64,000 nt of DNA from an uncultured Alphaproteobacteria bacterium (lineage in GTDB: Bacteria; Pseudomonadota; Alphaproteobacteria; HIMB59): assembly GCA_902611415.1 (NCBI GenBank), contig CACLZM010000001.1, forward strand, positions 124,001 to 188,000, written 5' to 3'. The notes beneath the pieces were generated by a model that saw only the letters and a program-made list of their open reading frames with translations, searched no databases and was not told the origin of the DNA. Both the position numbers and the translations under genes were made by a program. The stretch's first letter is position 1. Every line of letters begins with the position of its first letter. Below are positions 1 to 64,000 of this stretch, in pieces.

Positions 1-210
1 CAATACATAAAAACCAAAATTAAAACAGTTATTAAAAATGACTTTTATAATGTAAATATTGATAATTTACTCATTATCAATGATGATGATTTAATTAATC
101 AGATAAACCATATTTCCTATGAGGAATTACTAGAATTAGATAAAGTTAATGCTTCCAACAATATAAGAGTTCATAATGATAACAAAATAGTCAATATTTC
201 ATTGAATTAA
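1..210 (+). CDS. C-terminal fragment of an unidentified protein
   Basis: The frame is open from base 1 to a TAA at 208-210, giving about 69 residues that begin QYIKTKIKTV and end NKIVNISLN. The 5' part lies outside the window. The piece is polar and rich in Asn, Asp and Ile, with no motif I recognise. In many alphaproteobacteria dnaE lies upstream of rpsB, and a DnaE tail would fit the position, but I cannot confirm that from this sequence. It is followed by about 45 bases before the rpsB leader hairpin. Confidence 0.5.
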   Translation, partial: QYIKTKIKTVIKNDFYNVNIDNLLIINDDDLINQINHISYEELLELDKVNASNNIRVHNDNKIVNISLN

Positions 211-255
211 CTCTTGATTATTACAATTTATTCTTTAAAACTTCAAAAAAAACAG

Positions 256-314
256 GTTAATAGACATCCGGTGCCTAAAGGTTTCCCTTCTATTAACTAA
301 AGCTAAACCGGAGG
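256..314 (+). promoter_or_regulatory. rpsB leader: hairpin plus pseudoknot over the ribosome binding site
   Basis: GTTAATAGA (256-264) and TCTATTAAC (289-297) form a perfect 9-bp stem enclosing a 24-base loop. Within the loop, TCCGGT (267-272) is complementary to ACCGGA (307-312). The latter overlaps the GGAGG Shine-Dalgarno sequence (310-314) of rpsB, so an H-type pseudoknot would hide the ribosome binding site. GGTTT (280-284) could alternatively pair with AAACC (305-309), which would compete. Autogenous control of the rpsB-tsf operon by protein S2 is known in other proteobacteria, and structured rpsB leaders have been reported in SAR11. The ligand being S2 is inference. Confidence 0.7.
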
Positions 315-318
315 CAAA

Positions 319-1032
319 ATGGAAATTGAAATATCACTTGAAGATCTTTTAAAGAATGGCTCTCACTTTGGTCATAACAAAAAAAGATGGAACCCAAAAA
401 TGGAAAAGTACATTTATGGTGAAAAAAACGGCACACATATTCTGGACTTGAGAAAGTCACTACCTTTAATTGAAAATGCACTAAAATTTGCACATGAGTC
501 TGCAAAAAATAAAAAAAAATTTTTATTTGTTTCAACTAAAAAACAACACAGTGAAATTGTTGAAACTATAGCAAAAGAAACTAATAATTATTACGTAAAT
601 TTTAGATGGCTTGGAGGTATGATTACTAATTGGAATACTGTAAAAAATTCAATTAATACTCTTAATAATTATGATGGTATATTAAAGTCTGATGATACAG
701 TTTTTACTAAAAAAGAATTATCAGATATAGAAAAAAAGAAAATCAGATTAGATAAAACTCTAGGGGGTATTATTGAAATGAAATCAACACCTGACGTAAT
801 TTTTATTATAGATACTAATAGAGAACACATTGCAGTGTTAGAGGCAAAGAAATTAGGGATACCAATAATAGGCATTGTAGATACAAATTGTGATCCTGAA
901 TTAATTGATTATCCAATTCCTGCAAATGATGATGGTGTCAAATCTGTGCAATTTATTCTTGATAACTTTAAAAAGGTTTTAATTTCGAAAAATGATGATA
1001 CATCATCTGAAGATAGTAATAAAAATGAGTAG
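319..1032 (+). CDS. rpsB: 30S ribosomal protein S2
   Basis: The 237-residue protein has the S2 start (LLKNGSHFGHNKKRWNPKM) and the internal signatures RWLGGMITNW and IFIIDTNREHIAVLEAKKLGIP. Its length matches the family (about 240). S2 binds the 30S head-body junction and is needed for S1 attachment. The ATG follows a strong GGAGG with 4-base spacing, one of the few canonical Shine-Dalgarno sequences in this window, and that site is engaged in the predicted leader pseudoknot. The 3' end overlaps tsf by 8 bases, so the two are co-translated, as usual for this operon. Confidence 0.98.
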   Translation: MEIEISLEDLLKNGSHFGHNKKRWNPKMEKYIYGEKNGTHILDLRKSLPLIENALKFAHESAKNKKKFLFVSTKKQHSEIVETIAKETNNYYVNFRWLGGMITNWNTVKNSINTLNNYDGILKSDDTVFTKKELSDIEKKKIRLDKTLGGIIEMKSTPDVIFIIDTNREHIAVLEAKKLGIPIIGIVDTNCDPELIDYPIPANDDGVKSVQFILDNFKKVLISKNDDTSSEDSNKNE

Positions 1033-1897
1033 TATGGAATTAATCAAAAAGCTAAGAGATACCACTGGTAGTGGCATTGTTGATTGCAAAAAAGCTCTCT
1101 CTGAAAATAACAATGATATAGACGCATCAGTTAAATGGTTAAGAGAAAAAGGTATTCTTAAGGCACAAAAAAAGCAAGATAGAGAAACAAATGAAGGTGT
1201 TGTCTCGTTTTATAATAATTCTTCAAATACAGAGTTTACAGTTTGCAAAATAAAATGTGAAACTGATTTTGTAGCTAAAAATAATGATTTTTTAGATTTT
1301 GCTGAGTCTCTTTGTAAAGCTATTCATGAAAATAAAAATATAAATGATAATGGAACTGATAAAGATTTAACTACTTTAACTATTAATGAACGAATTTTGA
1401 GTGATTGTCTAACAGATCTTATTTCTAAAATTGGTGAAAATATTCAAATTGTATCATATAAGAAATATTTTTCTGACAACTCAATTTTTATAAGTTACCT
1501 TCATAATAAATATAATTCAAATTGTTCAAAAATTGGTTCAGTTGTTGAAATTTCCACAGATAATCAAAATTCTGCCCTTAAGTTAGTTGATGAGTTAAAG
1601 ATTATAGCCATGCAAGTCTCTGCGATGAAACCTATGGGTATTGATGAAAATTCAATTAATTCAAAAATTCTTGATGATGAAAAAGATATTATTTTGAAAC
1701 AAATGACAAATGTGCCTGAAGATAAAAAAGATCAGATACTCAAAGGAAAATTAAATAAATTTTTAAAAGAAAATACTCTTTTAGGGCAAGCTTTAATAAC
1801 TGATCCGAAAAAAAGTGTAAGTTCTTTTTTGAGTGAAATTTCAAAAAATAATAACATAAGCCTTAACATTACATCTATGGATTTATATACTATCTAA
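1025..1897 (+). CDS. tsf: Elongation factor Ts
   Basis: EF-Ts is the GDP-GTP exchange factor for EF-Tu. The 290-residue product begins MSSMELIKKLRDTTGSGIVD, with the N-terminal UBA-type helix and the DCKKAL signature. The exchange motif TDFVAKNNDF, which contacts the EF-Tu nucleotide site, is present, and the C-terminal dimerisation region ends GQALITDPKKSV. The frame is open further upstream, but homologues begin near the ATG at 1025, which overlaps the end of rpsB. A second ATG at 1034 is also possible. pyrH follows after 4 bases. Confidence 0.97.
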   Translation: MSSMELIKKLRDTTGSGIVDCKKALSENNNDIDASVKWLREKGILKAQKKQDRETNEGVVSFYNNSSNTEFTVCKIKCETDFVAKNNDFLDFAESLCKAIHENKNINDNGTDKDLTTLTINERILSDCLTDLISKIGENIQIVSYKKYFSDNSIFISYLHNKYNSNCSKIGSVVEISTDNQNSALKLVDELKIIAMQVSAMKPMGIDENSINSKILDDEKDIILKQMTNVPEDKKDQILKGKLNKFLKENTLLGQALITDPKKSVSSFLSEISKNNNISLNITSMDLYTI

Positions 1898-1901
1898 TAA
1901 T

Positions 1902-2612
1902 ATGTATAAAAATATCATGCTAAAGATATCTGGTGAGTCTTTAGCAGGATCTAATGAGCAGGGTTTTGACTTTGCTTTTCTAAATGAACTTTCAAATAGT
2001 ATAAAATTACTTAAATCAAAAAACATAAAAATTTCGATTGTTTTAGGTGGTGGAAATTTTATCAGAGGTACCTCTTTTTCTAATGGAGTAGTCGACAGAG
2101 TAACATCAGATTATATGGGTATGCTTGGAACTGTAATAAACTCTCTTGCTTTACAATCTAATTTAAAAAAAATAGGAGTAGAATCCAGAGTAATGACCGC
2201 TATAAGTATCAATAGAGTTGCTGAACCTTATATTAAAAATAAAGCATCTAATCATTTAGATAAAAATCGTGTAGTGATTTTTGCTTCTGGAACGGGAAAT
2301 CCTTTTTTTTCAACAGACACAGCTGCAGTACTAAGAGCTTCTGAAATGAACTCAGATGTTATTTTAAAAGGAACTAAAGTTGATGGTATTTATGATAAAG
2401 ATCCTATTAAAAATTCTAATGCTTTCAAAATATCAGAGATTTCTTATTCTGATTATTTAAATAAAGAGATAAAAGTTATGGACGCTACAGCTATAAGTTT
2501 AGCCAAAGATAGATCATTACCAATAATAATTTTTTCAATACTAAAAAGCTCAAACATATTAGACATTATTGATGGCAATGGTTCCTATTCAACTATAAAA
2601 GAATTAAAATAA
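1902..2612 (+). CDS. pyrH: UMP kinase
   Basis: This amino-acid-kinase-fold enzyme makes UDP from UMP and ATP in the cytoplasm. Its 236 residues match the bacterial UMPK length. Visible signatures are KISGESLAG near the N terminus, the glycine-rich GGGNFIRG, SGTGNPFFSTDTAA and KGTKVDGIYDKDP. UMPK is distinct from eukaryotic UMP/CMP kinases and is regulated by GTP and UTP in studied bacteria. The gene lies between tsf and frr, the standard alphaproteobacterial order, with 2-4 base spacing on both sides. Confidence 0.97.
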   Translation: MYKNIMLKISGESLAGSNEQGFDFAFLNELSNSIKLLKSKNIKISIVLGGGNFIRGTSFSNGVVDRVTSDYMGMLGTVINSLALQSNLKKIGVESRVMTAISINRVAEPYIKNKASNHLDKNRVVIFASGTGNPFFSTDTAAVLRASEMNSDVILKGTKVDGIYDKDPIKNSNAFKISEISYSDYLNKEIKVMDATAISLAKDRSLPIIIFSILKSSNILDIIDGNGSYSTIKELK

Positions 2613-2614
2613 TA

Positions 2615-3166
2615 ATGTTTGATAGAGATAATTGTTATAAAGATATGAAAATTACTGTTGATGCTTTTTCTAATGAATTAAAAAATATTAGAACTGGACG
2701 TGTATCCCCAGATATTTTGAAAAATATATTAGTGGACAGTTACGGCTCAAAAACACCATTAACCCAACTATCGAATATTAACAATTTAGACAATATGACT
2801 TTAAACGTTAATGTATGGGATAATTCTTTAACTAAAATCGTAGAAAAGACTATTTTAGATTCTAATTTAGGTGTAACACCTCAGTCTGATGGATCTAATA
2901 TCATTTTAAAATTTCCTGAGCTAACTGCAGAGAGAAGAAAAGAATTAGTAAAAATTATATCTGAAATTTCTGAAAATTTTAAAATTTCAATAAGAGGTAT
3001 TAGAAGAAAGCATATTGATGAAGTCAAAAATTTTGAGAAAGAGAAATTAATTTCTGTAGATGAATGTAAAAAATTCCAAGAAGATATTCAAAAAATCACA
3101 GATAATGCAATTAAAGATATTGATAATATTTCATCTGCAAAAGAGTCAGACATCTTAAAAGTATAA
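2615..3166 (+). CDS. frr: Ribosome recycling factor
   Basis: RRF acts with EF-G to split post-termination ribosomes. The 183-residue product is full length (family about 185) and shows the typical run NELKNIRTGRVSPDIL at the start of the helical domain, then LTAERRKELVKII and RGIRRKHIDEVK. It starts at an ATG 2 bases after pyrH and is followed 2 bases later by uppS, so it is part of the same transcription unit. Confidence 0.97.
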   Translation: MFDRDNCYKDMKITVDAFSNELKNIRTGRVSPDILKNILVDSYGSKTPLTQLSNINNLDNMTLNVNVWDNSLTKIVEKTILDSNLGVTPQSDGSNIILKFPELTAERRKELVKIISEISENFKISIRGIRRKHIDEVKNFEKEKLISVDECKKFQEDIQKITDNAIKDIDNISSAKESDILKV

Positions 3167-3168
3167 AA

Positions 3169-3840
3169 TTGAATAATAAAATAAATCATTTAGCATTTAT
3201 TATGGATGGAAATAATAGATGGTCAAAAAAAAATAAGATAAGTAAGTTTGACTCATATAAGTATGGTGCTAAAAAACTATTAGAAATTACAGAATTTATT
3301 TTTGAAAATTACGAAATAAATTATATCTCAGCCTTTGCTTTGTCTAAACATAATTTTAAAAGAGGTTCTGTTTTAATAGATATTATCAAAAAAGTTTTAA
3401 ATGATTTTTTAGATCCAACTAAAAAAAAAAATCATTATAAATTTAGAGTTATTTTTAAAGGTAACTTAAATTTTCTACCAAATAAGATTGTTGAAAATTT
3501 AAAAAAATTTGAAAGGAATAATTTAAAAACAAAAAAAAAACTTATAATATATTTAAACTATAGCGGTAAAGATGACATTATTTATGCATCAAAAGCTTTA
3601 TCTCGAATGAAAATATTCGACAAAAAAAAATATCATGAACAACTTTCATCCTCAGGAATTCCAGATCCAGATATATTGATTAGATCAGGAGGCTATCAAA
3701 GAATAAGTGATTTTATGTTATATCAAATTTCATTTACTGAACTTTTTTTTACTAAAAAATTATGGCCAAATATTAAAAAAAATGATGTTAAGAAGTTTAT
3801 TGAAAAGTTTAATAAGATTGATCGAAAATTTGGTAATTGA
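3169..3840 (+). CDS. uppS: Undecaprenyl diphosphate synthase (cis-prenyltransferase)
   Basis: The enzyme condenses isopentenyl diphosphate units onto farnesyl diphosphate to make the C55 carrier lipid for peptidoglycan and O-antigen. The 223-residue protein has the family landmarks: AFIMDGNNRWSKK (Mg and diphosphate site), ISAFALSKHNFKR, and the C-terminal block DPDILIRSGG...QRISDFMLYQ...TELFFTKKLWP. The start is TTG at 3169, 2 bases after frr; no in-frame ATG lies upstream of the conserved MDGN motif. The 3' end overlaps the probable start of cdsA. Confidence 0.95.
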   Translation: MNNKINHLAFIMDGNNRWSKKNKISKFDSYKYGAKKLLEITEFIFENYEINYISAFALSKHNFKRGSVLIDIIKKVLNDFLDPTKKKNHYKFRVIFKGNLNFLPNKIVENLKKFERNNLKTKKKLIIYLNYSGKDDIIYASKALSRMKIFDKKKYHEQLSSSGIPDPDILIRSGGYQRISDFMLYQISFTELFFTKKLWPNIKKNDVKKFIEKFNKIDRKFGN

Positions 3841-4529
3841 TAAAAATAGAATATTTATTGGCTCATTAATATCACTGTTTTTTATATTTGGTTATTTTTT
3901 AAAATTAGACTACATAATATTAATATTTATTTCAGGTTTGATTATATACGATTTATATAAATCAAAATTTTTAAATAATACTAGCGATTATTTAATACTG
4001 ATTTCATTTACGTTTTTATTTCCAATAATTTATTTAAATCATTTAATTATCAATTTATTAAACATACTCATAATTATTTATTAATATTATTTTTCCAAAT
4101 TTTTATTTAAAAAAAATTTTTCTTATTTGTATTCTAATTTTTATTTATAATTTTTTCAGTATTGTTTATATAGATAGAAATTTACTCTATTTTACAATAT
4201 TTATAGCTTTCTTTAATGATACTATTGCTTATATTTTTGGAAAAATATTTAAAGGACCCTTAATTATACCATTCATCAGTCCAAAAAAAACATGGTCTGG
4301 TACTGGGATATCTTTTATTGTTTCATTTTTTTTAATATATAATTTCAATTTCCCAATTTATTTATCAGTTTTATTATCAATATCTTTATTTTTTGGCGAT
4401 ATTTTTTTCTCTTACATTAAAAGGAAAAATGAATTGAAGGATTTTTCTAATATTCTTCAAAATCATGGTGGTATATTAGATAGATTAGATAGTATGTTCT
4501 TTTTTATAATGATTTTAATTTTAATTTAA
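3830..4529 (+). pseudogene. cdsA: Phosphatidate cytidylyltransferase, apparently frameshifted
   Basis: CdsA makes CDP-diacylglycerol from phosphatidate and CTP in the inner membrane. The N-terminal half, with hydrophobic segments such as IFIGSLISLFFIFGYFL, is in one frame that stops at 4082-4084. The C-terminal half, with [36 protein letters not shown] and the signature [11 protein letters not shown], lies in the +1 frame, open from 4074 to the TAA at 4527-4529. Joining them needs one extra base removed between about 4074 and 4084. The likely start is TTG 3830. CdsA is normally essential, so this is either an assembly or sequencing indel or a real frameshift. The overlap has no homopolymer longer than three. 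Confidence 0.8.
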
Positions 4530-4530
4530 T

Positions 4531-5616
4531 ATGACACCAAAAATTCTTATAATTGGTTCGACTGGTAAGCTAGGTATTAAGTTATTAAATTTTTGTCATT
4601 CCAAAAATATAAATATATTTGGTATAACATGTTTTAATAATTATAGATTATTACTTCAACAATCTAAAAAATACAAAATTAATCATTTTTTTAAATTAAG
4701 CGATCATAATGAAAATCTAAATTTCAAATTATTTTTAAAAAAAAATAAATTTGATATCATTTATTTTTTAGATTATGGATATAAATCTTTATTATATATA
4801 AATATTTTTTTAAAATATAATCAAAAATCCCATATTGCTATTGCAAATAAAGAAATGATTATTGCTGGTGGAGATACATTGATAGATAAAATATTTAAAA
4901 CAAATAATAAATTAATTCCATTAGACTCTGAACATTTCTCACTTATAGAAAATAATATTACTAATGAAAAAATAAAAAAAATTTATATTACAGCTTCGGG
5001 TGGTCCATTTTATTTTAAAAAAACAATTAATTTAAATTCAGTAAAATTATCAAAGGTGCTAGATCATCCAAAATGGAAAATGGGTATTAATAATTCTATT
5101 GATTCATCTAACTTCATAAATAAAATTTTGGAAATATTTGAACTCTCAATAATATATAAAATTGATTTGCATAAAATAGATTTTTTAATATCAAGAGAGG
5201 CTTATGTACATAGTTTAGTTATTAATAATAATAATATTATAAATATAAATTGTTTTGATAATGATATGATTTACACATTAGCCAATCCTTTATTTATCTT
5301 CTACCCATCACTAATATTTAAGACAAAAACAACTTTTTTTAAAACTGAGATGCTAAAATTGCAAAAATTTAACGATAAACGTTTTAAAATATATAAGTAC
5401 CTAAGCACTTTAAAAGATTTAACACCTGATAATCAGATAAGATTTATGGTTTTAAATAACATAGCACAAAAAAAATACTTATCTGAGGAAATACGCTATA
5501 ATGAAATAATAAATTTTATCATGAAAAATCTTAATATTTCATCAAAGCCCATGAAATTCAGGACACTTAGTGATAGACTCAAATTTATAGACTCAATTAA
5601 TTTAAATTATGATTAG
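4531..5616 (+). CDS. dxr: 1-deoxy-D-xylulose 5-phosphate reductoisomerase (divergent)
   Basis: Dxr commits DXP to the MEP isoprenoid pathway (NADPH-dependent, divalent metal). The 361-residue protein is shorter than the usual 385-400. It has the NADPH-binding GSTGKLG at the N terminus, AIANKEMIIAGG, the metal-binding IPLDSEHFSL, ITASGGPF and HPKWKMG followed by DSSNFINKILE. The family's basic residue after HPxWxMG is missing (the stretch reads GINNS), and the usual HPQS motif reads SREA before YVHSLV. The position between cdsA and bamA supports the call. It may be a fast-evolving but functional enzyme. It overlaps bamA by 8 bases. Confidence 0.85.
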   Translation: MTPKILIIGSTGKLGIKLLNFCHSKNINIFGITCFNNYRLLLQQSKKYKINHFFKLSDHNENLNFKLFLKKNKFDIIYFLDYGYKSLLYINIFLKYNQKSHIAIANKEMIIAGGDTLIDKIFKTNNKLIPLDSEHFSLIENNITNEKIKKIYITASGGPFYFKKTINLNSVKLSKVLDHPKWKMGINNSIDSSNFINKILEIFELSIIYKIDLHKIDFLISREAYVHSLVINNNNIININCFDNDMIYTLANPLFIFYPSLIFKTKTTFFKTEMLKLQKFNDKRFKIYKYLSTLKDLTPDNQIRFMVLNNIAQKKYLSEEIRYNEIINFIMKNLNISSKPMKFRTLSDRLKFIDSINLNYD

Positions 5617-7849
5617 AAATTTTTCTTTATTACTCTATTTAATATTAATTTTTTTTTACATAACAAAATCATATGCAAACAATTTAACTATTAATGGTCT
5701 TTCTAAATTGAGTCTCAAAGATTTACAAACACAAACATCTATTGATCTCAATAAAAATATAATATCTGAAGACGATATTAACATACTTCTAAAAGATCTA
5801 TACAGATCAGAACTAATATTTGACATAGAATATAATAAAGACAAGAACAATCATTATATTATAATTCAAGAGAATAAATTAATTGAGAATATTTTTTTTA
5901 ATGGTAATTCAAGAATTGATGATGATTTATTAATTAAAAATATTTCAGCAAAAGAAAATAGATTTGTTAATAAAAATCTTATTAATGACGACATCAATTT
6001 AATAAAAAGTATTTATAAATCTCAAGGTTTCAACAAAGTAAACGTCATAGTTTCATTAGAAAAATATTCAAATGATAGAGTTAACTTGATTTATGAAATA
6101 ACTGAAAATAATCAATCACAAATTAATAGAATCAAATTTATTGGAAACGATACTTTTTCTGATAGATATTTATTGTCTCTAGTTAATTCAAAAGCTAGAA
6201 ATTTTTATAATATTTTTACTTCTGGTTCTAATTTAAATATTGAAAATTTTAGATTTGATGTAAATAAAATAAAATCTTTTTATAATCAAAAAGGTTTTTT
6301 TAATGTTAATGTAGATTTTAGTATTAGCGAAAACTTATCTAACAAATATACAGTTAATTTCTTCATTGAAGAAGGTGAAAGGATAAAATTAGATAATATT
6401 GAAATTGAAACTTCAAATTTAATCTCTTCTGATATTTTAGAAAAAAATTTTAATAAATTTAAAGAAAAAATGCATAAAAATAATCTTTACTATGATCAAA
6501 ATATTATTGATAGTTTCACTGACAAATTAAATAAAATTTTAATAAATAATAATAATTTCAATATTGTATATGTTACTAAATTTGAGAGTGATAATAAATC
6601 TAATAAACTATTATTTTATCAAGATAAAATTGTACCCTCGACTATTAATAAAATTAATATAATTGGTAATAATATTACAAAAGACGAGACTATTAGATCT
6701 AAGTTACAATTCGAACCAGGTGATTATTTCAACAATAATTTACTTACTGTAACAAAGAGGGAGTTATCTAAAAATAGGTATATTAATAAAGTAACTATAA
6801 CAAGTGAAACAAATGAGGGTAAATCAAATATAATTATTGATATAGATGAAAAGAAGAAAACTGGGAGTTTTCTAGTTGGTGGTACTTATTCAGGAGATTA
6901 TGGTGCCGGTTTAACTATATCTGCAAAAGATGATAATATTTTTGGATCTGGTAATAGCTTTGAAACAATTTTTACAGGTAATCAAGAGGATATTTTATTT
7001 AAAATATCTTTCATACAATATCCAGTATCATCATCTAATATTAAAAACAGTTATTCAATTTTCAATGATGAAACAGATTTAAGTGACTCTTTTGGATTTA
7101 AGTCAGATGAGTTTGGATTTAGTTATTCAATAAATTTTGATTACAACGAAACAACTAGTATTACATCAGGTTTATCTTATAAAACTTCAGATAGACATTC
7201 TGCAAAGAAAAATATTTCTTCCGTAAACGATAATATCGGTAAATACAACATTTATAGTCTAAATTCATCTATCACTCATGATAGTACCAATGATTTTCTT
7301 TATCCTACTGATGGAGTAAAGAATAGTCTATTTTTTGAGTACTCTCCTGAAAAGGTATCTGATGATAGTTATTATAAGTTTATAATCAAAAGTGACATTT
7401 ATAAAAAATTTAAAAATTCAAATAGATTTGTATTTTTATCAAATGATATTGGCTATGCAGAGTCACTTGAAGATAACCTAAGCACCATAAATTCTTTTAG
7501 CCTCGGGGGGTTAAATTTTAAAGGATTTGATTACAGAGGAATAGGTCCCAAACAAGATAATATATACATAGGTGGAAATAAATTCTTTACTAGCACAATA
7601 GGTTATGGGGGGTCATTTTTATTTGATGACAAAGATAATGTTTATACAAAACTATTTTATACTTTAGGCTCTATTTGGGATAGTGATTATAATGATAATA
7701 GTGATATCGATATTAGATCCTCAGCAGGAATATCATTTGATGTTTTAACAGCAGTAGGCCCTATTTCACTTTCATATGCTATACCAATTGATAAAAATAA
7801 TGATGATAGAACAAGAGAATTTAACTTTTCAATAGGAACTTCTTTTTGA
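5609..7849 (+). CDS. bamA: Outer membrane protein assembly factor BamA
   Basis: BamA is the core of the machinery that inserts beta-barrel proteins into the outer membrane. The 746-residue product has a signal peptide (hydrophobic residues 5-20, cleavage likely after SYA at 23), five POTRA-like repeats to roughly residue 345 (for example IFFNGNSRIDDDLL, IKFIGNDTFSDRYL, INIIGNNITKDETI), and a C-terminal 16-strand barrel. The loop-6 motif appears as GLNFKGFDYRGIGP, and the chain ends in Phe (FNFSIGTSF), as expected for a BAM substrate. In related genomes rseP normally precedes bamA; here dxr adjoins it directly. Confidence 0.95.
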   Translation: MIRNFSLLLYLILIFFYITKSYANNLTINGLSKLSLKDLQTQTSIDLNKNIISEDDINILLKDLYRSELIFDIEYNKDKNNHYIIIQENKLIENIFFNGNSRIDDDLLIKNISAKENRFVNKNLINDDINLIKSIYKSQGFNKVNVIVSLEKYSNDRVNLIYEITENNQSQINRIKFIGNDTFSDRYLLSLVNSKARNFYNIFTSGSNLNIENFRFDVNKIKSFYNQKGFFNVNVDFSISENLSNKYTVNFFIEEGERIKLDNIEIETSNLISSDILEKNFNKFKEKMHKNNLYYDQNIIDSFTDKLNKILINNNNFNIVYVTKFESDNKSNKLLFYQDKIVPSTINKINIIGNNITKDETIRSKLQFEPGDYFNNNLLTVTKRELSKNRYINKVTITSETNEGKSNIIIDIDEKKKTGSFLVGGTYSGDYGAGLTISAKDDNIFGSGNSFETIFTGNQEDILFKISFIQYPVSSSNIKNSYSIFNDETDLSDSFGFKSDEFGFSYSINFDYNETTSITSGLSYKTSDRHSAKKNISSVNDNIGKYNIYSLNSSITHDSTNDFLYPTDGVKNSLFFEYSPEKVSDDSYYKFIIKSDIYKKFKNSNRFVFLSNDIGYAESLEDNLSTINSFSLGGLNFKGFDYRGIGPKQDNIYIGGNKFFTSTIGYGGSFLFDDKDNVYTKLFYTLGSIWDSDYNDNSDIDIRSSAGISFDVLTAVGPISLSYAIPIDKNNDDRTREFNFSIGTSF

Positions 7850-7855
7850 GAACTT

Positions 7856-8839
7856 ATGTTTAATTTTCAAAGAGAAAATTTTTTTTCTATTATAAATACT
7901 CTATATTCTAATGATCTGAAAAAAATTATTGATAAAAATATAAAATCTAAACGTATAAACAAAAACTTTAAAATTTTAGATGTGTCTTCTTTAAATTGCA
8001 CAAGAAAAAATTCTATTTTATTTATCAATGATGAGTCAAGTTTTCCTAATTTTAAATATGATAATATTCTTCTGATCACATCTAAAGAAAATATTTTTCA
8101 TAATTTAAAATTTGAAAATATTATACTTGTAAATGATTTGAATGAATCTTGGAATGAAATTATCAATTATATTTACCAACATGAAGATTGTATTGATTAT
8201 GGTGATGATTTTATTCATATAAATAATTCATTTATATCTAAATATGCCAAAATTGACTCATCTTCAAAAATATTTAATAACTGTGTAATTGGTAAAGGTG
8301 TTGAAATAGGAAAAAACTGTATAATTAAGAATAATGTAGTTATTAAGAATTCTATAATTAAAAACAATGTTGTTATATGTGATAATTCTATAATTGGAAC
8401 TACAGGTTTTGGTTTTGACTTAAAAAAAAGAGGATCTTCTTTTTTAAGTCCTCAAATAGGAATTGTTATAATTGATGATAATGTTCATCTAGGTTCTGGT
8501 TGTGCTATTGATAGAGGAAAAATTGATTACACATATATAGGTAAAAATTCAATGATTGATAATTTAGTTCATATTGCTCACAATGTAGAAATTGGAGATA
8601 ATGCTTGTATCGCTGGTCAAACTGGTATTTCCGGAAGTGTAACTATAGGCAATAATGTTACAGTAGGTGGTCAAGTAGGTTTTGCTGGACATATCAAAAT
8701 TGGTCATAATGTTGTCATAGCTGGAAAGAGTGGTGTTACAAAAAATATTTCAGACAATTCTGTTGTTGCTGGTTTTCCCGCCATTGATATAAAAGAATGG
8801 AAGAAAAAAATAATAAGGCAAAGAAAACATGGACATTAA
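7856..8839 (+). CDS. lpxD: UDP-3-O-(3-hydroxyacyl)glucosamine N-acyltransferase
   Basis: LpxD adds the second acyl chain to UDP-glucosamine in lipid A synthesis. The 327-residue protein has an N-terminal uridine-binding region (residues 1-100), then a left-handed beta-helix of hexapeptide repeats (for example [19 protein letters not shown] and [17 protein letters not shown]). The catalytic histidine is H239 in [14 protein letters not shown], the same number as in E. coli LpxD. The C terminus is the usual helical, basic tail. It starts 6 bases after bamA; a skp gene, often found between them, is absent. It overlaps fabZ by 11 bases. Confidence 0.96.
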
Positions 8840-9275
8840 TTTTATTCAAACAATATTACCCCACAGGTATCCTTTTCTTTTAATTGATAGAATTATTAGT
8901 TTTGAACCAGATATTTCAGCACATGCCAGAAAATGTGTAACTATAAACGAACCTTTTTTTCAAGGACATTTCCCCGGCAGACCTCTGATGCCTGGTGTCT
9001 TAGTTGTAGAAGCAATAGTTCAAGCAGCTTGTTTTACAGTCGCCATGAAACAAAAGGACTCAATGAAAAACCCAGGTGTATCGTTTATGACTATAGATAA
9101 GTGTAAGTTTAGAAAACCTATTATACCTGGAGATGTATTAGATCTTAAAGTTAACCGATTAAATAAAGTTAAAAATGTTTACAAATTTGAAGGAAAATGC
9201 CAAGTAAATGATGTTATACATGCACAATGTATTTTTTCTGCTATGATTCATGACATCCCAGATACACCCAAGTAG
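8829..9275 (+). CDS. fabZ: 3-hydroxyacyl-[acyl-carrier-protein] dehydratase FabZ
   Basis: FabZ dehydrates 3-hydroxyacyl-ACP in fatty acid elongation and competes with LpxA/LpxD for the same pool, which explains its place in the lipid A operon. The 148-residue hot-dog protein has the start [14 protein letters not shown] and the catalytic pair His47 and Glu61 in [18 protein letters not shown]. It starts inside lpxD (11-base overlap), and its last 26 bases are shared with lpxA. Confidence 0.97.
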
Positions 9276-10008
9276 TACTATAGGTAATTCGGTTCAATTA
9301 GGAAATAATGTCAAAATTGGTCCTTATTGTAATTTAGATGGTAAAATTTCAATAGATGATGGAACAGTATTAAAGTCTCATGTGTCTATAACAGGTAATA
9401 CATCTATAGGTAAAAATAATATTTTTTATCCTTTTTCTAACATTGGATGCGACCCACAAGATCTAAAATTTTCAGGTGAGGATAGTTTTTTAAAAATTGG
9501 AAATTCAAATACATTTAGAGAAAATGTTACAATTAGCAAAGGAACAAAAGATGGAGGAATGATAACTAGTATAAACGATAATAATTTATTTATGACAGGT
9601 GTACACGTCGCTCATGATTGTAAAATTAATAATAATAACATATTAGTGAATCAAGTTACATTAGGAGGACATGTAAATATTCTTGATAATGTCGTTATAG
9701 GAGGTTTATCTGCAATTATACAATTTGTGACCATAGGTTCATACTCCATGATAGGAGGCATGAGTGGAATAGATAAAAACGTATTACCATTTAGTTTAGC
9801 ACTTGGTAACAGAGCAAAATTAAGAGGTTTAAATTTGGTTGGAATAAGAAGAAACAACTTCAGTAAAGAAGACATTGATAAAATTTCATATTTACATGAA
9901 AGTTTTACGACAAAAGACATTAATTTTTCAAATAAAAACAAAGTAGAGGGTATATTTTTAGAATACAAATCGATTTTAAATGAAAAACTCGGCCATATCC
10001 AAAAATGA
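9250..10008 (+). CDS. lpxA: UDP-N-acetylglucosamine acyltransferase
   Basis: LpxA performs the first, reversible acylation of lipid A biosynthesis. The 252-residue protein consists of hexapeptide repeats from residue 5 ([20 protein letters not shown]) followed by a helical C-terminal domain. The catalytic histidine is H122 in GVHVAHDCKI, and SKGTKDGG is the typical substrate loop. The ATG at 9250 gives the usual start MTSQIHPSS and creates an unusually long 26-base overlap with fabZ. Its 3' end overlaps lpxI by 29 bases. Confidence 0.97.
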   Translation: MTSQIHPSSTIGNSVQLGNNVKIGPYCNLDGKISIDDGTVLKSHVSITGNTSIGKNNIFYPFSNIGCDPQDLKFSGEDSFLKIGNSNTFRENVTISKGTKDGGMITSINDNNLFMTGVHVAHDCKINNNNILVNQVTLGGHVNILDNVVIGGLSAIIQFVTIGSYSMIGGMSGIDKNVLPFSLALGNRAKLRGLNLVGIRRNNFSKEDIDKISYLHESFTTKDINFSNKNKVEGIFLEYKSILNEKLGHIQK

Positions 10009-10804
10009 TATCTGTCTAATAGCTGGATCAGGATTATTTGTTAATGAAGTAGCTAATTACCTAAGTAAAAAGAATTTATTAAAACAAATTGTATTAATTG
10101 ATGAAAATAAAAAATTAAAAAAAAATTTTAAAAATAAACTCAAGATATTTAAAATAGAAGATATTGAAAAAATTATATTATTTATTAGATCAAAAAATCT
10201 TAATAATATTTTGATTATTGGTTACGTAAATCTTCCATCTTTTAAAAAATTTAATTTTTCATTAAAGTCAAAGCTTTTGATTTCAAAGGATATATTTTTA
10301 AATAATATTAATAACCAATCAAAAATTTTAAAAAAGTATTTATCAAATAATAAATTAGCTCTCCTTTCTCAAAAAAAAGTATTAAGAGAAATGCTTGTTT
10401 CTTATAATGATAATTATTATCACAACGAAAATAAAAAAATTATAAATGAATTAAAAATTAAAAAAGACTTTATAAAAAAAATATTTTCAATGAACATAGC
10501 ACAATCATTTATTTTAAATGGCGATAGGGTAATAGCTATGGAAGATATATTTGGTACTAATAATATGATAAAAAAAATCGGTAAAATTACATCTAAATTT
10601 AATAATTTGATTTTTGTGAAATCTAAAAAATTAAATCAAATAGATGAAATTGATTTTCCTATAATTGGTATGGAGACACTTTCGTTACTTATAAAATATA
10701 AATTTCGAGCAATTTGTTTATTTAATAATAATATTATTATTTCACAAAAGGAAAATTTTTTAAAAAAAATACGAACAAATAATGTTTCTTTAATCATTTT
10801 ATAA
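9980..10804 (+). CDS. lpxI: UDP-2,3-diacylglucosamine pyrophosphatase LpxI
   Basis: LpxI hydrolyses UDP-2,3-diacylglucosamine to lipid X and replaces LpxH in alphaproteobacteria. The 274-residue protein has the family N terminus (DICLIAGSGLFVNEVANYL), the central block NGDRVIAMEDIFGTNNMIKK, and the C-terminal FPIIGMETLSLLIKYKFRAI. These correspond to the two-domain DUF1009 architecture. The sequence is strongly AT-biased with many Lys/Asn substitutions. It lies between lpxA (29-base overlap) and lpxB (1-base gap), the expected alphaproteobacterial order. Confidence 0.93.
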   Translation: MKNSAISKNDICLIAGSGLFVNEVANYLSKKNLLKQIVLIDENKKLKKNFKNKLKIFKIEDIEKIILFIRSKNLNNILIIGYVNLPSFKKFNFSLKSKLLISKDIFLNNINNQSKILKKYLSNNKLALLSQKKVLREMLVSYNDNYYHNENKKIINELKIKKDFIKKIFSMNIAQSFILNGDRVIAMEDIFGTNNMIKKIGKITSKFNNLIFVKSKKLNQIDEIDFPIIGMETLSLLIKYKFRAICLFNNNIIISQKENFLKKIRTNNVSLIIL

Positions 10805-10805
10805 G

Positions 10806-11891
10806 ATGAAGATTTTATTTATTACTTTTGAACAATCTGGAAGACAAATTGTCAAATCAATACTTGATGATAATTATTTTAAAATTAATAAAAAACAAAT
10901 ATTTACATTTGGTATGAATGAGAGCTATTTAGAATTTAATGATTTAACAAATATAAATATTACCTCAATTATGGGTTTTGTAGATATTGTTAGTAATTTA
11001 AAATATCTTTTCAATCTAAGACTTAAAATCAAAGAAATTGTTGATTTACATTTATTTACTCATATTTTTTTTGTAGATTCATTTGATTTTTCAAAATTTT
11101 ATTTACAAAAATTTAAATCAAACAAAATAAAATATTGTCAAATTGTAGGTCCATCAGTTTTTATCTGGAAATCAAGTAAAGCAAAATTTATTAATAGAAA
11201 TTTTGATAAGATTTTTTCAATCTTTAGTATTGAAAAAAGTTATTACAACTCAAATATCTATAATTATATTGGTCATCCTTTAAAGAACAAAACTTACTAT
11301 TCTAATGATTATAATGAAATCAATAATATTGGTATTTTTTTGGGTAGTAGACAACAAGAAATATATAAAAATATACCTATAATTAAAAAATTATTATTAA
11401 ATCTCAAAAAATATAAAGATCTTGTTTTTAATTTTTTTGTTACAACCGAATATCGTGAAATTATAGAAAACTATTTTAAAGATAATTCTAATATACAAAT
11501 ACATTTGAATGATAATTCTTACTATAAAAAAATATCTAAACTAGATTTTGCTTTTGCTTGTTCAGGGACTGTTCATCTAGAACTATGTTTTTCAAATATA
11601 CCACACTTAATATTTTATAAAGCTAATATTATAAATTATTATATTTTTAAATTGTTTGTAAGATCGAAATACTTATCATTAGTTAATATTTTCAATAAAA
11701 AAGAAATTATAAAAGAGTTCATTCAAAGTGATTTTACAGACACTAATTTGTTAGATTTTTTTACAATTTTAAAATTAAATAAAGATAAGCTTTATAATTA
11801 TAGAAAAAATATGTTTGATGGGACTAAAAGATGTAATTTTGAAAACTTTCGTTCAAGTATAATTACTGATTATTTAGAAAAGTTTTCTTAA
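10806..11891 (+). CDS. lpxB: Lipid-A-disaccharide synthase
   Basis: LpxB (GT-B fold, family GT19) joins UDP-diacylglucosamine and lipid X. The 361-residue protein is slightly short (usually about 380). Recognisable blocks are [51 protein letters not shown] and the donor-binding [20 protein letters not shown]. The N-terminal AGExSGD motif has changed to FEQSGRQ, so the gene is divergent. It ends the + strand operon; its last 29 bases overlap the end of the convergent gltA. Confidence 0.92.
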
Positions 11892-13218
11892 GCCACAATA
11901 AATTAAATATTGATTTTTTCTCTCTATCGGGGACTTTTTTATAGGACTTATCTTTATCTCCGGTAAATAATTGTCTGGGTCTTGTGATTTTAAATTCTTT
12001 GTCTTCTATCATTTCTTTCCATTGTGATAACCAGCCTACTGTTCTTCCAACTGCAAATATTGGTGTAAACATTGATGTAGGTATATTTAGTGCTTTTAAA
12101 AGAATTCCAGAGTAAAAATCAACATTTGGGTACAGATTTTTCTCTTTAAAATATGTGTCATTTAAGGCTAATTCTTCAATTTCTTTAGCTATTTCGAGTT
12201 CTTTTGATTTAATTTTTAGATCCTTGAATAAATCTTCTGTGCTTTTCTTTAAAACTTTAGCTCTTGGGTCATAGCTTTTATAGACTCTATGTCCAAAACC
12301 CATCAATCTTATTTTATTTTTTTTATTTTTAACTTCCTCTATAAAGTCTTTAGGTTTTAAATCATTTAATACTATTTCATCAATCATATCTATCACAGCT
12401 TCATTAGCACCACCGTGAGATTTCCCCCAAAGTGATGAGATGCCAGCTGATAAACATGCATATGGGTTTGCTAGAGACGAGCCAGCAGTTCTTACAGTTG
12501 ATGTTGAGGCATTTTGTTCATGATCAGCATGAAGAATAAAGATTTGATCCATTATTTTTGAAAAGAGTGGATTTATTTCATATTCCTTTGTTGGAGTTGC
12601 AAAGCACATATGTAAAAAATTATCTGCGTAATTAAGTTTATTAACAGGATAAACGAAAGGCTGACCAACAGAGTATTTATATGCCATTGCAGCAATGGTT
12701 GGCATCTTTGCTAAAATTCTATGTGACGCAATCATTCTATGCTCAGGATCTTCAATATTTAAAGAGTCATGATAAAATGATGACAAAGCTCCAACAATTC
12801 CAATCATCATGGCCATAGGGTGTGCATCTCTTCTAAAACCCCTGTAAAACTGAATTATTTGTTCATTTAATAATGTGTGGTTTTTAATGATTTCTTCAAA
12901 TTCATTTTTATCACTCTCTGATGGCAACTCACCGTGCATAAGTAAGTAACAAACTTCTAGATGAGAGCTATTATTTGCAAGTTCTTCAATAGGATAACCT
13001 CTATATTGAAGAATACCTTTTTCGCCATCAATGTATGTTATTTTAGAATTACAAGCTGCAGTTGATGTAAAACCAGGGTCATAAGTAAATAGACCTGTCT
13101 TCTTGTATAGTGATGATATGTTAATTACATCTGGCCCAATAGATCCTTTGATCCCATCAAATTCATACTCCTTGCCAGTTTTAGTATCGACTAATTTAAA
13201 ACGTTTTTCATCAATCAT
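11863..13218 (-). CDS. gltA: Citrate synthase (type II)
   Basis: This enzyme condenses oxaloacetate and acetyl-CoA at the entry of the TCA cycle. The 451-residue protein is a little longer than E. coli GltA (427). It has the N-terminal domain of the hexameric type, [15 protein letters not shown], the catalytic [15 protein letters not shown] and [13 protein letters not shown]. After the usual end there are about 20 extra residues (roughly from [12 protein letters not shown]), and this tail is the part that overlaps lpxB. It is the last gene of the minus-strand operon and overlaps gltX by 8 bases. Confidence 0.97.
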
Positions 13219-14446
13219 TTAAGTATAATAATAACTTTTCTTTCACTTTTTCAATACCAAAGAATAAAATAATCTTTTCAATTGGTATTTTGGACTCAAA
13301 ATTTACTGTAATTTTTCTGATTATCTTACCTATTTTCTTTAAAGGTAAGTCATTTTTCTCAAGCATTAATACAGTATTATCAGCATCATGCAAACTTTTA
13401 ATAATTGAATAAATTTTTTTAATTAAAGCTTTTTCATTTTCATCAATTTCAAGGACAATATTTTTTTCAAAAAAGTTTAAAAGTTTTGATACCTCTATAT
13501 TGATATCTGTATATTTGTTACATCTTTCTAATATGTCCTGGAAAACAAGTTCTAACTGAAAATTAGATACTTGTTTTTCTATATTTTTTTCTAAAAAATT
13601 TTTAAATTCTATAAAAGATAATTTATTTAAATAATGACGATTAATGAAATCTAACTTTTCAATATCAAATTTAGCTGGTGATAAAACTACTTTAGATAAA
13701 TTGAAATTATCAATTGCATCTTCAATATCTAAATATTCGATATCATTGAAATTATTACCTAATTTAATGATAAAATTAAATATTGAGTCTGATAGGTAAC
13801 CTTCACTCAAATAATCGTTTACATTAGTTATATTATTTCTTTTTGATAACTTTTTGCCATTAATGTCGTGTATCAGAGGTATATGGGCATATTTTATATC
13901 TTTAAAATTTAAAGCATCCGATATCATTATTTGTTTAATTGAATTAGTAGTATGATCGTTTCCACGAATGACATTAGTCACATTCTCTAAATGGTCGTCA
14001 ATTAAGTTTGATAATATAAAAGTTGGGCTTTTGTCAGATCTTGCAATTGAAAAATCTTCTATAGTATTAGATGGTACTTTTATTTTTCCTAAAATTAAAT
14101 CATCATACTCAAAAAATTCATTATCTCTGTTCACTCTAAACTTATAAGGCCCATCCTTTGAATGATACGCCATATCATTTGACATCAGTTTTTCTAAATA
14201 TTCTTGATGAATACTTAAATTTTTAGATTGATAACTAAGATTATCATATTGAAGTTTAAATATATTAAATATTTTTAATATTTCCTCTTCATATATTTTT
14301 TTTGATCTTTCCCTATCTGTGTCTTCTATTCTTAAAAGAAATTTTCCTTCATTTTTTTTTGCAAATAAAAAATTGTAAATTGCAGTCCTTAAACTTCCCA
14401 TATGAAAATTTCCAGTAGGAGAGGGGGCGAATCTAGTGATTATCAT
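13211..14446 (-). CDS. gltX: Glutamate--tRNA ligase
   Basis: This class I aminoacyl-tRNA synthetase charges tRNA-Glu. The catalytic motifs are [18 protein letters not shown] (HMGS in place of the common HIGG/HIGH) and [11 protein letters not shown] (KMSKR equivalent). At 411 residues it is clearly shorter than the usual 465-485, because the C-terminal anticodon-binding part is reduced. Gene order lexA-gltX-gltA is typical of alphaproteobacteria; the comEC gene often found between lexA and gltX is missing. Its start codon shares a base with the lexA stop. Confidence 0.95.
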
Positions 14447-15024
14447 TAATATTTTCTGACTAAATTAATCATCTTACCCAATATTTTAATCCTATCTTTT
14501 TTATACTTGATTGATGAAAAATTTTTGTGATCGCCAAATATTTCAATTTCATCTTTGATTAATTTAATTTTTTTTAGAGTTATCTCACTATCATCTATCT
14601 GAATAGCATGAATATCATTTGAATTATAATTTGTAACTTTTTCTAATATGATTATATCATCTTCAAAAATACCATATGACTCCATTGAATTACCACTTAC
14701 TTTACAAGCGACACAGTTCCTTTTATTCGATTTTATAAAACTATTTACATCAATATATTCTATTTGTTGACTCAAACTATCTATAGGTTTACCCGCAGAT
14801 ATCGCATTATAAAAAGGAATTAAATTATTTAATTCAATAGACCTAGATTTTAATTTGTCTTTTTTTATGTGACCTTGTTCTTCTAAATATTCTAAATATT
14901 GAAATATGGAGGATTTAGATTTTAAACCCATGTGTTCTTTCATTTCCTCATAATTAGGAGATATTTTATTTTTCTCAATATATTTTCTCAAAAAATCTAA
15001 AAGCTTTTTGGCGTTTTTAGTCAT
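14446..15024 (-). CDS. lexA: LexA repressor
   Basis: LexA represses SOS genes and self-cleaves when RecA filaments form. The 192-residue protein has the winged-helix DNA-binding domain at residues 1-65 (TKNAKKLLDFLRKYI, SSIFQYLEYLEEQGHIKK, KSRSIEL), the cleavage site A77-G78 in NAISAGKPI, catalytic Ser113 in GNSMESYGIFEDD and catalytic Lys151 in ITLKKIKL. The peptidase dyad is therefore intact, which implies a working SOS switch. It is co-directional and overlapping with moeA (8 bases) and gltX. Confidence 0.95.
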   Translation of the reverse strand: MTKNAKKLLDFLRKYIEKNKISPNYEEMKEHMGLKSKSSIFQYLEYLEEQGHIKKDKLKSRSIELNNLIPFYNAISAGKPIDSLSQQIEYIDVNSFIKSNKRNCVACKVSGNSMESYGIFEDDIIILEKVTNYNSNDIHAIQIDDSEITLKKIKLIKDEIEIFGDHKNFSSIKYKKDRIKILGKMINLVRKY

Positions 15025-16135
15025 TTATTTGATATAACCTTAGTTTATTAGTTCTATCATAATAAATCAGACAGTTTGCATATAATATATTTTTTAAATT
15101 AGAACTTTCTTGATTATTAAATACTTTAATACTTTTCTGATCTCTTAAACCAAATAAAAAAGATTTTCTTTTCAAAATTTTAAAATTAAATTTTACATTA
15201 TTGATATCAATTAAATCATATTTAATCTTCGATTTTCTATTATTATAAATCTCGATTAATGATTTAATAATTATATTGGTCAATACAAATGAAGAGCATG
15301 GGTTTCCAGGAAAAAACATATAAATTTTATTTTTCTTTATAAATAATTTAAAAGGTCTACCTGGTTTTAAATCAAGACCATCAATAATTAAATTAAAATT
15401 TTCAAAATTGATATCATCTTTACTTTTACCTGTGCCTCCAATAATAACTGTAATATCTGATTTTGAATTGTTTATTTCTTTTAGTAATAACTTTTGATCA
15501 TCTTTTATATGAATACTCTTTTCAACAATATGATTATTCTTTTTTATAAAATTATTTAAATAATAACCATTTGTAGGGAGAATAAAATGATCTTTAGTAA
15601 ATTCGCTACCTGTCGAAATAATTTTAAATTTTAATGGTTGTAGTATTTTGACTTTTATATCTTTCAGGCTTTTTATACTGCTTAATTCATAAAAAGATAA
15701 ATATTTATTCTGAAAATCAATTTTACTACCTTTTTTGAAGATATGTCCCTTTTTTCTTATGAATCTATTATTTTTATTAAAATTAATTACATAAGCATTT
15801 CCTTCATTTATAAAAATTTGTTCTTGGGGAACTATATATTTTATATTATCAGGAATTAGCGACCCAGTTTTTACAATTAAACACTCATTTAAATTTACCT
15901 TTATTTTATTAAAAATATTTAATTTCGATTTTCCAATAATTTTAAATTTTTTTCCAACATTTGTTATTGCTATACCATCCATTGATGATTGATTTTGAGG
16001 AGGTATATTTTTCTTAATCACTATATTAGATTTGATTAAATGATTATTATTTAGATTTTGACTAAAAATTGATGAAAATTTATTTTTTGGAAGATAACTT
16101 GAAATTAATTTAATTGTCTTAAAAATATCATCCAA
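15017..16135 (-). CDS. moeA: Molybdopterin molybdenumtransferase MoeA
   Basis: MoeA inserts molybdate into adenylated molybdopterin to finish molybdenum cofactor. The 372-residue protein is somewhat short (usually about 400). It carries the family landmarks PPQNQSSMDGIAI, VKTGSLIPDN, VPQEQIFINEG, KIISTGSEF, the glycine-rich VIIGGTGKSKDDI, and LKPGRPFKLF followed by FFPGNPCSSFVLT. It follows moaC with an 8-base overlap, so Moco synthesis genes are embedded between trp genes and lexA, a common alphaproteobacterial arrangement. Confidence 0.93.
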   Translation of the reverse strand: MDDIFKTIKLISSYLPKNKFSSIFSQNLNNNHLIKSNIVIKKNIPPQNQSSMDGIAITNVGKKFKIIGKSKLNIFNKIKVNLNECLIVKTGSLIPDNIKYIVPQEQIFINEGNAYVINFNKNNRFIRKKGHIFKKGSKIDFQNKYLSFYELSSIKSLKDIKVKILQPLKFKIISTGSEFTKDHFILPTNGYYLNNFIKKNNHIVEKSIHIKDDQKLLLKEINNSKSDITVIIGGTGKSKDDINFENFNLIIDGLDLKPGRPFKLFIKKNKIYMFFPGNPCSSFVLTNIIIKSLIEIYNNRKSKIKYDLIDINNVKFNFKILKRKSFLFGLRDQKSIKVFNNQESSNLKNILYANCLIYYDRTNKLRLYQIND

Positions 16136-16592
16136 TATTGTTTTTACCTCCTCTTTTTTTTATTATTTCAATTTTTTTAATAATTATCTTTTTTTTAAAA
16201 GACTTAAGCATATCAAAAGTTGTAATAGAGGCACACGAAACCGAATTTAAGGCTTCTATCTCTAATCCTGTTGAGTAGTTTGATTTCACAACACTTTTTA
16301 TTTCTATATATACCTCGTCTCTTAAATTAAGGGTCAAAGAAACATAATCTATTGGAATATTGTGTGTTAAAGGTATCTGGTGTGAGGTATTTTTGGCAGC
16401 ATAAATACCTGCAATTTTGGCTGTGTTAAATAAATTATTTTTAAGTTCTTTATCACCTTTGATTACTGAATAGAGTTTTTTATCAATTTCAATTAAAGAT
16501 CTTGCCTCAGCAAATCTTTTTGTTTTATTTTTTTTTGATATATCAACCATTTCAATATTTTTATTTTTTTTATTGAAGTGTGATAAACTCAT
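16128..16592 (-). CDS. moaC: Cyclic pyranopterin monophosphate synthase
   Basis: MoaC works with MoaA to form cPMP, the first Moco intermediate. The 154-residue protein is full length. Landmarks are the N-terminal MVDISKKNKTKRFAEA, HQIPLTHNIPIDYVSLTL in the central strand, and the active-site block TGLEIEALNSVSCAS with DMLKSF. It overlaps trpC as TAATG and overlaps moeA by 8 bases. Confidence 0.95.
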   Translation of the reverse strand: MSLSHFNKKNKNIEMVDISKKNKTKRFAEARSLIEIDKKLYSVIKGDKELKNNLFNTAKIAGIYAAKNTSHQIPLTHNIPIDYVSLTLNLRDEVYIEIKSVVKSNYSTGLEIEALNSVSCASITTFDMLKSFKKKIIIKKIEIIKKRGGKNNIG

Positions 16593-17362
16593 TAAGCCTC
16601 ATACAATCTATTTATATATTTAATTTTATTATCATTTTTTAAAATACTACCACCTATTAAAAAAGAAGATATTCCACTTTCTTTTTTAATTTTTTTTATA
16701 TTTGAAACTGTAACTCCACTTTCACTAATTATTATTTTATTTTTTAATATTTTAGATAGTTTTATTGATTTATTTATATCAATCTTTTGTTCTTTTAGAT
16801 TTCTATTATTGATTCCAATCAAATTTGCATCTATACCCTCAATTTTCCTTGCTTCAGTAATATTTTCAATCTCTATTAATACATCTAGACCAATATCAAT
16901 TGCCAAATTATGTAATTTTTTTATATTTGATTTAGATAAAATTTTTGCAATTAACAATAAAGCATCTGCACCAAATTCTTTAGTTTCAAATACTTGTGTT
17001 TCATTTATTATAAAATCTTTTCTAATAATTGGCTTATCAGTAATTTTTTTTGCAATTTTTATATCATTTAAACTTCCACCAAAATTTTTGTCAGTCAAGA
17101 TGGATATACAACAACATTTTGATTTATGATATTGTTCGAGAATATCCTGAATATACTTTATTTTATTAAAATTTTTAACCGAAGGACTATATCTTTTAAA
17201 TTCAGCGATAAGAGCGTTTTTATTAATATTTAGATTACTTTCTATTGCACTAAGAAAGTATTTCGATTTACTATATTTAGAATTCTTTTTTTTATTAGTT
17301 TTTTGTTTTAAATATTTTATATGATTAGTTTTTTCTAAAACTATTTTATCTAAAATATTCAT
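16592..17362 (-). CDS. trpC: Indole-3-glycerol phosphate synthase
   Basis: This TIM-barrel enzyme closes the indole ring of CdRP during tryptophan biosynthesis. The 256-residue, monofunctional form (not fused to trpF) shows AEFKRYSPSVKNF, SILTDKNFGGSLNDI, IIRKDFIINETQV, GADALLLIAKIL, LIGINNRNL and ISESGV in the correct order around the barrel. The start ATG overlaps the trpD stop as TAATG, and the gene is translationally coupled to moaC in the same way. Confidence 0.96.
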   Translation of the reverse strand: MNILDKIVLEKTNHIKYLKQKTNKKKNSKYSKSKYFLSAIESNLNINKNALIAEFKRYSPSVKNFNKIKYIQDILEQYHKSKCCCISILTDKNFGGSLNDIKIAKKITDKPIIRKDFIINETQVFETKEFGADALLLIAKILSKSNIKKLHNLAIDIGLDVLIEIENITEARKIEGIDANLIGINNRNLKEQKIDINKSIKLSKILKNKIIISESGVTVSNIKKIKKESGISSFLIGGSILKNDNKIKYINRLYEA

Positions 17363-18345
17363 TATTTTTTAATTTTTTTTAAATGATTTAAAGCCTTAGA
17401 CGTATCAAGAGAATTACTTAATATATCAAAGCATTCATCAAATTTAATAGTCGGTTTTATTGTTTGCATCGCGTAAATTGAATTAATAATAGTTATATCT
17501 CTGTAACTATCTTTTTTTCCCTGGAATAATTCAATCAGCCTGCTTGCATTATAAGAGGGAATACCTCCTTTAATATCCTTAAAATTTAATTTAGATGAAA
17601 GGTATTTTTTATATTTTGTATGAGATATCTTCTTTTTAGTGATATTTTTTCCTCTTTTAAAATAAAAATTTGTTGGAGCAAATATACTTATTTCGTCTAA
17701 TCCATCATCTGAGAAAAAAATTGTAGAATTTTTATTATCAATTTTAGATAGTATTTTTAACATTATTTCTGCTGAGTTTTTATTCACAGTACCTAATATT
17801 TGATATTTTGCGCCTAATGGATTTAATGTAGGGCCCATATAATTAAATATCGTTTTTATACCTAATTTTTTTCTAACTTCTCCAACTTTACTAAGATTTG
17901 GGTAAAAAAAAGGTGCATTTAAATAGACAAATTTATCATTTGTTATTTTATTAATTATTTTCTTCGAATCTTTTTCACTAGATATATTCAATTCAGAAAT
18001 AATATCAGAAGAGCCACTTAATGAGCTAGCAGCACGATTACCATGTTTTGCAATTGGAATATCAACAGATGATAACAATATAGCTACTGTTGTTGATATA
18101 TTTAATGTCTTTAACCCATCACCTCCAGTCCCGCATGTATCCAAAGAATTAGAATATTGTTTAATTTTATTAGAATTTTTAAAAATAAATTTTCTTAAAG
18201 ATAAAAGTATATCGCTATTATTAATTAATTTATTTAATTGATGAATAATAATCGCTTGATGAGAAATATTATCTGAGTCAAATAAATACTTAATAGCATA
18301 TTCAACATTTCTATTAGTTATTGAGTCATCTAATTTAAATTTCAT
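17362..18345 (-). CDS. trpD: Anthranilate phosphoribosyltransferase
   Basis: TrpD transfers phosphoribose from PRPP to anthranilate. The 327-residue product carries the PRPP-binding DTCGTGGDGLKTLNIST, then AKHGNRAASSLSGSSDI, and LNAPFFYPNLSKVGEVRKKL with FNYMGPTLNPLGA. I place the start at the ATG at 18345, which overlaps the trpG TGA as ATGA, rather than at a TTG two codons upstream. It is separate from trpG, not fused to it as in enterics. Confidence 0.96.
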   Translation of the reverse strand: MKFKLDDSITNRNVEYAIKYLFDSDNISHQAIIIHQLNKLINNSDILLSLRKFIFKNSNKIKQYSNSLDTCGTGGDGLKTLNISTTVAILLSSVDIPIAKHGNRAASSLSGSSDIISELNISSEKDSKKIINKITNDKFVYLNAPFFYPNLSKVGEVRKKLGIKTIFNYMGPTLNPLGAKYQILGTVNKNSAEIMLKILSKIDNKNSTIFFSDDGLDEISIFAPTNFYFKRGKNITKKKISHTKYKKYLSSKLNFKDIKGGIPSYNASRLIELFQGKKDSYRDITIINSIYAMQTIKPTIKFDECFDILSNSLDTSKALNHLKKIKK

Positions 18346-18911
18346 ATACAATCCATAAAATTTTCTAAAATCTTTGAACCCATAAGAGTTTCAATACTCT
18401 CAGGATGATATTGCACACCATAAATAGAAAATAATTCATGTTTAAAACTCATTATAATTTTATCATCCTCTGAAATGCTTGTTATTTTTAAATTTTGAGG
18501 AAAATTATTTTTATTTAGGTATAAAGAGTGATATCTAGTTGCACGGAACTTTTTATCAATATTTTTATATATCTTACATTCATTTATTTTTTTTAAATTT
18601 GATACTTTTCCATGCATTGGTGTACTTAATGTGTCTATTTTAGCTCCAAAATAAACTCCTAAAATTTGATGACCTAAACAAACACCTAATATTGGTATAA
18701 ATGAGTATATTTGATGAACTAAATCAAGACATTCTCCTGCATTAAATGGATTACTTGGTCCAGGTGATATAACAACTCCTTTACTATTAATAATTTTATC
18801 AATATTTTTTAAAATCATGTCATTTTTGATAACTAAAACTTGATCTCTTTTACTTAAACAATGATACAAATTATATGTGAAGCTATCGTAATTATCTATG
18901 AGAGTAATCAT
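18342..18911 (-). CDS. trpG: Anthranilate synthase component II (glutamine amidotransferase)
   Basis: TrpG supplies ammonia from glutamine to TrpE. The 189-residue class I amidotransferase has the start LIDNYDSFTYNLYH, the oxyanion motif SPGPSNPF, the nucleophile in LGVCLGHQILG, and the His-Glu of the triad in VQYHPES. It overlaps both trpE (1 base) and trpD (4 bases). Confidence 0.96.
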   Translation of the reverse strand: MITLIDNYDSFTYNLYHCLSKRDQVLVIKNDMILKNIDKIINSKGVVISPGPSNPFNAGECLDLVHQIYSFIPILGVCLGHQILGVYFGAKIDTLSTPMHGKVSNLKKINECKIYKNIDKKFRATRYHSLYLNKNNFPQNLKITSISEDDKIIMSFKHELFSIYGVQYHPESIETLMGSKILENFMDCI

Positions 18912-20299
18912 TATATGTTATGAGCTAAATTGTAAGCTTCAAATAAAGCACTAGCCTTATTGATACACTCATTATGTTCATTTTCAGGTATGCTGTCAAA
19001 AACAATACCTGCTCCACTTTGCGCATATATTTTTTTATTTTTAATCATTGCAGTTCTTAGATTAATACAACTATCCATATCTCCATTTGCATCTAAATAA
19101 AAAACTGAGCCTGAATAAAATTCCCTATTAATATCCTCATGTTTTTCTAATATTTCTAGTGCTCTAATTTTAGGTGCTCCAGAAACAGTTCCTGCTGGCA
19201 AACCAGCAAATAGAACATCTATAGGTGTTAAATTATTTTTTAATTCTCCAGTAACATTACTGACTATATGCATAACATGAGAATAATACTCTATTATATT
19301 TTGTTCAGTTACTTTTACAGTATTATTTTTTGAAATTTGACCAACATCATTTCTACCTAAATCAACTAACATTAAATGTTCAGCTAATTCTTTTTTATCC
19401 TTAAGTAATTCATTTTTTAAATTATTATCTTCAATCTCATTTTTACCTCTTCTTCTAGTTCCGGCAATAGGTCTAAGTGTAATTTCTTTATTTTTTACTT
19501 TAATCATAGTCTCAGGACTAGAGCAGATAATTTGATAATTTTTTAAGTTTAAAAATACAAGATAAGGTGAGGGATTAATTGATCTTAATGCCCTATAAAA
19601 ATTAAATGGATCAATTAAATAGTCATTAGAAAATCTTTGAGAAAGAACAGCTTGAAATATCTCACCAACTTTAATATCTTTTTTTATTTCCTTAACTCTT
19701 TTAATAAATTCATCCTTCTTAATATGGTTTTTAAATTTTTTAGGTTTACTTAAATTTAATTTTTTATTTTTTGAAAAAGGTTCTTTAAGTATTTTCTCTA
19801 ATTTTTTAATTGATTTTACTGGATTTTTCTTGATATTTGAAACTTCAATTAAATGTGTCTCATTAAGAACATTATCTATGATTATTAGATTTCTAGGTTT
19901 TACAAAATGTGCCAATGGTATTCCAATTTCATTCTTATCAGACTTATAACTTAATTTTGGAAGGGTAAACTTACATAAATCAAATGATACATTACCAATA
20001 AATATGGGTAGAGGTATATTCTGATCATATATAGTTTTAATTTTTAAATTTTTATAAATGTCCCTTATATAAGAGTCTGGTGATTTAATTTTTTTCTTTT
20101 GATTATTTACAAGCACATAATTATGAAAAATTTCAACATTTTGTAATATATTAAAAAGAATAATAGAGTATCTTCCTTTATTATCACCCCCAATGACTGA
20201 CTCTAAAATGGAGACATCTTTAAATTTATTTGCAAGTTTATTATAAATTGTAATAGTATTTTCAGTATCTAGAAAAACTTTTTTACCGTGAACATACAT
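18911..20299 (-). CDS. trpE: Anthranilate synthase component I
   Basis: TrpE converts chorismate to anthranilate with ammonia from TrpG. The 462-residue protein has the chorismate-binding block: LRPIAGTRRRGK, LVDLGRNDVGQIS, AGLPAGTVSGAPKIRA, and SGAGIVFDSIPENEHNEC near the C terminus. The N-terminal region that carries tryptophan feedback inhibition in homologues is present but divergent. The frame is open ten codons upstream to a TTG inside ppiD, but the ATG at 20299, one base after the ppiD stop, is the better start. Confidence 0.96.
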   Translation of the reverse strand: MYVHGKKVFLDTENTITIYNKLANKFKDVSILESVIGGDNKGRYSIILFNILQNVEIFHNYVLVNNQKKKIKSPDSYIRDIYKNLKIKTIYDQNIPLPIFIGNVSFDLCKFTLPKLSYKSDKNEIGIPLAHFVKPRNLIIIDNVLNETHLIEVSNIKKNPVKSIKKLEKILKEPFSKNKKLNLSKPKKFKNHIKKDEFIKRVKEIKKDIKVGEIFQAVLSQRFSNDYLIDPFNFYRALRSINPSPYLVFLNLKNYQIICSSPETMIKVKNKEITLRPIAGTRRRGKNEIEDNNLKNELLKDKKELAEHLMLVDLGRNDVGQISKNNTVKVTEQNIIEYYSHVMHIVSNVTGELKNNLTPIDVLFAGLPAGTVSGAPKIRALEILEKHEDINREFYSGSVFYLDANGDMDSCINLRTAMIKNKKIYAQSGAGIVFDSIPENEHNECINKASALFEAYNLAHNI

Positions 20300-20300
20300 A

Positions 20301-21842
20301 TTAAAGTTGTAAAAGTTGTTCGTTATCAACTTCTATATCTAGAGTATCTTTTATTTCTTTAATAATTTTTGAGTATATTAAATTCACTATATTTTGTTTT
20401 ATATTTAAAGAGTCGATAGATCCAATTGAATTTAGATCTAAATAAATAACTTCATTTGGTAACACTACTTTTAATTTTTGATCTTTTTTAATAATAATTA
20501 TTTTTTCTAAAATCTCTGGCTCAATAAAATTATTTTTAATAGTTAGGGAGTCAGTAAAATAGTTGACTTTCACTGTTCCTGCTTTTTTTAACAATTCATC
20601 ATTATGCGAAATATCTATATTTTTTTTATAATTACTAAAAGAATTTAGAAATTTTTCTTTGAAATCCAATGGTAGGTCTTCCTTAAATATTTTTTGAACA
20701 TTAAATTGAAATAGGAAATTATCTTTTTTAATCTCTCCAGATGATTGATTAAAGTTAATAAAATTGTATTGATCAGGAATATTTTCTAAAAAATTAAATG
20801 AATTACTAAAGAAGATTTGATTAGTAATATAGCTATCTAAATTTTTAATATCATTTGATATTGTAAAATTTTCTATTTCTAATTTAGTTAAAGTCGCTAC
20901 TACATCCTCATAAACATCCTCTAACTTCTTTTGATATTCTTCTTCAAAAGATAAAAGTTTTACAAAAAAGTATTTTTCTCCAATTTTAATATTATTACCT
21001 TCATCTCCTATGCTAAGTTTTTCTAATGCTTCAAGTATTTGAGGTAATATTAATTTTTCATCAACGTTTTCGAATAATTTGAATTGAGAGTCATCACTCT
21101 GTTTCAGCTCATTAAAATTTTTATTTGAAATATTATCTAAAATAATTTGTTCATAGCTATAATTTTTGGGGTCAATAAATTTATTTATATTTGCCTCATA
21201 ATATCCATTTATAATGTCATCAGTTAGTAGTTCTTCTTGAATATAATTTTTAAGACTTATTTCATTTATTGAAATTTCATATAATTCGTAATTGGAGTAA
21301 AAATCTTCCTCTAATTGATAATTGAGAAGATTATCGTCATTCTTAATCTCATATATATTTAATTCTTTTTCAACCAGAAGATCTGGATTAATTTCGTGAC
21401 TAACTAATGTCTGCGCATCAAGGCTATCATTGAATAAATCAATATAAATATTTCCCTCAATTTCTTTTAAGTAATTTTGAAGTGATGCTTCATCTAGATT
21501 TCTAAACATTTCATCATTATTAAGAGATTTTTTTAAAACTACTTTTTTGGAGTTTTCACTAACACTAATTTTTTCATCTAAATAATTAAGGAAAACTAGT
21601 TCATTTACATATTCATTTGTAAATTGAATTTTTGAAAATAACTCCTCTTGTTCTGATAAATTAGAAAGGCCATTTTCTGATTTATAGTTTTCATATGCTC
21701 TAGAAAACTCAGATGTTGATATTTTTTGGTTTCCTACTTTTAAAACATAATTTTTACCCACATAGGATCCAAATCCAATAAATATGAAACTTATGCCTAG
21801 TGCAGCACTAAATAGTATAACAATTAGTTTTTTAGTTTTCAT
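20301..21842 (-). CDS. ppiD: PpiD-like membrane-anchored periplasmic chaperone (SurA/PPIase family)
   Basis: The product has one N-terminal membrane segment (IVILFSAALGISFIFIGFG, residues 6-24) and a large acidic periplasmic part, 513 residues in all. It matches the SurA_N/PpiC architecture of PpiD: KVGNQKISTSEFSRAY after the anchor and a weak parvulin-like region around YSYEQIILDNISNKNFNEL. The parvulin motifs are poorly conserved, so isomerase activity is doubtful and chaperone function more likely. The start chosen is the ATG at 21842, before the membrane segment; an upstream open extension of 44 codons runs into the divergent tpiA and is rejected. It heads the trp operon, as in many alphaproteobacteria. 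Confidence 0.85.
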   Translation of the reverse strand: MKTKKLIVILFSAALGISFIFIGFGSYVGKNYVLKVGNQKISTSEFSRAYENYKSENGLSNLSEQEELFSKIQFTNEYVNELVFLNYLDEKISVSENSKKVVLKKSLNNDEMFRNLDEASLQNYLKEIEGNIYIDLFNDSLDAQTLVSHEINPDLLVEKELNIYEIKNDDNLLNYQLEEDFYSNYELYEISINEISLKNYIQEELLTDDIINGYYEANINKFIDPKNYSYEQIILDNISNKNFNELKQSDDSQFKLFENVDEKLILPQILEALEKLSIGDEGNNIKIGEKYFFVKLLSFEEEYQKKLEDVYEDVVATLTKLEIENFTISNDIKNLDSYITNQIFFSNSFNFLENIPDQYNFINFNQSSGEIKKDNFLFQFNVQKIFKEDLPLDFKEKFLNSFSNYKKNIDISHNDELLKKAGTVKVNYFTDSLTIKNNFIEPEILEKIIIIKKDQKLKVVLPNEVIYLDLNSIGSIDSLNIKQNIVNLIYSKIIKEIKDTLDIEVDNEQLLQL

Positions 21843-21873
21843 TTTTGTAAGTATTTTGATATCAGTTAATCTA

Positions 21874-22584
21874 ATGAAATATATAATATTTAATTGGAAA
21901 TCATATTTAAATATATCTGAAAGTATGAACTTATCAAAGGAAGTGTCTAAACTACCAAGCACAAAGAAATACAAACTTATTACCAGTCCTAATAACTTTT
22001 ATAACCTCACTCTCAAATCTAGATATCCTAAAAATATCTATGCAGCACAAAATATAGATTTACATGGAAAAGGCGCATCTACAGGGTCTATAGATATTCA
22101 AGATTTAGTTAGTAATAAGATTAAATTTTGTATTCTTGGTCATTCAGAAGTTAGGTCTAATTTTGGTGAAACAGATTTGATAATTCAAAAAAAAACTGAT
22201 CTCTGTCTACATAACAAAATTACACCAATTGTTTGTATTGGAGAGCCTGTAGATATTTATAAATCAAAAAAAACTAAAAATTTTTTAAAAAAACAAATAA
22301 ATAAAATTTTCAAAAAATCAAATTTTTATAATGAAGTTATATTAGCTTATGAGCCTTTATGGTCAATTGGCACAGGATTAACACCAAAAATGACAGAAAT
22401 TAATGATATTTTGCATTTTTTAACCAAAATATTAAAAATTTATTCTTTTAAAAAAATAAAAATTTTATATGGTGGTTCCGTAAATTTATCAAATATAAGA
22501 GAAATTTTAAGTTTACAAAAATTAGATGGGGTATTGGTAGGCTCTGCTTCAACAAAACCTTCATTTATTAAATACTTTAAATAA
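21874..22584 (+). CDS. tpiA: Triosephosphate isomerase
   Basis: Tpi interconverts DHAP and glyceraldehyde 3-phosphate. The 236-residue protein is slightly short (usually about 250) but has the catalytic Lys region FNWKSY, the catalytic His in ILGHSEVRS, the catalytic Glu and loop 6 in LAYEPLWSIGTG, and the phosphate-binding ILYGGSVN. The ATG at 21874 directly precedes the conserved start; the open frame extends upstream into the divergent ppiD and is discarded. Only 31 bases separate the two divergent start codons. Confidence 0.95.
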   Translation: MKYIIFNWKSYLNISESMNLSKEVSKLPSTKKYKLITSPNNFYNLTLKSRYPKNIYAAQNIDLHGKGASTGSIDIQDLVSNKIKFCILGHSEVRSNFGETDLIIQKKTDLCLHNKITPIVCIGEPVDIYKSKKTKNFLKKQINKIFKKSNFYNEVILAYEPLWSIGTGLTPKMTEINDILHFLTKILKIYSFKKIKILYGGSVNLSNIREILSLQKLDGVLVGSASTKPSFIKYFK

Positions 22585-22588
22585 ATTT

Positions 22589-22912
22589 ATGATAAACCTT
22601 TTTTTAATTATTAGCGCAATTATTGGAGTGGTGCTCATTTTAATTATACTTTTTCAGAAAACTGAAGGTGGAAGTCTTGGGCTAGGCACTCAAACATCTC
22701 TTACAGGTGGAATGACAGCAAATAAATCCTCTTTTTCAGGAATGACTAAAATTACTTATGTTTTAGGTTTTGGTTTTTTATTTTGGTGTTTGTTCATGGG
22801 TGCAATTATTACAAAACAATATTCATCTTCGACTGATTTAGAGACTATTCAAGAAGAAATTATTTTAGACGATTCAATAAGGGAAATGATTCCAGAAGTG
22901 CCTAATCAGTGA
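22589..22912 (+). CDS. secG: Protein translocase subunit SecG
   Basis: SecG is the accessory inner-membrane subunit of SecYEG. The 107-residue protein has two transmembrane segments (residues 4-22, and about 52-73, ITYVLGFGFLFWCLFMGAII) joined by the conserved loop LFQKTEGGSLGLG. The acidic C-terminal tail is not conserved. Position between tpiA and pyrG is standard in alphaproteobacteria. Its TGA overlaps the pyrG GTG. Confidence 0.93.
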   Translation: MINLFLIISAIIGVVLILIILFQKTEGGSLGLGTQTSLTGGMTANKSSFSGMTKITYVLGFGFLFWCLFMGAIITKQYSSSTDLETIQEEIILDDSIREMIPEVPNQ

Positions 22913-24528
22913 AATTAATTTTCGTTACCGGAGGTGTTGTTTCATCGCTAGGTAAGGGAATAGTCACTGCATCATTAGCCTCTCTTCTTAGATCTAGAGG
23001 TATTAAACTAAAAATTAGAAAATTAGATCCGTATTTAAACGTTGATCCTGGAACAATGAGTCCATACCAACACGGTGAAGTTTATGTTACTGATGACGGT
23101 TATGAGACTGATTTAGACTTAGGCCATTATGAGAGGTTTACAGATATAAAATGTTCTAAAAATGACTCTATTTCATCGGGTAAAATTTACTCGACTATAC
23201 TATCAAAGGAAAGAAAAGGTGAATATTTAGGATCTACAGTACAAGTAATACCTCACGTCACTGAAGAAATTAAAAATTCGATAAAAAAATCAACTAATAA
23301 GGACGATGTAATTATTTGTGAAATAGGGGGCACTGTTGGTGACATTGAAAGTCTTCCTTTCTTGGAAGCCATCAGACAATTTAAAAATGAAAGACAGCTA
23401 GACACACTACTGATACATTTAACTTTACTTCCTTACATTGAAACATCTGGTGAAATTAAAACAAAGCCCACTCAGCACTCTGTTAAAGAGCTTTTAAATG
23501 CAGGAATTCAGCCTGATATAATTGTTTGTAGAAGTAATAAAAAAATAAAGTATGAAGAAATTCAAAAAATTAGTTTGTTTTGTAACGTATCAACTAATGC
23601 TGTTATTCCGTCCTATGATGTAGGAAGCATATACCAAGTACCTTCTTTATTATCAAAATCTAAATTAGATGACTTAGTTATAAAAAATCTAAATATAAAA
23701 TCTACAAAGAAAAAAGATCTATCAAAATGGACAAACTTTGAAGTATTAGAGTCAAGGGCAAAAGAGGAACTAAATATATTTATAATTGGAAAATATGTTC
23801 ATTTAAAAGATAGTTATAAATCTCTCTACGAAGCTATTTATCATGCAGGTGTTCACAATAAAGTAAATGTTAAAATCAAATGGATTGACTCTGAGACAAT
23901 AAACAAAAAAAATGTTGATGAGTTATTAATGCAGGCCGCAGGCATACTTATACCTGGTGGTTTTGGCAATAGAGGTATAAGTGGAAAAATAGAAGCTATT
24001 AGATATGCTAGAGAAAATCAAATTCCATTCTTAGGAATATGTTTGGGCATGCAATTATCAATTATTGAATTTGCTAAAAATGTTTTGAAAATGAAAAACT
24101 CAGGTAGCTCTGAATTTGGCAAGCATACTAATAATGTCATATCGTTAATGACCGAATGGAGTAAAAAAAATCAAAAGGTTACAAGAACAAAAGAAAATGA
24201 TTTAGGTGCTACTATGAGATTGGGCTCTTATCCTTGTTATATAAAACATAAATCTTTAGCCTCAAAAATTTATAAAAAAAAATTAATTCATGAAAGACAT
24301 AGACACAGGTATGAAGTGAATCCTAAATATAGATCTTCAATAGAAAAAAAAGGTCTTGTCTTTTCTGGATTTTCAAAAGATAAAAAATTATTAGAAATCA
24401 TTGAAAATAAAAATCACAAATGGTTCCTCGGTGTTCAATTTCACCCTGAGCTGAAATCTAAACCGTTTAAGCCTCACCCTATATTTTTCTCATTTATAAA
24501 AAATAGTTTAATTAATAAAAATGCCTAG
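22909..24528 (+). CDS. pyrG: CTP synthase
   Basis: PyrG aminates UTP to CTP using glutamine. The 539-residue protein has the synthetase domain first (VTGGVVSSLGKGI P-loop, LDPYLNVDPGTMSPYQHGEV, ICEIGGTVGDIES) and the class I glutamine amidotransferase after about residue 290 (PGGFGNRG, the nucleophile in LGICLGMQL, and His-Glu in VQFHPEL). The start is GTG at 22909, overlapping the secG stop. The 3' end overlaps kdsA by 8 bases. Confidence 0.98.
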   Translation: MKLIFVTGGVVSSLGKGIVTASLASLLRSRGIKLKIRKLDPYLNVDPGTMSPYQHGEVYVTDDGYETDLDLGHYERFTDIKCSKNDSISSGKIYSTILSKERKGEYLGSTVQVIPHVTEEIKNSIKKSTNKDDVIICEIGGTVGDIESLPFLEAIRQFKNERQLDTLLIHLTLLPYIETSGEIKTKPTQHSVKELLNAGIQPDIIVCRSNKKIKYEEIQKISLFCNVSTNAVIPSYDVGSIYQVPSLLSKSKLDDLVIKNLNIKSTKKKDLSKWTNFEVLESRAKEELNIFIIGKYVHLKDSYKSLYEAIYHAGVHNKVNVKIKWIDSETINKKNVDELLMQAAGILIPGGFGNRGISGKIEAIRYARENQIPFLGICLGMQLSIIEFAKNVLKMKNSGSSEFGKHTNNVISLMTEWSKKNQKVTRTKENDLGATMRLGSYPCYIKHKSLASKIYKKKLIHERHRHRYEVNPKYRSSIEKKGLVFSGFSKDKKLLEIIENKNHKWFLGVQFHPELKSKPFKPHPIFFSFIKNSLINKNA

Positions 24529-25345
24529 ATCTGTCCAATTATCTAAAAATCTTATTAAAAATGATACTGATAGACTGACTTTAATATCTGGCCCATGCTT
24601 GTTAGAAAATGAAAAATTAGTCAGAAAAGTTGCGCAATCTCTTATTAAATATACAAAAAAAGAAAAGTTTAATTTAGTATTCAAATGTAGTTTTGACAAA
24701 GCTAATAGAAGCTCTCATAAAACAATACGTCATAAAATTTCTCTTGATAAATCCATAGATATATTAAAAAATCTCAAAAATGATTTAAAAATATATATTA
24801 CTTCCGACGTTCATGAGACTTCTCAAGTTGATAAGTTGGCTGATTTTCTTGATATAATACAAATTCCAGCTTTTTTATGTAGGCAAACAGATTTAATAAA
24901 AGCTGCTGCACAAACAAAAAAGATTGTCAATGTTAAAAAAGGACAGTTTTTATCACATAAAGAAGTTTCAAATATCATCAATAAAATTGAAAATGAAAAT
25001 AACAAAAAAATATTAATAACTGAAAGGGGAAATTCATTTGGATATAATTATTTAATAAATGACTTTAAAGGTATTCATTTAATGAAAACATTTGGATACC
25101 CAGTTATTTTTGACTCAACTCACAGTGTGCAACTACCTGGTGGATTGGGTAAAAAAAGTGGAGGTGCTAGAGAGTATGTGACACCATTATCGAAAGCTGC
25201 TTCTTCTTTAAGGATTGCAGGTTTCTTCATTGAAACTCACCCTAACCCAGAAACTGCATTAAGTGACGGTCCTAATATGGTATATTTACATAAAATGCCA
25301 GAACTCTTAAATGCTATAAACAAAATAAATAAGGCGGCAAAATAA
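24521..25345 (+). CDS. kdsA: 3-deoxy-8-phosphooctulonate synthase (KDO-8-P synthase)
   Basis: KdsA condenses PEP and arabinose 5-phosphate for the LPS inner core. The 274-residue protein has LISGPCLLE, FKCSFDKANRSSH, TSDVHET, IIQIPAFLCRQTDLI, TERGNSFGYNYLINDF and FDSTHSVQLPGG. Together with the lipid A genes elsewhere in this window it indicates a standard Kdo2-lipid A envelope. The ATG lies within the pyrG end. Confidence 0.96.
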   Translation: MPRSVQLSKNLIKNDTDRLTLISGPCLLENEKLVRKVAQSLIKYTKKEKFNLVFKCSFDKANRSSHKTIRHKISLDKSIDILKNLKNDLKIYITSDVHETSQVDKLADFLDIIQIPAFLCRQTDLIKAAAQTKKIVNVKKGQFLSHKEVSNIINKIENENNKKILITERGNSFGYNYLINDFKGIHLMKTFGYPVIFDSTHSVQLPGGLGKKSGGAREYVTPLSKAASSLRIAGFFIETHPNPETALSDGPNMVYLHKMPELLNAINKINKAAK

Positions 25346-26617
25346 ATGAAAATTAAAAATATAACAGCAAGAGAAATTTTTGATAGTAGGGGTAACCCAA
25401 CTGTAGAATGTGAAATGATATTTGAAAATATACCATATCCATTTCGTGGAATGGTTCCATCAGGTGCATCCACAGGAAAATTTGAAGCATTAGAATTAAG
25501 AGATTTAGACACAAATAGAATGAGTGGCAAAGGTGTCTTAAAAGCTGTATCTAATGTTAACAAACTCATAAAACCAAAAATTTTAGATAAAAGTTTTGGT
25601 GACTTCAGAGAATTTGATCAATTGCTAATAGATTTAGATGGCACAGAAAATAAATCAAATTATGGAGCAAACACTATTTTATCTCTTAGTCTTGCTTACT
25701 ATAAGGCTTGGTCTTATGCAAACTTTGGTGCAATATTTCTCTCTCAGGGTTTAGATAATTTAATTATCCCTGTTCCAATGTTGAATGTAATAAATGGCGG
25801 ACAACATGCTGATAATGATGTTGATTTTCAAGAGTTTATGATTTTACCAATAGGATTTAAATCTTTAACTGAAGCTTTATCTTCAACACATTCTGTAATA
25901 GCCAATATAAAAAAAGTATTAAAATCTAGATCTTTAAATACTAATCTTGGCGATGAAGGGGGTTTTGCTCCTAATTTAAAATCTCATTTAGATGTTCTAG
26001 ATTTAATATGTAATTCAATTTCAAAAGCAGGCTTCAAATTAAATGATCACTTTAAAATTTCATTAGATGCAGCTTCTAGTGAGTTTTACTCTGATGGAAA
26101 ATATAATTTCGAAGGTAACTCATATTCAACTGAAGAAATGATTAGTGTTTATGAAAATATTTGTAAAAACTATCCTATTTTTTCAATTGAAGATGCACTT
26201 AATGAAGAAGATTATGAAGGTTGGGTAAAAATTACAAATAAACTTGGTTCAAAGATACGATTAGTTGGCGATGATCTTTTTGTTACAAATATACAAAAGT
26301 TGCAAACTGGTATAGATGAAAAACAAGCTAACAGTATTTTAATTAAATTGAATCAAATAGGCACAGTCAAAGAAACTTTAGAAGCTATCAACCTAGCGAC
26401 AGAAAATAGTTTTGCATCTATTATGTCTCATAGGTCAGGAGAAACTGAAGATTCTTTTATCTCAGATTTAGCTGTTGCTTCACGCTGTCCTTTGATTAAA
26501 ACTGGTTCATTAGCTAGATCTGATAGAGTTGCAAAATATAATCAGTTACTTAGAATATCAGAAAATGACAAGATTAAAGGTTATGCTGGTGAATTAAGTG
26601 AAGTTTTTAAAAGCTAG
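25346..26617 (+). CDS. eno: Enolase
   Basis: Enolase interconverts 2-phosphoglycerate and PEP. The 423-residue protein shows AREIFDSRGNPTVE at the start, PSGASTGKFEALELRD, VPMLNVINGGQHADN, LGDEGGFAPNL, SIEDALNEEDYEGW (metal ligand region) and IMSHRSGETED, all in order. The start codon directly abuts the kdsA stop. The 3' end overlaps the ftsB-like gene by 20 bases. Confidence 0.98.
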   Translation: MKIKNITAREIFDSRGNPTVECEMIFENIPYPFRGMVPSGASTGKFEALELRDLDTNRMSGKGVLKAVSNVNKLIKPKILDKSFGDFREFDQLLIDLDGTENKSNYGANTILSLSLAYYKAWSYANFGAIFLSQGLDNLIIPVPMLNVINGGQHADNDVDFQEFMILPIGFKSLTEALSSTHSVIANIKKVLKSRSLNTNLGDEGGFAPNLKSHLDVLDLICNSISKAGFKLNDHFKISLDAASSEFYSDGKYNFEGNSYSTEEMISVYENICKNYPIFSIEDALNEEDYEGWVKITNKLGSKIRLVGDDLFVTNIQKLQTGIDEKQANSILIKLNQIGTVKETLEAINLATENSFASIMSHRSGETEDSFISDLAVASRCPLIKTGSLARSDRVAKYNQLLRISENDKIKGYAGELSEVFKS

Positions 26618-26885
26618 TAGTTTAATAAATTTCTTTTTTATATTTGTATTGATTTACCTGATATATCACACAGTTTATGGAAAGTTCAATGTTGGAAATT
26701 ACTTAATTTATCAATTTGAGGAAAAAATGTATAAAAAATTGCAATCCAATCTCGATCAAAAAATGTTAGATATTAATATTGATTTACACTCTTTCTATTC
26801 TAATAAAGAGGATTATATTGATGAAATTACAAAGCAGAATAACCCTAATATTCAAGATGGAGAGACCATATTAAAATTAGATTAA
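26598..26885 (+). CDS. ftsB: FtsB/DivIC-family septum formation protein
   Basis: This is a 95-residue single-pass membrane protein with a short cytoplasmic N terminus, a transmembrane segment at residues 10-27 (INFFFIFVLIYLIYHTVY), then a region with charged, heptad-like spacing. This matches the FtsB/DivIC architecture. FtsB joins FtsL and FtsQ to activate septal synthesis. Sequence identity to known FtsB is too low to judge by eye, but eno-ftsB-pdhA order is conserved in alphaproteobacteria. The start is GTG at 26598, inside the end of eno; pdhA begins 1 base after its stop. Confidence 0.75.
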   Translation: MKFLKASSLINFFFIFVLIYLIYHTVYGKFNVGNYLIYQFEEKMYKKLQSNLDQKMLDINIDLHSFYSNKEDYIDEITKQNNPNIQDGETILKLD

Positions 26886-26886
26886 G

Positions 26887-27864
26887 ATGAATAAAAAAAA
26901 CAAAAATAATTTTACAAATGACCAGTTACTGAAGTTTTACGAAAAAATGTTTTTAATTAGAAAATTTGAAGAAAAAGCTGCTCAATTATATGGAGCTGGA
27001 AAAATTGGAGGTTTCTGTCATTTATACATTGGCCAAGAGGCTGTTGTCATAGGTATTCTTTCTTCTATTAACTCAGAGGATACCGTTATCACTGCTTATA
27101 GAGATCATGGACATATATTAGCTCGTGGAGTAGATCCTAAACTAGTAATGTCTGAATTAACTGGAAGGAAAGATGGAATTTCAAAAGGCAAGGGTGGATC
27201 AATGCACATGTTCTCCAAAGCTAATAGATTTTATGGTGGACACGGTATCGTTGGAGCACAAGTACCTTTAGGCGTTGGCATAGGTTTTGCACATAAATAC
27301 AGAAGCGAAAAAAAGATTTCAAGAGTCTATTTAGGGGATGGAGCTATGAGTAATGGCCAAGTTTTTGAGGCATTTAATTTAGCATCACTTTGGGAGTTAC
27401 CAGTATTATTTATTATCGAAAACAATAAATATGGAATGGGTACATCCATTGGAAGGTCTGCAGCAGGAGGTGAGTTGTACGAACGAGCAACTGTATTTGG
27501 CATTAAAGGTGAAAAAGTAGATGGAATGAATTTTTTTAATGTGAGTGAGTCAGCTATAAGGGCAAGAGAATATATCGAAAAAAATTCTAAGCCCTACATT
27601 ATTGAAATGGATACATATAGATTTAGAGGCCATTCAATGTCTGATCCTGGTCTATACAGGACTAAAGATGAAGTGAATAAAATGAAAGAGATAGACCCTG
27701 TGTTAATGATGAAAGAAGCTTTATTAAATGATTATAAAATTCAAGAGGACACGATTAAAGATATTGAAAGTGATATTAAGAGACAAATTAAAGATGTAGA
27801 AAAATTTTCACTTGAGTCGCAACTTCCAGATTTAAAAGAATTATACACTGAGGTATATTTATGA
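26887..27864 (+). CDS. pdhA: Pyruvate dehydrogenase E1 component, alpha subunit
   Basis: Together with PdhB, E1 decarboxylates pyruvate with thiamine diphosphate. The 325-residue protein has the TPP/Mg motif from GDGAMSNGQVFEAFNLASLW to IIENNKYGMGT, FCHLYIGQEAVVIG, and the RFRGHSMSDPGLYR loop. The heterotetrameric alpha/beta E1 is the alphaproteobacterial and mitochondrial type, unlike homodimeric AceE of enterics. It overlaps pdhB by 4 bases. Confidence 0.97.
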   Translation: MNKKNKNNFTNDQLLKFYEKMFLIRKFEEKAAQLYGAGKIGGFCHLYIGQEAVVIGILSSINSEDTVITAYRDHGHILARGVDPKLVMSELTGRKDGISKGKGGSMHMFSKANRFYGGHGIVGAQVPLGVGIGFAHKYRSEKKISRVYLGDGAMSNGQVFEAFNLASLWELPVLFIIENNKYGMGTSIGRSAAGGELYERATVFGIKGEKVDGMNFFNVSESAIRAREYIEKNSKPYIIEMDTYRFRGHSMSDPGLYRTKDEVNKMKEIDPVLMMKEALLNDYKIQEDTIKDIESDIKRQIKDVEKFSLESQLPDLKELYTEVYL

Positions 27865-29231
27865 AAATACTTCTACCAGCTTTATCTCCAACAATGGAAA
27901 CAGGTAACTTATTAAAATGGTTAGTTAAAGAGGGAGATAGTGTAGTTTCAGGAGATATTTTAGCAGAAATTGAGACTGATAAAGCTACTATGGAACTAGA
28001 GTCACCCGATGATGGTAAAGTTGAGAAAATACTAGTTAAAGAGGGCACTGAAAATATAAGTGTTAATACTGAGATAGCTCTACTTAAAGTTGATGGAGAG
28101 GAAATAGAGGAGTTACCAGAAAAACCTATTGAAAAATCTCCGCAAGTCTCCTCTAACGAATCTGAACCTCTTTCATCAGAATTAAATATTTCAATGAATT
28201 CTCTTTTAAATCAAACAAAAGAAAATTTAGGTGAAAAGAATTGGTCTGAAAAAGAAATATCTATGAGAGAGGCATTGAATCAAGCTATTGAAGAAGAAAT
28301 GAATTTAGACAAAGATGTTTTTCTCTTAGGAGAAGAGGTAGCTGAATATGATGGTGCATATAAAGTAACCCAAGGGCTTCTTGATAAATTTGGATCAAAA
28401 AGGGTTTTAGATACTCCTATTTCTGAACATGGTTTTACAGGTTTAGCTATTGGAGCAGCCATGGCAGGACTTAAGCCTATATGCGAATTTATGACTTTTA
28501 ATTTTTCTATGCAAGCGATTGATCAAATAGTTAATTCTGCTGCTAAATCTTTATATATGTCAGGTGGAGAAATAAATGTTCCTATAGTTTTTCGAGGCCC
28601 AAATGGTGCTGCGGCTAGAGTTGGAGCACAACATAGCCAATGTTTCATATCTTGGTTCTCTCATATTCCAGGCTTGATAGTAATTGCTCCTTCAAATGCA
28701 AGAGATGCAAAGGGTTTATTAAAATCATCTATTCGAAATCCCAATCCTGTTGTTTTTTTAGAACATGAATTACTCTATAAAGAAAAAACTAACGTACCAG
28801 AAGAGAACGACTTTTTAATTCCTATTGGTAAAGGCAATCTTATTAAAGAAGGTAAAGATGTCACTATTATTGGTTTTTCAATGAGTGTTCAAAGAATATT
28901 AAACACCCTCCCATCAATTGAAAAACTTGGGATTAGTCCTGATATTATAGATTTAAGATCAATTAAACCTCTAGATGAAGAATTAATATATAATTCCGTT
29001 AAGAAAACCAATAGAGTTGTAATTGTTGAGGATGGCTTTGGTAGTACAAGTTTTGGATCACACTTATCTTATTTAATTCAATCAAATTGCTTTGATTTCC
29101 TTGACTCAGAAATAATTAAAGTTAGTGGAAAAGATGTCCCAATGCCATATGCAGAAAATTTAGAAAAATTGGCATTACCCAACACCGATGAAATTGTATC
29201 TGCTGTTAAAAAAGTGTCATATATAAATTAA
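27861..29231 (+). CDS. pdhB: Pyruvate dehydrogenase E1 component, beta subunit, with lipoyl domain
   Basis: The 456-residue protein starts with a lipoyl domain (residues 1-78) whose modifiable lysine is K41 in ETDKATMELESP. A linker rich in Ser, Pro and Glu follows, then the transketolase-like E1 beta domain from about residue 133 (MREALNQAIEEEM, GLAIGAAMAGLKPI, RGPNGAAARVGAQHSQ, VVIVEDGFGS). The N-terminal lipoyl domain on E1 beta is a known alphaproteobacterial trait. It overlaps pdhC by 1 base. Confidence 0.97.
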   Translation: MKILLPALSPTMETGNLLKWLVKEGDSVVSGDILAEIETDKATMELESPDDGKVEKILVKEGTENISVNTEIALLKVDGEEIEELPEKPIEKSPQVSSNESEPLSSELNISMNSLLNQTKENLGEKNWSEKEISMREALNQAIEEEMNLDKDVFLLGEEVAEYDGAYKVTQGLLDKFGSKRVLDTPISEHGFTGLAIGAAMAGLKPICEFMTFNFSMQAIDQIVNSAAKSLYMSGGEINVPIVFRGPNGAAARVGAQHSQCFISWFSHIPGLIVIAPSNARDAKGLLKSSIRNPNPVVFLEHELLYKEKTNVPEENDFLIPIGKGNLIKEGKDVTIIGFSMSVQRILNTLPSIEKLGISPDIIDLRSIKPLDEELIYNSVKKTNRVVIVEDGFGSTSFGSHLSYLIQSNCFDFLDSEIIKVSGKDVPMPYAENLEKLALPNTDEIVSAVKKVSYIN

Positions 29232-30514
29232 TGTTATATGAAGTTAATTTACCTTCTTTATCTCCCACAATGGAGGAGGGTAAAATTGTTAAATGGATAA
29301 AAAAAGAAAAAGATCCAATATTAAGTGGTGAGGTTTTATTCGAAGTTGAAACAGATAAAGCTACAATGGAGTACGAGTCACCAGAAGATGGGTATATTGC
29401 TAAAATAATATCCAAGGAAGGTGAAACAGCAAATGTTAATCAATTAGTTGCAATAATTTCAGACGATTTGACTTTTACACAAGAGGATATAAATAATTTT
29501 CTAAAAAATAATAATTCAGATAATAAAATACAAACTTTAGAAATAAATCCTTCTGAAAATGATAAAGATTTTGTTTCAGATAAAATATTAATTACACCCT
29601 TAGCTAAAAAAATAGCTCAAAAAAATAATATTGATATTTCAAAAATAAAATCGTTTTCGAGAAGAATTCATACCGATGATCTTGATATAAATGAGAATTT
29701 AGATAACGGGGCTATAAGAGTATTTATATCTCCAATTGCCAAAAAAATCTCAAATGAAAAATCTATAGATTTATCAAAATTAAAAGGTACTGGTCCAGAT
29801 AATAGAATTATTTTAAGAGATGTATCAGACTCAAGTCATTTGTCTGAAAGTCCTAATATTAATAGATTACGACAAGCTATTGCAAAAGCAACAACACATT
29901 CCAAAAATAACATTCCACATTTTTATTTAAACACCAGGGTGAATGTAGCTACTCTATTAAAATTTAGAAAAGATCAAAAATTAAAAGGTAATAAGTACTC
30001 TTTAAATGCGATATTAATGCAATCTATATCAAATGCATTCAAAGCATTTCCAGACTCAAATTGTACATATAAGGATAATGGTGAATTTACTATTAATAAA
30101 GATCATAATATTGGTATTGCCGTTGACTCTAAGTTTGGCTTAAAAATGCCTGTAATCAAAAAGATCAATAATTTTAATTTAAATGAAATCAACTCCAATC
30201 TTAATGAAAAGATAAATTTAACAAGATATAATAAACTTTCACCCTCTGATCTGTCAGATGGTGTCATAAGTATATCTAATTTAGGTTCATTTAATATCCG
30301 TAGTTTTGATGCTATTATTTTACCAGGACAAACATACATATTAGCAGTAGGCCAGATTTTTGAGGATGTTTATGTGGACAAAGGAAAGATTGAAATAGGG
30401 AGTTTTATAAATTTGACATTATCATGTGATCATAGAGCTGTTGATGGAGTTTTAGCTTCACAATTTTTTTCTAGTGTTGTAAAAAATTTAGAAAATATTT
30501 CAGATGACAATTAA
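29231..30514 (+). CDS. pdhC: Pyruvate dehydrogenase E2 (dihydrolipoyl acetyltransferase)
   Basis: E2 is the core of the complex and transfers acetyl from lipoamide to CoA. The 427-residue chain has a lipoyl domain (residues 1-78, lysine K43 in ETDKATMEYESP), then two E3-binding-like segments, and a catalytic domain from about residue 205 with the active-site HRAVDG at 401-406. The first binding-like segment, ITPLAKKIAQ...NIDISKIK (121-140), lacks the GxGPxxR part; the second, ISPIAKKISN...GTGPDNR (166-192), looks complete. One such domain is normal, so this looks like an internal duplication. It overlaps lpd by 11 bases. Confidence 0.95.
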   Translation: MLYEVNLPSLSPTMEEGKIVKWIKKEKDPILSGEVLFEVETDKATMEYESPEDGYIAKIISKEGETANVNQLVAIISDDLTFTQEDINNFLKNNNSDNKIQTLEINPSENDKDFVSDKILITPLAKKIAQKNNIDISKIKSFSRRIHTDDLDINENLDNGAIRVFISPIAKKISNEKSIDLSKLKGTGPDNRIILRDVSDSSHLSESPNINRLRQAIAKATTHSKNNIPHFYLNTRVNVATLLKFRKDQKLKGNKYSLNAILMQSISNAFKAFPDSNCTYKDNGEFTINKDHNIGIAVDSKFGLKMPVIKKINNFNLNEINSNLNEKINLTRYNKLSPSDLSDGVISISNLGSFNIRSFDAIILPGQTYILAVGQIFEDVYVDKGKIEIGSFINLTLSCDHRAVDGVLASQFFSSVVKNLENISDDN

Positions 30515-31877
30515 GTATGATTTAACAATAGTAGGCGGTGGTCCTGGTGGATATGTTGCTGCTATAAAAGCTGCTCAACTTGGAATGAAGGTTGCTTTGT
30601 TTGAAGAGGATAAACTAGGAGGTGTATGTCTTAATTGGGGATGTATTCCAACTAAATCATTACTACATTCAGCAGAATTCATGGAAGAGGCTAATCATTT
30701 TGGGCTTAATAAGAAAGATCTTACCAAAATTGCTCTAGATAAAGTTGTTGAAATGTCAAGAACAGCATCTGATAATTTATCAAAAGGCGTTAACTCTCTT
30801 ATGAAAAAAAATAAAATAGATATTTATAAACATCGAGCATATCCCAAAAAAAAAGATAATGAATTTTTTGTAAATACAACTTCAGATGAAATTTCCTCTA
30901 AGAATATGATTATTGCTACGGGATGCAAACCTAGAACAATTGGTGAAATTAAATTTTCTAATTTAATTTGGAGTTCCAAAGAAGCAATGATACCTAAATT
31001 TCTTCCAAAAAAATTATGTATTATCGGATCAGGAGCCATTGGAATAGAGTTTGCAAGTATTTATAATGCTTTAGGTTCGGATGTTACAGTGTTTGAGTCT
31101 AAAAATAAGATTTTACCTCAGTTTGATGACGATATTTCAAATGAAGCAAAAAAAATATTTGAAAAAAAGGGTATTAAATTTGAATTAAATTCAAAAATTG
31201 AGAAAATTGTTGAAGACAAAAAGAACATATCCTTTAACAATACTGAGCAAAAGGTTGTATGTGATGCATTAATACTATCTGTAGGTGTTATACCTAATTT
31301 AGATAAAGACTTTATAAGTACCCTAAACTTAAATCTATCTGATACCGGTTATATTAATACCAACCATAATTATGAGACAAATATTAAGGGTTTATATGCC
31401 ATTGGTGATATCATTGGTGCTCCATGGTTAGCTCATAAAGCCATGCACGATGCCATAAATTGTGTGACTCATATTTCAACAGGTAATGATACTCACAAAC
31501 CAAAAGAAAATAATATCCCTGGTTGTATATATAGCTTACCACAAATAGCTACTGTTGGTTTCACTGAACAACAACTGAAAGATAATAATACTCCATACAA
31601 GACTGGTAATTTTCCATTTTTAGCAAATGGTAAATCACAAACTATGTCTAACTCATATGGTTTTGTTAAAACGCTCTTTAATTCTGAGACTGGAGAGGTA
31701 TTGGGCGCACATCTAATTGGACCTGATGTTACAGAAATGATAGCCACATTTGGCTTAGCTATTTCCTCTGAGTCAACAGAAGATGAATTTATTAATACTG
31801 TTTTTGCACATCCAACTTTATCAGAGTCTATTCATGAAAGCGTTCTATCAGCTTTTGAAAAACCTTTACATTTTTAA
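30504..31877 (+). CDS. lpdA: Dihydrolipoyl dehydrogenase (E3)
   Basis: E3 reoxidises dihydrolipoamide with FAD and NAD+. The 457-residue flavoprotein has the FAD site [20 protein letters not shown], the redox-active cysteines C42 and C47 in [14 protein letters not shown], the NAD site [31 protein letters not shown], and the C-terminal catalytic His-Glu in [10 protein letters not shown]. It closes the pdhABC-lpd operon, with lipA following after 2 bases. Confidence 0.97.
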
Positions 31878-31879
31878 AC

Positions 31880-32788
31880 ATGATCAGACATCCAGAAAAA
31901 ATTAAAAAATTTAACCCTACTACAATAAAAAAACCTAATTGGCTAAAAGTAAAAGCACCAACATCAAAAAAATATTTTGAGACACTAGATATAGTTAAAT
32001 CTCATAACTTAGTTACTGTCTGCCAAGAAGCTGCATGTCCAAATATTGGAGAATGTTGGGAAAAAAAACATGCAACTTTTATGATACTAGGAGATACCTG
32101 TACTAGAGCATGTGCATTTTGTAATGTAAAAACAGGTAAACCCTCAGAGCCACCAGATCCAATGGAACCACTTAACGTTGCTAAATCTGTTTTAAAATTA
32201 GGACTTAAACATGTTGTGGTAACAAGTGTAGACAGAGATGACTTACCTGACGGTGGTGCTCAGCATTTTATTGATACTATTAAGTACATAAGAGAACTAT
32301 CTAATCATACAACAATAGAAATTTTAACGCCGGATTTCCTAAGAAAAAATAGAAACTACATCGATATCGCAAAGGTGAAGCCTGATGTTTTTAATCACAA
32401 CTTAGAGACAGTTCCAAGAATCTATAAACAAATCAGACCTGGCTCAAATTATATTGAGAGTTTAAAGCTTTTAAGAGAAGTTAAAGAATTCGATAGATCA
32501 ATATTTACAAAGTCTGGTATTATGGTTGGGTTAGGTGAGGATTATTCAGAAATAATAGAAGTTCTAAAAGATATGAAAGCTTCTAATATTGATTTTGTCA
32601 CTATAGGTCAATACCTTCAGCCTTCTATTCATCATGAAAAAGTTCATAAGTTTTACTCTCCCGACGAGTTTAAAAGTCTTTATAATGTTTGCTTAGAATT
32701 AGGATTTAAAATGATTTCCTCCTCACCGATGACAAGGTCAAGTTATCACGCAGATGAAGACTTTGAAAAGCTAAAAAAAGTAGTTTAG
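31880..32788 (+). CDS. lipA: Lipoyl synthase
   Basis: This radical SAM enzyme inserts two sulfurs into octanoyl domains, such as those on PdhB and PdhC encoded just upstream. The 302-residue protein has the auxiliary cluster cysteines C48, C53 and C59 ([13 protein letters not shown]), the radical SAM motif C74, C78 and C81 (CTRACAFC), and the conserved C-terminal [12 protein letters not shown]. Placement after lpd links cofactor supply to enzyme. Its stop overlaps the convergent ispDF end by 4 bases. Confidence 0.98.
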
Positions 32789-33924
32789 TTATCTATCAGA
32801 GAAACATTCGACCAACAGGCTATAAAATTTCCTCTACCTATTAATCCAGATTTTTCATTTGTAGTAGCTTTGATAGAAATAACATTTTTATTAATATTAA
32901 GGTTCTTTGAAATACTCTGTAGAATACTCTTAAAATGTGGATTTATTTTAGGTTCTTCCGAAACGATCATTAGATCAATATTATTGATTATCTTTTTCTT
33001 TAAATTCATTTTGTTCAAAGCATAATTCAAAAAGTCTATTGAATTTCTATTTAAGTTTTTTTTGTTATTTGGAAAATATGTACCTATATCTCTACGAGAT
33101 AGTGCTCCTAGAATAGAGTCTGTTATAGCATGTAGTATTACATCTCCATCTGAATGAGAAATAACTTTTACTTTTGATTTTATTTTTGCACCACCAAGTT
33201 TTAATAAATTATTTTTATTAGTTTTTATAGTTCTGTGAATATCATAGCCAATTCCTACTAAGATATTCTTTTCAACTAATCTATTTAATGAAACTAATTC
33301 GTCTTTGTATGTAATTTTTAAATTTATTTCATTTTGTAATAAATATTTAATTTTAAATTTATTTTTTTCGTTTCTAAAAAGTTGACTGTCATCAGTTAAT
33401 AACTTTCTTTTATTTTTTTTATGTAAAAGAGAAATTTTATTTTTAATGAATCCTTGTGGTGTTTTAATAAGTTTAAGTTTTTCTCTGTCAATATTATCAT
33501 GACCAATAATAACAGTATCAGAACACTTAGTATAAGGAACTACACAATCATAATTTTTTTCTAATAAATTCTTAATTATGTTTTTGATTAATTTTTGAGA
33601 ATTTAACGGTCTAGCTGCATCATGTATGATTACGTATTTTGATTTAAATCTGGATTTGTTTAAAGCATTCTTTACACTTTCTGATCTTGTTTTTCCTCCT
33701 TTTATTACTTCTAAATCATCAAAATTGTTAATATTTGTGTTTTTTTGATTATTAATTATAAGGGTTATCTTTTTAAATTTAAGTTCTTTAATAAATTCAA
33801 TATTATGTACTAGTAAATTTTTATTTTTAAATTTTGCTAAAAGCTTATTTGTATTAGATGAAAATCGTAAACTATTACCGCCTGCAAGAAGTATAAAATG
33901 AATTTTAGAGTTATTTAATGTCAA
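32785..33924 (-). CDS. ispDF: Bifunctional IspD/IspF (MEP pathway)
   Basis: The 379-residue fusion carries MEP cytidylyltransferase (IspD, residues 1-220: [34 protein letters not shown]) and MEcPP synthase (IspF, from about 225: [51 protein letters not shown]). Fusion of these two non-consecutive steps is typical of alphaproteobacteria. The start can only be the TTG at 33924, because a stop lies three codons upstream and no ATG precedes the IspD P-loop. It therefore overlaps the start of the divergent ntrY gene by 7 bases. Confidence 0.95.
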
Positions 33925-35942
33925 ATTATTTTAATAAATTTTCTGCATTTATATTGATTTCTATTTTTATAACGCTTTTTTCTTTAACTGTATATTCACT
34001 TATTTCATCAAATGAAATAGTCCGTAATGCTGAGCTTATTCAATATATTTTAATTGCTGATTTTGTATTTCTATTAATACTTCTTTTGTACTTATCAATT
34101 TTTTTTATTAATTACTTAAAATATAAAAATCGAGAGGTAGTAGGTCTTAGACTTTTCAATAAATTTTTTCTTTTTTTTGGTCTTTTTTCAATTATTCCTA
34201 GTGGGATAATACTGCTAGCATCTGCTATTTTTTTTAACATTGAAGTAAGCACTTGGTTAGGTCCAGCATTTAAATCTACAGTTAATAACTCTTATCAATT
34301 GGCACAGAAATATATTAACCAAACTGAAAGAGATCTCATAACAGACTCAAAGTTTATAAGAAATTATGTTCTTGCTGAAAGATTAATAGATAGAGATATT
34401 ATACAAAGATTTAATATTACAACCGTATACAATTACAATAATGGTAACCAATTTATTGAACATATTTCAGACGAAAAAATATTTTTATCAGACCAAAATT
34501 TAATGGATGCAAGCGCTAAAAGCGAAAACGATATTACTATTTTTTTTTCAAATGATCAGCTTTTCTCCAAAGTAAATTTAAATAACTCTAATTATTTATT
34601 GCTACTTAAAAATATTGATTTAGAAACATTAAATTATTATCAGAACATTATACAATCATACGAAGCTATAAATTCTATTGATAATAATAAAAGAAATATT
34701 CAAATAACTTTTTTTACTATCTATATAATTCTTTCTACGAGTTTAATTTTTATATTCATCATAATAGGAACAAATTTTAGTTTTAGATTGGCTAAACCAA
34801 TTAGAGATTTAAATAACTCAATTATAGACCTCAGAAAAGGAAAATATAAACAATTGGAATTTGAAAAATTGAGCAATAAGGATGATATCTCTGTGTTAAC
34901 AAACTCTTTTCATGAGATGAGTAAAACTATAATCAATCAAAAAAATAATCTACAGGAGGTTAATGCAACTATTAACGATCAATTGAGTTTTATAAACAAT
35001 ATTATTGAAAATTCACCATATGGTATTTTTGTTTTAAATAATAAATCAATGATTTTTGAAAATACAGCATCCGCAATATTTATTAGTAAAAAAAATACAT
35101 CATTTGAAAATTTTACTAAATTACTTTCAAACTATTTTAATAACAGTCAAAATTTTTATAAAAAATCGTACGAAATAAACTTAGAAGTTAAATTAGAAAA
35201 TATTCAAAAGTATTTTTTTGTGAAATCTATTTTTATTGATAATAATTCTCTATTTGATCAAATTATAATATTTAATGACTATACCGATCTAATATTTGCC
35301 GAAAAAAATAACGCCATTGCAGATCTTGCTAGAAAAATTTCTCATGAGATTAAAAATCCATTGACACCTATGCTTTTATCAACAGAATTTATTGAAAGTC
35401 AACTCGAAGATGAAGAATTAATTAATTCAATTAAATCTATTAAAAGACAAATTTTTTTAATTCAAAACCTTGTAAATGAATTTTCTACATATGCAAGATT
35501 GCCTAAAGCAAATATTACTAAGTTAAGTTTATCAGAAATTTGTTTAGTTTATATTGAGGAGTATAAAAGAAATTATGATAAAATTGAAATAATTCATAAT
35601 ATTGAAGAAAATCTATTTGTTAATTTTGATCATTCATATCTGGATATAATTTTTAATAATCTTTTCAAAAATTCAATTGAAGCTTTAAGATCAACTAATA
35701 ATCCTACAATTGAAATATCTTTAAAAAAAATAGCTAAAAAGTTGGTTTTAACCTTTTTTGATAATGGCCCTGGATTTGATGGTAATATTGATGACTTAAT
35801 TAAACCATATTTTTCAACAAAAAATTCATCTGGATTGGGATTATCTTTAATAAATAAAATAATTACTGACAACTCCTATAAGATGAATATAACAACGAAC
35901 AGCTATTCAGGATTTAAAATTGAAATAATTTTTTATGACTAA
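33918..35942 (+). CDS. ntrY: NtrY-type sensor histidine kinase
   Basis: This 674-residue membrane kinase pairs with the NtrX regulator downstream. It has three N-terminal membrane helices (about residues 8-28, 42-68 and 85-108), a periplasmic stretch, a further helix near 268-292, a HAMP linker, a PAS-like region after residue 350, the phospho-accepting H476 in ISHEIKNPLTPM, the N box NNLFKNSIEAL and the ATP-binding DNGPGF and SSGLGLSL boxes. NtrYX responds to nitrogen or redox state in studied alphaproteobacteria; the signal here is unknown. It overlaps ntrX by 8 bases. Confidence 0.93.
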   Translation: MSNYFNKFSAFILISIFITLFSLTVYSLISSNEIVRNAELIQYILIADFVFLLILLLYLSIFFINYLKYKNREVVGLRLFNKFFLFFGLFSIIPSGIILLASAIFFNIEVSTWLGPAFKSTVNNSYQLAQKYINQTERDLITDSKFIRNYVLAERLIDRDIIQRFNITTVYNYNNGNQFIEHISDEKIFLSDQNLMDASAKSENDITIFFSNDQLFSKVNLNNSNYLLLLKNIDLETLNYYQNIIQSYEAINSIDNNKRNIQITFFTIYIILSTSLIFIFIIIGTNFSFRLAKPIRDLNNSIIDLRKGKYKQLEFEKLSNKDDISVLTNSFHEMSKTIINQKNNLQEVNATINDQLSFINNIIENSPYGIFVLNNKSMIFENTASAIFISKKNTSFENFTKLLSNYFNNSQNFYKKSYEINLEVKLENIQKYFFVKSIFIDNNSLFDQIIIFNDYTDLIFAEKNNAIADLARKISHEIKNPLTPMLLSTEFIESQLEDEELINSIKSIKRQIFLIQNLVNEFSTYARLPKANITKLSLSEICLVYIEEYKRNYDKIEIIHNIEENLFVNFDHSYLDIIFNNLFKNSIEALRSTNNPTIEISLKKIAKKLVLTFFDNGPGFDGNIDDLIKPYFSTKNSSGLGLSLINKIITDNSYKMNITTNSYSGFKIEIIFYD

Positions 35943-37182
35943 AATATTGGTAATTGATGATGAACTAGAAATTTGTAAACAAATTTCGCTTATACTTTCT
36001 AAACATGGATATGATGTTACATACGCTAATTCATATAAAGAATTTGTTGATCTTGAACTAAGAAATTTTGATTATGATGTATTATTAGTAGATTTATGGC
36101 TAAAAAATAGCTCAAAACAAGGGATAGACATAATTGAATATTTAAAAAATAAACATGAAAATTTAGTAATTATTTCCTTTAGTGGTCATGCAAATATAGA
36201 TAACGCAATCGAGTCTGTTAAAGCAGGAGCAAACGACTTTATTGAAAAGCCATTTGAAACTAAAAAACTTATTCATATAATCCAAAAAAATTTACTCGAA
36301 CTAAAACAACGTGTTACAATTAATAATTATAGAAACAAAATCTCATTTCATTCAAAAATAGATTCTATTGGTTATGGTAAATATATTGAGAATATTTTCA
36401 AAAATCTGACTAAGATAAAAAATAATTCCTCTATTTTAATTATAGGACCTAATGGAATTGGAAAAAACTTTCTTGCAAATACTATTCACATGAATTTATC
36501 ATCTAGTAATCCTGATACATTTATTAACTTAAATGAAAATTTAATGAACGAGTCTGATTTATTAAAATTAAGTTCATTACATAATTATTTTACTATTTAT
36601 TTGAATGATTATGAGAATTTTAATCAAATTGAACTACTAAATTATTTAAATTTAGTAAAAAGTAAAAAAATAAATGCTTCTATTATATTTGATAGTAAAA
36701 AAATAGATATGAAAGATCCATTTGTAAATAATATTGATCACAAAATTATATTAAATCCATTAACTTTAAGAAAAGATGAAATTTTCCCGCTATTTAAACA
36801 TTATTTAAATATTTTTGTTCTAAAGAAATTTGATAATAAAATTAAAATTGATGATGACGTGAAGAAATTATTATTAAATCATACCTGGCCTGGAAACATA
36901 TTTGAATTAATGAATCTCTCTGAAAACATAACAGGACTACTAACAGATAATAATTTATTTGTATCAAAAAAATTAATTGAAGATTTGATGAATAACTCAA
37001 TAGATAGTACTGATCTTTATGACTTAAATTTTAGAGAAGCTAAGGATAAATTTGAAAAAGATTATCTTCTTCAAAAATTAAGAATAAATAATTTTAATAT
37101 GACATTGACTGCTAAAATGCTCAAACTAGATAGAGTATCTTTGTACCGAAAAGTTAAATCATTGAAAATAAATATAGATTAA
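35935..37182 (+). CDS. ntrX: NtrX-type response regulator with degenerate AAA+ domain
   Basis: The 415-residue protein has a receiver domain (residues 1-120, phospho-acceptor D53 in LLVDLWLK, and KP in DFIEKPFE), a reduced AAA+ domain and a C-terminal Fis-type helix-turn-helix (MTLTAKMLKLDRVSLYRKVK). The Walker A reads GPNGIGKN rather than GExGTGKE, the Walker B region reads IYLNDYEN, and I see no GAFTGA sigma-54 contact loop. It probably acts as a DNA-binding regulator that does not open sigma-54 promoters. Its stop overlaps the trkA start as TAATG. Confidence 0.93.
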   Translation: MTKILVIDDELEICKQISLILSKHGYDVTYANSYKEFVDLELRNFDYDVLLVDLWLKNSSKQGIDIIEYLKNKHENLVIISFSGHANIDNAIESVKAGANDFIEKPFETKKLIHIIQKNLLELKQRVTINNYRNKISFHSKIDSIGYGKYIENIFKNLTKIKNNSSILIIGPNGIGKNFLANTIHMNLSSSNPDTFINLNENLMNESDLLKLSSLHNYFTIYLNDYENFNQIELLNYLNLVKSKKINASIIFDSKKIDMKDPFVNNIDHKIILNPLTLRKDEIFPLFKHYLNIFVLKKFDNKIKIDDDVKKLLLNHTWPGNIFELMNLSENITGLLTDNNLFVSKKLIEDLMNNSIDSTDLYDLNFREAKDKFEKDYLLQKLRINNFNMTLTAKMLKLDRVSLYRKVKSLKINID

Positions 37183-38510
37183 TGAATATTCTTATACTTG
37201 GCTCAGGAATAGTTGGTGCAAATCTTGCAAAAAAATTATCAGAACAAGGAAAAAATGTTTTTCTTTTAGATGATGATGCCAATGAATTAAAAAATCTTGC
37301 AGAAAGATTTGATATAAAAACAATTTATGATGACCCTTTGAATCCCTCATTCTATAAAAATTTTGAATCTAAAATTGATTGTTTTATAGCTGTTACACGA
37401 AGTGATGAAAAAAATATTATAACAAGTAAATTTGCAAAAGAATTTTTAAAAGTTGATACTTCAATTGCAAGAGTTAGAAATCAAAATTTAATTTTAGATG
37501 AAAATAAATCATTATTGATTGAATCAAATAGTTTTCTTGATCATATTATATCTCCCGAATGGGAGGTATCTAACAATATATTTGAGAAGATTCATTTACC
37601 TGGAGCTTTTTTTAGTGAATCTTTAATTACTCAAGATTATTTATTAATTGGAATGCAGTCATCTAACTTATTTAAAAATCATACATATGATGAAATAAAA
37701 GTTTTCTTTAAAACCAATAACCTTTGTTATTTAGGCCATAGTAAAGAAGATAAAATAAATTTTGATTTTAAAAATATATCAATCTCAGATCAACTCTATC
37801 TATTAATCAAAAAAAAATATTTGAATAAACTTATAAAGTTCTTTGGTTTTAAAGATTATGTATTAGATGTTCTTATTGTTGGTGGGGGAAATATTGGTCA
37901 AAATTTATCAACTTTAATTGAACAAGACGATCAAGAAATAAACTTGAAAATTTTAGAACTAGATAAAGAACGTTGTAATTTTTTAGCTGGTCTACTCAAA
38001 AATACGACAATCTTTCATGGCGATGCTCTCGATCAAACTTTGTACGAAGAAATTAAACTGAACAATTCTGATTTAGTAATTACCGTCACAGATAATGATC
38101 AAATTAATACAATATTGTCAATAATTGCTAAAAAAAGAGGGTCTAAATCAGTTATATCAGTAATTAATAATGAGTCGTACTCATCTTTTGCAAATGATTT
38201 GGGCATAGATGTTATAATTAACCCAAGAGAGTTAACAACATCTAGAATAATTGAAAAAATTTCTAAAGGCTCTCTTTTATCTTATCATTCTATTTTTAAA
38301 GATGAGTACATAATTTATGAAATAAAATATAAAAATGAGATATATGAAAATATAAAAAAATCTGAAGTTATAAATCACATATGTACCTTAACTAATGAAA
38401 CATTAGAGTTAAAAAATGATGATCACATACCTTTGAATAACGATATATTAATCTTATGTGTTTCTCGAAAAGACTCTCATATTTTAGAAAAAATAATAAA
38501 TGATGATTGA
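37182..38510 (+). CDS. trkA: Trk system potassium uptake regulator TrkA
   Basis: TrkA is the cytoplasmic NAD(H)-binding gating subunit of Trk potassium channels. The 442-residue protein contains two RCK modules: ILILGSGIVGANLAKKL at the N terminus and VLIVGGGNIGQNLSTLIE at about residue 230, each with a following RCK_C part. ntrY-ntrX-trkA is a conserved alphaproteobacterial order, usually followed by hfq, which is absent here. No trkH membrane subunit is in the window. Confidence 0.95.
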   Translation: MNILILGSGIVGANLAKKLSEQGKNVFLLDDDANELKNLAERFDIKTIYDDPLNPSFYKNFESKIDCFIAVTRSDEKNIITSKFAKEFLKVDTSIARVRNQNLILDENKSLLIESNSFLDHIISPEWEVSNNIFEKIHLPGAFFSESLITQDYLLIGMQSSNLFKNHTYDEIKVFFKTNNLCYLGHSKEDKINFDFKNISISDQLYLLIKKKYLNKLIKFFGFKDYVLDVLIVGGGNIGQNLSTLIEQDDQEINLKILELDKERCNFLAGLLKNTTIFHGDALDQTLYEEIKLNNSDLVITVTDNDQINTILSIIAKKRGSKSVISVINNESYSSFANDLGIDVIINPRELTTSRIIEKISKGSLLSYHSIFKDEYIIYEIKYKNEIYENIKKSEVINHICTLTNETLELKNDDHIPLNNDILILCVSRKDSHILEKIINDD

Positions 38511-39216
38511 TAATAATTTTTTTTTAGATACTCATGACTACTTAAAGAAAATTGCTACAGACATCATTATTCCAAATATTGGAAAACTTAGTGAAAATGA
38601 AGTTTCAACTAAAGATGATAATTCTAAAGTCACTACATATGATGTGATTATAGAGAATGAACTAATTAAATATTTTAAAAATATAGGATTTCCAAATATT
38701 ATATCTGAAGAAAGTAATTCTGAATTAACAAAAAAAAATGAATATTTGACCGTAGACCCAATTGATGGAACAAGAAATTTTATAAATGGTATTAATAAAG
38801 TTGCAATAATGATTTCATATATAAAATATACTCAATGTGAATTTGCTATAATATATGATCCTATTGGTGATATTTTTTATCATACACATAACAATTCAAT
38901 ATTTAAAAACCATGAGCAAATAAAGCCGCAAAATTATAGCAATCAAATTGGATTTTTGGGTGAACATGCTAAAATTTATTTTAAAGATATAATTACTTCT
39001 TACACAGAAAAAATAAGATCAAGATCAATTGGCTATGATGTAATTGAAGCTATAGAGGGTGAAAGATCTTTTTTAACTGTCTATGGATCAAAAATTTGGG
39101 ATTTATTTCCAGCTATGGGTTTTTTAAAACTATTAAATTTTGAAACAAATCTTCCAAATATGGAATTTGATTATTCAAAATTAGAAAAAAAAATAATTTT
39201 CTATGCCAACTTATAA
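38500..39216 (+). CDS. Inositol monophosphatase family phosphatase
   Basis: The 238-residue Mg-dependent phosphatase has the metal-binding VDPIDGTRNFINGI and the preceding acid cluster ISEESNSE, plus a WD motif in YGSKIWDLFPAMGF. Candidates are SuhB, HisN (histidinol phosphatase) or CysQ; the sequence alone does not decide. The C-terminal part is shorter than in SuhB (about 265), and the substrate-specificity region is not distinctive. It overlaps trkA by 11 bases and the following dehydrogenase by 14, so it belongs to this operon. Confidence 0.8.
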   Translation: MMIDNNFFLDTHDYLKKIATDIIIPNIGKLSENEVSTKDDNSKVTTYDVIIENELIKYFKNIGFPNIISEESNSELTKKNEYLTVDPIDGTRNFINGINKVAIMISYIKYTQCEFAIIYDPIGDIFYHTHNNSIFKNHEQIKPQNYSNQIGFLGEHAKIYFKDIITSYTEKIRSRSIGYDVIEAIEGERSFLTVYGSKIWDLFPAMGFLKLLNFETNLPNMEFDYSKLEKKIIFYANL

Positions 39217-40072
39217 TATTCTATTTGTTGGTCTTGGGAAAATGGGCTTCCATATGGCTGGATATTTATCCAAAAATCAAAATTTTAAACTTTTTGTATT
39301 TAATAGAACTAAATCAGTTGAAAATAAATGGAAAAAAAAATTTATAGCTGAAAGCTATAATTTTAAAAATGATATTAAATTTGACTTTATTATTTCTTGC
39401 TTAAAAGATGATCTTGCAGTTAATTCTTTTTTTAACAAGTTTATAAAAACTTCAAATTTTCACAAAAATTCAATTATTATTGATCACTCAACTATATCAC
39501 TAAGACAAATAAACTTACTTTCTAGGTTATTTAATCAAAGAAAAGTAAAATTTTTAGATGCTCCTATTACTGGTGGGGAAGAGGGTGCTAAAAAAGGCTC
39601 TTTATCAGTAATGGTTGGTGGAAATAAACCAAACTTTAACAAATCAAAAAGTATAATTTCCTCTTACTCTAAAAGTATAACACATATGGGGAAATTAGGT
39701 TCAGGTCAATTAACTAAATTTACTAATCAAATTTTAATTTGTGGTATTTTATACTCGATATCAGAGGCTTATCTTTTTAGTAAAAAAAATAATCTAGATC
39801 AAAAAAAAATTTTTAATGCTATAAAAAATGGCGCAGCTAATTCTTGGCAATTTACTAACAGGTATCCAACACTTACCAAAAATAAATTTAATTTTGGTTT
39901 TTCTACAGAATTAATGACCAAAGATTTAAAATATGTTTTACAACAAGCTAAAAAATCTAATTTAAATTTAAATCTTACAAAAAGTGTCTTTAAAAAATAT
40001 AAAAGTTTACAAAATACAATTTATAAAAAATATGATACTTCGAGTTTAGTTAAGTCATTTAATGATCGATGA
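39203..40072 (+). CDS. NAD(P)-dependent beta-hydroxyacid dehydrogenase (3-hydroxyisobutyrate dehydrogenase family)
   Basis: The 289-residue protein has the N-terminal Rossmann motif FVGLGKMGFHMAGYL, FNRTKS, the substrate-binding DAPITGGEEGAKKGSLSVM, and the catalytic lysine region GKLGSGQLTKFTNQI. The family includes 3-hydroxyisobutyrate, tartronate semialdehyde and succinic semialdehyde reductases; the substrate cannot be set here. It overlaps its neighbours on both sides (14 and 4 bases), so it is co-expressed with the phosphatase and the DNA glycosylase without an obvious pathway link. Confidence 0.85.
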   Translation: MPTYNILFVGLGKMGFHMAGYLSKNQNFKLFVFNRTKSVENKWKKKFIAESYNFKNDIKFDFIISCLKDDLAVNSFFNKFIKTSNFHKNSIIIDHSTISLRQINLLSRLFNQRKVKFLDAPITGGEEGAKKGSLSVMVGGNKPNFNKSKSIISSYSKSITHMGKLGSGQLTKFTNQILICGILYSISEAYLFSKKNNLDQKKIFNAIKNGAANSWQFTNRYPTLTKNKFNFGFSTELMTKDLKYVLQQAKKSNLNLNLTKSVFKKYKSLQNTIYKKYDTSSLVKSFNDR

Positions 40073-40656
40073 ATTATTGGAAAAAAGGTTGTACTTATTT
40101 ATTAAAGAATGACCCTGTTTTTAAACATTACTATAATCCAAATCATCAATTAAAAACAAATAAAAATAAATTTGACGTTTTATTTAAATCTATCTGTTCA
40201 CAGCAAATATCTGTTTCCGCTGCTATGTCTATTTATAAAAATTCTAAGAGTATAATTGGTCCTATAAATTTTAAAAATTTTAAAATAAATAAAAGTAAAA
40301 TAAAAAAATTACCATTAAGTAAGAATAAGAAAAAGTGTTTAAATTCACTTCTAAATAATTATAACTTAGTAACTGATATAAAGTTAAGCAATAGTAATTT
40401 TGAAAAAGTTAACAATAACTTAACTCAAATTTTTGGTATTGGTAAATGGACTGCTGAAATGTTTTCAATATTTTATTTAGGTTTGCCTAACATAATGCCA
40501 TTAGGAGACCTTGGTTTTATTAATGCCTATAAGAAATATTATAGAGATCAAAATTTAACTAAATTATCTTTTCATTCTAACAAATGGCGAAATTATTCAA
40601 CTATTGTAACATGGTATCTTTGGTCATCTTACGACTCTGAACCCTTATATTTATAA
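40069..40656 (+). CDS. DNA-3-methyladenine glycosylase II-like (HhH-GPD)
   Basis: The 195-residue protein is an AlkA-type base-excision glycosylase without the N-terminal domain of E. coli AlkA. It has SICSQQISVSAAMSIY, the helix-hairpin-helix FGIGKWTAEMF and the downstream catalytic-aspartate region MPLGDLGFINAYKKYY. Such enzymes remove alkylated purines from DNA. No Fe-S cysteines are present, which argues against Nth or MutY. It overlaps the preceding gene as ATGA and is the last gene of the run starting at ntrY. Confidence 0.85.
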   Translation: MNYWKKGCTYLLKNDPVFKHYYNPNHQLKTNKNKFDVLFKSICSQQISVSAAMSIYKNSKSIIGPINFKNFKINKSKIKKLPLSKNKKKCLNSLLNNYNLVTDIKLSNSNFEKVNNNLTQIFGIGKWTAEMFSIFYLGLPNIMPLGDLGFINAYKKYYRDQNLTKLSFHSNKWRNYSTIVTWYLWSSYDSEPLYL

Positions 40657-40715
40657 TTTTATCCTAAATTTAAAAAAAACAATTTAATCTTTAAAAAAGG
40701 AATCTATAAATATTT

Positions 40716-42218
40716 ATGCAATCCATTGTTGAATTTAAAAATATTTTTAAATCCTATCCCGGAGTTATAGCAAATGATGATGTATCCTTTAATATCAAAG
40801 AGCAATCTATTCATGCTATCTTAGGTGAAAATGGCGCTGGAAAGTCAACATTAGTAAAAATTTTATATGGTCATGTAAAACCTGACAGTGGTGAAATTTT
40901 AATAGATTCTGATTTAGCAATAATTAATTCTCCATCTACTGCTAAAAACTTAGGTATAAATATGGTTTTTCAACACTTCAGTTTATTTGAGTCACTTACT
41001 GTTGCTGAAAATTTAATTCTGGGTATGAATGAAAATATATCTTTAACTAAATTAAAAGATAATTCTAAGACAATTTGTGATAAGTACGGTTTTAACTTAA
41101 ATTTAAATTCTCCTATTAGCTCTCTTTCTGTTGGTCAGAGACAATCTGTAGAAATAGTTAGATCATTATTGAATAATCCAAAAATTCTTATTATGGACGA
41201 ACCAACTTCTGTTCTTACACCAGATGAAATTACTAAATTATTTAAAATTATAAAAAAACTAGTTAAAGACGGATTAACAGTAATTTTTATATCTCATAAA
41301 TTAGAAGAAATCATAAATCTGTCTGATTATGTAACAATTATGAGGAATGGAAAAGTAGTAAGTACAATTTCGACACAAAATGAAGATCCTGAAACCTTAG
41401 GATATAAAATGTTAGGCTACAAAGTGTCTAAAGCAAAACAGGTTAGCGACATTAATTTTTCTAAAGATATTTTTAATATTAAAAATTTATCAACTCAATC
41501 TAAAGATCCATTTACAATTAATTTAAATAAAATTGATTTAAATTTAAAAAAGGGACAAATTTTTGGCATAGCTGGAGTTGCAGGAAATGGCCAGAAAGAA
41601 TTAATGGAAATTTTACTTAATGAAAACGATTATGAATTTAGTGGAGACATTATTTTTAAAGATTTAAACATTAATAATCTATCTACATTTCAAAGAAAAT
41701 CTCTATCTATTTCATATGTTACAGAAGAAAGATTAGGCCACAGTGCAGTACCTGAGATGTCTTTATCTGAGAATATATTTTTAAGTATGAACCATAAAAG
41801 TGAATTTAAGAAAGGTGATTTTATAAACTTTGAAAAGATTAATTCTTATGCAAGTGATGTAATAAAAAATTTTAATGTTGATACTCCCTCTTATAATGTC
41901 AAAGCTGGTAAACTCTCTGGAGGAAATCTTCAAAAATTTATTATTGGAAGAGAAATTATGTCAAATCCTGAGCTATTAATTTTATCTCAACCTACATGGG
42001 GTATAGATGCAGGCTCTGAAGCATTTATTAAGAAAACAATAGTAGAATTATCACAAAAGGGAGTATCTATTATTATTATCTCACACGATTTAGATGAATT
42101 ACTTGAAGTATGTCACCAAATATCGGTTTTATATGAGGGGTCTTTATCAAATCCCTTAAATGTAAAGGATATAAATATCACCAAATTAGGCAAGTATATG
42201 GGTGGTCTTCTTGATTAA
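40716..42218 (+). CDS. BMP-type nucleoside ABC transporter, duplicated ATP-binding protein
   Basis: The 500-residue protein has two fused nucleotide-binding domains. The first has Walker A GENGAGKST, signature LSVGQRQSVEIVR and Walker B ILIMDEPTSVL. The second, from about residue 255, has the altered Walker A GVAGNGQKE and signature LSGGNLQKFIIGRE. This matches the sugar/nucleoside (RbsA/NupO-like) class that works with BMP-family binding proteins. A weak AAAAAGGAA precedes the ATG. It is the first gene of a four-gene operon (ATPase, two permeases, binding protein). Confidence 0.93.
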   Translation: MQSIVEFKNIFKSYPGVIANDDVSFNIKEQSIHAILGENGAGKSTLVKILYGHVKPDSGEILIDSDLAIINSPSTAKNLGINMVFQHFSLFESLTVAENLILGMNENISLTKLKDNSKTICDKYGFNLNLNSPISSLSVGQRQSVEIVRSLLNNPKILIMDEPTSVLTPDEITKLFKIIKKLVKDGLTVIFISHKLEEIINLSDYVTIMRNGKVVSTISTQNEDPETLGYKMLGYKVSKAKQVSDINFSKDIFNIKNLSTQSKDPFTINLNKIDLNLKKGQIFGIAGVAGNGQKELMEILLNENDYEFSGDIIFKDLNINNLSTFQRKSLSISYVTEERLGHSAVPEMSLSENIFLSMNHKSEFKKGDFINFEKINSYASDVIKNFNVDTPSYNVKAGKLSGGNLQKFIIGREIMSNPELLILSQPTWGIDAGSEAFIKKTIVELSQKGVSIIIISHDLDELLEVCHQISVLYEGSLSNPLNVKDINITKLGKYMGGLLD

Positions 42219-43263
42219 AGTACAATTAAGAGAGGATTACTCAAATTTAATATTTTATTTGTCGCCATTAGTTGCAGTTGCTTTAACTTTATTTTTTGGC
42301 TCCTTTATTTTTTTAATTTTGGATTTAAGTCCGATTGAGTCTTTTAAAATTTTTTTTATGAGTCCTATTTCAAATTCTTATGGTATTTCTGAACTGTTTG
42401 TAAAAGCCACACCACTTGCAATTATAGCTTTAGGATTATCTTATTGTTTTAAAAACAATATTTACAATATTGGAGCTGAAGGACAGCTAACAATGGGAGC
42501 AATATTTGGTGGCGGTATTGGACTTCTATTTAACGACTCGACAAGTGTTTTTTTACTTCCGTTAATGATTTTATTTGGTGCAATAGGAGGGGCATTTTGG
42601 GCAACTATACCTGCTATTCTTAAAACAAAATTTAATACAAATGAAATTTTAACTAGTTTGATGTTAACCTATGTGGCTCTTTTTATTCTAGATTATTTTG
42701 TTGTTGGTCCTTGGAAAGATCCTGCAGGATATGGTTTACCTAAATCGATGCCTTTTCCTGATGCAGGAAGACTACCTGTATTATTTGATGGCCTTCGTGT
42801 TCATATTGGTGTCTATTTTGCAATAATAATATGTTTTATAACTTATATTGTTTATAACAAAACATTATTTGGATTTAAACTTAAAGTCTCTGGCTTAAGT
42901 TCCAAAGCATCACAATATGCAGGTTTTAAATATAAAAATTTAATTTTTTATACTTTTATTATTAGTGGAGCATGCGCAGGATTAGCAGGTCTATTTGAGG
43001 TTTCAGGACCCATAGGTTTATTGTACAGAGATATTTCTCCTAATTATGGCTTTACTGCAATTATTGTTGCATTTTTGGGTAGATTGAACCCTTTTGGTAT
43101 AATCTTATCCTCTTTACTAATTGCATTAACTTATTTAGGAGCCGAGGATGCACAACTATTTCTTAAAATACCATCTGCAGTAGGTTTTGTTTTCCAGGGT
43201 TTAGTTCTATTCTTTTTGCTAGGCACAGATTTTTTAAATAAATATAGGGTGTTTATTAAATGA
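42202..43263 (+). CDS. BMP-type nucleoside ABC transporter permease (first)
   Basis: The 353-residue inner-membrane permease has about nine or ten hydrophobic segments. Family landmarks are ATPLAIIALGLSYCFKNN, YNIGAEGQLTMGAIFGG, TKFNTNEILTSLMLTYVALF and SGACAGLAGLFEVSGPIG. It corresponds to NupP/YufP-type permeases. The listed start is the GTG at 42202 within the ATPase gene; a TTG at 42211 is an alternative. It overlaps the second permease by 4 bases as ATGA. Confidence 0.92.
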   Translation: MVFLIKVQLREDYSNLIFYLSPLVAVALTLFFGSFIFLILDLSPIESFKIFFMSPISNSYGISELFVKATPLAIIALGLSYCFKNNIYNIGAEGQLTMGAIFGGGIGLLFNDSTSVFLLPLMILFGAIGGAFWATIPAILKTKFNTNEILTSLMLTYVALFILDYFVVGPWKDPAGYGLPKSMPFPDAGRLPVLFDGLRVHIGVYFAIIICFITYIVYNKTLFGFKLKVSGLSSKASQYAGFKYKNLIFYTFIISGACAGLAGLFEVSGPIGLLYRDISPNYGFTAIIVAFLGRLNPFGIILSSLLIALTYLGAEDAQLFLKIPSAVGFVFQGLVLFFLLGTDFLNKYRVFIK

Positions 43264-44129
43264 GTATTGAATTAATTATAGGTATTTTAAATATAGTTTT
43301 AATCTCTACAACGCCTCTTGTTTTTGCTGGTATTGGCGAGTTGGTTACTGAAAAAAGTGGCGTACTCAATCTAGGATTAGAGGGATTGATGTTAGTTGGA
43401 GCAGTAACAGGATTTATTACTTTAGTTTTAACTGGTAATTATTTTTATTCCTTATTTTTATCAATAATATCTGGAGTAATTTTATCAGGAATATTTGCTT
43501 TTCTAGTTTTAAACCTTATGACTAACCAAATAGCAACTGGATTAGCATTAACTATTTTTGGTATTGGCTTAAGTGCAATGCTTGGTAAAAAATTTGCTGG
43601 AACACCCATAGATGGATTAAATCCTTACTATTTCATAGTGATTTCTTTTTTGTTGGTGTTTTTAGTAGGTTATTTCTTATCAAAGACAAAATCTGGACTT
43701 ATCGTAAGAGCAGTTGGCGAAAATCATAACTCAGCTTATGCGTTGGGATATAACGTTATAAAAACAAGATATTTAACGATTATATTTGGTGGTGTTATGA
43801 GCTCTCTAGCAGGTTACTACATATCCATTTGTTATGCACCAATGTGGCAGGAGGGAATGACTGCCGGTAGAGGTTGGATAGCCCTAGCTTTAGTTGTTTT
43901 TGCAACTTGGAAACCTTGGAGACTATTAGTTGGTGCTTATATCTTTGGAGGCGTAGCTATTATGCAAATGAACCTACAAGCTATAGGTGTAAAATTACCC
44001 GGTCAATTTTTTAACATGATGCCCTATATTGCTACTTTAATAGTCTTAGTATTTATTTCATCAAATAAGGTAAGATTAAAACTTAGTGCTCCATCTTGTC
44101 TGAATATACCTTATGAAAAAAATTCATAA
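43260..44129 (+). CDS. BMP-type nucleoside ABC transporter permease (second)
   Basis: The 289-residue permease pairs with the previous one. Landmarks are TTPLVFAGIGELVTEKSGV, LNLGLEGLMLVGAVTGF, AVGENHNSAYALGYNV and TAGRGWIALALVVFATWKP, as in NupQ/YufQ-type proteins. It has about eight membrane segments. A 91-base gap with a hairpin separates it from the binding-protein gene. Confidence 0.92.
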   Translation: MSIELIIGILNIVLISTTPLVFAGIGELVTEKSGVLNLGLEGLMLVGAVTGFITLVLTGNYFYSLFLSIISGVILSGIFAFLVLNLMTNQIATGLALTIFGIGLSAMLGKKFAGTPIDGLNPYYFIVISFLLVFLVGYFLSKTKSGLIVRAVGENHNSAYALGYNVIKTRYLTIIFGGVMSSLAGYYISICYAPMWQEGMTAGRGWIALALVVFATWKPWRLLVGAYIFGGVAIMQMNLQAIGVKLPGQFFNMMPYIATLIVLVFISSNKVRLKLSAPSCLNIPYEKNS

Positions 44130-44182
44130 GGTTATCCACTGTAATTTTTTCTAATATATAACGAATCTTTATTTTTATTATA

Positions 44183-44202
44183 TAAATCTACTAACAGATT
44201 TA
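44183..44202 (+). promoter_or_regulatory. Small hairpin before the BMP-binding-protein gene
   Basis: TAAATCT (44183-44189) and AGATTTA (44196-44202) form a 7-bp stem with a 6-base loop (ACTAAC). It lies 18 bases upstream of the binding-protein ATG, in the only sizeable gap of the transporter operon. It could protect a shorter mRNA encoding the binding protein, which must be made in excess over the membrane subunits. It has no T-run, so it does not look like a terminator. Confidence 0.35.
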
Positions 44203-44220
44203 ATTATTAGGGAAATTAAA

Positions 44221-45327
44221 ATGAAAAAACAATCATTGGTATTAGTAGTAATTGCAGCCATTGTAGTAATCGCAGGCATTTTTTTTATTACTAATCAAAA
44301 TATACAAAAAGACGTTTCAGATGACCAAAAAAAGATAGGTTTTATCTATATCGGACCACCTGGAGATCATGGCTGGACTTATATGCATGATGTTGGTAGA
44401 CAATACTTAGAGAAAGAACTTGGTGACTCCGTTTCAACTACTTATATAGAAAATGTTCCAGAAAATGCTGATGCTGTTAGATCAATTAGAAAGCTTGCAG
44501 AGTCTGGACATGATTTGATATTTACTACTTCTTTCAACTATATGGACCAAACTTTAGAGGTTGCAAGTGAATTTCCTGACGTAAAATTTGAGCACGCAAC
44601 TGGTTTTAAAAGGGCTGATAATGTTTCTACATATTCAGCAAGGTTTTATGAAGGTAGGACAGTTATAGGTCATATTGCGGGTAAAATGACAAAAACAAAT
44701 ACTATCGGCTATATAGTATCTTTCCCTATTCCTGAGGTTATCAGAGGAATAAATGCGTTTTATTTAGCAGCCTCAAAAGTTAACCCAGATGTTAAGATAA
44801 AAATAATTTGGGTATATTCTTGGTACGATCCTGGTAAAGAGGCAGATGCAGCAAATACTCTTATTAATCAAGGAGCTGATATAATTGTTCAACATACAGA
44901 CTCGTATGCACCATGTCAGGCAGCTGAAAAAGCTGGTGTTCTTGCTTTTGGACAAGCTTCAAATCAAGAGGCATTTTGCCCAAATGCTCACATGACAGCA
45001 ATAGAGGACATTTGGGGCCCATACTATGCAGCTAAAGCACAAGCGGTTGTTGACGGTACATGGTCCTCCGAAGATACATGGCAAGGGTTTAAGGACGGTA
45101 TGGTAGAAATGTCACCTTATAATGAGAAATTACTATCATCAGATTTAATAGCTGAAGCAAAAGCGATAGAAGAGGGAATTGAAAATGGCACTATTCACTC
45201 TTTTGAGGGACCTATTTACAATCAAGCTGGAGAACTAGTTGTTAAAGAGGGCGAAGTTGCTGACGATGGTATGTTGGCCTCTATGATGTTCTATGTACAA
45301 GGTATAGACGGAGAGGTGCCTCAATAG
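44221..45327 (+). CDS. BMP family ABC transporter substrate-binding protein
   Basis: The 368-residue protein has an N-terminal hydrophobic segment (LVLVVIAAIVVIAGIFFI, residues 6-23) without a lipobox cysteine, so it may remain as an uncleaved anchor or be cleaved atypically. The rest matches the BMP/Med/PnrA fold: GFIYIGPPGDHGWTYMHDVG, DLIFTTSFNYMDQTLEVA, YEGRTVIGHIAGKMTKTNT, WYDPGKEADAANTLI and VQHTDSYAPCQAA. The family binds purine nucleosides. A good AGGGAA site precedes the ATG. The coding sequence is richer in G+C than its neighbours, as expected of a highly expressed gene. Confidence 0.92.
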   Translation: MKKQSLVLVVIAAIVVIAGIFFITNQNIQKDVSDDQKKIGFIYIGPPGDHGWTYMHDVGRQYLEKELGDSVSTTYIENVPENADAVRSIRKLAESGHDLIFTTSFNYMDQTLEVASEFPDVKFEHATGFKRADNVSTYSARFYEGRTVIGHIAGKMTKTNTIGYIVSFPIPEVIRGINAFYLAASKVNPDVKIKIIWVYSWYDPGKEADAANTLINQGADIIVQHTDSYAPCQAAEKAGVLAFGQASNQEAFCPNAHMTAIEDIWGPYYAAKAQAVVDGTWSSEDTWQGFKDGMVEMSPYNEKLLSSDLIAEAKAIEEGIENGTIHSFEGPIYNQAGELVVKEGEVADDGMLASMMFYVQGIDGEVPQ

Positions 45328-45341
45328 AATAAAATAAATAT

Positions 45342-45767
45342 TTAATCTTGTTCCCAAGGAAAAACAAGCCAGTCTTTATCTTTAAAATCATATAAATGAA
45401 GATCGGCTTGTTTTTTTCCTGAAGTCTTAGCATACAAAACAACAAACTTTGAATTTGGCATCATATCTTTAACTATTTTTGCTGTGTCACCGCTGTCAAC
45501 TAAATCATCAATTACAACCAGTTTTTTCTCAGACTTAATTCTTTTAAAAATCTTAATATCAGTATTTTTTTTCCTGTCTGAGTAAGTTTTAAGAGCAATA
45601 ACATCAATATCCTGAATTCCTAAGTAATTAGCAATAATAGAACCAGGAATGAGGCCACCCCTAGATATGAGAATTAGTTTTTTAGGTTTATATTTTTTTT
45701 TTATTAATTTTGCTAATTTTATACAATCAGTATGTATATCGTGATAGCTTAAAAAAACCTGTTTCAT
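45342..45767 (-). CDS. gpt: Xanthine-guanine phosphoribosyltransferase
   Basis: The 141-residue type I phosphoribosyltransferase closely resembles E. coli Gpt in layout: ILISRGGLIPGSIIANYLGI, the PRPP loop VVIDDLVDSGDTAKIV and FVVLYAKTSGKKQADLHL, ending in a Trp-Pro-Trp stretch. It converts xanthine, guanine or hypoxanthine with PRPP to the nucleotide. Convergent placement 14 bases after the nucleoside transporter suggests a purine salvage unit. It is divergent from the next gene with only 23 bases between starts. Confidence 0.9.
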   Translation of the reverse strand: MKQVFLSYHDIHTDCIKLAKLIKKKYKPKKLILISRGGLIPGSIIANYLGIQDIDVIALKTYSDRKKNTDIKIFKRIKSEKKLVVIDDLVDSGDTAKIVKDMMPNSKFVVLYAKTSGKKQADLHLYDFKDKDWLVFPWEQD

Positions 45768-45790
45768 TCAAGGATTATAATAAAATTAAA

Positions 45791-46618
45791 ATGAAAAGCA
45801 ATTTAGCTATATTGAGTTCAGACCAAAAATCAATTGACTTTATAAAAAAAAATAAACTATCAAGCACACTTAATCTATATGCTAATAGTTCAAGGAATAT
45901 TGAGGTAGCACAGATATTTGCTGAGACGCATAATTTTAAAAAATATTACGGTGCTTATGAAGATCTTATTAAAGACAAAAGCGTAGATTTCGTTTTAAAT
46001 TTTTTACCTTCTAGCATAAAGTTTGAATACATTTATCTTTGTCTAAAAAATAATATTAAAGTTATAACTGATTATCCAATTGTAAGTAGTTTAAATGACT
46101 TAAAATATTATAACAAATTGGTCAACTCAAAATTAATTGATAACCTTTTTTTAATTGACGAAACAAATATAAAAAAACTATACGAGGATTCATTAAAACA
46201 AAATATTATTAATTACACAAAATCTTTTAAGGATCTTAATAAATTTGAGAATAGTTTATATAGTAAAGATGTTTTGTTTGAATTATGCCCAGAGCTTTTT
46301 TACTTAATTTATCAATATCGTGAAAAAAAAATATCAATTCTCAAAAATGATAAAATTCTTGATAAGATTACTAAAAAATTAACTAACTTTAAGTGCAGTA
46401 TTGAAATTAATGGTAATTTAAAAATTAATGTTACTCTAACTAGTAATTCAGATAATAATTTAAGCAATTTAGACAAACAAAAGGAATTTATGCCCAATAT
46501 GATGATATATAACCTCAAAGATCTAAATTCTTTTGTAAATTCAAAAAATTCTTTTGAAAATTTATCTATTTTTACATATTATCCGTACAAATTATTTCAA
46601 GAGGTTCTTTATGAGTGA
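45791..46618 (+). CDS. Degenerate Gfo/Idh/MocA-like protein
   Basis: The 275-residue protein has the alternating pattern of a Gfo/Idh/MocA N-terminal domain: a first strand MKSNLAILSS, then IEVAQIFAETHNFKKYYGAYEDLI, DKSVDFVLNFLPS, YIYLCLKNNIKVITDYPI. The glycine-rich NAD loop after strand 1 is missing, and the usual EKP reads DYP, so it is probably not an active dehydrogenase. The C-terminal half is not recognisable. I chose the ATG at 45791; the frame is open 27 codons further into the divergent gpt. It overlaps the next gene by 8 bases. The role is unknown. Confidence 0.55.
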   Translation: MKSNLAILSSDQKSIDFIKKNKLSSTLNLYANSSRNIEVAQIFAETHNFKKYYGAYEDLIKDKSVDFVLNFLPSSIKFEYIYLCLKNNIKVITDYPIVSSLNDLKYYNKLVNSKLIDNLFLIDETNIKKLYEDSLKQNIINYTKSFKDLNKFENSLYSKDVLFELCPELFYLIYQYREKKISILKNDKILDKITKKLTNFKCSIEINGNLKINVTLTSNSDNNLSNLDKQKEFMPNMMIYNLKDLNSFVNSKNSFENLSIFTYYPYKLFQEVLYE

Positions 46619-46913
46619 AAATATTACATTCGCAGTATCAGGTTCTGAAACTTATTATCACAAGGATTGGTTAAAATCTAAAGGTTTCAAATGGATTGCA
46701 TCTTCAAAAAAATGGGAAAAACTAAATATATTAGAGATTGAGGCAGATCAATTATCAGAATATTGCAGAGAGTTCGGACTTTATTACGAAAGATCAGATA
46801 AAGGCATGCCAAAATTTGATTATGAGAGTTACTTATGGGATGGCAATATTCCAGATAAATCTATTTGGTATGAGGAAAAGAGTCTTCCAAATTCAACAAA
46901 CAAAGAAGATTAG
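46611..46913 (+). CDS. Small protein with a DUF5710-like lysine/tryptophan motif
   Basis: The 100-residue protein starts at the ATG at 46611, preceded by AAGAGG 5-6 bases upstream, the best ribosome binding site in this neighbourhood. The centre reads HKDWLKSKGFKWIASSKKWE, which resembles the short KxLGxxWDxxxKxW domain (DUF5710) found alone or attached to DNA-processing enzymes. The C terminus is acidic and rich in Trp/Tyr. There are no membrane segments or signal peptide. It overlaps the Gfo-like gene and probably shares its transcript. The function is unknown. Confidence 0.6.
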   Translation: MSENITFAVSGSETYYHKDWLKSKGFKWIASSKKWEKLNILEIEADQLSEYCREFGLYYERSDKGMPKFDYESYLWDGNIPDKSIWYEEKSLPNSTNKED

Positions 46914-46999
46914 TGAATTAAAACTGAAAATATTCCATAAAAAAAGAAAATCAAAGCTATTACTAAAGCAAAATAATACGGTGCTTTGTTTCTGTTCAT
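46910..46999 (-). CDS. Possible 29-residue membrane microprotein
   Basis: On the minus strand an ATG at 46999 opens 29 codons ending in TAA (46910-46912), and it fills almost exactly the gap between the two flanking plus-strand genes. The product has a short polar start (MNRNKAPYY) followed by an all-hydrophobic run, FALVIALIFFFYGIFSVLI, that could span a membrane. No Shine-Dalgarno sequence is visible, and AT-rich DNA makes hydrophobic frames by chance. This is a candidate only. Confidence 0.25.
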   Translation of the reverse strand: MNRNKAPYYFALVIALIFFFYGIFSVLIH

Positions 47000-47001
47000 A
47001 A

Positions 47002-48144
47002 ATGAAGCCATTATTACCAAATACTTATGTACTTAACAATAAATATCTACAATCAATTATTTCACCTAGCACAGATATCATTGACTATAATTTTAGTTCT
47101 GATCAAATCCATAAGCTCAATCTTTTACAAATTCTAAGGCCAGATATTTATTTTAATAAGAAACTATCTGATAATGAATTTTTTGATTTATCAAAGAAAT
47201 ATTACCAAAGACTTATCGATGATAAAATTATATATAAGTCTGAAAATGAGTATTTTTTATATAGAATAGACTCTGACGGTCATTCGCAAACAGGGTTAAT
47301 TTCTCTGTTAAATATACAAGACTACATTAATAGAAATATTAAGCCCCACGAAAAAATTTTAGTGAGTAAAGGCAAAGAAAGAGCTGATCAATTATCTAAA
47401 GTAAAATTTCAATTGTCTCCTATTTATCTTTTTTACGATGATGAAAATATAGATTTAAACCTTGATATTCATCATGACAAAAAACCACTTATAAAGTTTA
47501 AATCTGGCAAGTACACTCATTCAATATATAAAACTAACACTGATTTCACTGGTATTAATTTTAAGGAACTCTTTGTTGCAGATGGCCATCATAGAATAGA
47601 GGGCTTTGCTCAATTAGATGTCAATAAAGATACTAAATTTTTATCTATTGTTTTTCCAAAATCTAAATGCTTAAACCTAGCATACAACAGAACTGTTAAA
47701 TTTCCTGATGCCTACAATAAAGATTCGTTCATATCTGATTTAAAAACATATTTCCATGTTGAAGAGCTAAAATATCATGAGAAGATAGACCGCTTTTTTG
47801 TAATCTACTATCAGGGTAAGTATTTTAAAATAGATTTGAAAAACGACTTCTCCACAAATGGCGCTGACTGTATTGATTTTGGTGAATTTGTCTTGAAAGA
47901 AATATTGAATATTCAGGACGAGACTACTGATCAAAGGGTCGAATTCGTCCCACCCTCATTAGGTACTGATTATTTGATTAATCAAGTTGATACGGGTATA
48001 ACAGATTTATCGACATTAATGAGACCAGTTAGTATGGATTTAGTAATAGAATACTCTAAAAATTTAAAATTTATGCCCCCCAAAGCTACCTGGTTTGAAC
48101 CCAAACCATTAGATGGTTTATTTTTTTACAAAATTATTGAATAG
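47002..48144 (+). CDS. DUF1015 family protein, serine-metabolism neighbour
   Basis: The 380-residue cytoplasmic protein has the two DUF1015 hallmarks: VADGHHRIEGFAQL near residue 195 and, at the C terminus, FMPPKATWFEPKPLDGL. In many anaerobes DUF1015 genes sit with serC and serA, and here serC follows 29 bases later. The family is thought to be related to the ParB/SerK fold, which includes free-serine kinases, so a role in serine or phosphoserine handling is plausible but unproven. The start is an ATG at 47002 without a clear Shine-Dalgarno sequence. Confidence 0.85.
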   Translation: MKPLLPNTYVLNNKYLQSIISPSTDIIDYNFSSDQIHKLNLLQILRPDIYFNKKLSDNEFFDLSKKYYQRLIDDKIIYKSENEYFLYRIDSDGHSQTGLISLLNIQDYINRNIKPHEKILVSKGKERADQLSKVKFQLSPIYLFYDDENIDLNLDIHHDKKPLIKFKSGKYTHSIYKTNTDFTGINFKELFVADGHHRIEGFAQLDVNKDTKFLSIVFPKSKCLNLAYNRTVKFPDAYNKDSFISDLKTYFHVEELKYHEKIDRFFVIYYQGKYFKIDLKNDFSTNGADCIDFGEFVLKEILNIQDETTDQRVEFVPPSLGTDYLINQVDTGITDLSTLMRPVSMDLVIEYSKNLKFMPPKATWFEPKPLDGLFFYKIIE

Positions 48145-48173
48145 TTCACAAACGCTAAGGAGAGATATTAATT

Positions 48174-49334
48174 ATGCAAAAACCTACCATTAAACCAAAT
48201 CATCCATTCTTTTCATCGGGTCCATGTTCTAAAAGACCTGGATGGAAATTAGAAGCTTTGAATGATGCCGTTTTAGGTAGATCGCATAGAGCAAAAAGCG
48301 GCAAGGCAAAACTCAATGAAGTAATTGTTAAATCGAAGCAAGTTTTAGAGTTACCAGATGATTATTTAGTAGGTATCGTCCCTGCCTCAGATACTGGTGC
48401 GATTGAAATGGCTATGTGGAGTCTTCTGGGTTTAAAAGATGTAGAAGTATGTGGTTGGGAAACTTTTGGATTAACTTGGGTAAAGGATATTACAAAACAA
48501 TTAAAATTAGAGAATGTGACAGTTCATAAAACTGATAATTATGGAGAACTCCCTGATTTGTCAAAAGTAAATTTTGATAATGATGTTGTTTTTACATGGA
48601 ATGGCACTACTTCAGGTGTGTGCATTCCCAATGCAGATTGGATACCAGAAAATAGATTAGGTTTATCTATTTGTGACGCTACTTCAGCAGTTTTTGCTAT
48701 GGATATGGATTTTAAAAAATTAGATGTTGTCACCTGGTCATGGCAAAAAGTTTTGGGTGGAGAGGCTGCACACGGTATGATTGCTCTATCACCAAGAGCA
48801 GTTGAAAGACTTGAGACTTACGAGCCATCTTGGCCAATGCCTAAAATTTTTCAATTAGCCAAAAACAAGAAGTTTTCTAAAGAAATTTTTGAAGGAGCTA
48901 CTATAAATACTCCCTCCTTGCTCGCTGCAGAAGATGCATTGGATGCATTGAATTGGTGTATTGAAATAGGTGGGCAAAAAGAATTAATATCCAGATCAAA
49001 AAAAAATCTTCAAGTTATTAAGGACTGGATTGATCAGAGAGATTGGGTAGAGTTTTTAGCTGTTGACCCAAATACATATTCTTCAACAAGTATATGTTTT
49101 AAGTTTACACATCCTGACTTTGTAGCTTTAGATAGTGATAATCAAAAAAAACTAGTGAAAGAAATATGCTCTACATTAGAGAAAGAGGACGCTGGGTACG
49201 ATATTAATGCATATAAAGATGCACCAGCAGGCATTAGAATTTGGGGAGGTGCAACTGTTGAAGCCTCTGACATAGAAAAAGTTTTACCATGGATTGAATG
49301 GTCTTTTTTTGAAACAATGGGAAGGTATAAATAA
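48174..49334 (+). CDS. serC: Phosphoserine aminotransferase
   Basis: SerC makes O-phosphoserine from 3-phosphohydroxypyruvate and glutamate using PLP. The 386-residue protein belongs to the alphaproteobacterial/archaeal subtype: [58 protein letters not shown] and the PLP lysine in [17 protein letters not shown] strong AAGGAGAG precedes the ATG. The stop overlaps the serA start as TAATG. Confidence 0.96.
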
Positions 49335-50275
49335 TGAAGATTTTAATTTCTGATAAAATGAGCGATAAGGTAGAAGATGTCTTAAAGTCAAAACAGATTG
49401 ATTATGATATCAAAACTGGGATGTCTCCTGAGGAGCTTAAAGGTGTGATTGATCAATATGATGGCATTTTAATCAGATCTGCAACTAAATTAACCTCAGA
49501 TATACTCGCTGACTGTAAGAACCTTAAAGTTATTGGTAGAGCAGGAGTTGGTGTCGATAATGTTGACCTAGATCAAGCAACAAAAAATCGAATACTAGTG
49601 ATGAATACACCTCTAGGAAATTTAGAAGCAACAGCTGAGTTAAGCGTCGGTTTAATGTTTTCAATTATGAGAAACATACATCTAGCTAATGACTCAACTC
49701 ATCAAGGAAAATGGGAAAAACCTAAGTTTCTTGGTACTGAGCTAAAAGGAAAAGTGCTTGGAATAGTAGGCTATGGCAACATAGGTCAAAGAGTAGCTGA
49801 AATATGCTCAACAATTGGAATGAAAATTATTACTAATTCTAAATCAGCAAGTGATGATGATTTATCGAAATTTGATGTTAAAAAGGTCTCGACTGAAGAT
49901 TTGATTAAGGAAGCTGATATTATTTCTCTCCATACAAAATTGAATGATGAAACAAAGTATATGATTAACAAAGAAACAATATCAACAATGAAACCTACAT
50001 CAGTGATTATAAATTGTGCTAGGGGCGGTCTGATTAATGAATCTGATTTAAAAGATGCACTCAATAATGAAATTATTGCAGGTGCTGCAATTGATGTTTA
50101 TGAAAATGAGCCTGCAACAGATAATGTAATGTTTGGAACAAAAAATTTACTTCTTACACCTCACTTAGGAGCTTCCTCAAAAGAGGCTCAATCTAATGTG
50201 GCAATAGACGTAGCAAATCAAGTTGCTGATTTCTTAAAAGAAAACAAGATTATAAATAACGTTAACTCTTTTTAA
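49334..50275 (+). CDS. serA: D-3-phosphoglycerate dehydrogenase, short form
   Basis: SerA oxidises 3-phosphoglycerate to start serine synthesis. The 313-residue protein has the NAD site GIVGYGNIGQRVAE, the catalytic Arg in NCARGGLIN, Glu in DVYENEP and His in LLTPHLGASS. It ends right after the substrate/cofactor domains and lacks the ACT and ASB regulatory domains of the 400-530 residue forms, so serine feedback inhibition through ACT is not expected. It overlaps serC by 1 base; its end overlaps the convergent Nudix gene by 14 bases. Confidence 0.93.
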   Translation: MKILISDKMSDKVEDVLKSKQIDYDIKTGMSPEELKGVIDQYDGILIRSATKLTSDILADCKNLKVIGRAGVGVDNVDLDQATKNRILVMNTPLGNLEATAELSVGLMFSIMRNIHLANDSTHQGKWEKPKFLGTELKGKVLGIVGYGNIGQRVAEICSTIGMKIITNSKSASDDDLSKFDVKKVSTEDLIKEADIISLHTKLNDETKYMINKETISTMKPTSVIINCARGGLINESDLKDALNNEIIAGAAIDVYENEPATDNVMFGTKNLLLTPHLGASSKEAQSNVAIDVANQVADFLKENKIINNVNSF

Positions 50276-50837
50276 ATTTTTTTAAATATTCATAAATAGA
50301 AATTTTTGTTAAGACGTTTTGTAAGGATTTACTTTCATTTATTTTTTTTAATTCAGTAAGACTTAATTTAAAAATTTTAATTTCCTCATTCTCATTTTTA
50401 TTATAAAGAGTTTTTAGCTTAATTTTTTCAACCTCTGCATAATAGACATGAACTATTTCATCTGAGTAGCCTGGTACTGGGCAGTATGTAGTTAATTTCA
50501 CAACTTTTTTTGTTTTTACTCCTATTTCTTCTTTGATTTCTCTTTTTAAAGCAGTAATGAGCGACTCACCTTTATCTACTAATCCTCCTACAATTTCATA
50601 TTTTAATGTTTTATTTCTGACAAAGTAAAATGGTCTGAATTGCTTGATCAAATAAAACTTTTTCTCCTCAGGACTAAAACAAAGAGCAAAAACGACATCT
50701 CCAACATTTAATATTTCTCTAAAAATCTTATAAGGTTTTATTTTCTTGTTATAACTACAAACTAAAAATTGATATTTCCAAAACTTGAAGAAGCTGTTCG
50801 ATATAAGTAATTTTTTTATTTTCGTTACTTTTTGCAT
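50262..50837 (-). CDS. Nudix hydrolase (ADP-ribose pyrophosphatase-like)
   Basis: The 191-residue protein has a complete Nudix box in GGLVDKGESLITALKREI followed by KEEIGV, preceded by the beta-strand block LIKQFRPFYF and LKYEIVGG that is typical of ADP-ribose/NDP-sugar pyrophosphatases. These clear toxic or surplus nucleoside diphosphate derivatives. The first 20-25 residues are not conserved, so the true start may be further downstream. It is convergent with serA. Confidence 0.87.
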   Translation of the reverse strand: MQKVTKIKKLLISNSFFKFWKYQFLVCSYNKKIKPYKIFREILNVGDVVFALCFSPEEKKFYLIKQFRPFYFVRNKTLKYEIVGGLVDKGESLITALKREIKEEIGVKTKKVVKLTTYCPVPGYSDEIVHVYYAEVEKIKLKTLYNKNENEEIKIFKLSLTELKKINESKSLQNVLTKISIYEYLKKFKKS

Positions 50838-50889
50838 GAGATTTATCTGTTTGACTATTTATAAGACAAAAGTATATATATTCAATACT

Positions 50890-50966
<77 letters not shown>

Positions 50967-50973
50967 AAAATAA

Positions 50974-51282
50974 ATGAAAAAAGTAACAATTAAGCGTCCC
51001 TCAAAAACTAATATGCAATCAGGCTTAAAAAAAACTAAGATGTGGACTATCGAGTTTGAGTTTGATCCTAGTATTCAAAAAGATGTATTAATGGGCTGGA
51101 ATAGCTCAAAAAACACAACTAAACAACTAAAATTAAACTTTGACAGCTTAGATGATGCTATCTTGTGGTGTCAAAAGAACTCATATTTATACAGAGTTAT
51201 TGATCAAACCTATAAATCAGTAAAACCAAAGAGTTATGCTAGTAATTTCTCAAATAATAGAAAAACTTCCTGGACACACTAG
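50974..51282 (+). CDS. NDUFS4-like complex I accessory subunit
   Basis: The 102-residue protein matches the ETC complex I subunit family (NDUFS4/18 kDa): a basic N terminus, KKTKMWTIEFEFDPS, then DVLMGWNSSKNTTKQLKLNF, DDAILWCQKNSYLYRVI and a Ser/Lys-rich end. Alphaproteobacteria and mitochondria share this supernumerary NADH:quinone oxidoreductase subunit. It begins 7 bases after the CCA end of tRNA-Pro, so it is likely translated from a processed tRNA-mRNA transcript. Confidence 0.87.
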   Translation: MKKVTIKRPSKTNMQSGLKKTKMWTIEFEFDPSIQKDVLMGWNSSKNTTKQLKLNFDSLDDAILWCQKNSYLYRVIDQTYKSVKPKSYASNFSNNRKTSWTH

Positions 51283-51306
51283 TAATTAAATATTCATTTT
51301 TTTAAA

Positions 51307-51312
51307 TATAAT
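51307..51312 (+). promoter_or_regulatory. Candidate -10 box for livK
   Basis: A perfect TATAAT lies 44 bases upstream of the livK ATG in an AT-rich gap. No good -35 hexamer is seen at 16-18 bases upstream, so support is only the -10 match and the need for a promoter before this monocistronic, G+C-richer gene. The gene has a strong AAGGGGGA Shine-Dalgarno sequence. Confidence 0.35.
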
Positions 51313-51355
51313 ACTATTATCACTGCATATTTATTAATTAATAAGGGGGAAAGAA

Positions 51356-52531
51356 ATGATTAAGTTCATTACTACTCTGCTTGCTTTATTCATGTTTAGC
51401 ACGTCATACGCTAAAGAAGTTAAAGTTGGCATTATTTTAGGTTTTACAGGACCTATTGAATCATTAACGCCGGGTATGGCTGCAGGCGCTGAGCTAGCTT
51501 TTAATGAAGCTTCAGACTCAGGTGCATTATTAGGTGGTTCAACTGTTAGTTCTATTAGAGCTGACTCAACATGTATCGATTCAGCAGCGGCAGCATCTGC
51601 AGCTGAATTTTTAATTTCACAAGGTGTTACAGCAATTATGGGAGCAGACTGTTCTGGTGTCACAGGTGCAGTTCTTTCAAACGTAGCTGTTCCAAATGGA
51701 GTGCCAATGATTTCACCATCTGCAACATCACCTGCTTTGACTACTGCTGAAGATAACGGTTTGTTTTTTAGAACAGCTCCTTCAGATGCAAGAGGTGGAG
51801 AGGTTTTAGCAGACATTACTAGCGATAGAGGTATTTCAAGTGTTGCAATTACATATGTTAACACTGATTATGGTGTTGGCTTAGCAGATGTCTATGAAGC
51901 TGCAGCAATTGCTAGAGGCATTGAAGTTACAGCTAAAACTGCTCATGAAGGCGATAAGGCAGATTATAGTGCTGAAGTAGGTGTACTTTCATCAGCTGGT
52001 GGAGATGCACTAGTTGTTATTGGTTACTTAGATCAAGGTGGTAATCAAATTATCCAAGGATCATTAGATAGTGGCGCTTTTGATACATTTGTACTGTCTG
52101 ATGGTATGATTGGTGACTCATTGACTGATACTTTTGGAACTGATCTTGATGGCTCATTTGGTTCAATGCCAGGCTCTCTTGGTGCTGGTGCCATGAAATT
52201 TAAAGCTTATGCAGAAGCTAATGGTGTTGATCCATCAGTTTATGTTGGAGAGTCATATGACGCTGCTGCATTAATTATGCTAGCAATGTGTAAAGGTAAA
52301 TCAGATGACAGTGCATCAATAGCTGCAAATATTATGAGCGTAGCCAATGGTCCAGGTACCAAAATTTATGCTGGTGAATTGAAGAAAGGTCTTGACCTAG
52401 CTTGTGCAGGATTTGCCGTAGACTATGATGGAGCAACAGATGTAAACTTTACTGAAGTAGGAGAGGCATTTGGAGCATTCCTTGAAAAAGGTATTGAGGG
52501 CGGTCAATTTATTGACGTTGCACAAAGATAA
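51356..52531 (+). CDS. livK: Branched-chain amino acid ABC transporter substrate-binding protein
   Basis: The 391-residue periplasmic protein has a signal peptide (residues 1-19, cleavage after TSYA) and the type I periplasmic fold: VGIILGFTGPIESLTPGMAAG, GADCSGVTGAVLSNVAVPNG, MISPSATSPALTT, YVNTDYGVGLADVYEAAA and YVGESYDAAALIMLA. The gene is visibly G+C-richer than the rest (23 of 60 bases at 51601-51660 against 6 of 60 at 4741-4800), the codon pattern of a very highly expressed binding protein. It faces the livM-livH-livF-livG operon, which presumably encodes its partners. The exact ligand (Leu/Ile/Val or other amides) is not determinable. Confidence 0.93.
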   Translation: MIKFITTLLALFMFSTSYAKEVKVGIILGFTGPIESLTPGMAAGAELAFNEASDSGALLGGSTVSSIRADSTCIDSAAAASAAEFLISQGVTAIMGADCSGVTGAVLSNVAVPNGVPMISPSATSPALTTAEDNGLFFRTAPSDARGGEVLADITSDRGISSVAITYVNTDYGVGLADVYEAAAIARGIEVTAKTAHEGDKADYSAEVGVLSSAGGDALVVIGYLDQGGNQIIQGSLDSGAFDTFVLSDGMIGDSLTDTFGTDLDGSFGSMPGSLGAGAMKFKAYAEANGVDPSVYVGESYDAAALIMLAMCKGKSDDSASIAANIMSVANGPGTKIYAGELKKGLDLACAGFAVDYDGATDVNFTEVGEAFGAFLEKGIEGGQFIDVAQR

Positions 52532-52543
52532 TAACTAATTTTT

Positions 52544-52566
52544 AGCCCCACTTATATGGTGGGGCT
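52544..52566. terminator. Bidirectional stem-loop between livK and livM
   Basis: AGCCCCAC (52544-52551) and GTGGGGCT (52559-52566) form a perfect 8-bp G+C-rich stem with a 7-base loop, the strongest G+C hairpin in the intergenic DNA here. It sits between two convergent genes. The T-run expected right after a rho-independent terminator is weak on both strands (a T-rich stretch begins about 14 bases later on the plus strand), so it may also act as a 3' end stabiliser. Confidence 0.7.
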
Positions 52567-52580
52567 GATTTACATAACGA

Positions 52581-53951
52581 TTAATTTTTTATAATTTTCT
52601 CTGGAAGCAAACCTTTTGGCCTATATCTCATTACTAGTAAAAGCCCAAGACCCATCATTAAATATCTAAAGTATGGAACACTATTTACAAGATGTTCTCT
52701 AATATAATTAGTTTCATCTAAATGATTAGTGAATATATTAATTACAAGCAGTGCAAAAGGAGCTGATTGTATCCAAATAAACCAAACTACAAAACCTCCT
52801 AATATAGCTCCATAATTATTCCCTGTACCCCCTAATAAGACCATTACCCATATTAAAAAAGTATATCTTAAAGGTTGATAGCTTGAGGGAGTAAAAAGAC
52901 CGTCATAAGTTACTAGCATTGCGCCTGCAAATCCAATAATTGCTGATCCCAACATGAAAATAAAAAGGTGCTGCTTTACAACATTTTTACCCATCGCTTT
53001 TGCTGCCTCTTCATTATCTCTTATCGCTCTCATCATTCTTCCCCACGGAGAATTCAGGGCTTTCTCAAAAAAATATAGAATTATTAATACAACAGCTAAA
53101 AAGATTAAACTGAAGCATAACTTTACAAATACTCCAGAAGAGGAAATTACAAGTTGATTAAGTAAAGAGGTTCTTTCATCAAAATCTAAGACTTTTGATA
53201 ATTTTGAAGAGTTTAAAAATTCAACAATTTTTATAAACCACTCAGAGTTTTGTAAATCCACTTCATATGGAACTGGTCTTTTTAAACCAATAACATTCTT
53301 TACTCCCCTTGATAACCACTCCTCATGTTTAACAATAGTTATAATTATTCCAGAGACTAGCAAAGTTGATATTGCTAAATAGTCAGACCTTAATCCTAAA
53401 CAAACTTTTCCTACGACAAAAGCTACTAGAGCACACAAAATTGCACCAACAAACCATGAAAATATTATTGGCAAATTAGCTCCACCTAAAAAACCAGATG
53501 TAGCTGCATTAATTGACTCAATTTTACTAATTGATGGACCAGCTATAAATTTAAGCAATGGTATAGATAAAATTATGATTACGAATATAAAATAGTTTTT
53601 ATATTTATGATTAGGAAATCTTTTATTAATTATTAAAACACTAAGAACAACTGCTAATAAAAATAAACCTGAAACTAAAATTCCAATACCACCTGCACTC
53701 CAAGCTTCAGGAACAGGGGGAACTGATATTAAAACAGTTGCTAACCCTCCTATGGCCAAAAAACCCATTACACCAAAATTAATTAAACCAGCAAAACCCC
53801 ATTGAATATTTACTCCCATCGCCATTACAGCAGAGATAAGACAGAGATTTAACATTGATAGTGCAATTCCCCATGACTGAAATAAACCTACTAAAATGGT
53901 TAAAACAGTCATTACTGAGAAACAAATTTTAAAGTCAGAATTTTTGATCAT
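52581..53951 (-). CDS. livM: Branched-chain amino acid ABC transporter permease LivM (long form)
   Basis: The inner-membrane permease has the LivM landmarks VNIQWGFAGLINFGVMGFLAIGG, GLRSDYLAISTLLVSGI, SPWGRMMRAIRDNEEAAKAMG and MRYRPKGLLPEK. At 456 residues it is much longer than E. coli LivM-type domains (about 300-420). There is extra polar sequence between about residues 205 and 265 (HEEWLSRGVKNVIGLKRPVP) and another near 400-430 (IFTNHLDETNYIREHL). It overlaps livH by 4 bases and ends near the stem-loop shared with livK. Confidence 0.92.
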   Translation of the reverse strand: MIKNSDFKICFSVMTVLTILVGLFQSWGIALSMLNLCLISAVMAMGVNIQWGFAGLINFGVMGFLAIGGLATVLISVPPVPEAWSAGGIGILVSGLFLLAVVLSVLIINKRFPNHKYKNYFIFVIIILSIPLLKFIAGPSISKIESINAATSGFLGGANLPIIFSWFVGAILCALVAFVVGKVCLGLRSDYLAISTLLVSGIIITIVKHEEWLSRGVKNVIGLKRPVPYEVDLQNSEWFIKIVEFLNSSKLSKVLDFDERTSLLNQLVISSSGVFVKLCFSLIFLAVVLIILYFFEKALNSPWGRMMRAIRDNEEAAKAMGKNVVKQHLFIFMLGSAIIGFAGAMLVTYDGLFTPSSYQPLRYTFLIWVMVLLGGTGNNYGAILGGFVVWFIWIQSAPFALLVINIFTNHLDETNYIREHLVNSVPYFRYLMMGLGLLLVMRYRPKGLLPEKIIKN

Positions 53952-54958
53952 ATGACTTTTCCTTTAAAGATACCATTTGGCCTAAAAATAAGAACGACTA
54001 TTAATATCGCAAAAGATATCGCAAATTTATAATCAGTAGAGATAAATTGTATTAGTGTGCTTGGTTCTAAACCTTCAGGCATGATGTACTTAAAAAATTT
54101 TTTGTAAGCGTAAGTGAGACCTATTTCAGAAAAAGCAATGAGAAATCCACCATAAAACGCACCTAAAGGATTTCCAATTCCACCAACAATTGTTGCTGCG
54201 AAAATAGGAAGAAGGTTATTAAAATAAGTGAATGGTTTGAAGCTTTTATCTAATCCATACAAAGTTCCTGCAACAGTTGCTAAAATTGAAACGATTATCC
54301 AGGTAAGTAAAACAATTTTTTTAGGATCTATGCCTGATAACAAAGCTAAATCCTCATTATTTGAATAAGCTCTCATAGATTTACCTGTTTTTGTTTTATT
54401 TAAAAAATAAAAAAGTATGGAGCAAGTAATAATTGTTGTAATTAATGTTATCACTTGAGTTGATTTTAATGCTAGTCCTTCATTTAATCCTGTCATTTGT
54501 TTAAATTCTCTAGCTTTCATAATAAACTTGTGACCATCCATAAAGTTAATATCGTTTGGACCAATGATAATTCTAACAACTGCGTTTAAAACAAACATAA
54601 TACCAAGACTAACAACTATAAAAGTTACTGGGTCACTTTTTTTATTTCTATAATATTCAAATACCGTTTTGTCAAAAAATAAACTCACAGCAATTGTCAA
54701 TAGGATACCAACTGGTAATGCTAGTAAAGCGGTTGGAAGCAAACCAAACGTAATTCCTTTTGATTGTAAAATCCAAGTAACAAGGATTACAATCATTGTT
54801 CCAAAAGCCATCAAGTCTCCATATGCAAAGTTTGCAAATCTTAAAACACCATAAATGAGAGTTACCCCAATCGCACCCAAAGCCAACTGTGATCCATAAG
54901 TTATTCCAGGCACAATAATAAAATTAGTTAGAAGTATAATTGAGTTTAAAAAATCCAT
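53948..54958 (-). CDS. livH: Branched-chain amino acid ABC transporter permease LivH
   Basis: The 336-residue permease has about eight hydrophobic segments and LivH motifs: QLALGAIGVTLIYGVLRFAN, FAYGDLMAFGTM, MRAYSNNEDLALLSGIDPKK, GTLYGLDKSFKPFTYFN and AATIVGGIGNPLGAFYGG. It forms the channel with LivM. The gene starts directly after the livF stop and overlaps livM by 4 bases. Confidence 0.94.
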   Translation of the reverse strand: MDFLNSIILLTNFIIVPGITYGSQLALGAIGVTLIYGVLRFANFAYGDLMAFGTMIVILVTWILQSKGITFGLLPTALLALPVGILLTIAVSLFFDKTVFEYYRNKKSDPVTFIVVSLGIMFVLNAVVRIIIGPNDINFMDGHKFIMKAREFKQMTGLNEGLALKSTQVITLITTIITCSILFYFLNKTKTGKSMRAYSNNEDLALLSGIDPKKIVLLTWIIVSILATVAGTLYGLDKSFKPFTYFNNLLPIFAATIVGGIGNPLGAFYGGFLIAFSEIGLTYAYKKFFKYIMPEGLEPSTLIQFISTDYKFAISFAILIVVLIFRPNGIFKGKVI

Positions 54959-55660
54959 TTACCCTCCTAAAAAAGCCTTTCTAATCTCTTTATCATTTAG
55001 AAGGTAATCACCTTTGCCTTCGTAAGCATTTTTACCTGTCACTAGGATATAACCTCGATCAGATATTTCTAAAGCCTGACGAGCATTTTGCTCGACCATT
55101 AGTATAGCTATGTTTTGTTTTTTTATATTTAATATGTGCTCAAATAATTCTGTCATAATTACAGGTGAAACCCCAGCAGTTGGTTCATCTAACATTAAAA
55201 CATTTGGCTCAGTCATTAAAGCTCTGGCGATTGCAACTTGCTGTCGTTGACCACCTGATAATTCGCCTGCAAATTGATCCTTTTTCTCTTTAATTATAGG
55301 AAATAAATCATACATCTCCTCTAATCTTTTTGATAAATTAGTATCATTTAAAAAAGCACCCATCTCTAAGTTCTCTTTTACTGTTAATTCTGTAAAAATA
55401 TTTTTAATTTGAGGTACAAAGGATATACCTAGCTTTATTCTTTCTTGTGTTTTGAGTTTTGTGATATCTTTTCCATCAAGCACGACATTTCCATTTTTTA
55501 AGTCAAGTATACCAAGCATAGCTTTCATTGCTGTTGACTTACCAGCACCATTAGGACCTAGAATTGACACTATTTCACCTCTGTTAACGTTAAAAGAACA
55601 ATCTTCGATAATGTTTACACCTCCATATCCACCAGTTAAATTTGAAGCAGAAAAAAACAT
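54959..55660 (-). CDS. livF: Branched-chain amino acid ABC transporter ATP-binding protein LivF
   Basis: The 233-residue ATPase has Walker A GPNGAGKST, Q-loop VPQIKNIFTELTVKENL, signature LSGGQRQQVAIARAL and Walker B VLMLDEPTAGVSP, with the H-loop position occupied in ILMVEQNARQAL, as is typical for LivF. It overlaps livG by 1 base. It forms the heterodimeric motor with LivG. Confidence 0.94.
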   Translation of the reverse strand: MFFSASNLTGGYGGVNIIEDCSFNVNRGEIVSILGPNGAGKSTAMKAMLGILDLKNGNVVLDGKDITKLKTQERIKLGISFVPQIKNIFTELTVKENLEMGAFLNDTNLSKRLEEMYDLFPIIKEKKDQFAGELSGGQRQQVAIARALMTEPNVLMLDEPTAGVSPVIMTELFEHILNIKKQNIAILMVEQNARQALEISDRGYILVTGKNAYEGKGDYLLNDKEIRKAFLGG

Positions 55661-56436
55661 TATTTTTTTAATCCCTTACCTAAATAAGACTCGATAACCT
55701 GTTCATTTGACTTTACGTCCTCAGCAGAGCCTTTAAAAAGTACTGATCCCTCAGCTAAAACAATTACAGGGTCACACAGTTCACTTATAAAATTAAAATC
55801 GTGTTCAATCATACAAAATGTGTAACCTTTATCTTGATTAAGTTTTAAAATTGAGTCACTTATGTCTCTAAGCAGTGTTTTATTAACTCCAGCGCCAACT
55901 TCATCTAAAAAAACTATTTTAGCATCTACCATCATTGTCCTTGCCAATTCTAAAAGTTTTTTTTGACCTCCAGATAGATTTCCAGCTCTCTCATTCTTAA
56001 GGTGTTCAATTTTTAAAAATTTTAATACTTCCATGGCTTTATCTTTAATTAATTCATCTTCTTTTTTAATTTTTTGACTATTCATCAGCGAATAAAGAAG
56101 CTTTTCACCTTTTTGATTACCTGGCACTACCATTAAATTCTCAATAACTGTCATATTTGAAAATTCGTGTGCGATTTGAAATGTTCTTAATACTCCCAAA
56201 TGAAATAAGTCGTGGGACTCTTCATTTGTTATTTCAACACCATTATAGAAAACTTTACCAGTATCTGGCTTCAGATTACCAGTAATTACATTAAATAAAG
56301 TAGTCTTACCAGACCCATTAGGTCCGATAATTCCTGTTATAGCTTTATCCTTAATTTCTAAGGAGCAATTATTTAGTGCAACTAATCCACCAAATGTTTT
56401 AACCAAATTTTCGACTTTTATTAAAATATTGTTCAT
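55660..56436 (-). CDS. livG: Branched-chain amino acid ABC transporter ATP-binding protein LivG
   Basis: The 258-residue ATPase has Walker A GPNGSGKTT, the LivG-typical RTFQIAHEFSNMTVIENL, signature LSGGQKKLLELARTM and Walker B IVFLDEVGAGV (DEV where DEP is usual), with the switch histidine in CMIEHDFNFI. It is the first gene of the livGFHM operon; 63 bases separate its start from the divergent tRNA-Arg, so promoters for both directions must lie there. Confidence 0.94.
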   Translation of the reverse strand: MNNILIKVENLVKTFGGLVALNNCSLEIKDKAITGIIGPNGSGKTTLFNVITGNLKPDTGKVFYNGVEITNEESHDLFHLGVLRTFQIAHEFSNMTVIENLMVVPGNQKGEKLLYSLMNSQKIKKEDELIKDKAMEVLKFLKIEHLKNERAGNLSGGQKKLLELARTMMVDAKIVFLDEVGAGVNKTLLRDISDSILKLNQDKGYTFCMIEHDFNFISELCDPVIVLAEGSVLFKGSAEDVKSNEQVIESYLGKGLKK

Positions 56437-56499
56437 TTAAAAATTAATGCATATTAAAGTAGAAAATATAAAGTTGAAGTGGTAAATATTCCAATAAAT

Positions 56500-56576
56500 G
56501 CGCTCTTAGCTCAGCTGGATAGAGCATCTGCCTTCTAAGCAGAGGGTCGCAGGTTCGAATCCTGCAGAGCGCGCCA
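56500..56576 (+). tRNA. tRNA-Arg (anticodon UCU)
   Basis: The cloverleaf is complete. The acceptor stem GCGCTCT pairs with AGAGCGC, the D arm is AGCTCAGCTGGATAGAG, the anticodon stem TCTGC/GCAGA encloses CTTCTAA (anticodon UCU), and the T arm contains GGTTCGAATCC. The discriminator is G at 56573, with CCA encoded at 56574-56576. A restriction-modification locus begins directly downstream, and tRNA-Arg genes are frequent integration targets. Confidence 0.97.
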
Positions 56577-56599
56577 TTTTCTTATTTTTCATTTAGCCA

Positions 56600-56621
56600 A
56601 GGTAGCATATAGGTAACATTT
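56600..56621. repeat. Tandem 11-bp imperfect direct repeat beside tRNA-Arg
   Basis: AGGTAGCATAT (56600-56610) and AGGTAACATTT (56611-56621) match at 9 of 11 positions, head to tail, 23 bases after the tRNA CCA end. Repeated short boxes of this kind next to a tRNA 3' end resemble integrase arm-type binding sites near attachment sites. No integrase gene is present in the window, so this may be a relic. Confidence 0.45.
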
Positions 56622-56640
56622 GTAATATATTTTGTTTGTT

Positions 56641-58719
56641 ATGAAATTAAACGATAATGAAAAAAGAGATATTGTAAATTTAATTGAACAGGGTAAAGAG
56701 CTCCCTGATAAATACAGATTTTTATTATTTGATCAATCAAAACAAGTTGAGCTTATTTGGAATGGTAAATCTGATGAAATTACAAATGTAGTTTTACCAT
56801 TTCAGATTATTGAACAAATAGATGAGCCAAGAAATGAGAAAATAAAAATATCTCAAGGCTCTTTTGATTTTGACTCTGGTCGCCAAATGACTGGCTGGAC
56901 AAATAAACTAATTTGGGGAGATAATAAATTTATTCTTTCATCATTAAAAAATGGGCCAATGAGAAAAGAAATAGAAAAAGAAGGTGGCATAAAATTAATA
57001 TACATAGACCCTCCTTTTGATGTTGGCGCAGACTTTTCAATGAATATTGAGATTGGAGAGGGCTCTTACGAGAAAAAACCAAATGTTCTTGAGCAATTTG
57101 CTTATAGAGACACTTGGGGTAAGGGAGAAGATTCATTTTTATCTATGATATATGAGAGATTAATTCTTATGCGAGACTTATTAGCTGATGACGGAAGTAT
57201 CTTTGTTCATTGCGATTGGAGGTTAAATTCATACTTAAGAGCAATTCTGAATGAGGTATTTGGAAAAGATAATTTTCAGAATGAAATAGTTTGGCACTAT
57301 GTTAGAGGTGCGAGTTCTAGAGAGAGGTATGGTAAAAAATATGACTCAATATTTTTTTACTCAAAATCAGACAACTATACATTTAACTTAATTGATGTCT
57401 CTGTAGCGTACAGTCCTGAAACATTAGCCAGGGCTAATCGTGGTGCCAATAGATATGGTATCTCAGGCGAAGAGCTTGAGAAAAAAGGAAAAAATCCTGG
57501 TGACGTATGGTCAGATTTACACCCCATACAAGGAAATTCTCTTGAAAATACAAGTTATCCTACCCAGAAACCTGAAAAACTTTTAGAAAGAATAATTAAA
57601 GGATCTTCAAATAAAGGTGAAATAGTTTGTGATTTTTTTTGTGGATCTGGAACTGTTGCGGCGGTTGCAGAAAAATTAGAAAGAAAGTGGTTGTGTTCTG
57701 ATTTAGGTAAGTTTGCAATTCATGCTACAAGAAAAAGAATGATAGGTATTCAAAGAGAACTAAAAAAAAACAAAAATAACTGGAGAGCATTCGAAATTCT
57801 TAATTTAGGAAAATATCAAAGACATCATTATATTTATGATGGAAAGAATGAAAGAGATGAAATTAAAATAAAGCAAAAAATTAAAAAAGAAAAAGAATTT
57901 GAAAATCTAATTTTAGATGCATATGGAGCGATGAGTATTAATGGTTTTGAAACTATTCATGGAAAAAAAGGCTCAGTCTTTGTATCACTTGGCCCGATTA
58001 ATCAACCTCTATCTAGACTGCATGTTGAAGAAGTTTTATCAGAGTGTCTCAAAAACAAGATAACCTCAGTTGATATTCTTGGTTTTGAATATGAAATGGG
58101 TTTGTTTCCTACAATACAAGAAGAAGCAAAGTCAAAAGGTATTAGTTTATCTTACAAACAAATTCCCATGGAAGTTTTTGATAAACGAGCTGTATCAAAG
58201 GGTGAAGTAATTTTTCATGATGTAGCTTATATTGAATTTAAGCCACATTTTAATGGAAATAAAATTGCTGTAGAATTAATTGATTTTGCTGTTTTCTATA
58301 ATGAAGACAATATAGGCATTGATGAATCTCTAACAAATGGAAAATCAAAAATCATTGTAGAAAATGGCCAAATAGTTGAAAAGAAAAAGGATAATGATGG
58401 TATTATATCTGAGAACATCCTTACAAAAAACTGGCATGATTGGGTTGATTACTGGTCTGTAGATTTTGATTATGAATCAAAACTTGAAATTATAAAATTT
58501 AAAACTGAAAAAGGTGAGATTGAAGAAGAATGGACAGGTAATTATGTTTTCGAAAATGAATGGCAATCATTTAGGGGTAAATATAAAGATAATAAATTAG
58601 AAAAATTAGAACTAAAATCATCTTACAGAGAAATAACAAAAAACAAAACTAAGGTTGCTGTTAAAGTAGTTGATATATTTGGCAATGATACAATGAAAGT
58701 TATAGAGGTTAAACTCTAA
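56641..58719 (+). CDS. mod: Type III restriction-modification system, adenine methyltransferase subunit
   Basis: Mod recognises the site and methylates adenine N6 with SAM, and also guides Res. The 692-residue protein has motif IV DPPF (D123-F126 in LIYIDPPFDVGADF) before the SAM-binding motif I (DFFCGSGTVAAVAEK, D331 onward), the order of beta-class enzymes, plus FVHCDWRLNSYLRAIL and TQKPEKLLERII. The central part between the motifs probably holds target recognition. I chose the ATG at 56641 over a TTG three codons upstream. No Shine-Dalgarno sequence is visible. The stop overlaps res as TAATG. Confidence 0.93.
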   Translation: MKLNDNEKRDIVNLIEQGKELPDKYRFLLFDQSKQVELIWNGKSDEITNVVLPFQIIEQIDEPRNEKIKISQGSFDFDSGRQMTGWTNKLIWGDNKFILSSLKNGPMRKEIEKEGGIKLIYIDPPFDVGADFSMNIEIGEGSYEKKPNVLEQFAYRDTWGKGEDSFLSMIYERLILMRDLLADDGSIFVHCDWRLNSYLRAILNEVFGKDNFQNEIVWHYVRGASSRERYGKKYDSIFFYSKSDNYTFNLIDVSVAYSPETLARANRGANRYGISGEELEKKGKNPGDVWSDLHPIQGNSLENTSYPTQKPEKLLERIIKGSSNKGEIVCDFFCGSGTVAAVAEKLERKWLCSDLGKFAIHATRKRMIGIQRELKKNKNNWRAFEILNLGKYQRHHYIYDGKNERDEIKIKQKIKKEKEFENLILDAYGAMSINGFETIHGKKGSVFVSLGPINQPLSRLHVEEVLSECLKNKITSVDILGFEYEMGLFPTIQEEAKSKGISLSYKQIPMEVFDKRAVSKGEVIFHDVAYIEFKPHFNGNKIAVELIDFAVFYNEDNIGIDESLTNGKSKIIVENGQIVEKKKDNDGIISENILTKNWHDWVDYWSVDFDYESKLEIIKFKTEKGEIEEEWTGNYVFENEWQSFRGKYKDNKLEKLELKSSYREITKNKTKVAVKVVDIFGNDTMKVIEVKL

Positions 58720-61349
58720 TGGGCCTAGATAAAAACTTTCCTCGTCATCCTCATGTAATTTTAGAACCGAATGTTCGTTGGTATCCAGGAAGTGAAGGTA
58801 TCGGTGACAAAGGTAGAGAGAAATTATTACCGCCATTAGTTAATAAGATAAGAAAAGATGTGTACGAATGGAGAAATAATGGTTATCCAAATATTTCTGA
58901 AGTATCACAAACTCTTTTGAATTATTGGTTTAAAACAGATCATCTAAATGGATTTCAATACTATTTTGCTCAAAGAGAGTCAGTTGAGTCTATTATTTAT
59001 CTATATGAATATGAAAATATTAGAAATCTATCTGAACTATTAAAATATGACTCATCTGGAGTTATGGTTGACTCAATGTTTGAAGAGTCATGGCTGAGAT
59101 TAGTAATAAAGCAAGCAACTGGTACTGGAAAAACAAAAGTGCTGTCTTTATTAATGGCGTGGTGTTTCTTTCATAAAGAATTTATTGAAGACTCTGAGCT
59201 TTCACAAAATTTCCTTCTTCTTGCCCCTAATACGATTGTTCTTGATAGGTTGAAAGGCGATATTGAGGGCTTAAAAGTTTTTAATAATGACCCAGTAATT
59301 CCTCCAAATGGATATAGTGGCAGATCATGGAATTTTTATCCTAAAATTCACATTCAAGATAATATTGGCACTTTATCAAAAAATGGAAATATTTTTTTAA
59401 CTAATATTCAACGTTTTGTTACTCGAAGTGATAGTAATAATGAAAATTCATCTATGGATTATTTTTTGGGCGATAAACCTGTTACTAAAACATCAGATAA
59501 TAAAATTTTAGTAAGAGATATAGTTAATAATATTGATGACATTATTGTTTTAAACGATGAAGCCCATCATATACATGATAAAAAACTTGCATGGTTTAAA
59601 ACAATAGAAACTATTAACAATAATCTTATTCAAAAAAATAAAAAATTACCTTTACAACTAGATGTTACAGCTACTCCTAAAGACCAAAAAGGAAATATAT
59701 TTCCTCATACCATATCTGATTATCCATTAGTAGAAGCTATAGCTCAGGAGGTAGTAAAAACCCCAATACTTCCAGATGAAGCTAGCAGGGGAAAGTTAGA
59801 AGAGAACACATCAGCAAAATTCTCAGAAAGATGGAGAGATTATATTGACCTTGGAGTTACTGTTTGGGAACAAGATTTCGAAACTCATAAAAAGCTTGGA
59901 AAAAAAGCTCTGTTATTTGTTATGGTGGATGACACTAAGAATTGTGATGATGTAAAAGAATATTTAGAAAATAATTACCCTTTATTAAAAGGAGGAACTT
60001 TTGTCATACATACTAATAAAGAGGGACGAATAGATGAGGGTGCATCAGCAAAAAGTCAAAAAGAACTTCAAGAGCTTAGAGAATTAGCAAATAAAGTAGA
60101 CAGTGAAGATAATAACATTAAAGCAATTGTCTCTGTATTAATGTTAAAAGAAGGCTGGGATGTAAAAAATGTCACTACTGTCGTTGGCTTAAGACCCTTT
60201 GTGGCATCATCAAATATTCTTCCTGAACAAGCATTGGGAAGGGGGTTAAGAAGAATGTATTTCGGTGAAGATCAAACAGAAGAACTAAATGTAGTGGGCA
60301 CTCCAGCCTTTATGGAATTTGTTGAAAGTATTAAGTCGGAGGGTGTTATACTAGAGAAAAGATCTATGGGTAAGGGCTCTGACCCATCTGGACCAACTAT
60401 TATTGAAATCGATAAAAATAAAGATTTAGAAAAATTAGATATTGAAATACCTATTCTTTCTCCAAGTATAATTCGTGAATACAAAAACTTAGAAGAACTT
60501 GATGTAAACAAATTTGAGTTTACACCATTAGAGTTAAAAACTTTTAGTCCAGAAGAACAAAAAAACATACTTTTAAGAGATATTCTTGACGATGAGGTTA
60601 GAAGAGAGGTTAAATTAGATAGTTTGCATGTTAATGCTACCTCTATAATTACTTTTTTTACAAAATCAATTATGACAGAGCTACGCCTATATGGAGGACA
60701 AGATATTCTTTATGGTAAACTTAAAAGTTTTCTAAGAGATAAATTGTTTGGGCAGACTGTTGATCTTGAAGATGCTAATGTGGCAAGAAACTTAAGTGAA
60801 ACTAACGTAAGGTATTTAATAAGAGAAACATTTAAAAAACAAATTAATGCCTTAACCGTTGTCGATACTGGCTCTACTGAAGTTCAAAACTATATTAAAG
60901 TCTCTAATCAAAAAACATTCAGCATACCTAGAACTCAAGAATTTTTACCTGCTAAAAAATCTATATTTAATAAGATAGTCGGTGACTCTCATTTTGAGCT
61001 TCGCTTTGCGGGTTTTTTAGATACAGCCGTTGATGTAAATCGTTTTATTAAAAATTACATTCAATTAGGTTTTAAAATGGAATATATCAACAATGAAGGT
61101 GGTATCAGCTATTACTATCCTGATTTCGTAATCCATCTAAATAATGGTGATAGGTTTATCGTTGAAACTAAAGGCGCTGAAAACTTAGATGATCCTCGTA
61201 AAATTGAAAGACTTAAGACCTGGTGTGAAGATGCATCTCGATCTACAGGTAAAAGTTATTCTTGCTTATATGTAAAACAAGAAGAGTGGGATAGACTTGG
61301 ACTTACTCCAAATTCATTTGGTGAAATTATAGAAATATTTAAAGCATAA
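58719..61349 (+). CDS. res: Type III restriction-modification system, restriction subunit
   Basis: Res is the SF2 helicase-nuclease partner of Mod. The 876-residue protein has Walker A ATGTGKT (133-139), the DEAH box (280-283 in VLNDEAHHIHD), motif III TAT (about 317-319), later helicase motifs in VLMLKEGWDVKNV and LPEQALGRGLRRM, and a C-terminal PD-(D/E)xK nuclease with PD at 801-802 and ETK at 816-818 (FIVETKGAE). All key motifs are present, so the system looks intact. It is translationally coupled to mod and is followed by non-coding and remnant DNA. Confidence 0.93.
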   Translation: MGLDKNFPRHPHVILEPNVRWYPGSEGIGDKGREKLLPPLVNKIRKDVYEWRNNGYPNISEVSQTLLNYWFKTDHLNGFQYYFAQRESVESIIYLYEYENIRNLSELLKYDSSGVMVDSMFEESWLRLVIKQATGTGKTKVLSLLMAWCFFHKEFIEDSELSQNFLLLAPNTIVLDRLKGDIEGLKVFNNDPVIPPNGYSGRSWNFYPKIHIQDNIGTLSKNGNIFLTNIQRFVTRSDSNNENSSMDYFLGDKPVTKTSDNKILVRDIVNNIDDIIVLNDEAHHIHDKKLAWFKTIETINNNLIQKNKKLPLQLDVTATPKDQKGNIFPHTISDYPLVEAIAQEVVKTPILPDEASRGKLEENTSAKFSERWRDYIDLGVTVWEQDFETHKKLGKKALLFVMVDDTKNCDDVKEYLENNYPLLKGGTFVIHTNKEGRIDEGASAKSQKELQELRELANKVDSEDNNIKAIVSVLMLKEGWDVKNVTTVVGLRPFVASSNILPEQALGRGLRRMYFGEDQTEELNVVGTPAFMEFVESIKSEGVILEKRSMGKGSDPSGPTIIEIDKNKDLEKLDIEIPILSPSIIREYKNLEELDVNKFEFTPLELKTFSPEEQKNILLRDILDDEVRREVKLDSLHVNATSIITFFTKSIMTELRLYGGQDILYGKLKSFLRDKLFGQTVDLEDANVARNLSETNVRYLIRETFKKQINALTVVDTGSTEVQNYIKVSNQKTFSIPRTQEFLPAKKSIFNKIVGDSHFELRFAGFLDTAVDVNRFIKNYIQLGFKMEYINNEGGISYYYPDFVIHLNNGDRFIVETKGAENLDDPRKIERLKTWCEDASRSTGKSYSCLYVKQEEWDRLGLTPNSFGEIIEIFKA

Positions 61350-61692
61350 ATTTAGTATCTGTTATCAACGTTTTTTATATTTGTTTAATTAAAGAAGTTA
61401 ATTACTTTTGTTGAGTCGAGGGTGGCTTGGTATCCTTCGTCTTTTTTTTTGGAGATGTTCTCAATTTTTGAAAAGATATCGATGAACGACTCTGCGGTAA
61501 GTTCAACTTCTTGATTTGCTCGGGTGTCATTTTGTATAAAGTCACTTATATTTTCCTGATATTGGTTGCTTTCTATATAACCAACATACCATACTGTGTC
61601 TATAATACCAACCTTCAGTTAATAAGTGTCATATAAATGTTATCTGACATCCTAAGGCATATCAGTATAGTAAAAGATTGAATGTTAATTTA
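61350..61692. other. Gene-poor gap of 343 bases after the type III system
   Basis: No intact gene is seen. The stretch holds a coding-like remnant on the minus strand (61385-61618) with locally higher G+C than the flanks. The remaining 70 bases before the HAD gene are AT-rich and show no clear hairpin. No copy of the tRNA-Arg 3' end was found, so no att duplicate marks the far edge of the putative island. Confidence 0.6.
61385..61618 (-). pseudogene. C-terminal remnant of an unidentified gene
   Basis: A minus-strand frame of 77 codons plus stop (TAA at 61385-61387) begins immediately after another in-frame stop (61619-61621) and has no ATG near its start. Its translation looks like ordinary soluble protein sequence: LKVGIIDTVWYVGYIESNQY at the start, a charged EVELTAESFIDIFSKIENI in the middle, and DSTKVINFFN at the end. 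Neighbouring frames do not supply the missing N terminus. It is probably the tail of a gene truncated when the island formed or decayed; the family is not recognised. Confidence 0.4.
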
Positions 61693-62346
61693 TTAATTTT
61701 CAAAAATTGAAATATCTAATTTATTAAAACATTTTTTACAAAAACTGAAATCATCATCCATATGAAATAGTCCTGGAAATGCGATACATTCTATTTTAGC
61801 TTTATTGGCTGATAATGCACTCTCAACTGAGTCCTCTATTGCTATGCACTCATTTTCTTTTACACTTAATTTTTTAAGGGCTTCAAAATATATATCTGGG
61901 TAAGGTTTTACTTTTTTTATTAGTTTACTGTTCCCAATAAAATTAAAATCTGTTTTCATTATTTTATCTTTAAGAGTTGTGAAAATAGCATCTATATTTT
62001 TAATTGTAGTAGTTGATGCTAGACCAATTTTAATATTGTTTAATTTAGCATATTTAATTACCTCTAAAACACCCTCTCTCGGATTAATAATATTATAATT
62101 TAAATATTTGTTAAAATATTGAGTTTTTAGTTCTATAATTTTTTTTGAGTCTACTGTGCTCTGATTAATATTAGCAAAATATTCAACTCTATTTCTCCCC
62201 CCTGACTTTTTAAGTAAATTTTTGTATTTATTTTTATCCCAATACCAATCTAGTCCTATTTCCTTAAATGCATGATTAAATGACTGTCTTTGAATATCAG
62301 ACGTTTCTACTAAAGTTCCTATAGATCCAAAAATTATTGCTTTCAT
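61693..62346 (-). CDS. HAD-superfamily (CbbY-like) protein lacking the nucleophile aspartate
   Basis: The 217-residue protein has the CbbY/beta-phosphoglucomutase-like layout: a cap domain after motif I, motif II in IGLASTTTIKN, motif III lysine in VKPYPDIYFEAL, and motif IV in CIAIEDSVESALSA. Motif I, normally FDxDGTL, reads FGSIGTL, so both catalytic aspartates are replaced. Similar FGSIGTL proteins occur, from memory, in marine Rhodobacterales, which suggests a conserved non-phosphatase role rather than random decay. It lies 31 bases after an SDR gene, on the same strand. Confidence 0.8.
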   Translation of the reverse strand: MKAIIFGSIGTLVETSDIQRQSFNHAFKEIGLDWYWDKNKYKNLLKKSGGRNRVEYFANINQSTVDSKKIIELKTQYFNKYLNYNIINPREGVLEVIKYAKLNNIKIGLASTTTIKNIDAIFTTLKDKIMKTDFNFIGNSKLIKKVKPYPDIYFEALKKLSVKENECIAIEDSVESALSANKAKIECIAFPGLFHMDDDFSFCKKCFNKLDISIFEN

Positions 62347-62377
62347 AAAATTATCTAAATTTTGTTAATTACTAATT

Positions 62378-63145
62378 TTATTTAGCAGTCCAACCACCGT
62401 CTACCACTATCGACGACCCTGTAATCATTGATGAACCATTTGATGCCAGATATACAACTGCAGTAGCTACGTCGCTTTCAGTAGCTAATCTACCAAGAGG
62501 TATATTTTTTAAAGTTTCTTTTTTAAATTTTTTATTAATAAAAAACTTTTTTACCATTGGAGTTTCAACAAACGTTGGGCAAACAGAATTGACACGAATA
62601 TTTCTTGAAGCTAAATCCAGAGCCATTCCTTTAGTTAACCCTTCAATACCAAATTTTGTCATATTGTAAGTGCTTCTATTTGGTGCTCCAACTTTGCCTA
62701 GCTGAGAGGACATATTAATGATACTTCCTCCATTTGTTTTTCTATTTTTTGTCTTTAACATCTTTCTGGATGCTAATTGCGCAACATGAAAAGAAGCTTT
62801 CAAATTTAAATCAACCATATAATCCATATCTTCTTTTTTAATTTTGTTAAAAAACTCAGGTATATTTGTTCCCGCATTATTTACTAAAATATCTAATCTA
62901 TTAATTTTTGAAAAAACTTGGGTTATTTGATCAAAATTAAATAAATCACAAACATAAAATTCACATTTTCTTTTTAATTTGTTTATTTCTTTTTTAACTC
63001 TAATTAGATCTTTTTCAGTGCGACTTAAAATTATTAAATCAGCACCAGCTTCTGCTAAAGCAATAGCTGAAGCTCTTCCAATACCCTTACCCGCACCTGT
63101 CACAAGTGCTATTTTTTTCTTTAGACTTAAGCTTTTTAAATACAT
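62378..63145 (-). CDS. Short-chain dehydrogenase/reductase
   Basis: The 255-residue classical SDR has the cofactor motif VTGAGKGIGRASAIAL, NNAG in DILVNNAGTN, and the catalytic Ser-Tyr-Lys in INMSSQLGKV and STYNMTKFGIEG, with a typical C-terminal GSSIVVDGGWTAK. Acidic residues that would force NAD over NADP are not clear. The ATG at 63145 overlaps the upstream hisD-like gene stop as TGATG; a GTG one codon earlier is less likely. The substrate is unknown; the neighbours point to a hydroxylated sulfonate or polyol. Confidence 0.9.
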   Translation of the reverse strand: MYLKSLSLKKKIALVTGAGKGIGRASAIALAEAGADLIILSRTEKDLIRVKKEINKLKRKCEFYVCDLFNFDQITQVFSKINRLDILVNNAGTNIPEFFNKIKKEDMDYMVDLNLKASFHVAQLASRKMLKTKNRKTNGGSIINMSSQLGKVGAPNRSTYNMTKFGIEGLTKGMALDLASRNIRVNSVCPTFVETPMVKKFFINKKFKKETLKNIPLGRLATESDVATAVVYLASNGSSMITGSSIVVDGGWTAK

Positions 63146-64000
63146 CACTTAGGTTTTATTTTAGATACTGGTTTTCCATAGGCTACATTAATACCACCAT
63201 ATCTTCTTGCTCTGACATTACATTGTTCGGCATGGCCTATAAAACCCTCTAAATATGATAATCTTGATCCATATTCTGCAATTTTTGTAGCTGCTTCATC
63301 AGTTGTAATTTTTTGATAAGTATGAGTTTTTATAAATTTACCAACCCATAAACCTCCTGTGTATCTTCCAGCTTTTTTTGTCGGTAAAGTATGGTTTGTT
63401 CCTATTACTTTATCTCCATTAGCAACATTTGTTCTTGCGCCCAAAAAAAGTGCTCCATAAGATGTCATATTTTTTAAAAACCATTCATCTCTATCTGTCA
63501 TAACTTGAACATGCTCTGAAGCTATTTCATTAGCTTTCATTAACATCTCATCATAACTTTCACACAAAATTATTTCACCATAATCTTTCCAGCTAACACC
63601 AGCAGTATCTTTTGTTGGTAAAATTTTGAGCAGTCTATCTATTTCTTTTATTGTTTCTGATGCTAAATCTCTTGAATTAGTAATCATTATTGCAGGTGAA
63701 TTATAACCATGCTCTGCTTGTCCAAGAAGATCTGTAGCACATATCTCTGCATCTACAGTATCATCGCAGATAATCATTGTTTCAGTAGGACCAGCAAATA
63801 AATCGATACCAACCTTACCAAATAATTGTCTTTTTGCTTCCGCAACGTATGCGTTTCCAGGACCAACAATCATATCTACTGGTTCTATGGTTTCAGTCCC
63901 AATAGCCATAGCTCCAACACCCTGCATTCCACCTAAAACGTATATTTCATGTGCTCCTCCCATTTTCATGGCTGTAACTACAGCAGCATTTGGTTTTCCT
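63145..64000 (-). CDS. Histidinol dehydrogenase family protein, HpsN-like (partial)
   Basis: The frame runs off the right edge, so the N terminus is missing; 284 residues remain. It is a zinc-dependent HisD-fold dehydrogenase: [50 protein letters not shown], then [20 protein letters not shown] and [12 protein letters not shown]. The residues after QAEH and the TGGLWVGKF end resemble sulfopropanediol dehydrogenase HpsN more than biosynthetic HisD, where QAEHD is usual. HpsN oxidises 2,3-dihydroxypropane-1-sulfonate to sulfolactate. Lack of other his genes and linkage to an SDR and a HAD support a catabolic role. Confidence 0.85.

What the first reader, a model, noticed from the sequence alone, without database searches (positions are those of the whole stretch)
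4071..4110. Frameshift in the essential cdsA gene
N- and C-terminal parts of a clear CdsA lie in frames that differ by +1; the only junction that keeps both open is 4074-4084. The region has no homopolymer longer than three, so a simple homopolymer read error is less obvious than usual. Possibilities are an assembly error, a real mutation (if another cdsA exists), or ribosomal frameshifting.
Basis: seen in the sequence. Interest (0 to 1): 0.5.

Follow-up and report, generated by a model that had tools for sequence, protein, structure and literature searches.

The report
Probable assembly error in cdsA
A gene for an essential membrane-lipid enzyme looks broken in this marine bacterium, but relatives carry it whole and the break sits at one of the most AT-rich spots of the contig, so it is most likely an amplification or assembly error rather than biology.

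Summary
cdsA (CDP-diacylglycerol synthase) is split: the N-terminal frame (3830-4081, 84 codons) ends at TAA 4082, and the catalytic part continues one base out of phase, open from 4074 to 4526. It is not one base too many. The distance between two conserved codons is 375 nt in all 10 distinct close relatives measured and 367 here, so 8 bases are missing at the junction. In the genus search, 23 of 25 genomes with cdsA have one open frame of 237-255 codons; the other broken one, G070, breaks elsewhere. The 81%-complete own genome shows no second cdsA. There is no nearby restart codon and I recognise no slippery site. The junction has 8% GC over 100 nt, a value reached by 0.013% of the contig's windows. 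Of 9 genus genomes with frr but no detected cdsA, 8 have a contig end just past or inside frr. Best explanation: an amplification or assembly error in a hard-to-sequence stretch. A recent real lesion is second; recoding is unlikely. No reads or second assembly were available. Ordinary.

The parts
3830..4084 (+). N-terminal part of cdsA (84 codons from a likely TTG start, overlapping the uppS-type gene), ending at TAA 4082-4084
   Evidence: Frames; alignment with relatives. The start codon is inferred.
4074..4084 (+). Only stretch where the phase can change; 8 bases are missing here relative to close relatives
   Evidence: Stops at 4071 and 4082; the window's own gap of 8 in the alignment, and anchor distance 367 against 375 nt
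4074..4529 (+). C-terminal, catalytic part of cdsA (151 codons, TAA at 4527)
   Evidence: PF01148, 100.2 bits; no ATG, GTG or TTG in frame before 4434
3701..4200 (.). Lowest-GC 500-nt stretch of the whole 229,869-base contig (15.2% GC)
   Evidence: GC around the junction
3169..3840 (+). uppS-type gene upstream (PF01255)
4531..5616 (+). dxr downstream (PF08436, PF02670)

Best explanation
The cell had an ordinary single-frame cdsA. Eight bases were lost when its DNA was amplified, sequenced or assembled, at one of the most AT-rich, low-complexity points of the contig. Shown here: the 8-base shortfall, the intact frame in relatives, the extreme AT content, and the tendency of related assemblies to end at this place. 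Inferred: that the loss is technical, and whether it arose in amplification or in assembly.
For: Private to this assembly: 23 of 25 genus genomes with cdsA have one frame of 237-255 codons. One cdsA only in the own genome and one per genome in the genus, so a true break should be lethal (CdsA essentiality is recalled). Window-specific changes in the C-part fall at codon positions 1, 2, 3 as 11, 3, 20, like the two relatives (11, 7, 26 and 11, 6, 21), so the gene was under constraint until recently. Junction GC 8% over 100 nt, reached by 0.013% of 45,954 windows. Of 9 genomes with frr but no cdsA, 8 have a contig end within 781 bases past frr or inside it. Other faults at the locus: G070 cdsA, G035 frr, an inverted join in G010. 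A workflow for such single-cell genomes reports 3.0 indels per 100 kb (PMC9771814, passage).
Against: No reads and no second assembly of the species were seen. The lesion is 8 bases, unlike the one-base type at A or T runs at the other breaks. AT-rich DNA also suffers real slippage deletions. That this genome is a single-cell genome is inferred from relatives' record titles, two of the four matched titles being labelled MAG. In 6 of 25 merged regions, and in G018 by 500-nt windows, the lowest GC lies outside the 5' half of cdsA. The contig ends near frr do not by themselves prove low coverage.
Confidence: 0.75

Rival explanations
1. A real, very recent 8-base deletion in the sampled cell or its lineage, by replication slippage in AT-rich DNA, which inactivates cdsA; either the cell was doomed or an unseen second enzyme covers for it.
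For: The sequence is slippage-prone (8% GC). The assembly is 81% complete, so a second copy could be missing.
Against: None of 24 genus relatives with a match has a second PF01148 gene. Both parts still look like coding sequence. A lethal allele should be very rare in a sampled cell (inference).
Confidence: 0.17
2. The ribosome changes frame by +1 at 4074-4084 and makes full-length CdsA (recoding or tolerated frameshift).
For: Both frames are open and overlap by eight bases before the stop; the downstream part remains constrained.
Against: No relative seen shares the arrangement. Codons at the junction are ATT ATT TAT TAA with no run above 3 and no SD-like motif in 4001-4110; I recognise no known slippery site. 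An 8-base loss is not what a conserved recoding site would look like.
Confidence: 0.04
3. Two separate polypeptides are made and work together as a split CdsA.
For: The two frames overlap, as coupled genes do.
Against: The C-part has no ATG, GTG or TTG before 4434, inside the conserved core, and only rare-type ATT codons near the junction. Relatives are fused.
Confidence: 0.03

Closest known systems
CdsA, phosphatidate cytidylyltransferase (Pfam PF01148)
   Same: C-part well over the Pfam cut-off; gene order uppS-type, cdsA, dxr as in the genus relatives examined
   Different: Here in two frames, 8 bases shorter than close relatives
Indel and chimera errors of single-cell genome assemblies (PMC9771814, PMC5519541; passages read)
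   Same: Private indel in a conserved gene, at a place where related assemblies end or are faulty
   Different: Longer (8 bases) than the one-base breaks seen in the other genomes; no reads to prove it
Programmed +1 frameshifting or slippage rescue (review PMC5009743, seen in a search listing only)
   Same: Two overlapping frames of one protein
   Different: No recognised slippery site, no homopolymer at the junction, not shared by relatives

Membership tests
CdsA (PF01148) | Profile match of the catalytic part over the curated cut-off | tested here: met
   100.2 bits against 24
CdsA (PF01148) | One continuous reading frame for the whole protein | tested here: not met
   Two frames; relatives have one frame in 23 of 25 genus genomes, G000 counted among the 25
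Assembly or amplification error | Absent from related genomes | tested here: met
Assembly or amplification error | Lies where related assemblies also fail | tested here: met
   8 of 9 genomes with frr but no cdsA have a contig end at the locus
Assembly or amplification error | Raw reads disagree with the assembled sequence | not testable with these tools
   No reads available
Programmed ribosomal frameshifting | Slippery codon or run at the junction | tested here: not met
   Junction codons ATT ATT TAT TAA, longest run 3; judged by eye against remembered motifs
Programmed ribosomal frameshifting | Arrangement conserved in relatives | tested here: not met
   G070 is broken at another place and in another phase

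The most novel reading that the evidence does not exclude
The lineage really carries an out-of-frame, essential cdsA and makes the enzyme by an undescribed +1 recoding at a plain AT-rich site without a homopolymer.
Probability: 0.03. Interest if true: 0.65.

Novelty: not a real feature. Interest (0 to 1): 0.08.

Why it matters
Mainly as a warning. In this group of AT-rich bacteria the uppS-cdsA-dxr stretch is a weak point of assemblies, so a missing or broken cdsA or dxr there should not be read as gene loss. If the frameshift were real, it would mean an essential enzyme made by unusual decoding, or a cell without its normal phospholipid route.

Tried and rejected
A one-base insertion: rejected, since close relatives have 8 bases more, not one fewer.

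A second cdsA: one match only in the own genome. Replacement by a Tam41-type synthase (PF09139): nothing in 52 genomes, but none of the 14 control genomes rang either, so this says nothing.

Loss of cdsA and dxr in about half of the genus (25 and 26 of 52 genomes ring) first looked like a real loss. Where testable it is rejected: the contig ends at the locus in 8 of the 9 genomes that keep frr without cdsA. The ninth, G062, has no contig end there but shows frr and dxr matches with many internal stops. The 18 genomes without an frr match were not examined further.

Frame-break survey over 784 kb of four genomes (G000:C1, G005:C1 and G033:C6 whole, 240 kb of G018:C1): one search listed 2 places in G000, 1 in G005, 1 in G018, 0 in G033. 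I dropped the place at window 10639-10882 in G000 and its counterpart in G018, both seen only against one 81-codon G005 ORF, because + strand genes cover it in the window. G000 cdsA and one G005 gene remain. The detector is weak for short membrane segments: one search missed both broken cdsA genes, and its G001 hit was only the tsf-pyrH boundary.

A 33-base pattern over the N-side in viral contigs: no match. A paper search for amplification errors with frameshift: no paper.

Full report
What was checked. Window 3830-4529 encodes CdsA in two phases. The first frame runs from a likely TTG start at 3830 to TAA 4082 (84 codons). The second has a stop at 4071 and is then open to 4526. The second part scores 100.2 bits against PF01148, cut-off 24; the first has no Pfam match alone but lines up with the N-termini of relatives. 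The neighbours are a PF01255 (uppS-type) gene, frr (PF01765) and a DXP-reductoisomerase gene.

What the lesion is. I measured the distance from a conserved N-terminal arginine codon to the conserved NDT motif. Six more distant rows gave 363-372 nt, all multiples of three. Seven of 24 rows could not be measured because the motif search failed, G070 among them. In a DNA alignment of 12 relative rows with the window, the window has one gap that no other row shares, 8 bases at the junction. So 8 bases are missing, which leaves the rest one base out of phase.

Is it conserved. In one search, 34 of 59 relatives matched the C-part, none with a stop inside the match. In the genus search 25 of 52 genomes matched, G000 included; 23 have an open frame of 237-255 codons, G000 has 151 and G070 has 184. 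G070 is broken at another place, where the overlap of its two frames holds a run of five T. PF01148 finds the same 25 genomes, one match each. The own genome has one match in an assembly that is 81% complete. The arrangement is private to this assembly among those seen.

Was the gene alive until recently. Changes specific to the window, against two near relatives (L003, L032), fall at codon positions 1, 2, 3 as 11, 3, 20 in the C-part; the relatives have 11, 7, 26 and 11, 6, 21. In the N-part the window has 11, 6, 7, against 13, 2, 9 and 14, 5, 16. The N-part is short and gives no clear sign; taken alone its position-2 share is a little higher. The gene is not a long-decayed relic.

Why an artefact is favoured. 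First, composition. The lowest-GC 500-nt stretch of the whole 229,869-base contig is window 3701-4200, 15.2%. The 100 nt around the junction have 8% GC, reached by 0.013% of 45,954 overlapping windows; for 1000-nt windows the figure is 1.4%. The same locus is lowest in G033:C6 and G005:C1; in 240 kb of G018 the lowest stretch lies 1-2 kb further on, and the stretch at cdsA is sixth in that list. In merged regions of 25 genomes the lowest 300 nt lie in the 5' half of cdsA in 19. Second, related assemblies end here. Of 52 genus genomes 34 have frr; 25 of these have cdsA and 9 do not. In 8 of the 9 the contig ends within 781 bases past frr (G004, G011, G029, G031, G065, G069) or inside it (G020, G028). 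The ninth, G062, is not at a contig end. On the 5' side all 30 fetched frr loci have the full 1,500 bases; G020, G028, G035 and G062 were not fetched in that call. The sign test (8 against 0, p = 0.008) counts G020 and G028 and is therefore slightly generous. Third, other breaks at the locus look technical: a frame break in G035 frr among A runs of five and six, the G070 break, and in G010 a join after dxr residue 216 to inverted copies of genes that lie downstream in G000. Inverted joins are, from memory, typical of amplification chimeras. Fourth, contigs of the same lengths as those of G033, G071, G018 and G072 belong to isolates AG-894-P02, AG-917-M17, AG-891-G06 and AG-470-L07. I recall such names as single-cell genomes, although two of these titles begin with 'MAG'. 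[quoted passage not shown] If that applied to 1.24 Mb, about 37 indels would be expected; this is arithmetic, not a measurement. PMC5519541 (two passages) says deletions were slightly more frequent in reads of the newer amplification method, but it found no consistent difference in assemblies, and it reports the fewest errors for the small genome of P. marinus. My own survey found far fewer frame breaks, two real-looking cases in 784 kb of four genomes, with low sensitivity.

What speaks against. The loss is 8 bases, not the one-base type seen at the other breaks. AT-rich DNA also suffers real slippage deletions. There were no reads, no metagenome scans and no second assembly of the species. 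The kind of assembly behind the window is inferred.

Recoding. The junction codons are ATT ATT TAT TAA; the longest run is three; there is no SD-like motif in 4001-4110; and the C-part has no ATG, GTG or TTG before 4434. No relative seen shares the arrangement. Nothing favours programmed frameshifting beyond the open frames themselves.

Taxonomy. The related records are mostly titled uncultured Alphaproteobacteria or Pelagibacteraceae. G030 is one contig of 1,410,127 bases, which I recall as the size of strain HIMB59, so the HIMB59/AEGEAN-169 group is likely but not shown. PMC10308909 (passages) gives that group 27.0-32.5% GC; the window has 27.5% and its contig 30.6%.

Verdict. A correct observation of a lesion in an ordinary gene, most likely technical; low interest.

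Noticed in passing
L142, about 1241-1957 (G070): cdsA of a relative is also broken, at a different place and in another phase; the overlap of its two frames holds a run of five T.
   Followed up: partly
L189, about 2346-2582 (G030, one-contig genome): dxr is split into two frames next to a run of ten A. In a complete genome this could be a sequencing error or a true poly-A slippage site; worth a look.
   Followed up: partly
L164 (G035), frr: Ribosome recycling factor is split into two frames among A runs of five and six.
   Followed up: partly
L194 and L215 (G010): After dxr residue 216 the contig continues with inverted copies of genes that lie a few kb downstream in G000, like an amplification chimera.
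   Followed up: partly
L118 (G005:C1, about 59,670 of the contig): A conserved 189-codon gene is broken near a run of T.
   Followed up: partly
G062:C3:5874-8745: frr and dxr match with many internal stops in several frames, as an uncorrected long-read assembly might show.
   Followed up: no
G004, G011, G020, G028, G029, G031, G065, G069, 3' of frr: Contigs of eight genus genomes end at or just past frr, before cdsA: a repeated assembly break.
   Followed up: yes
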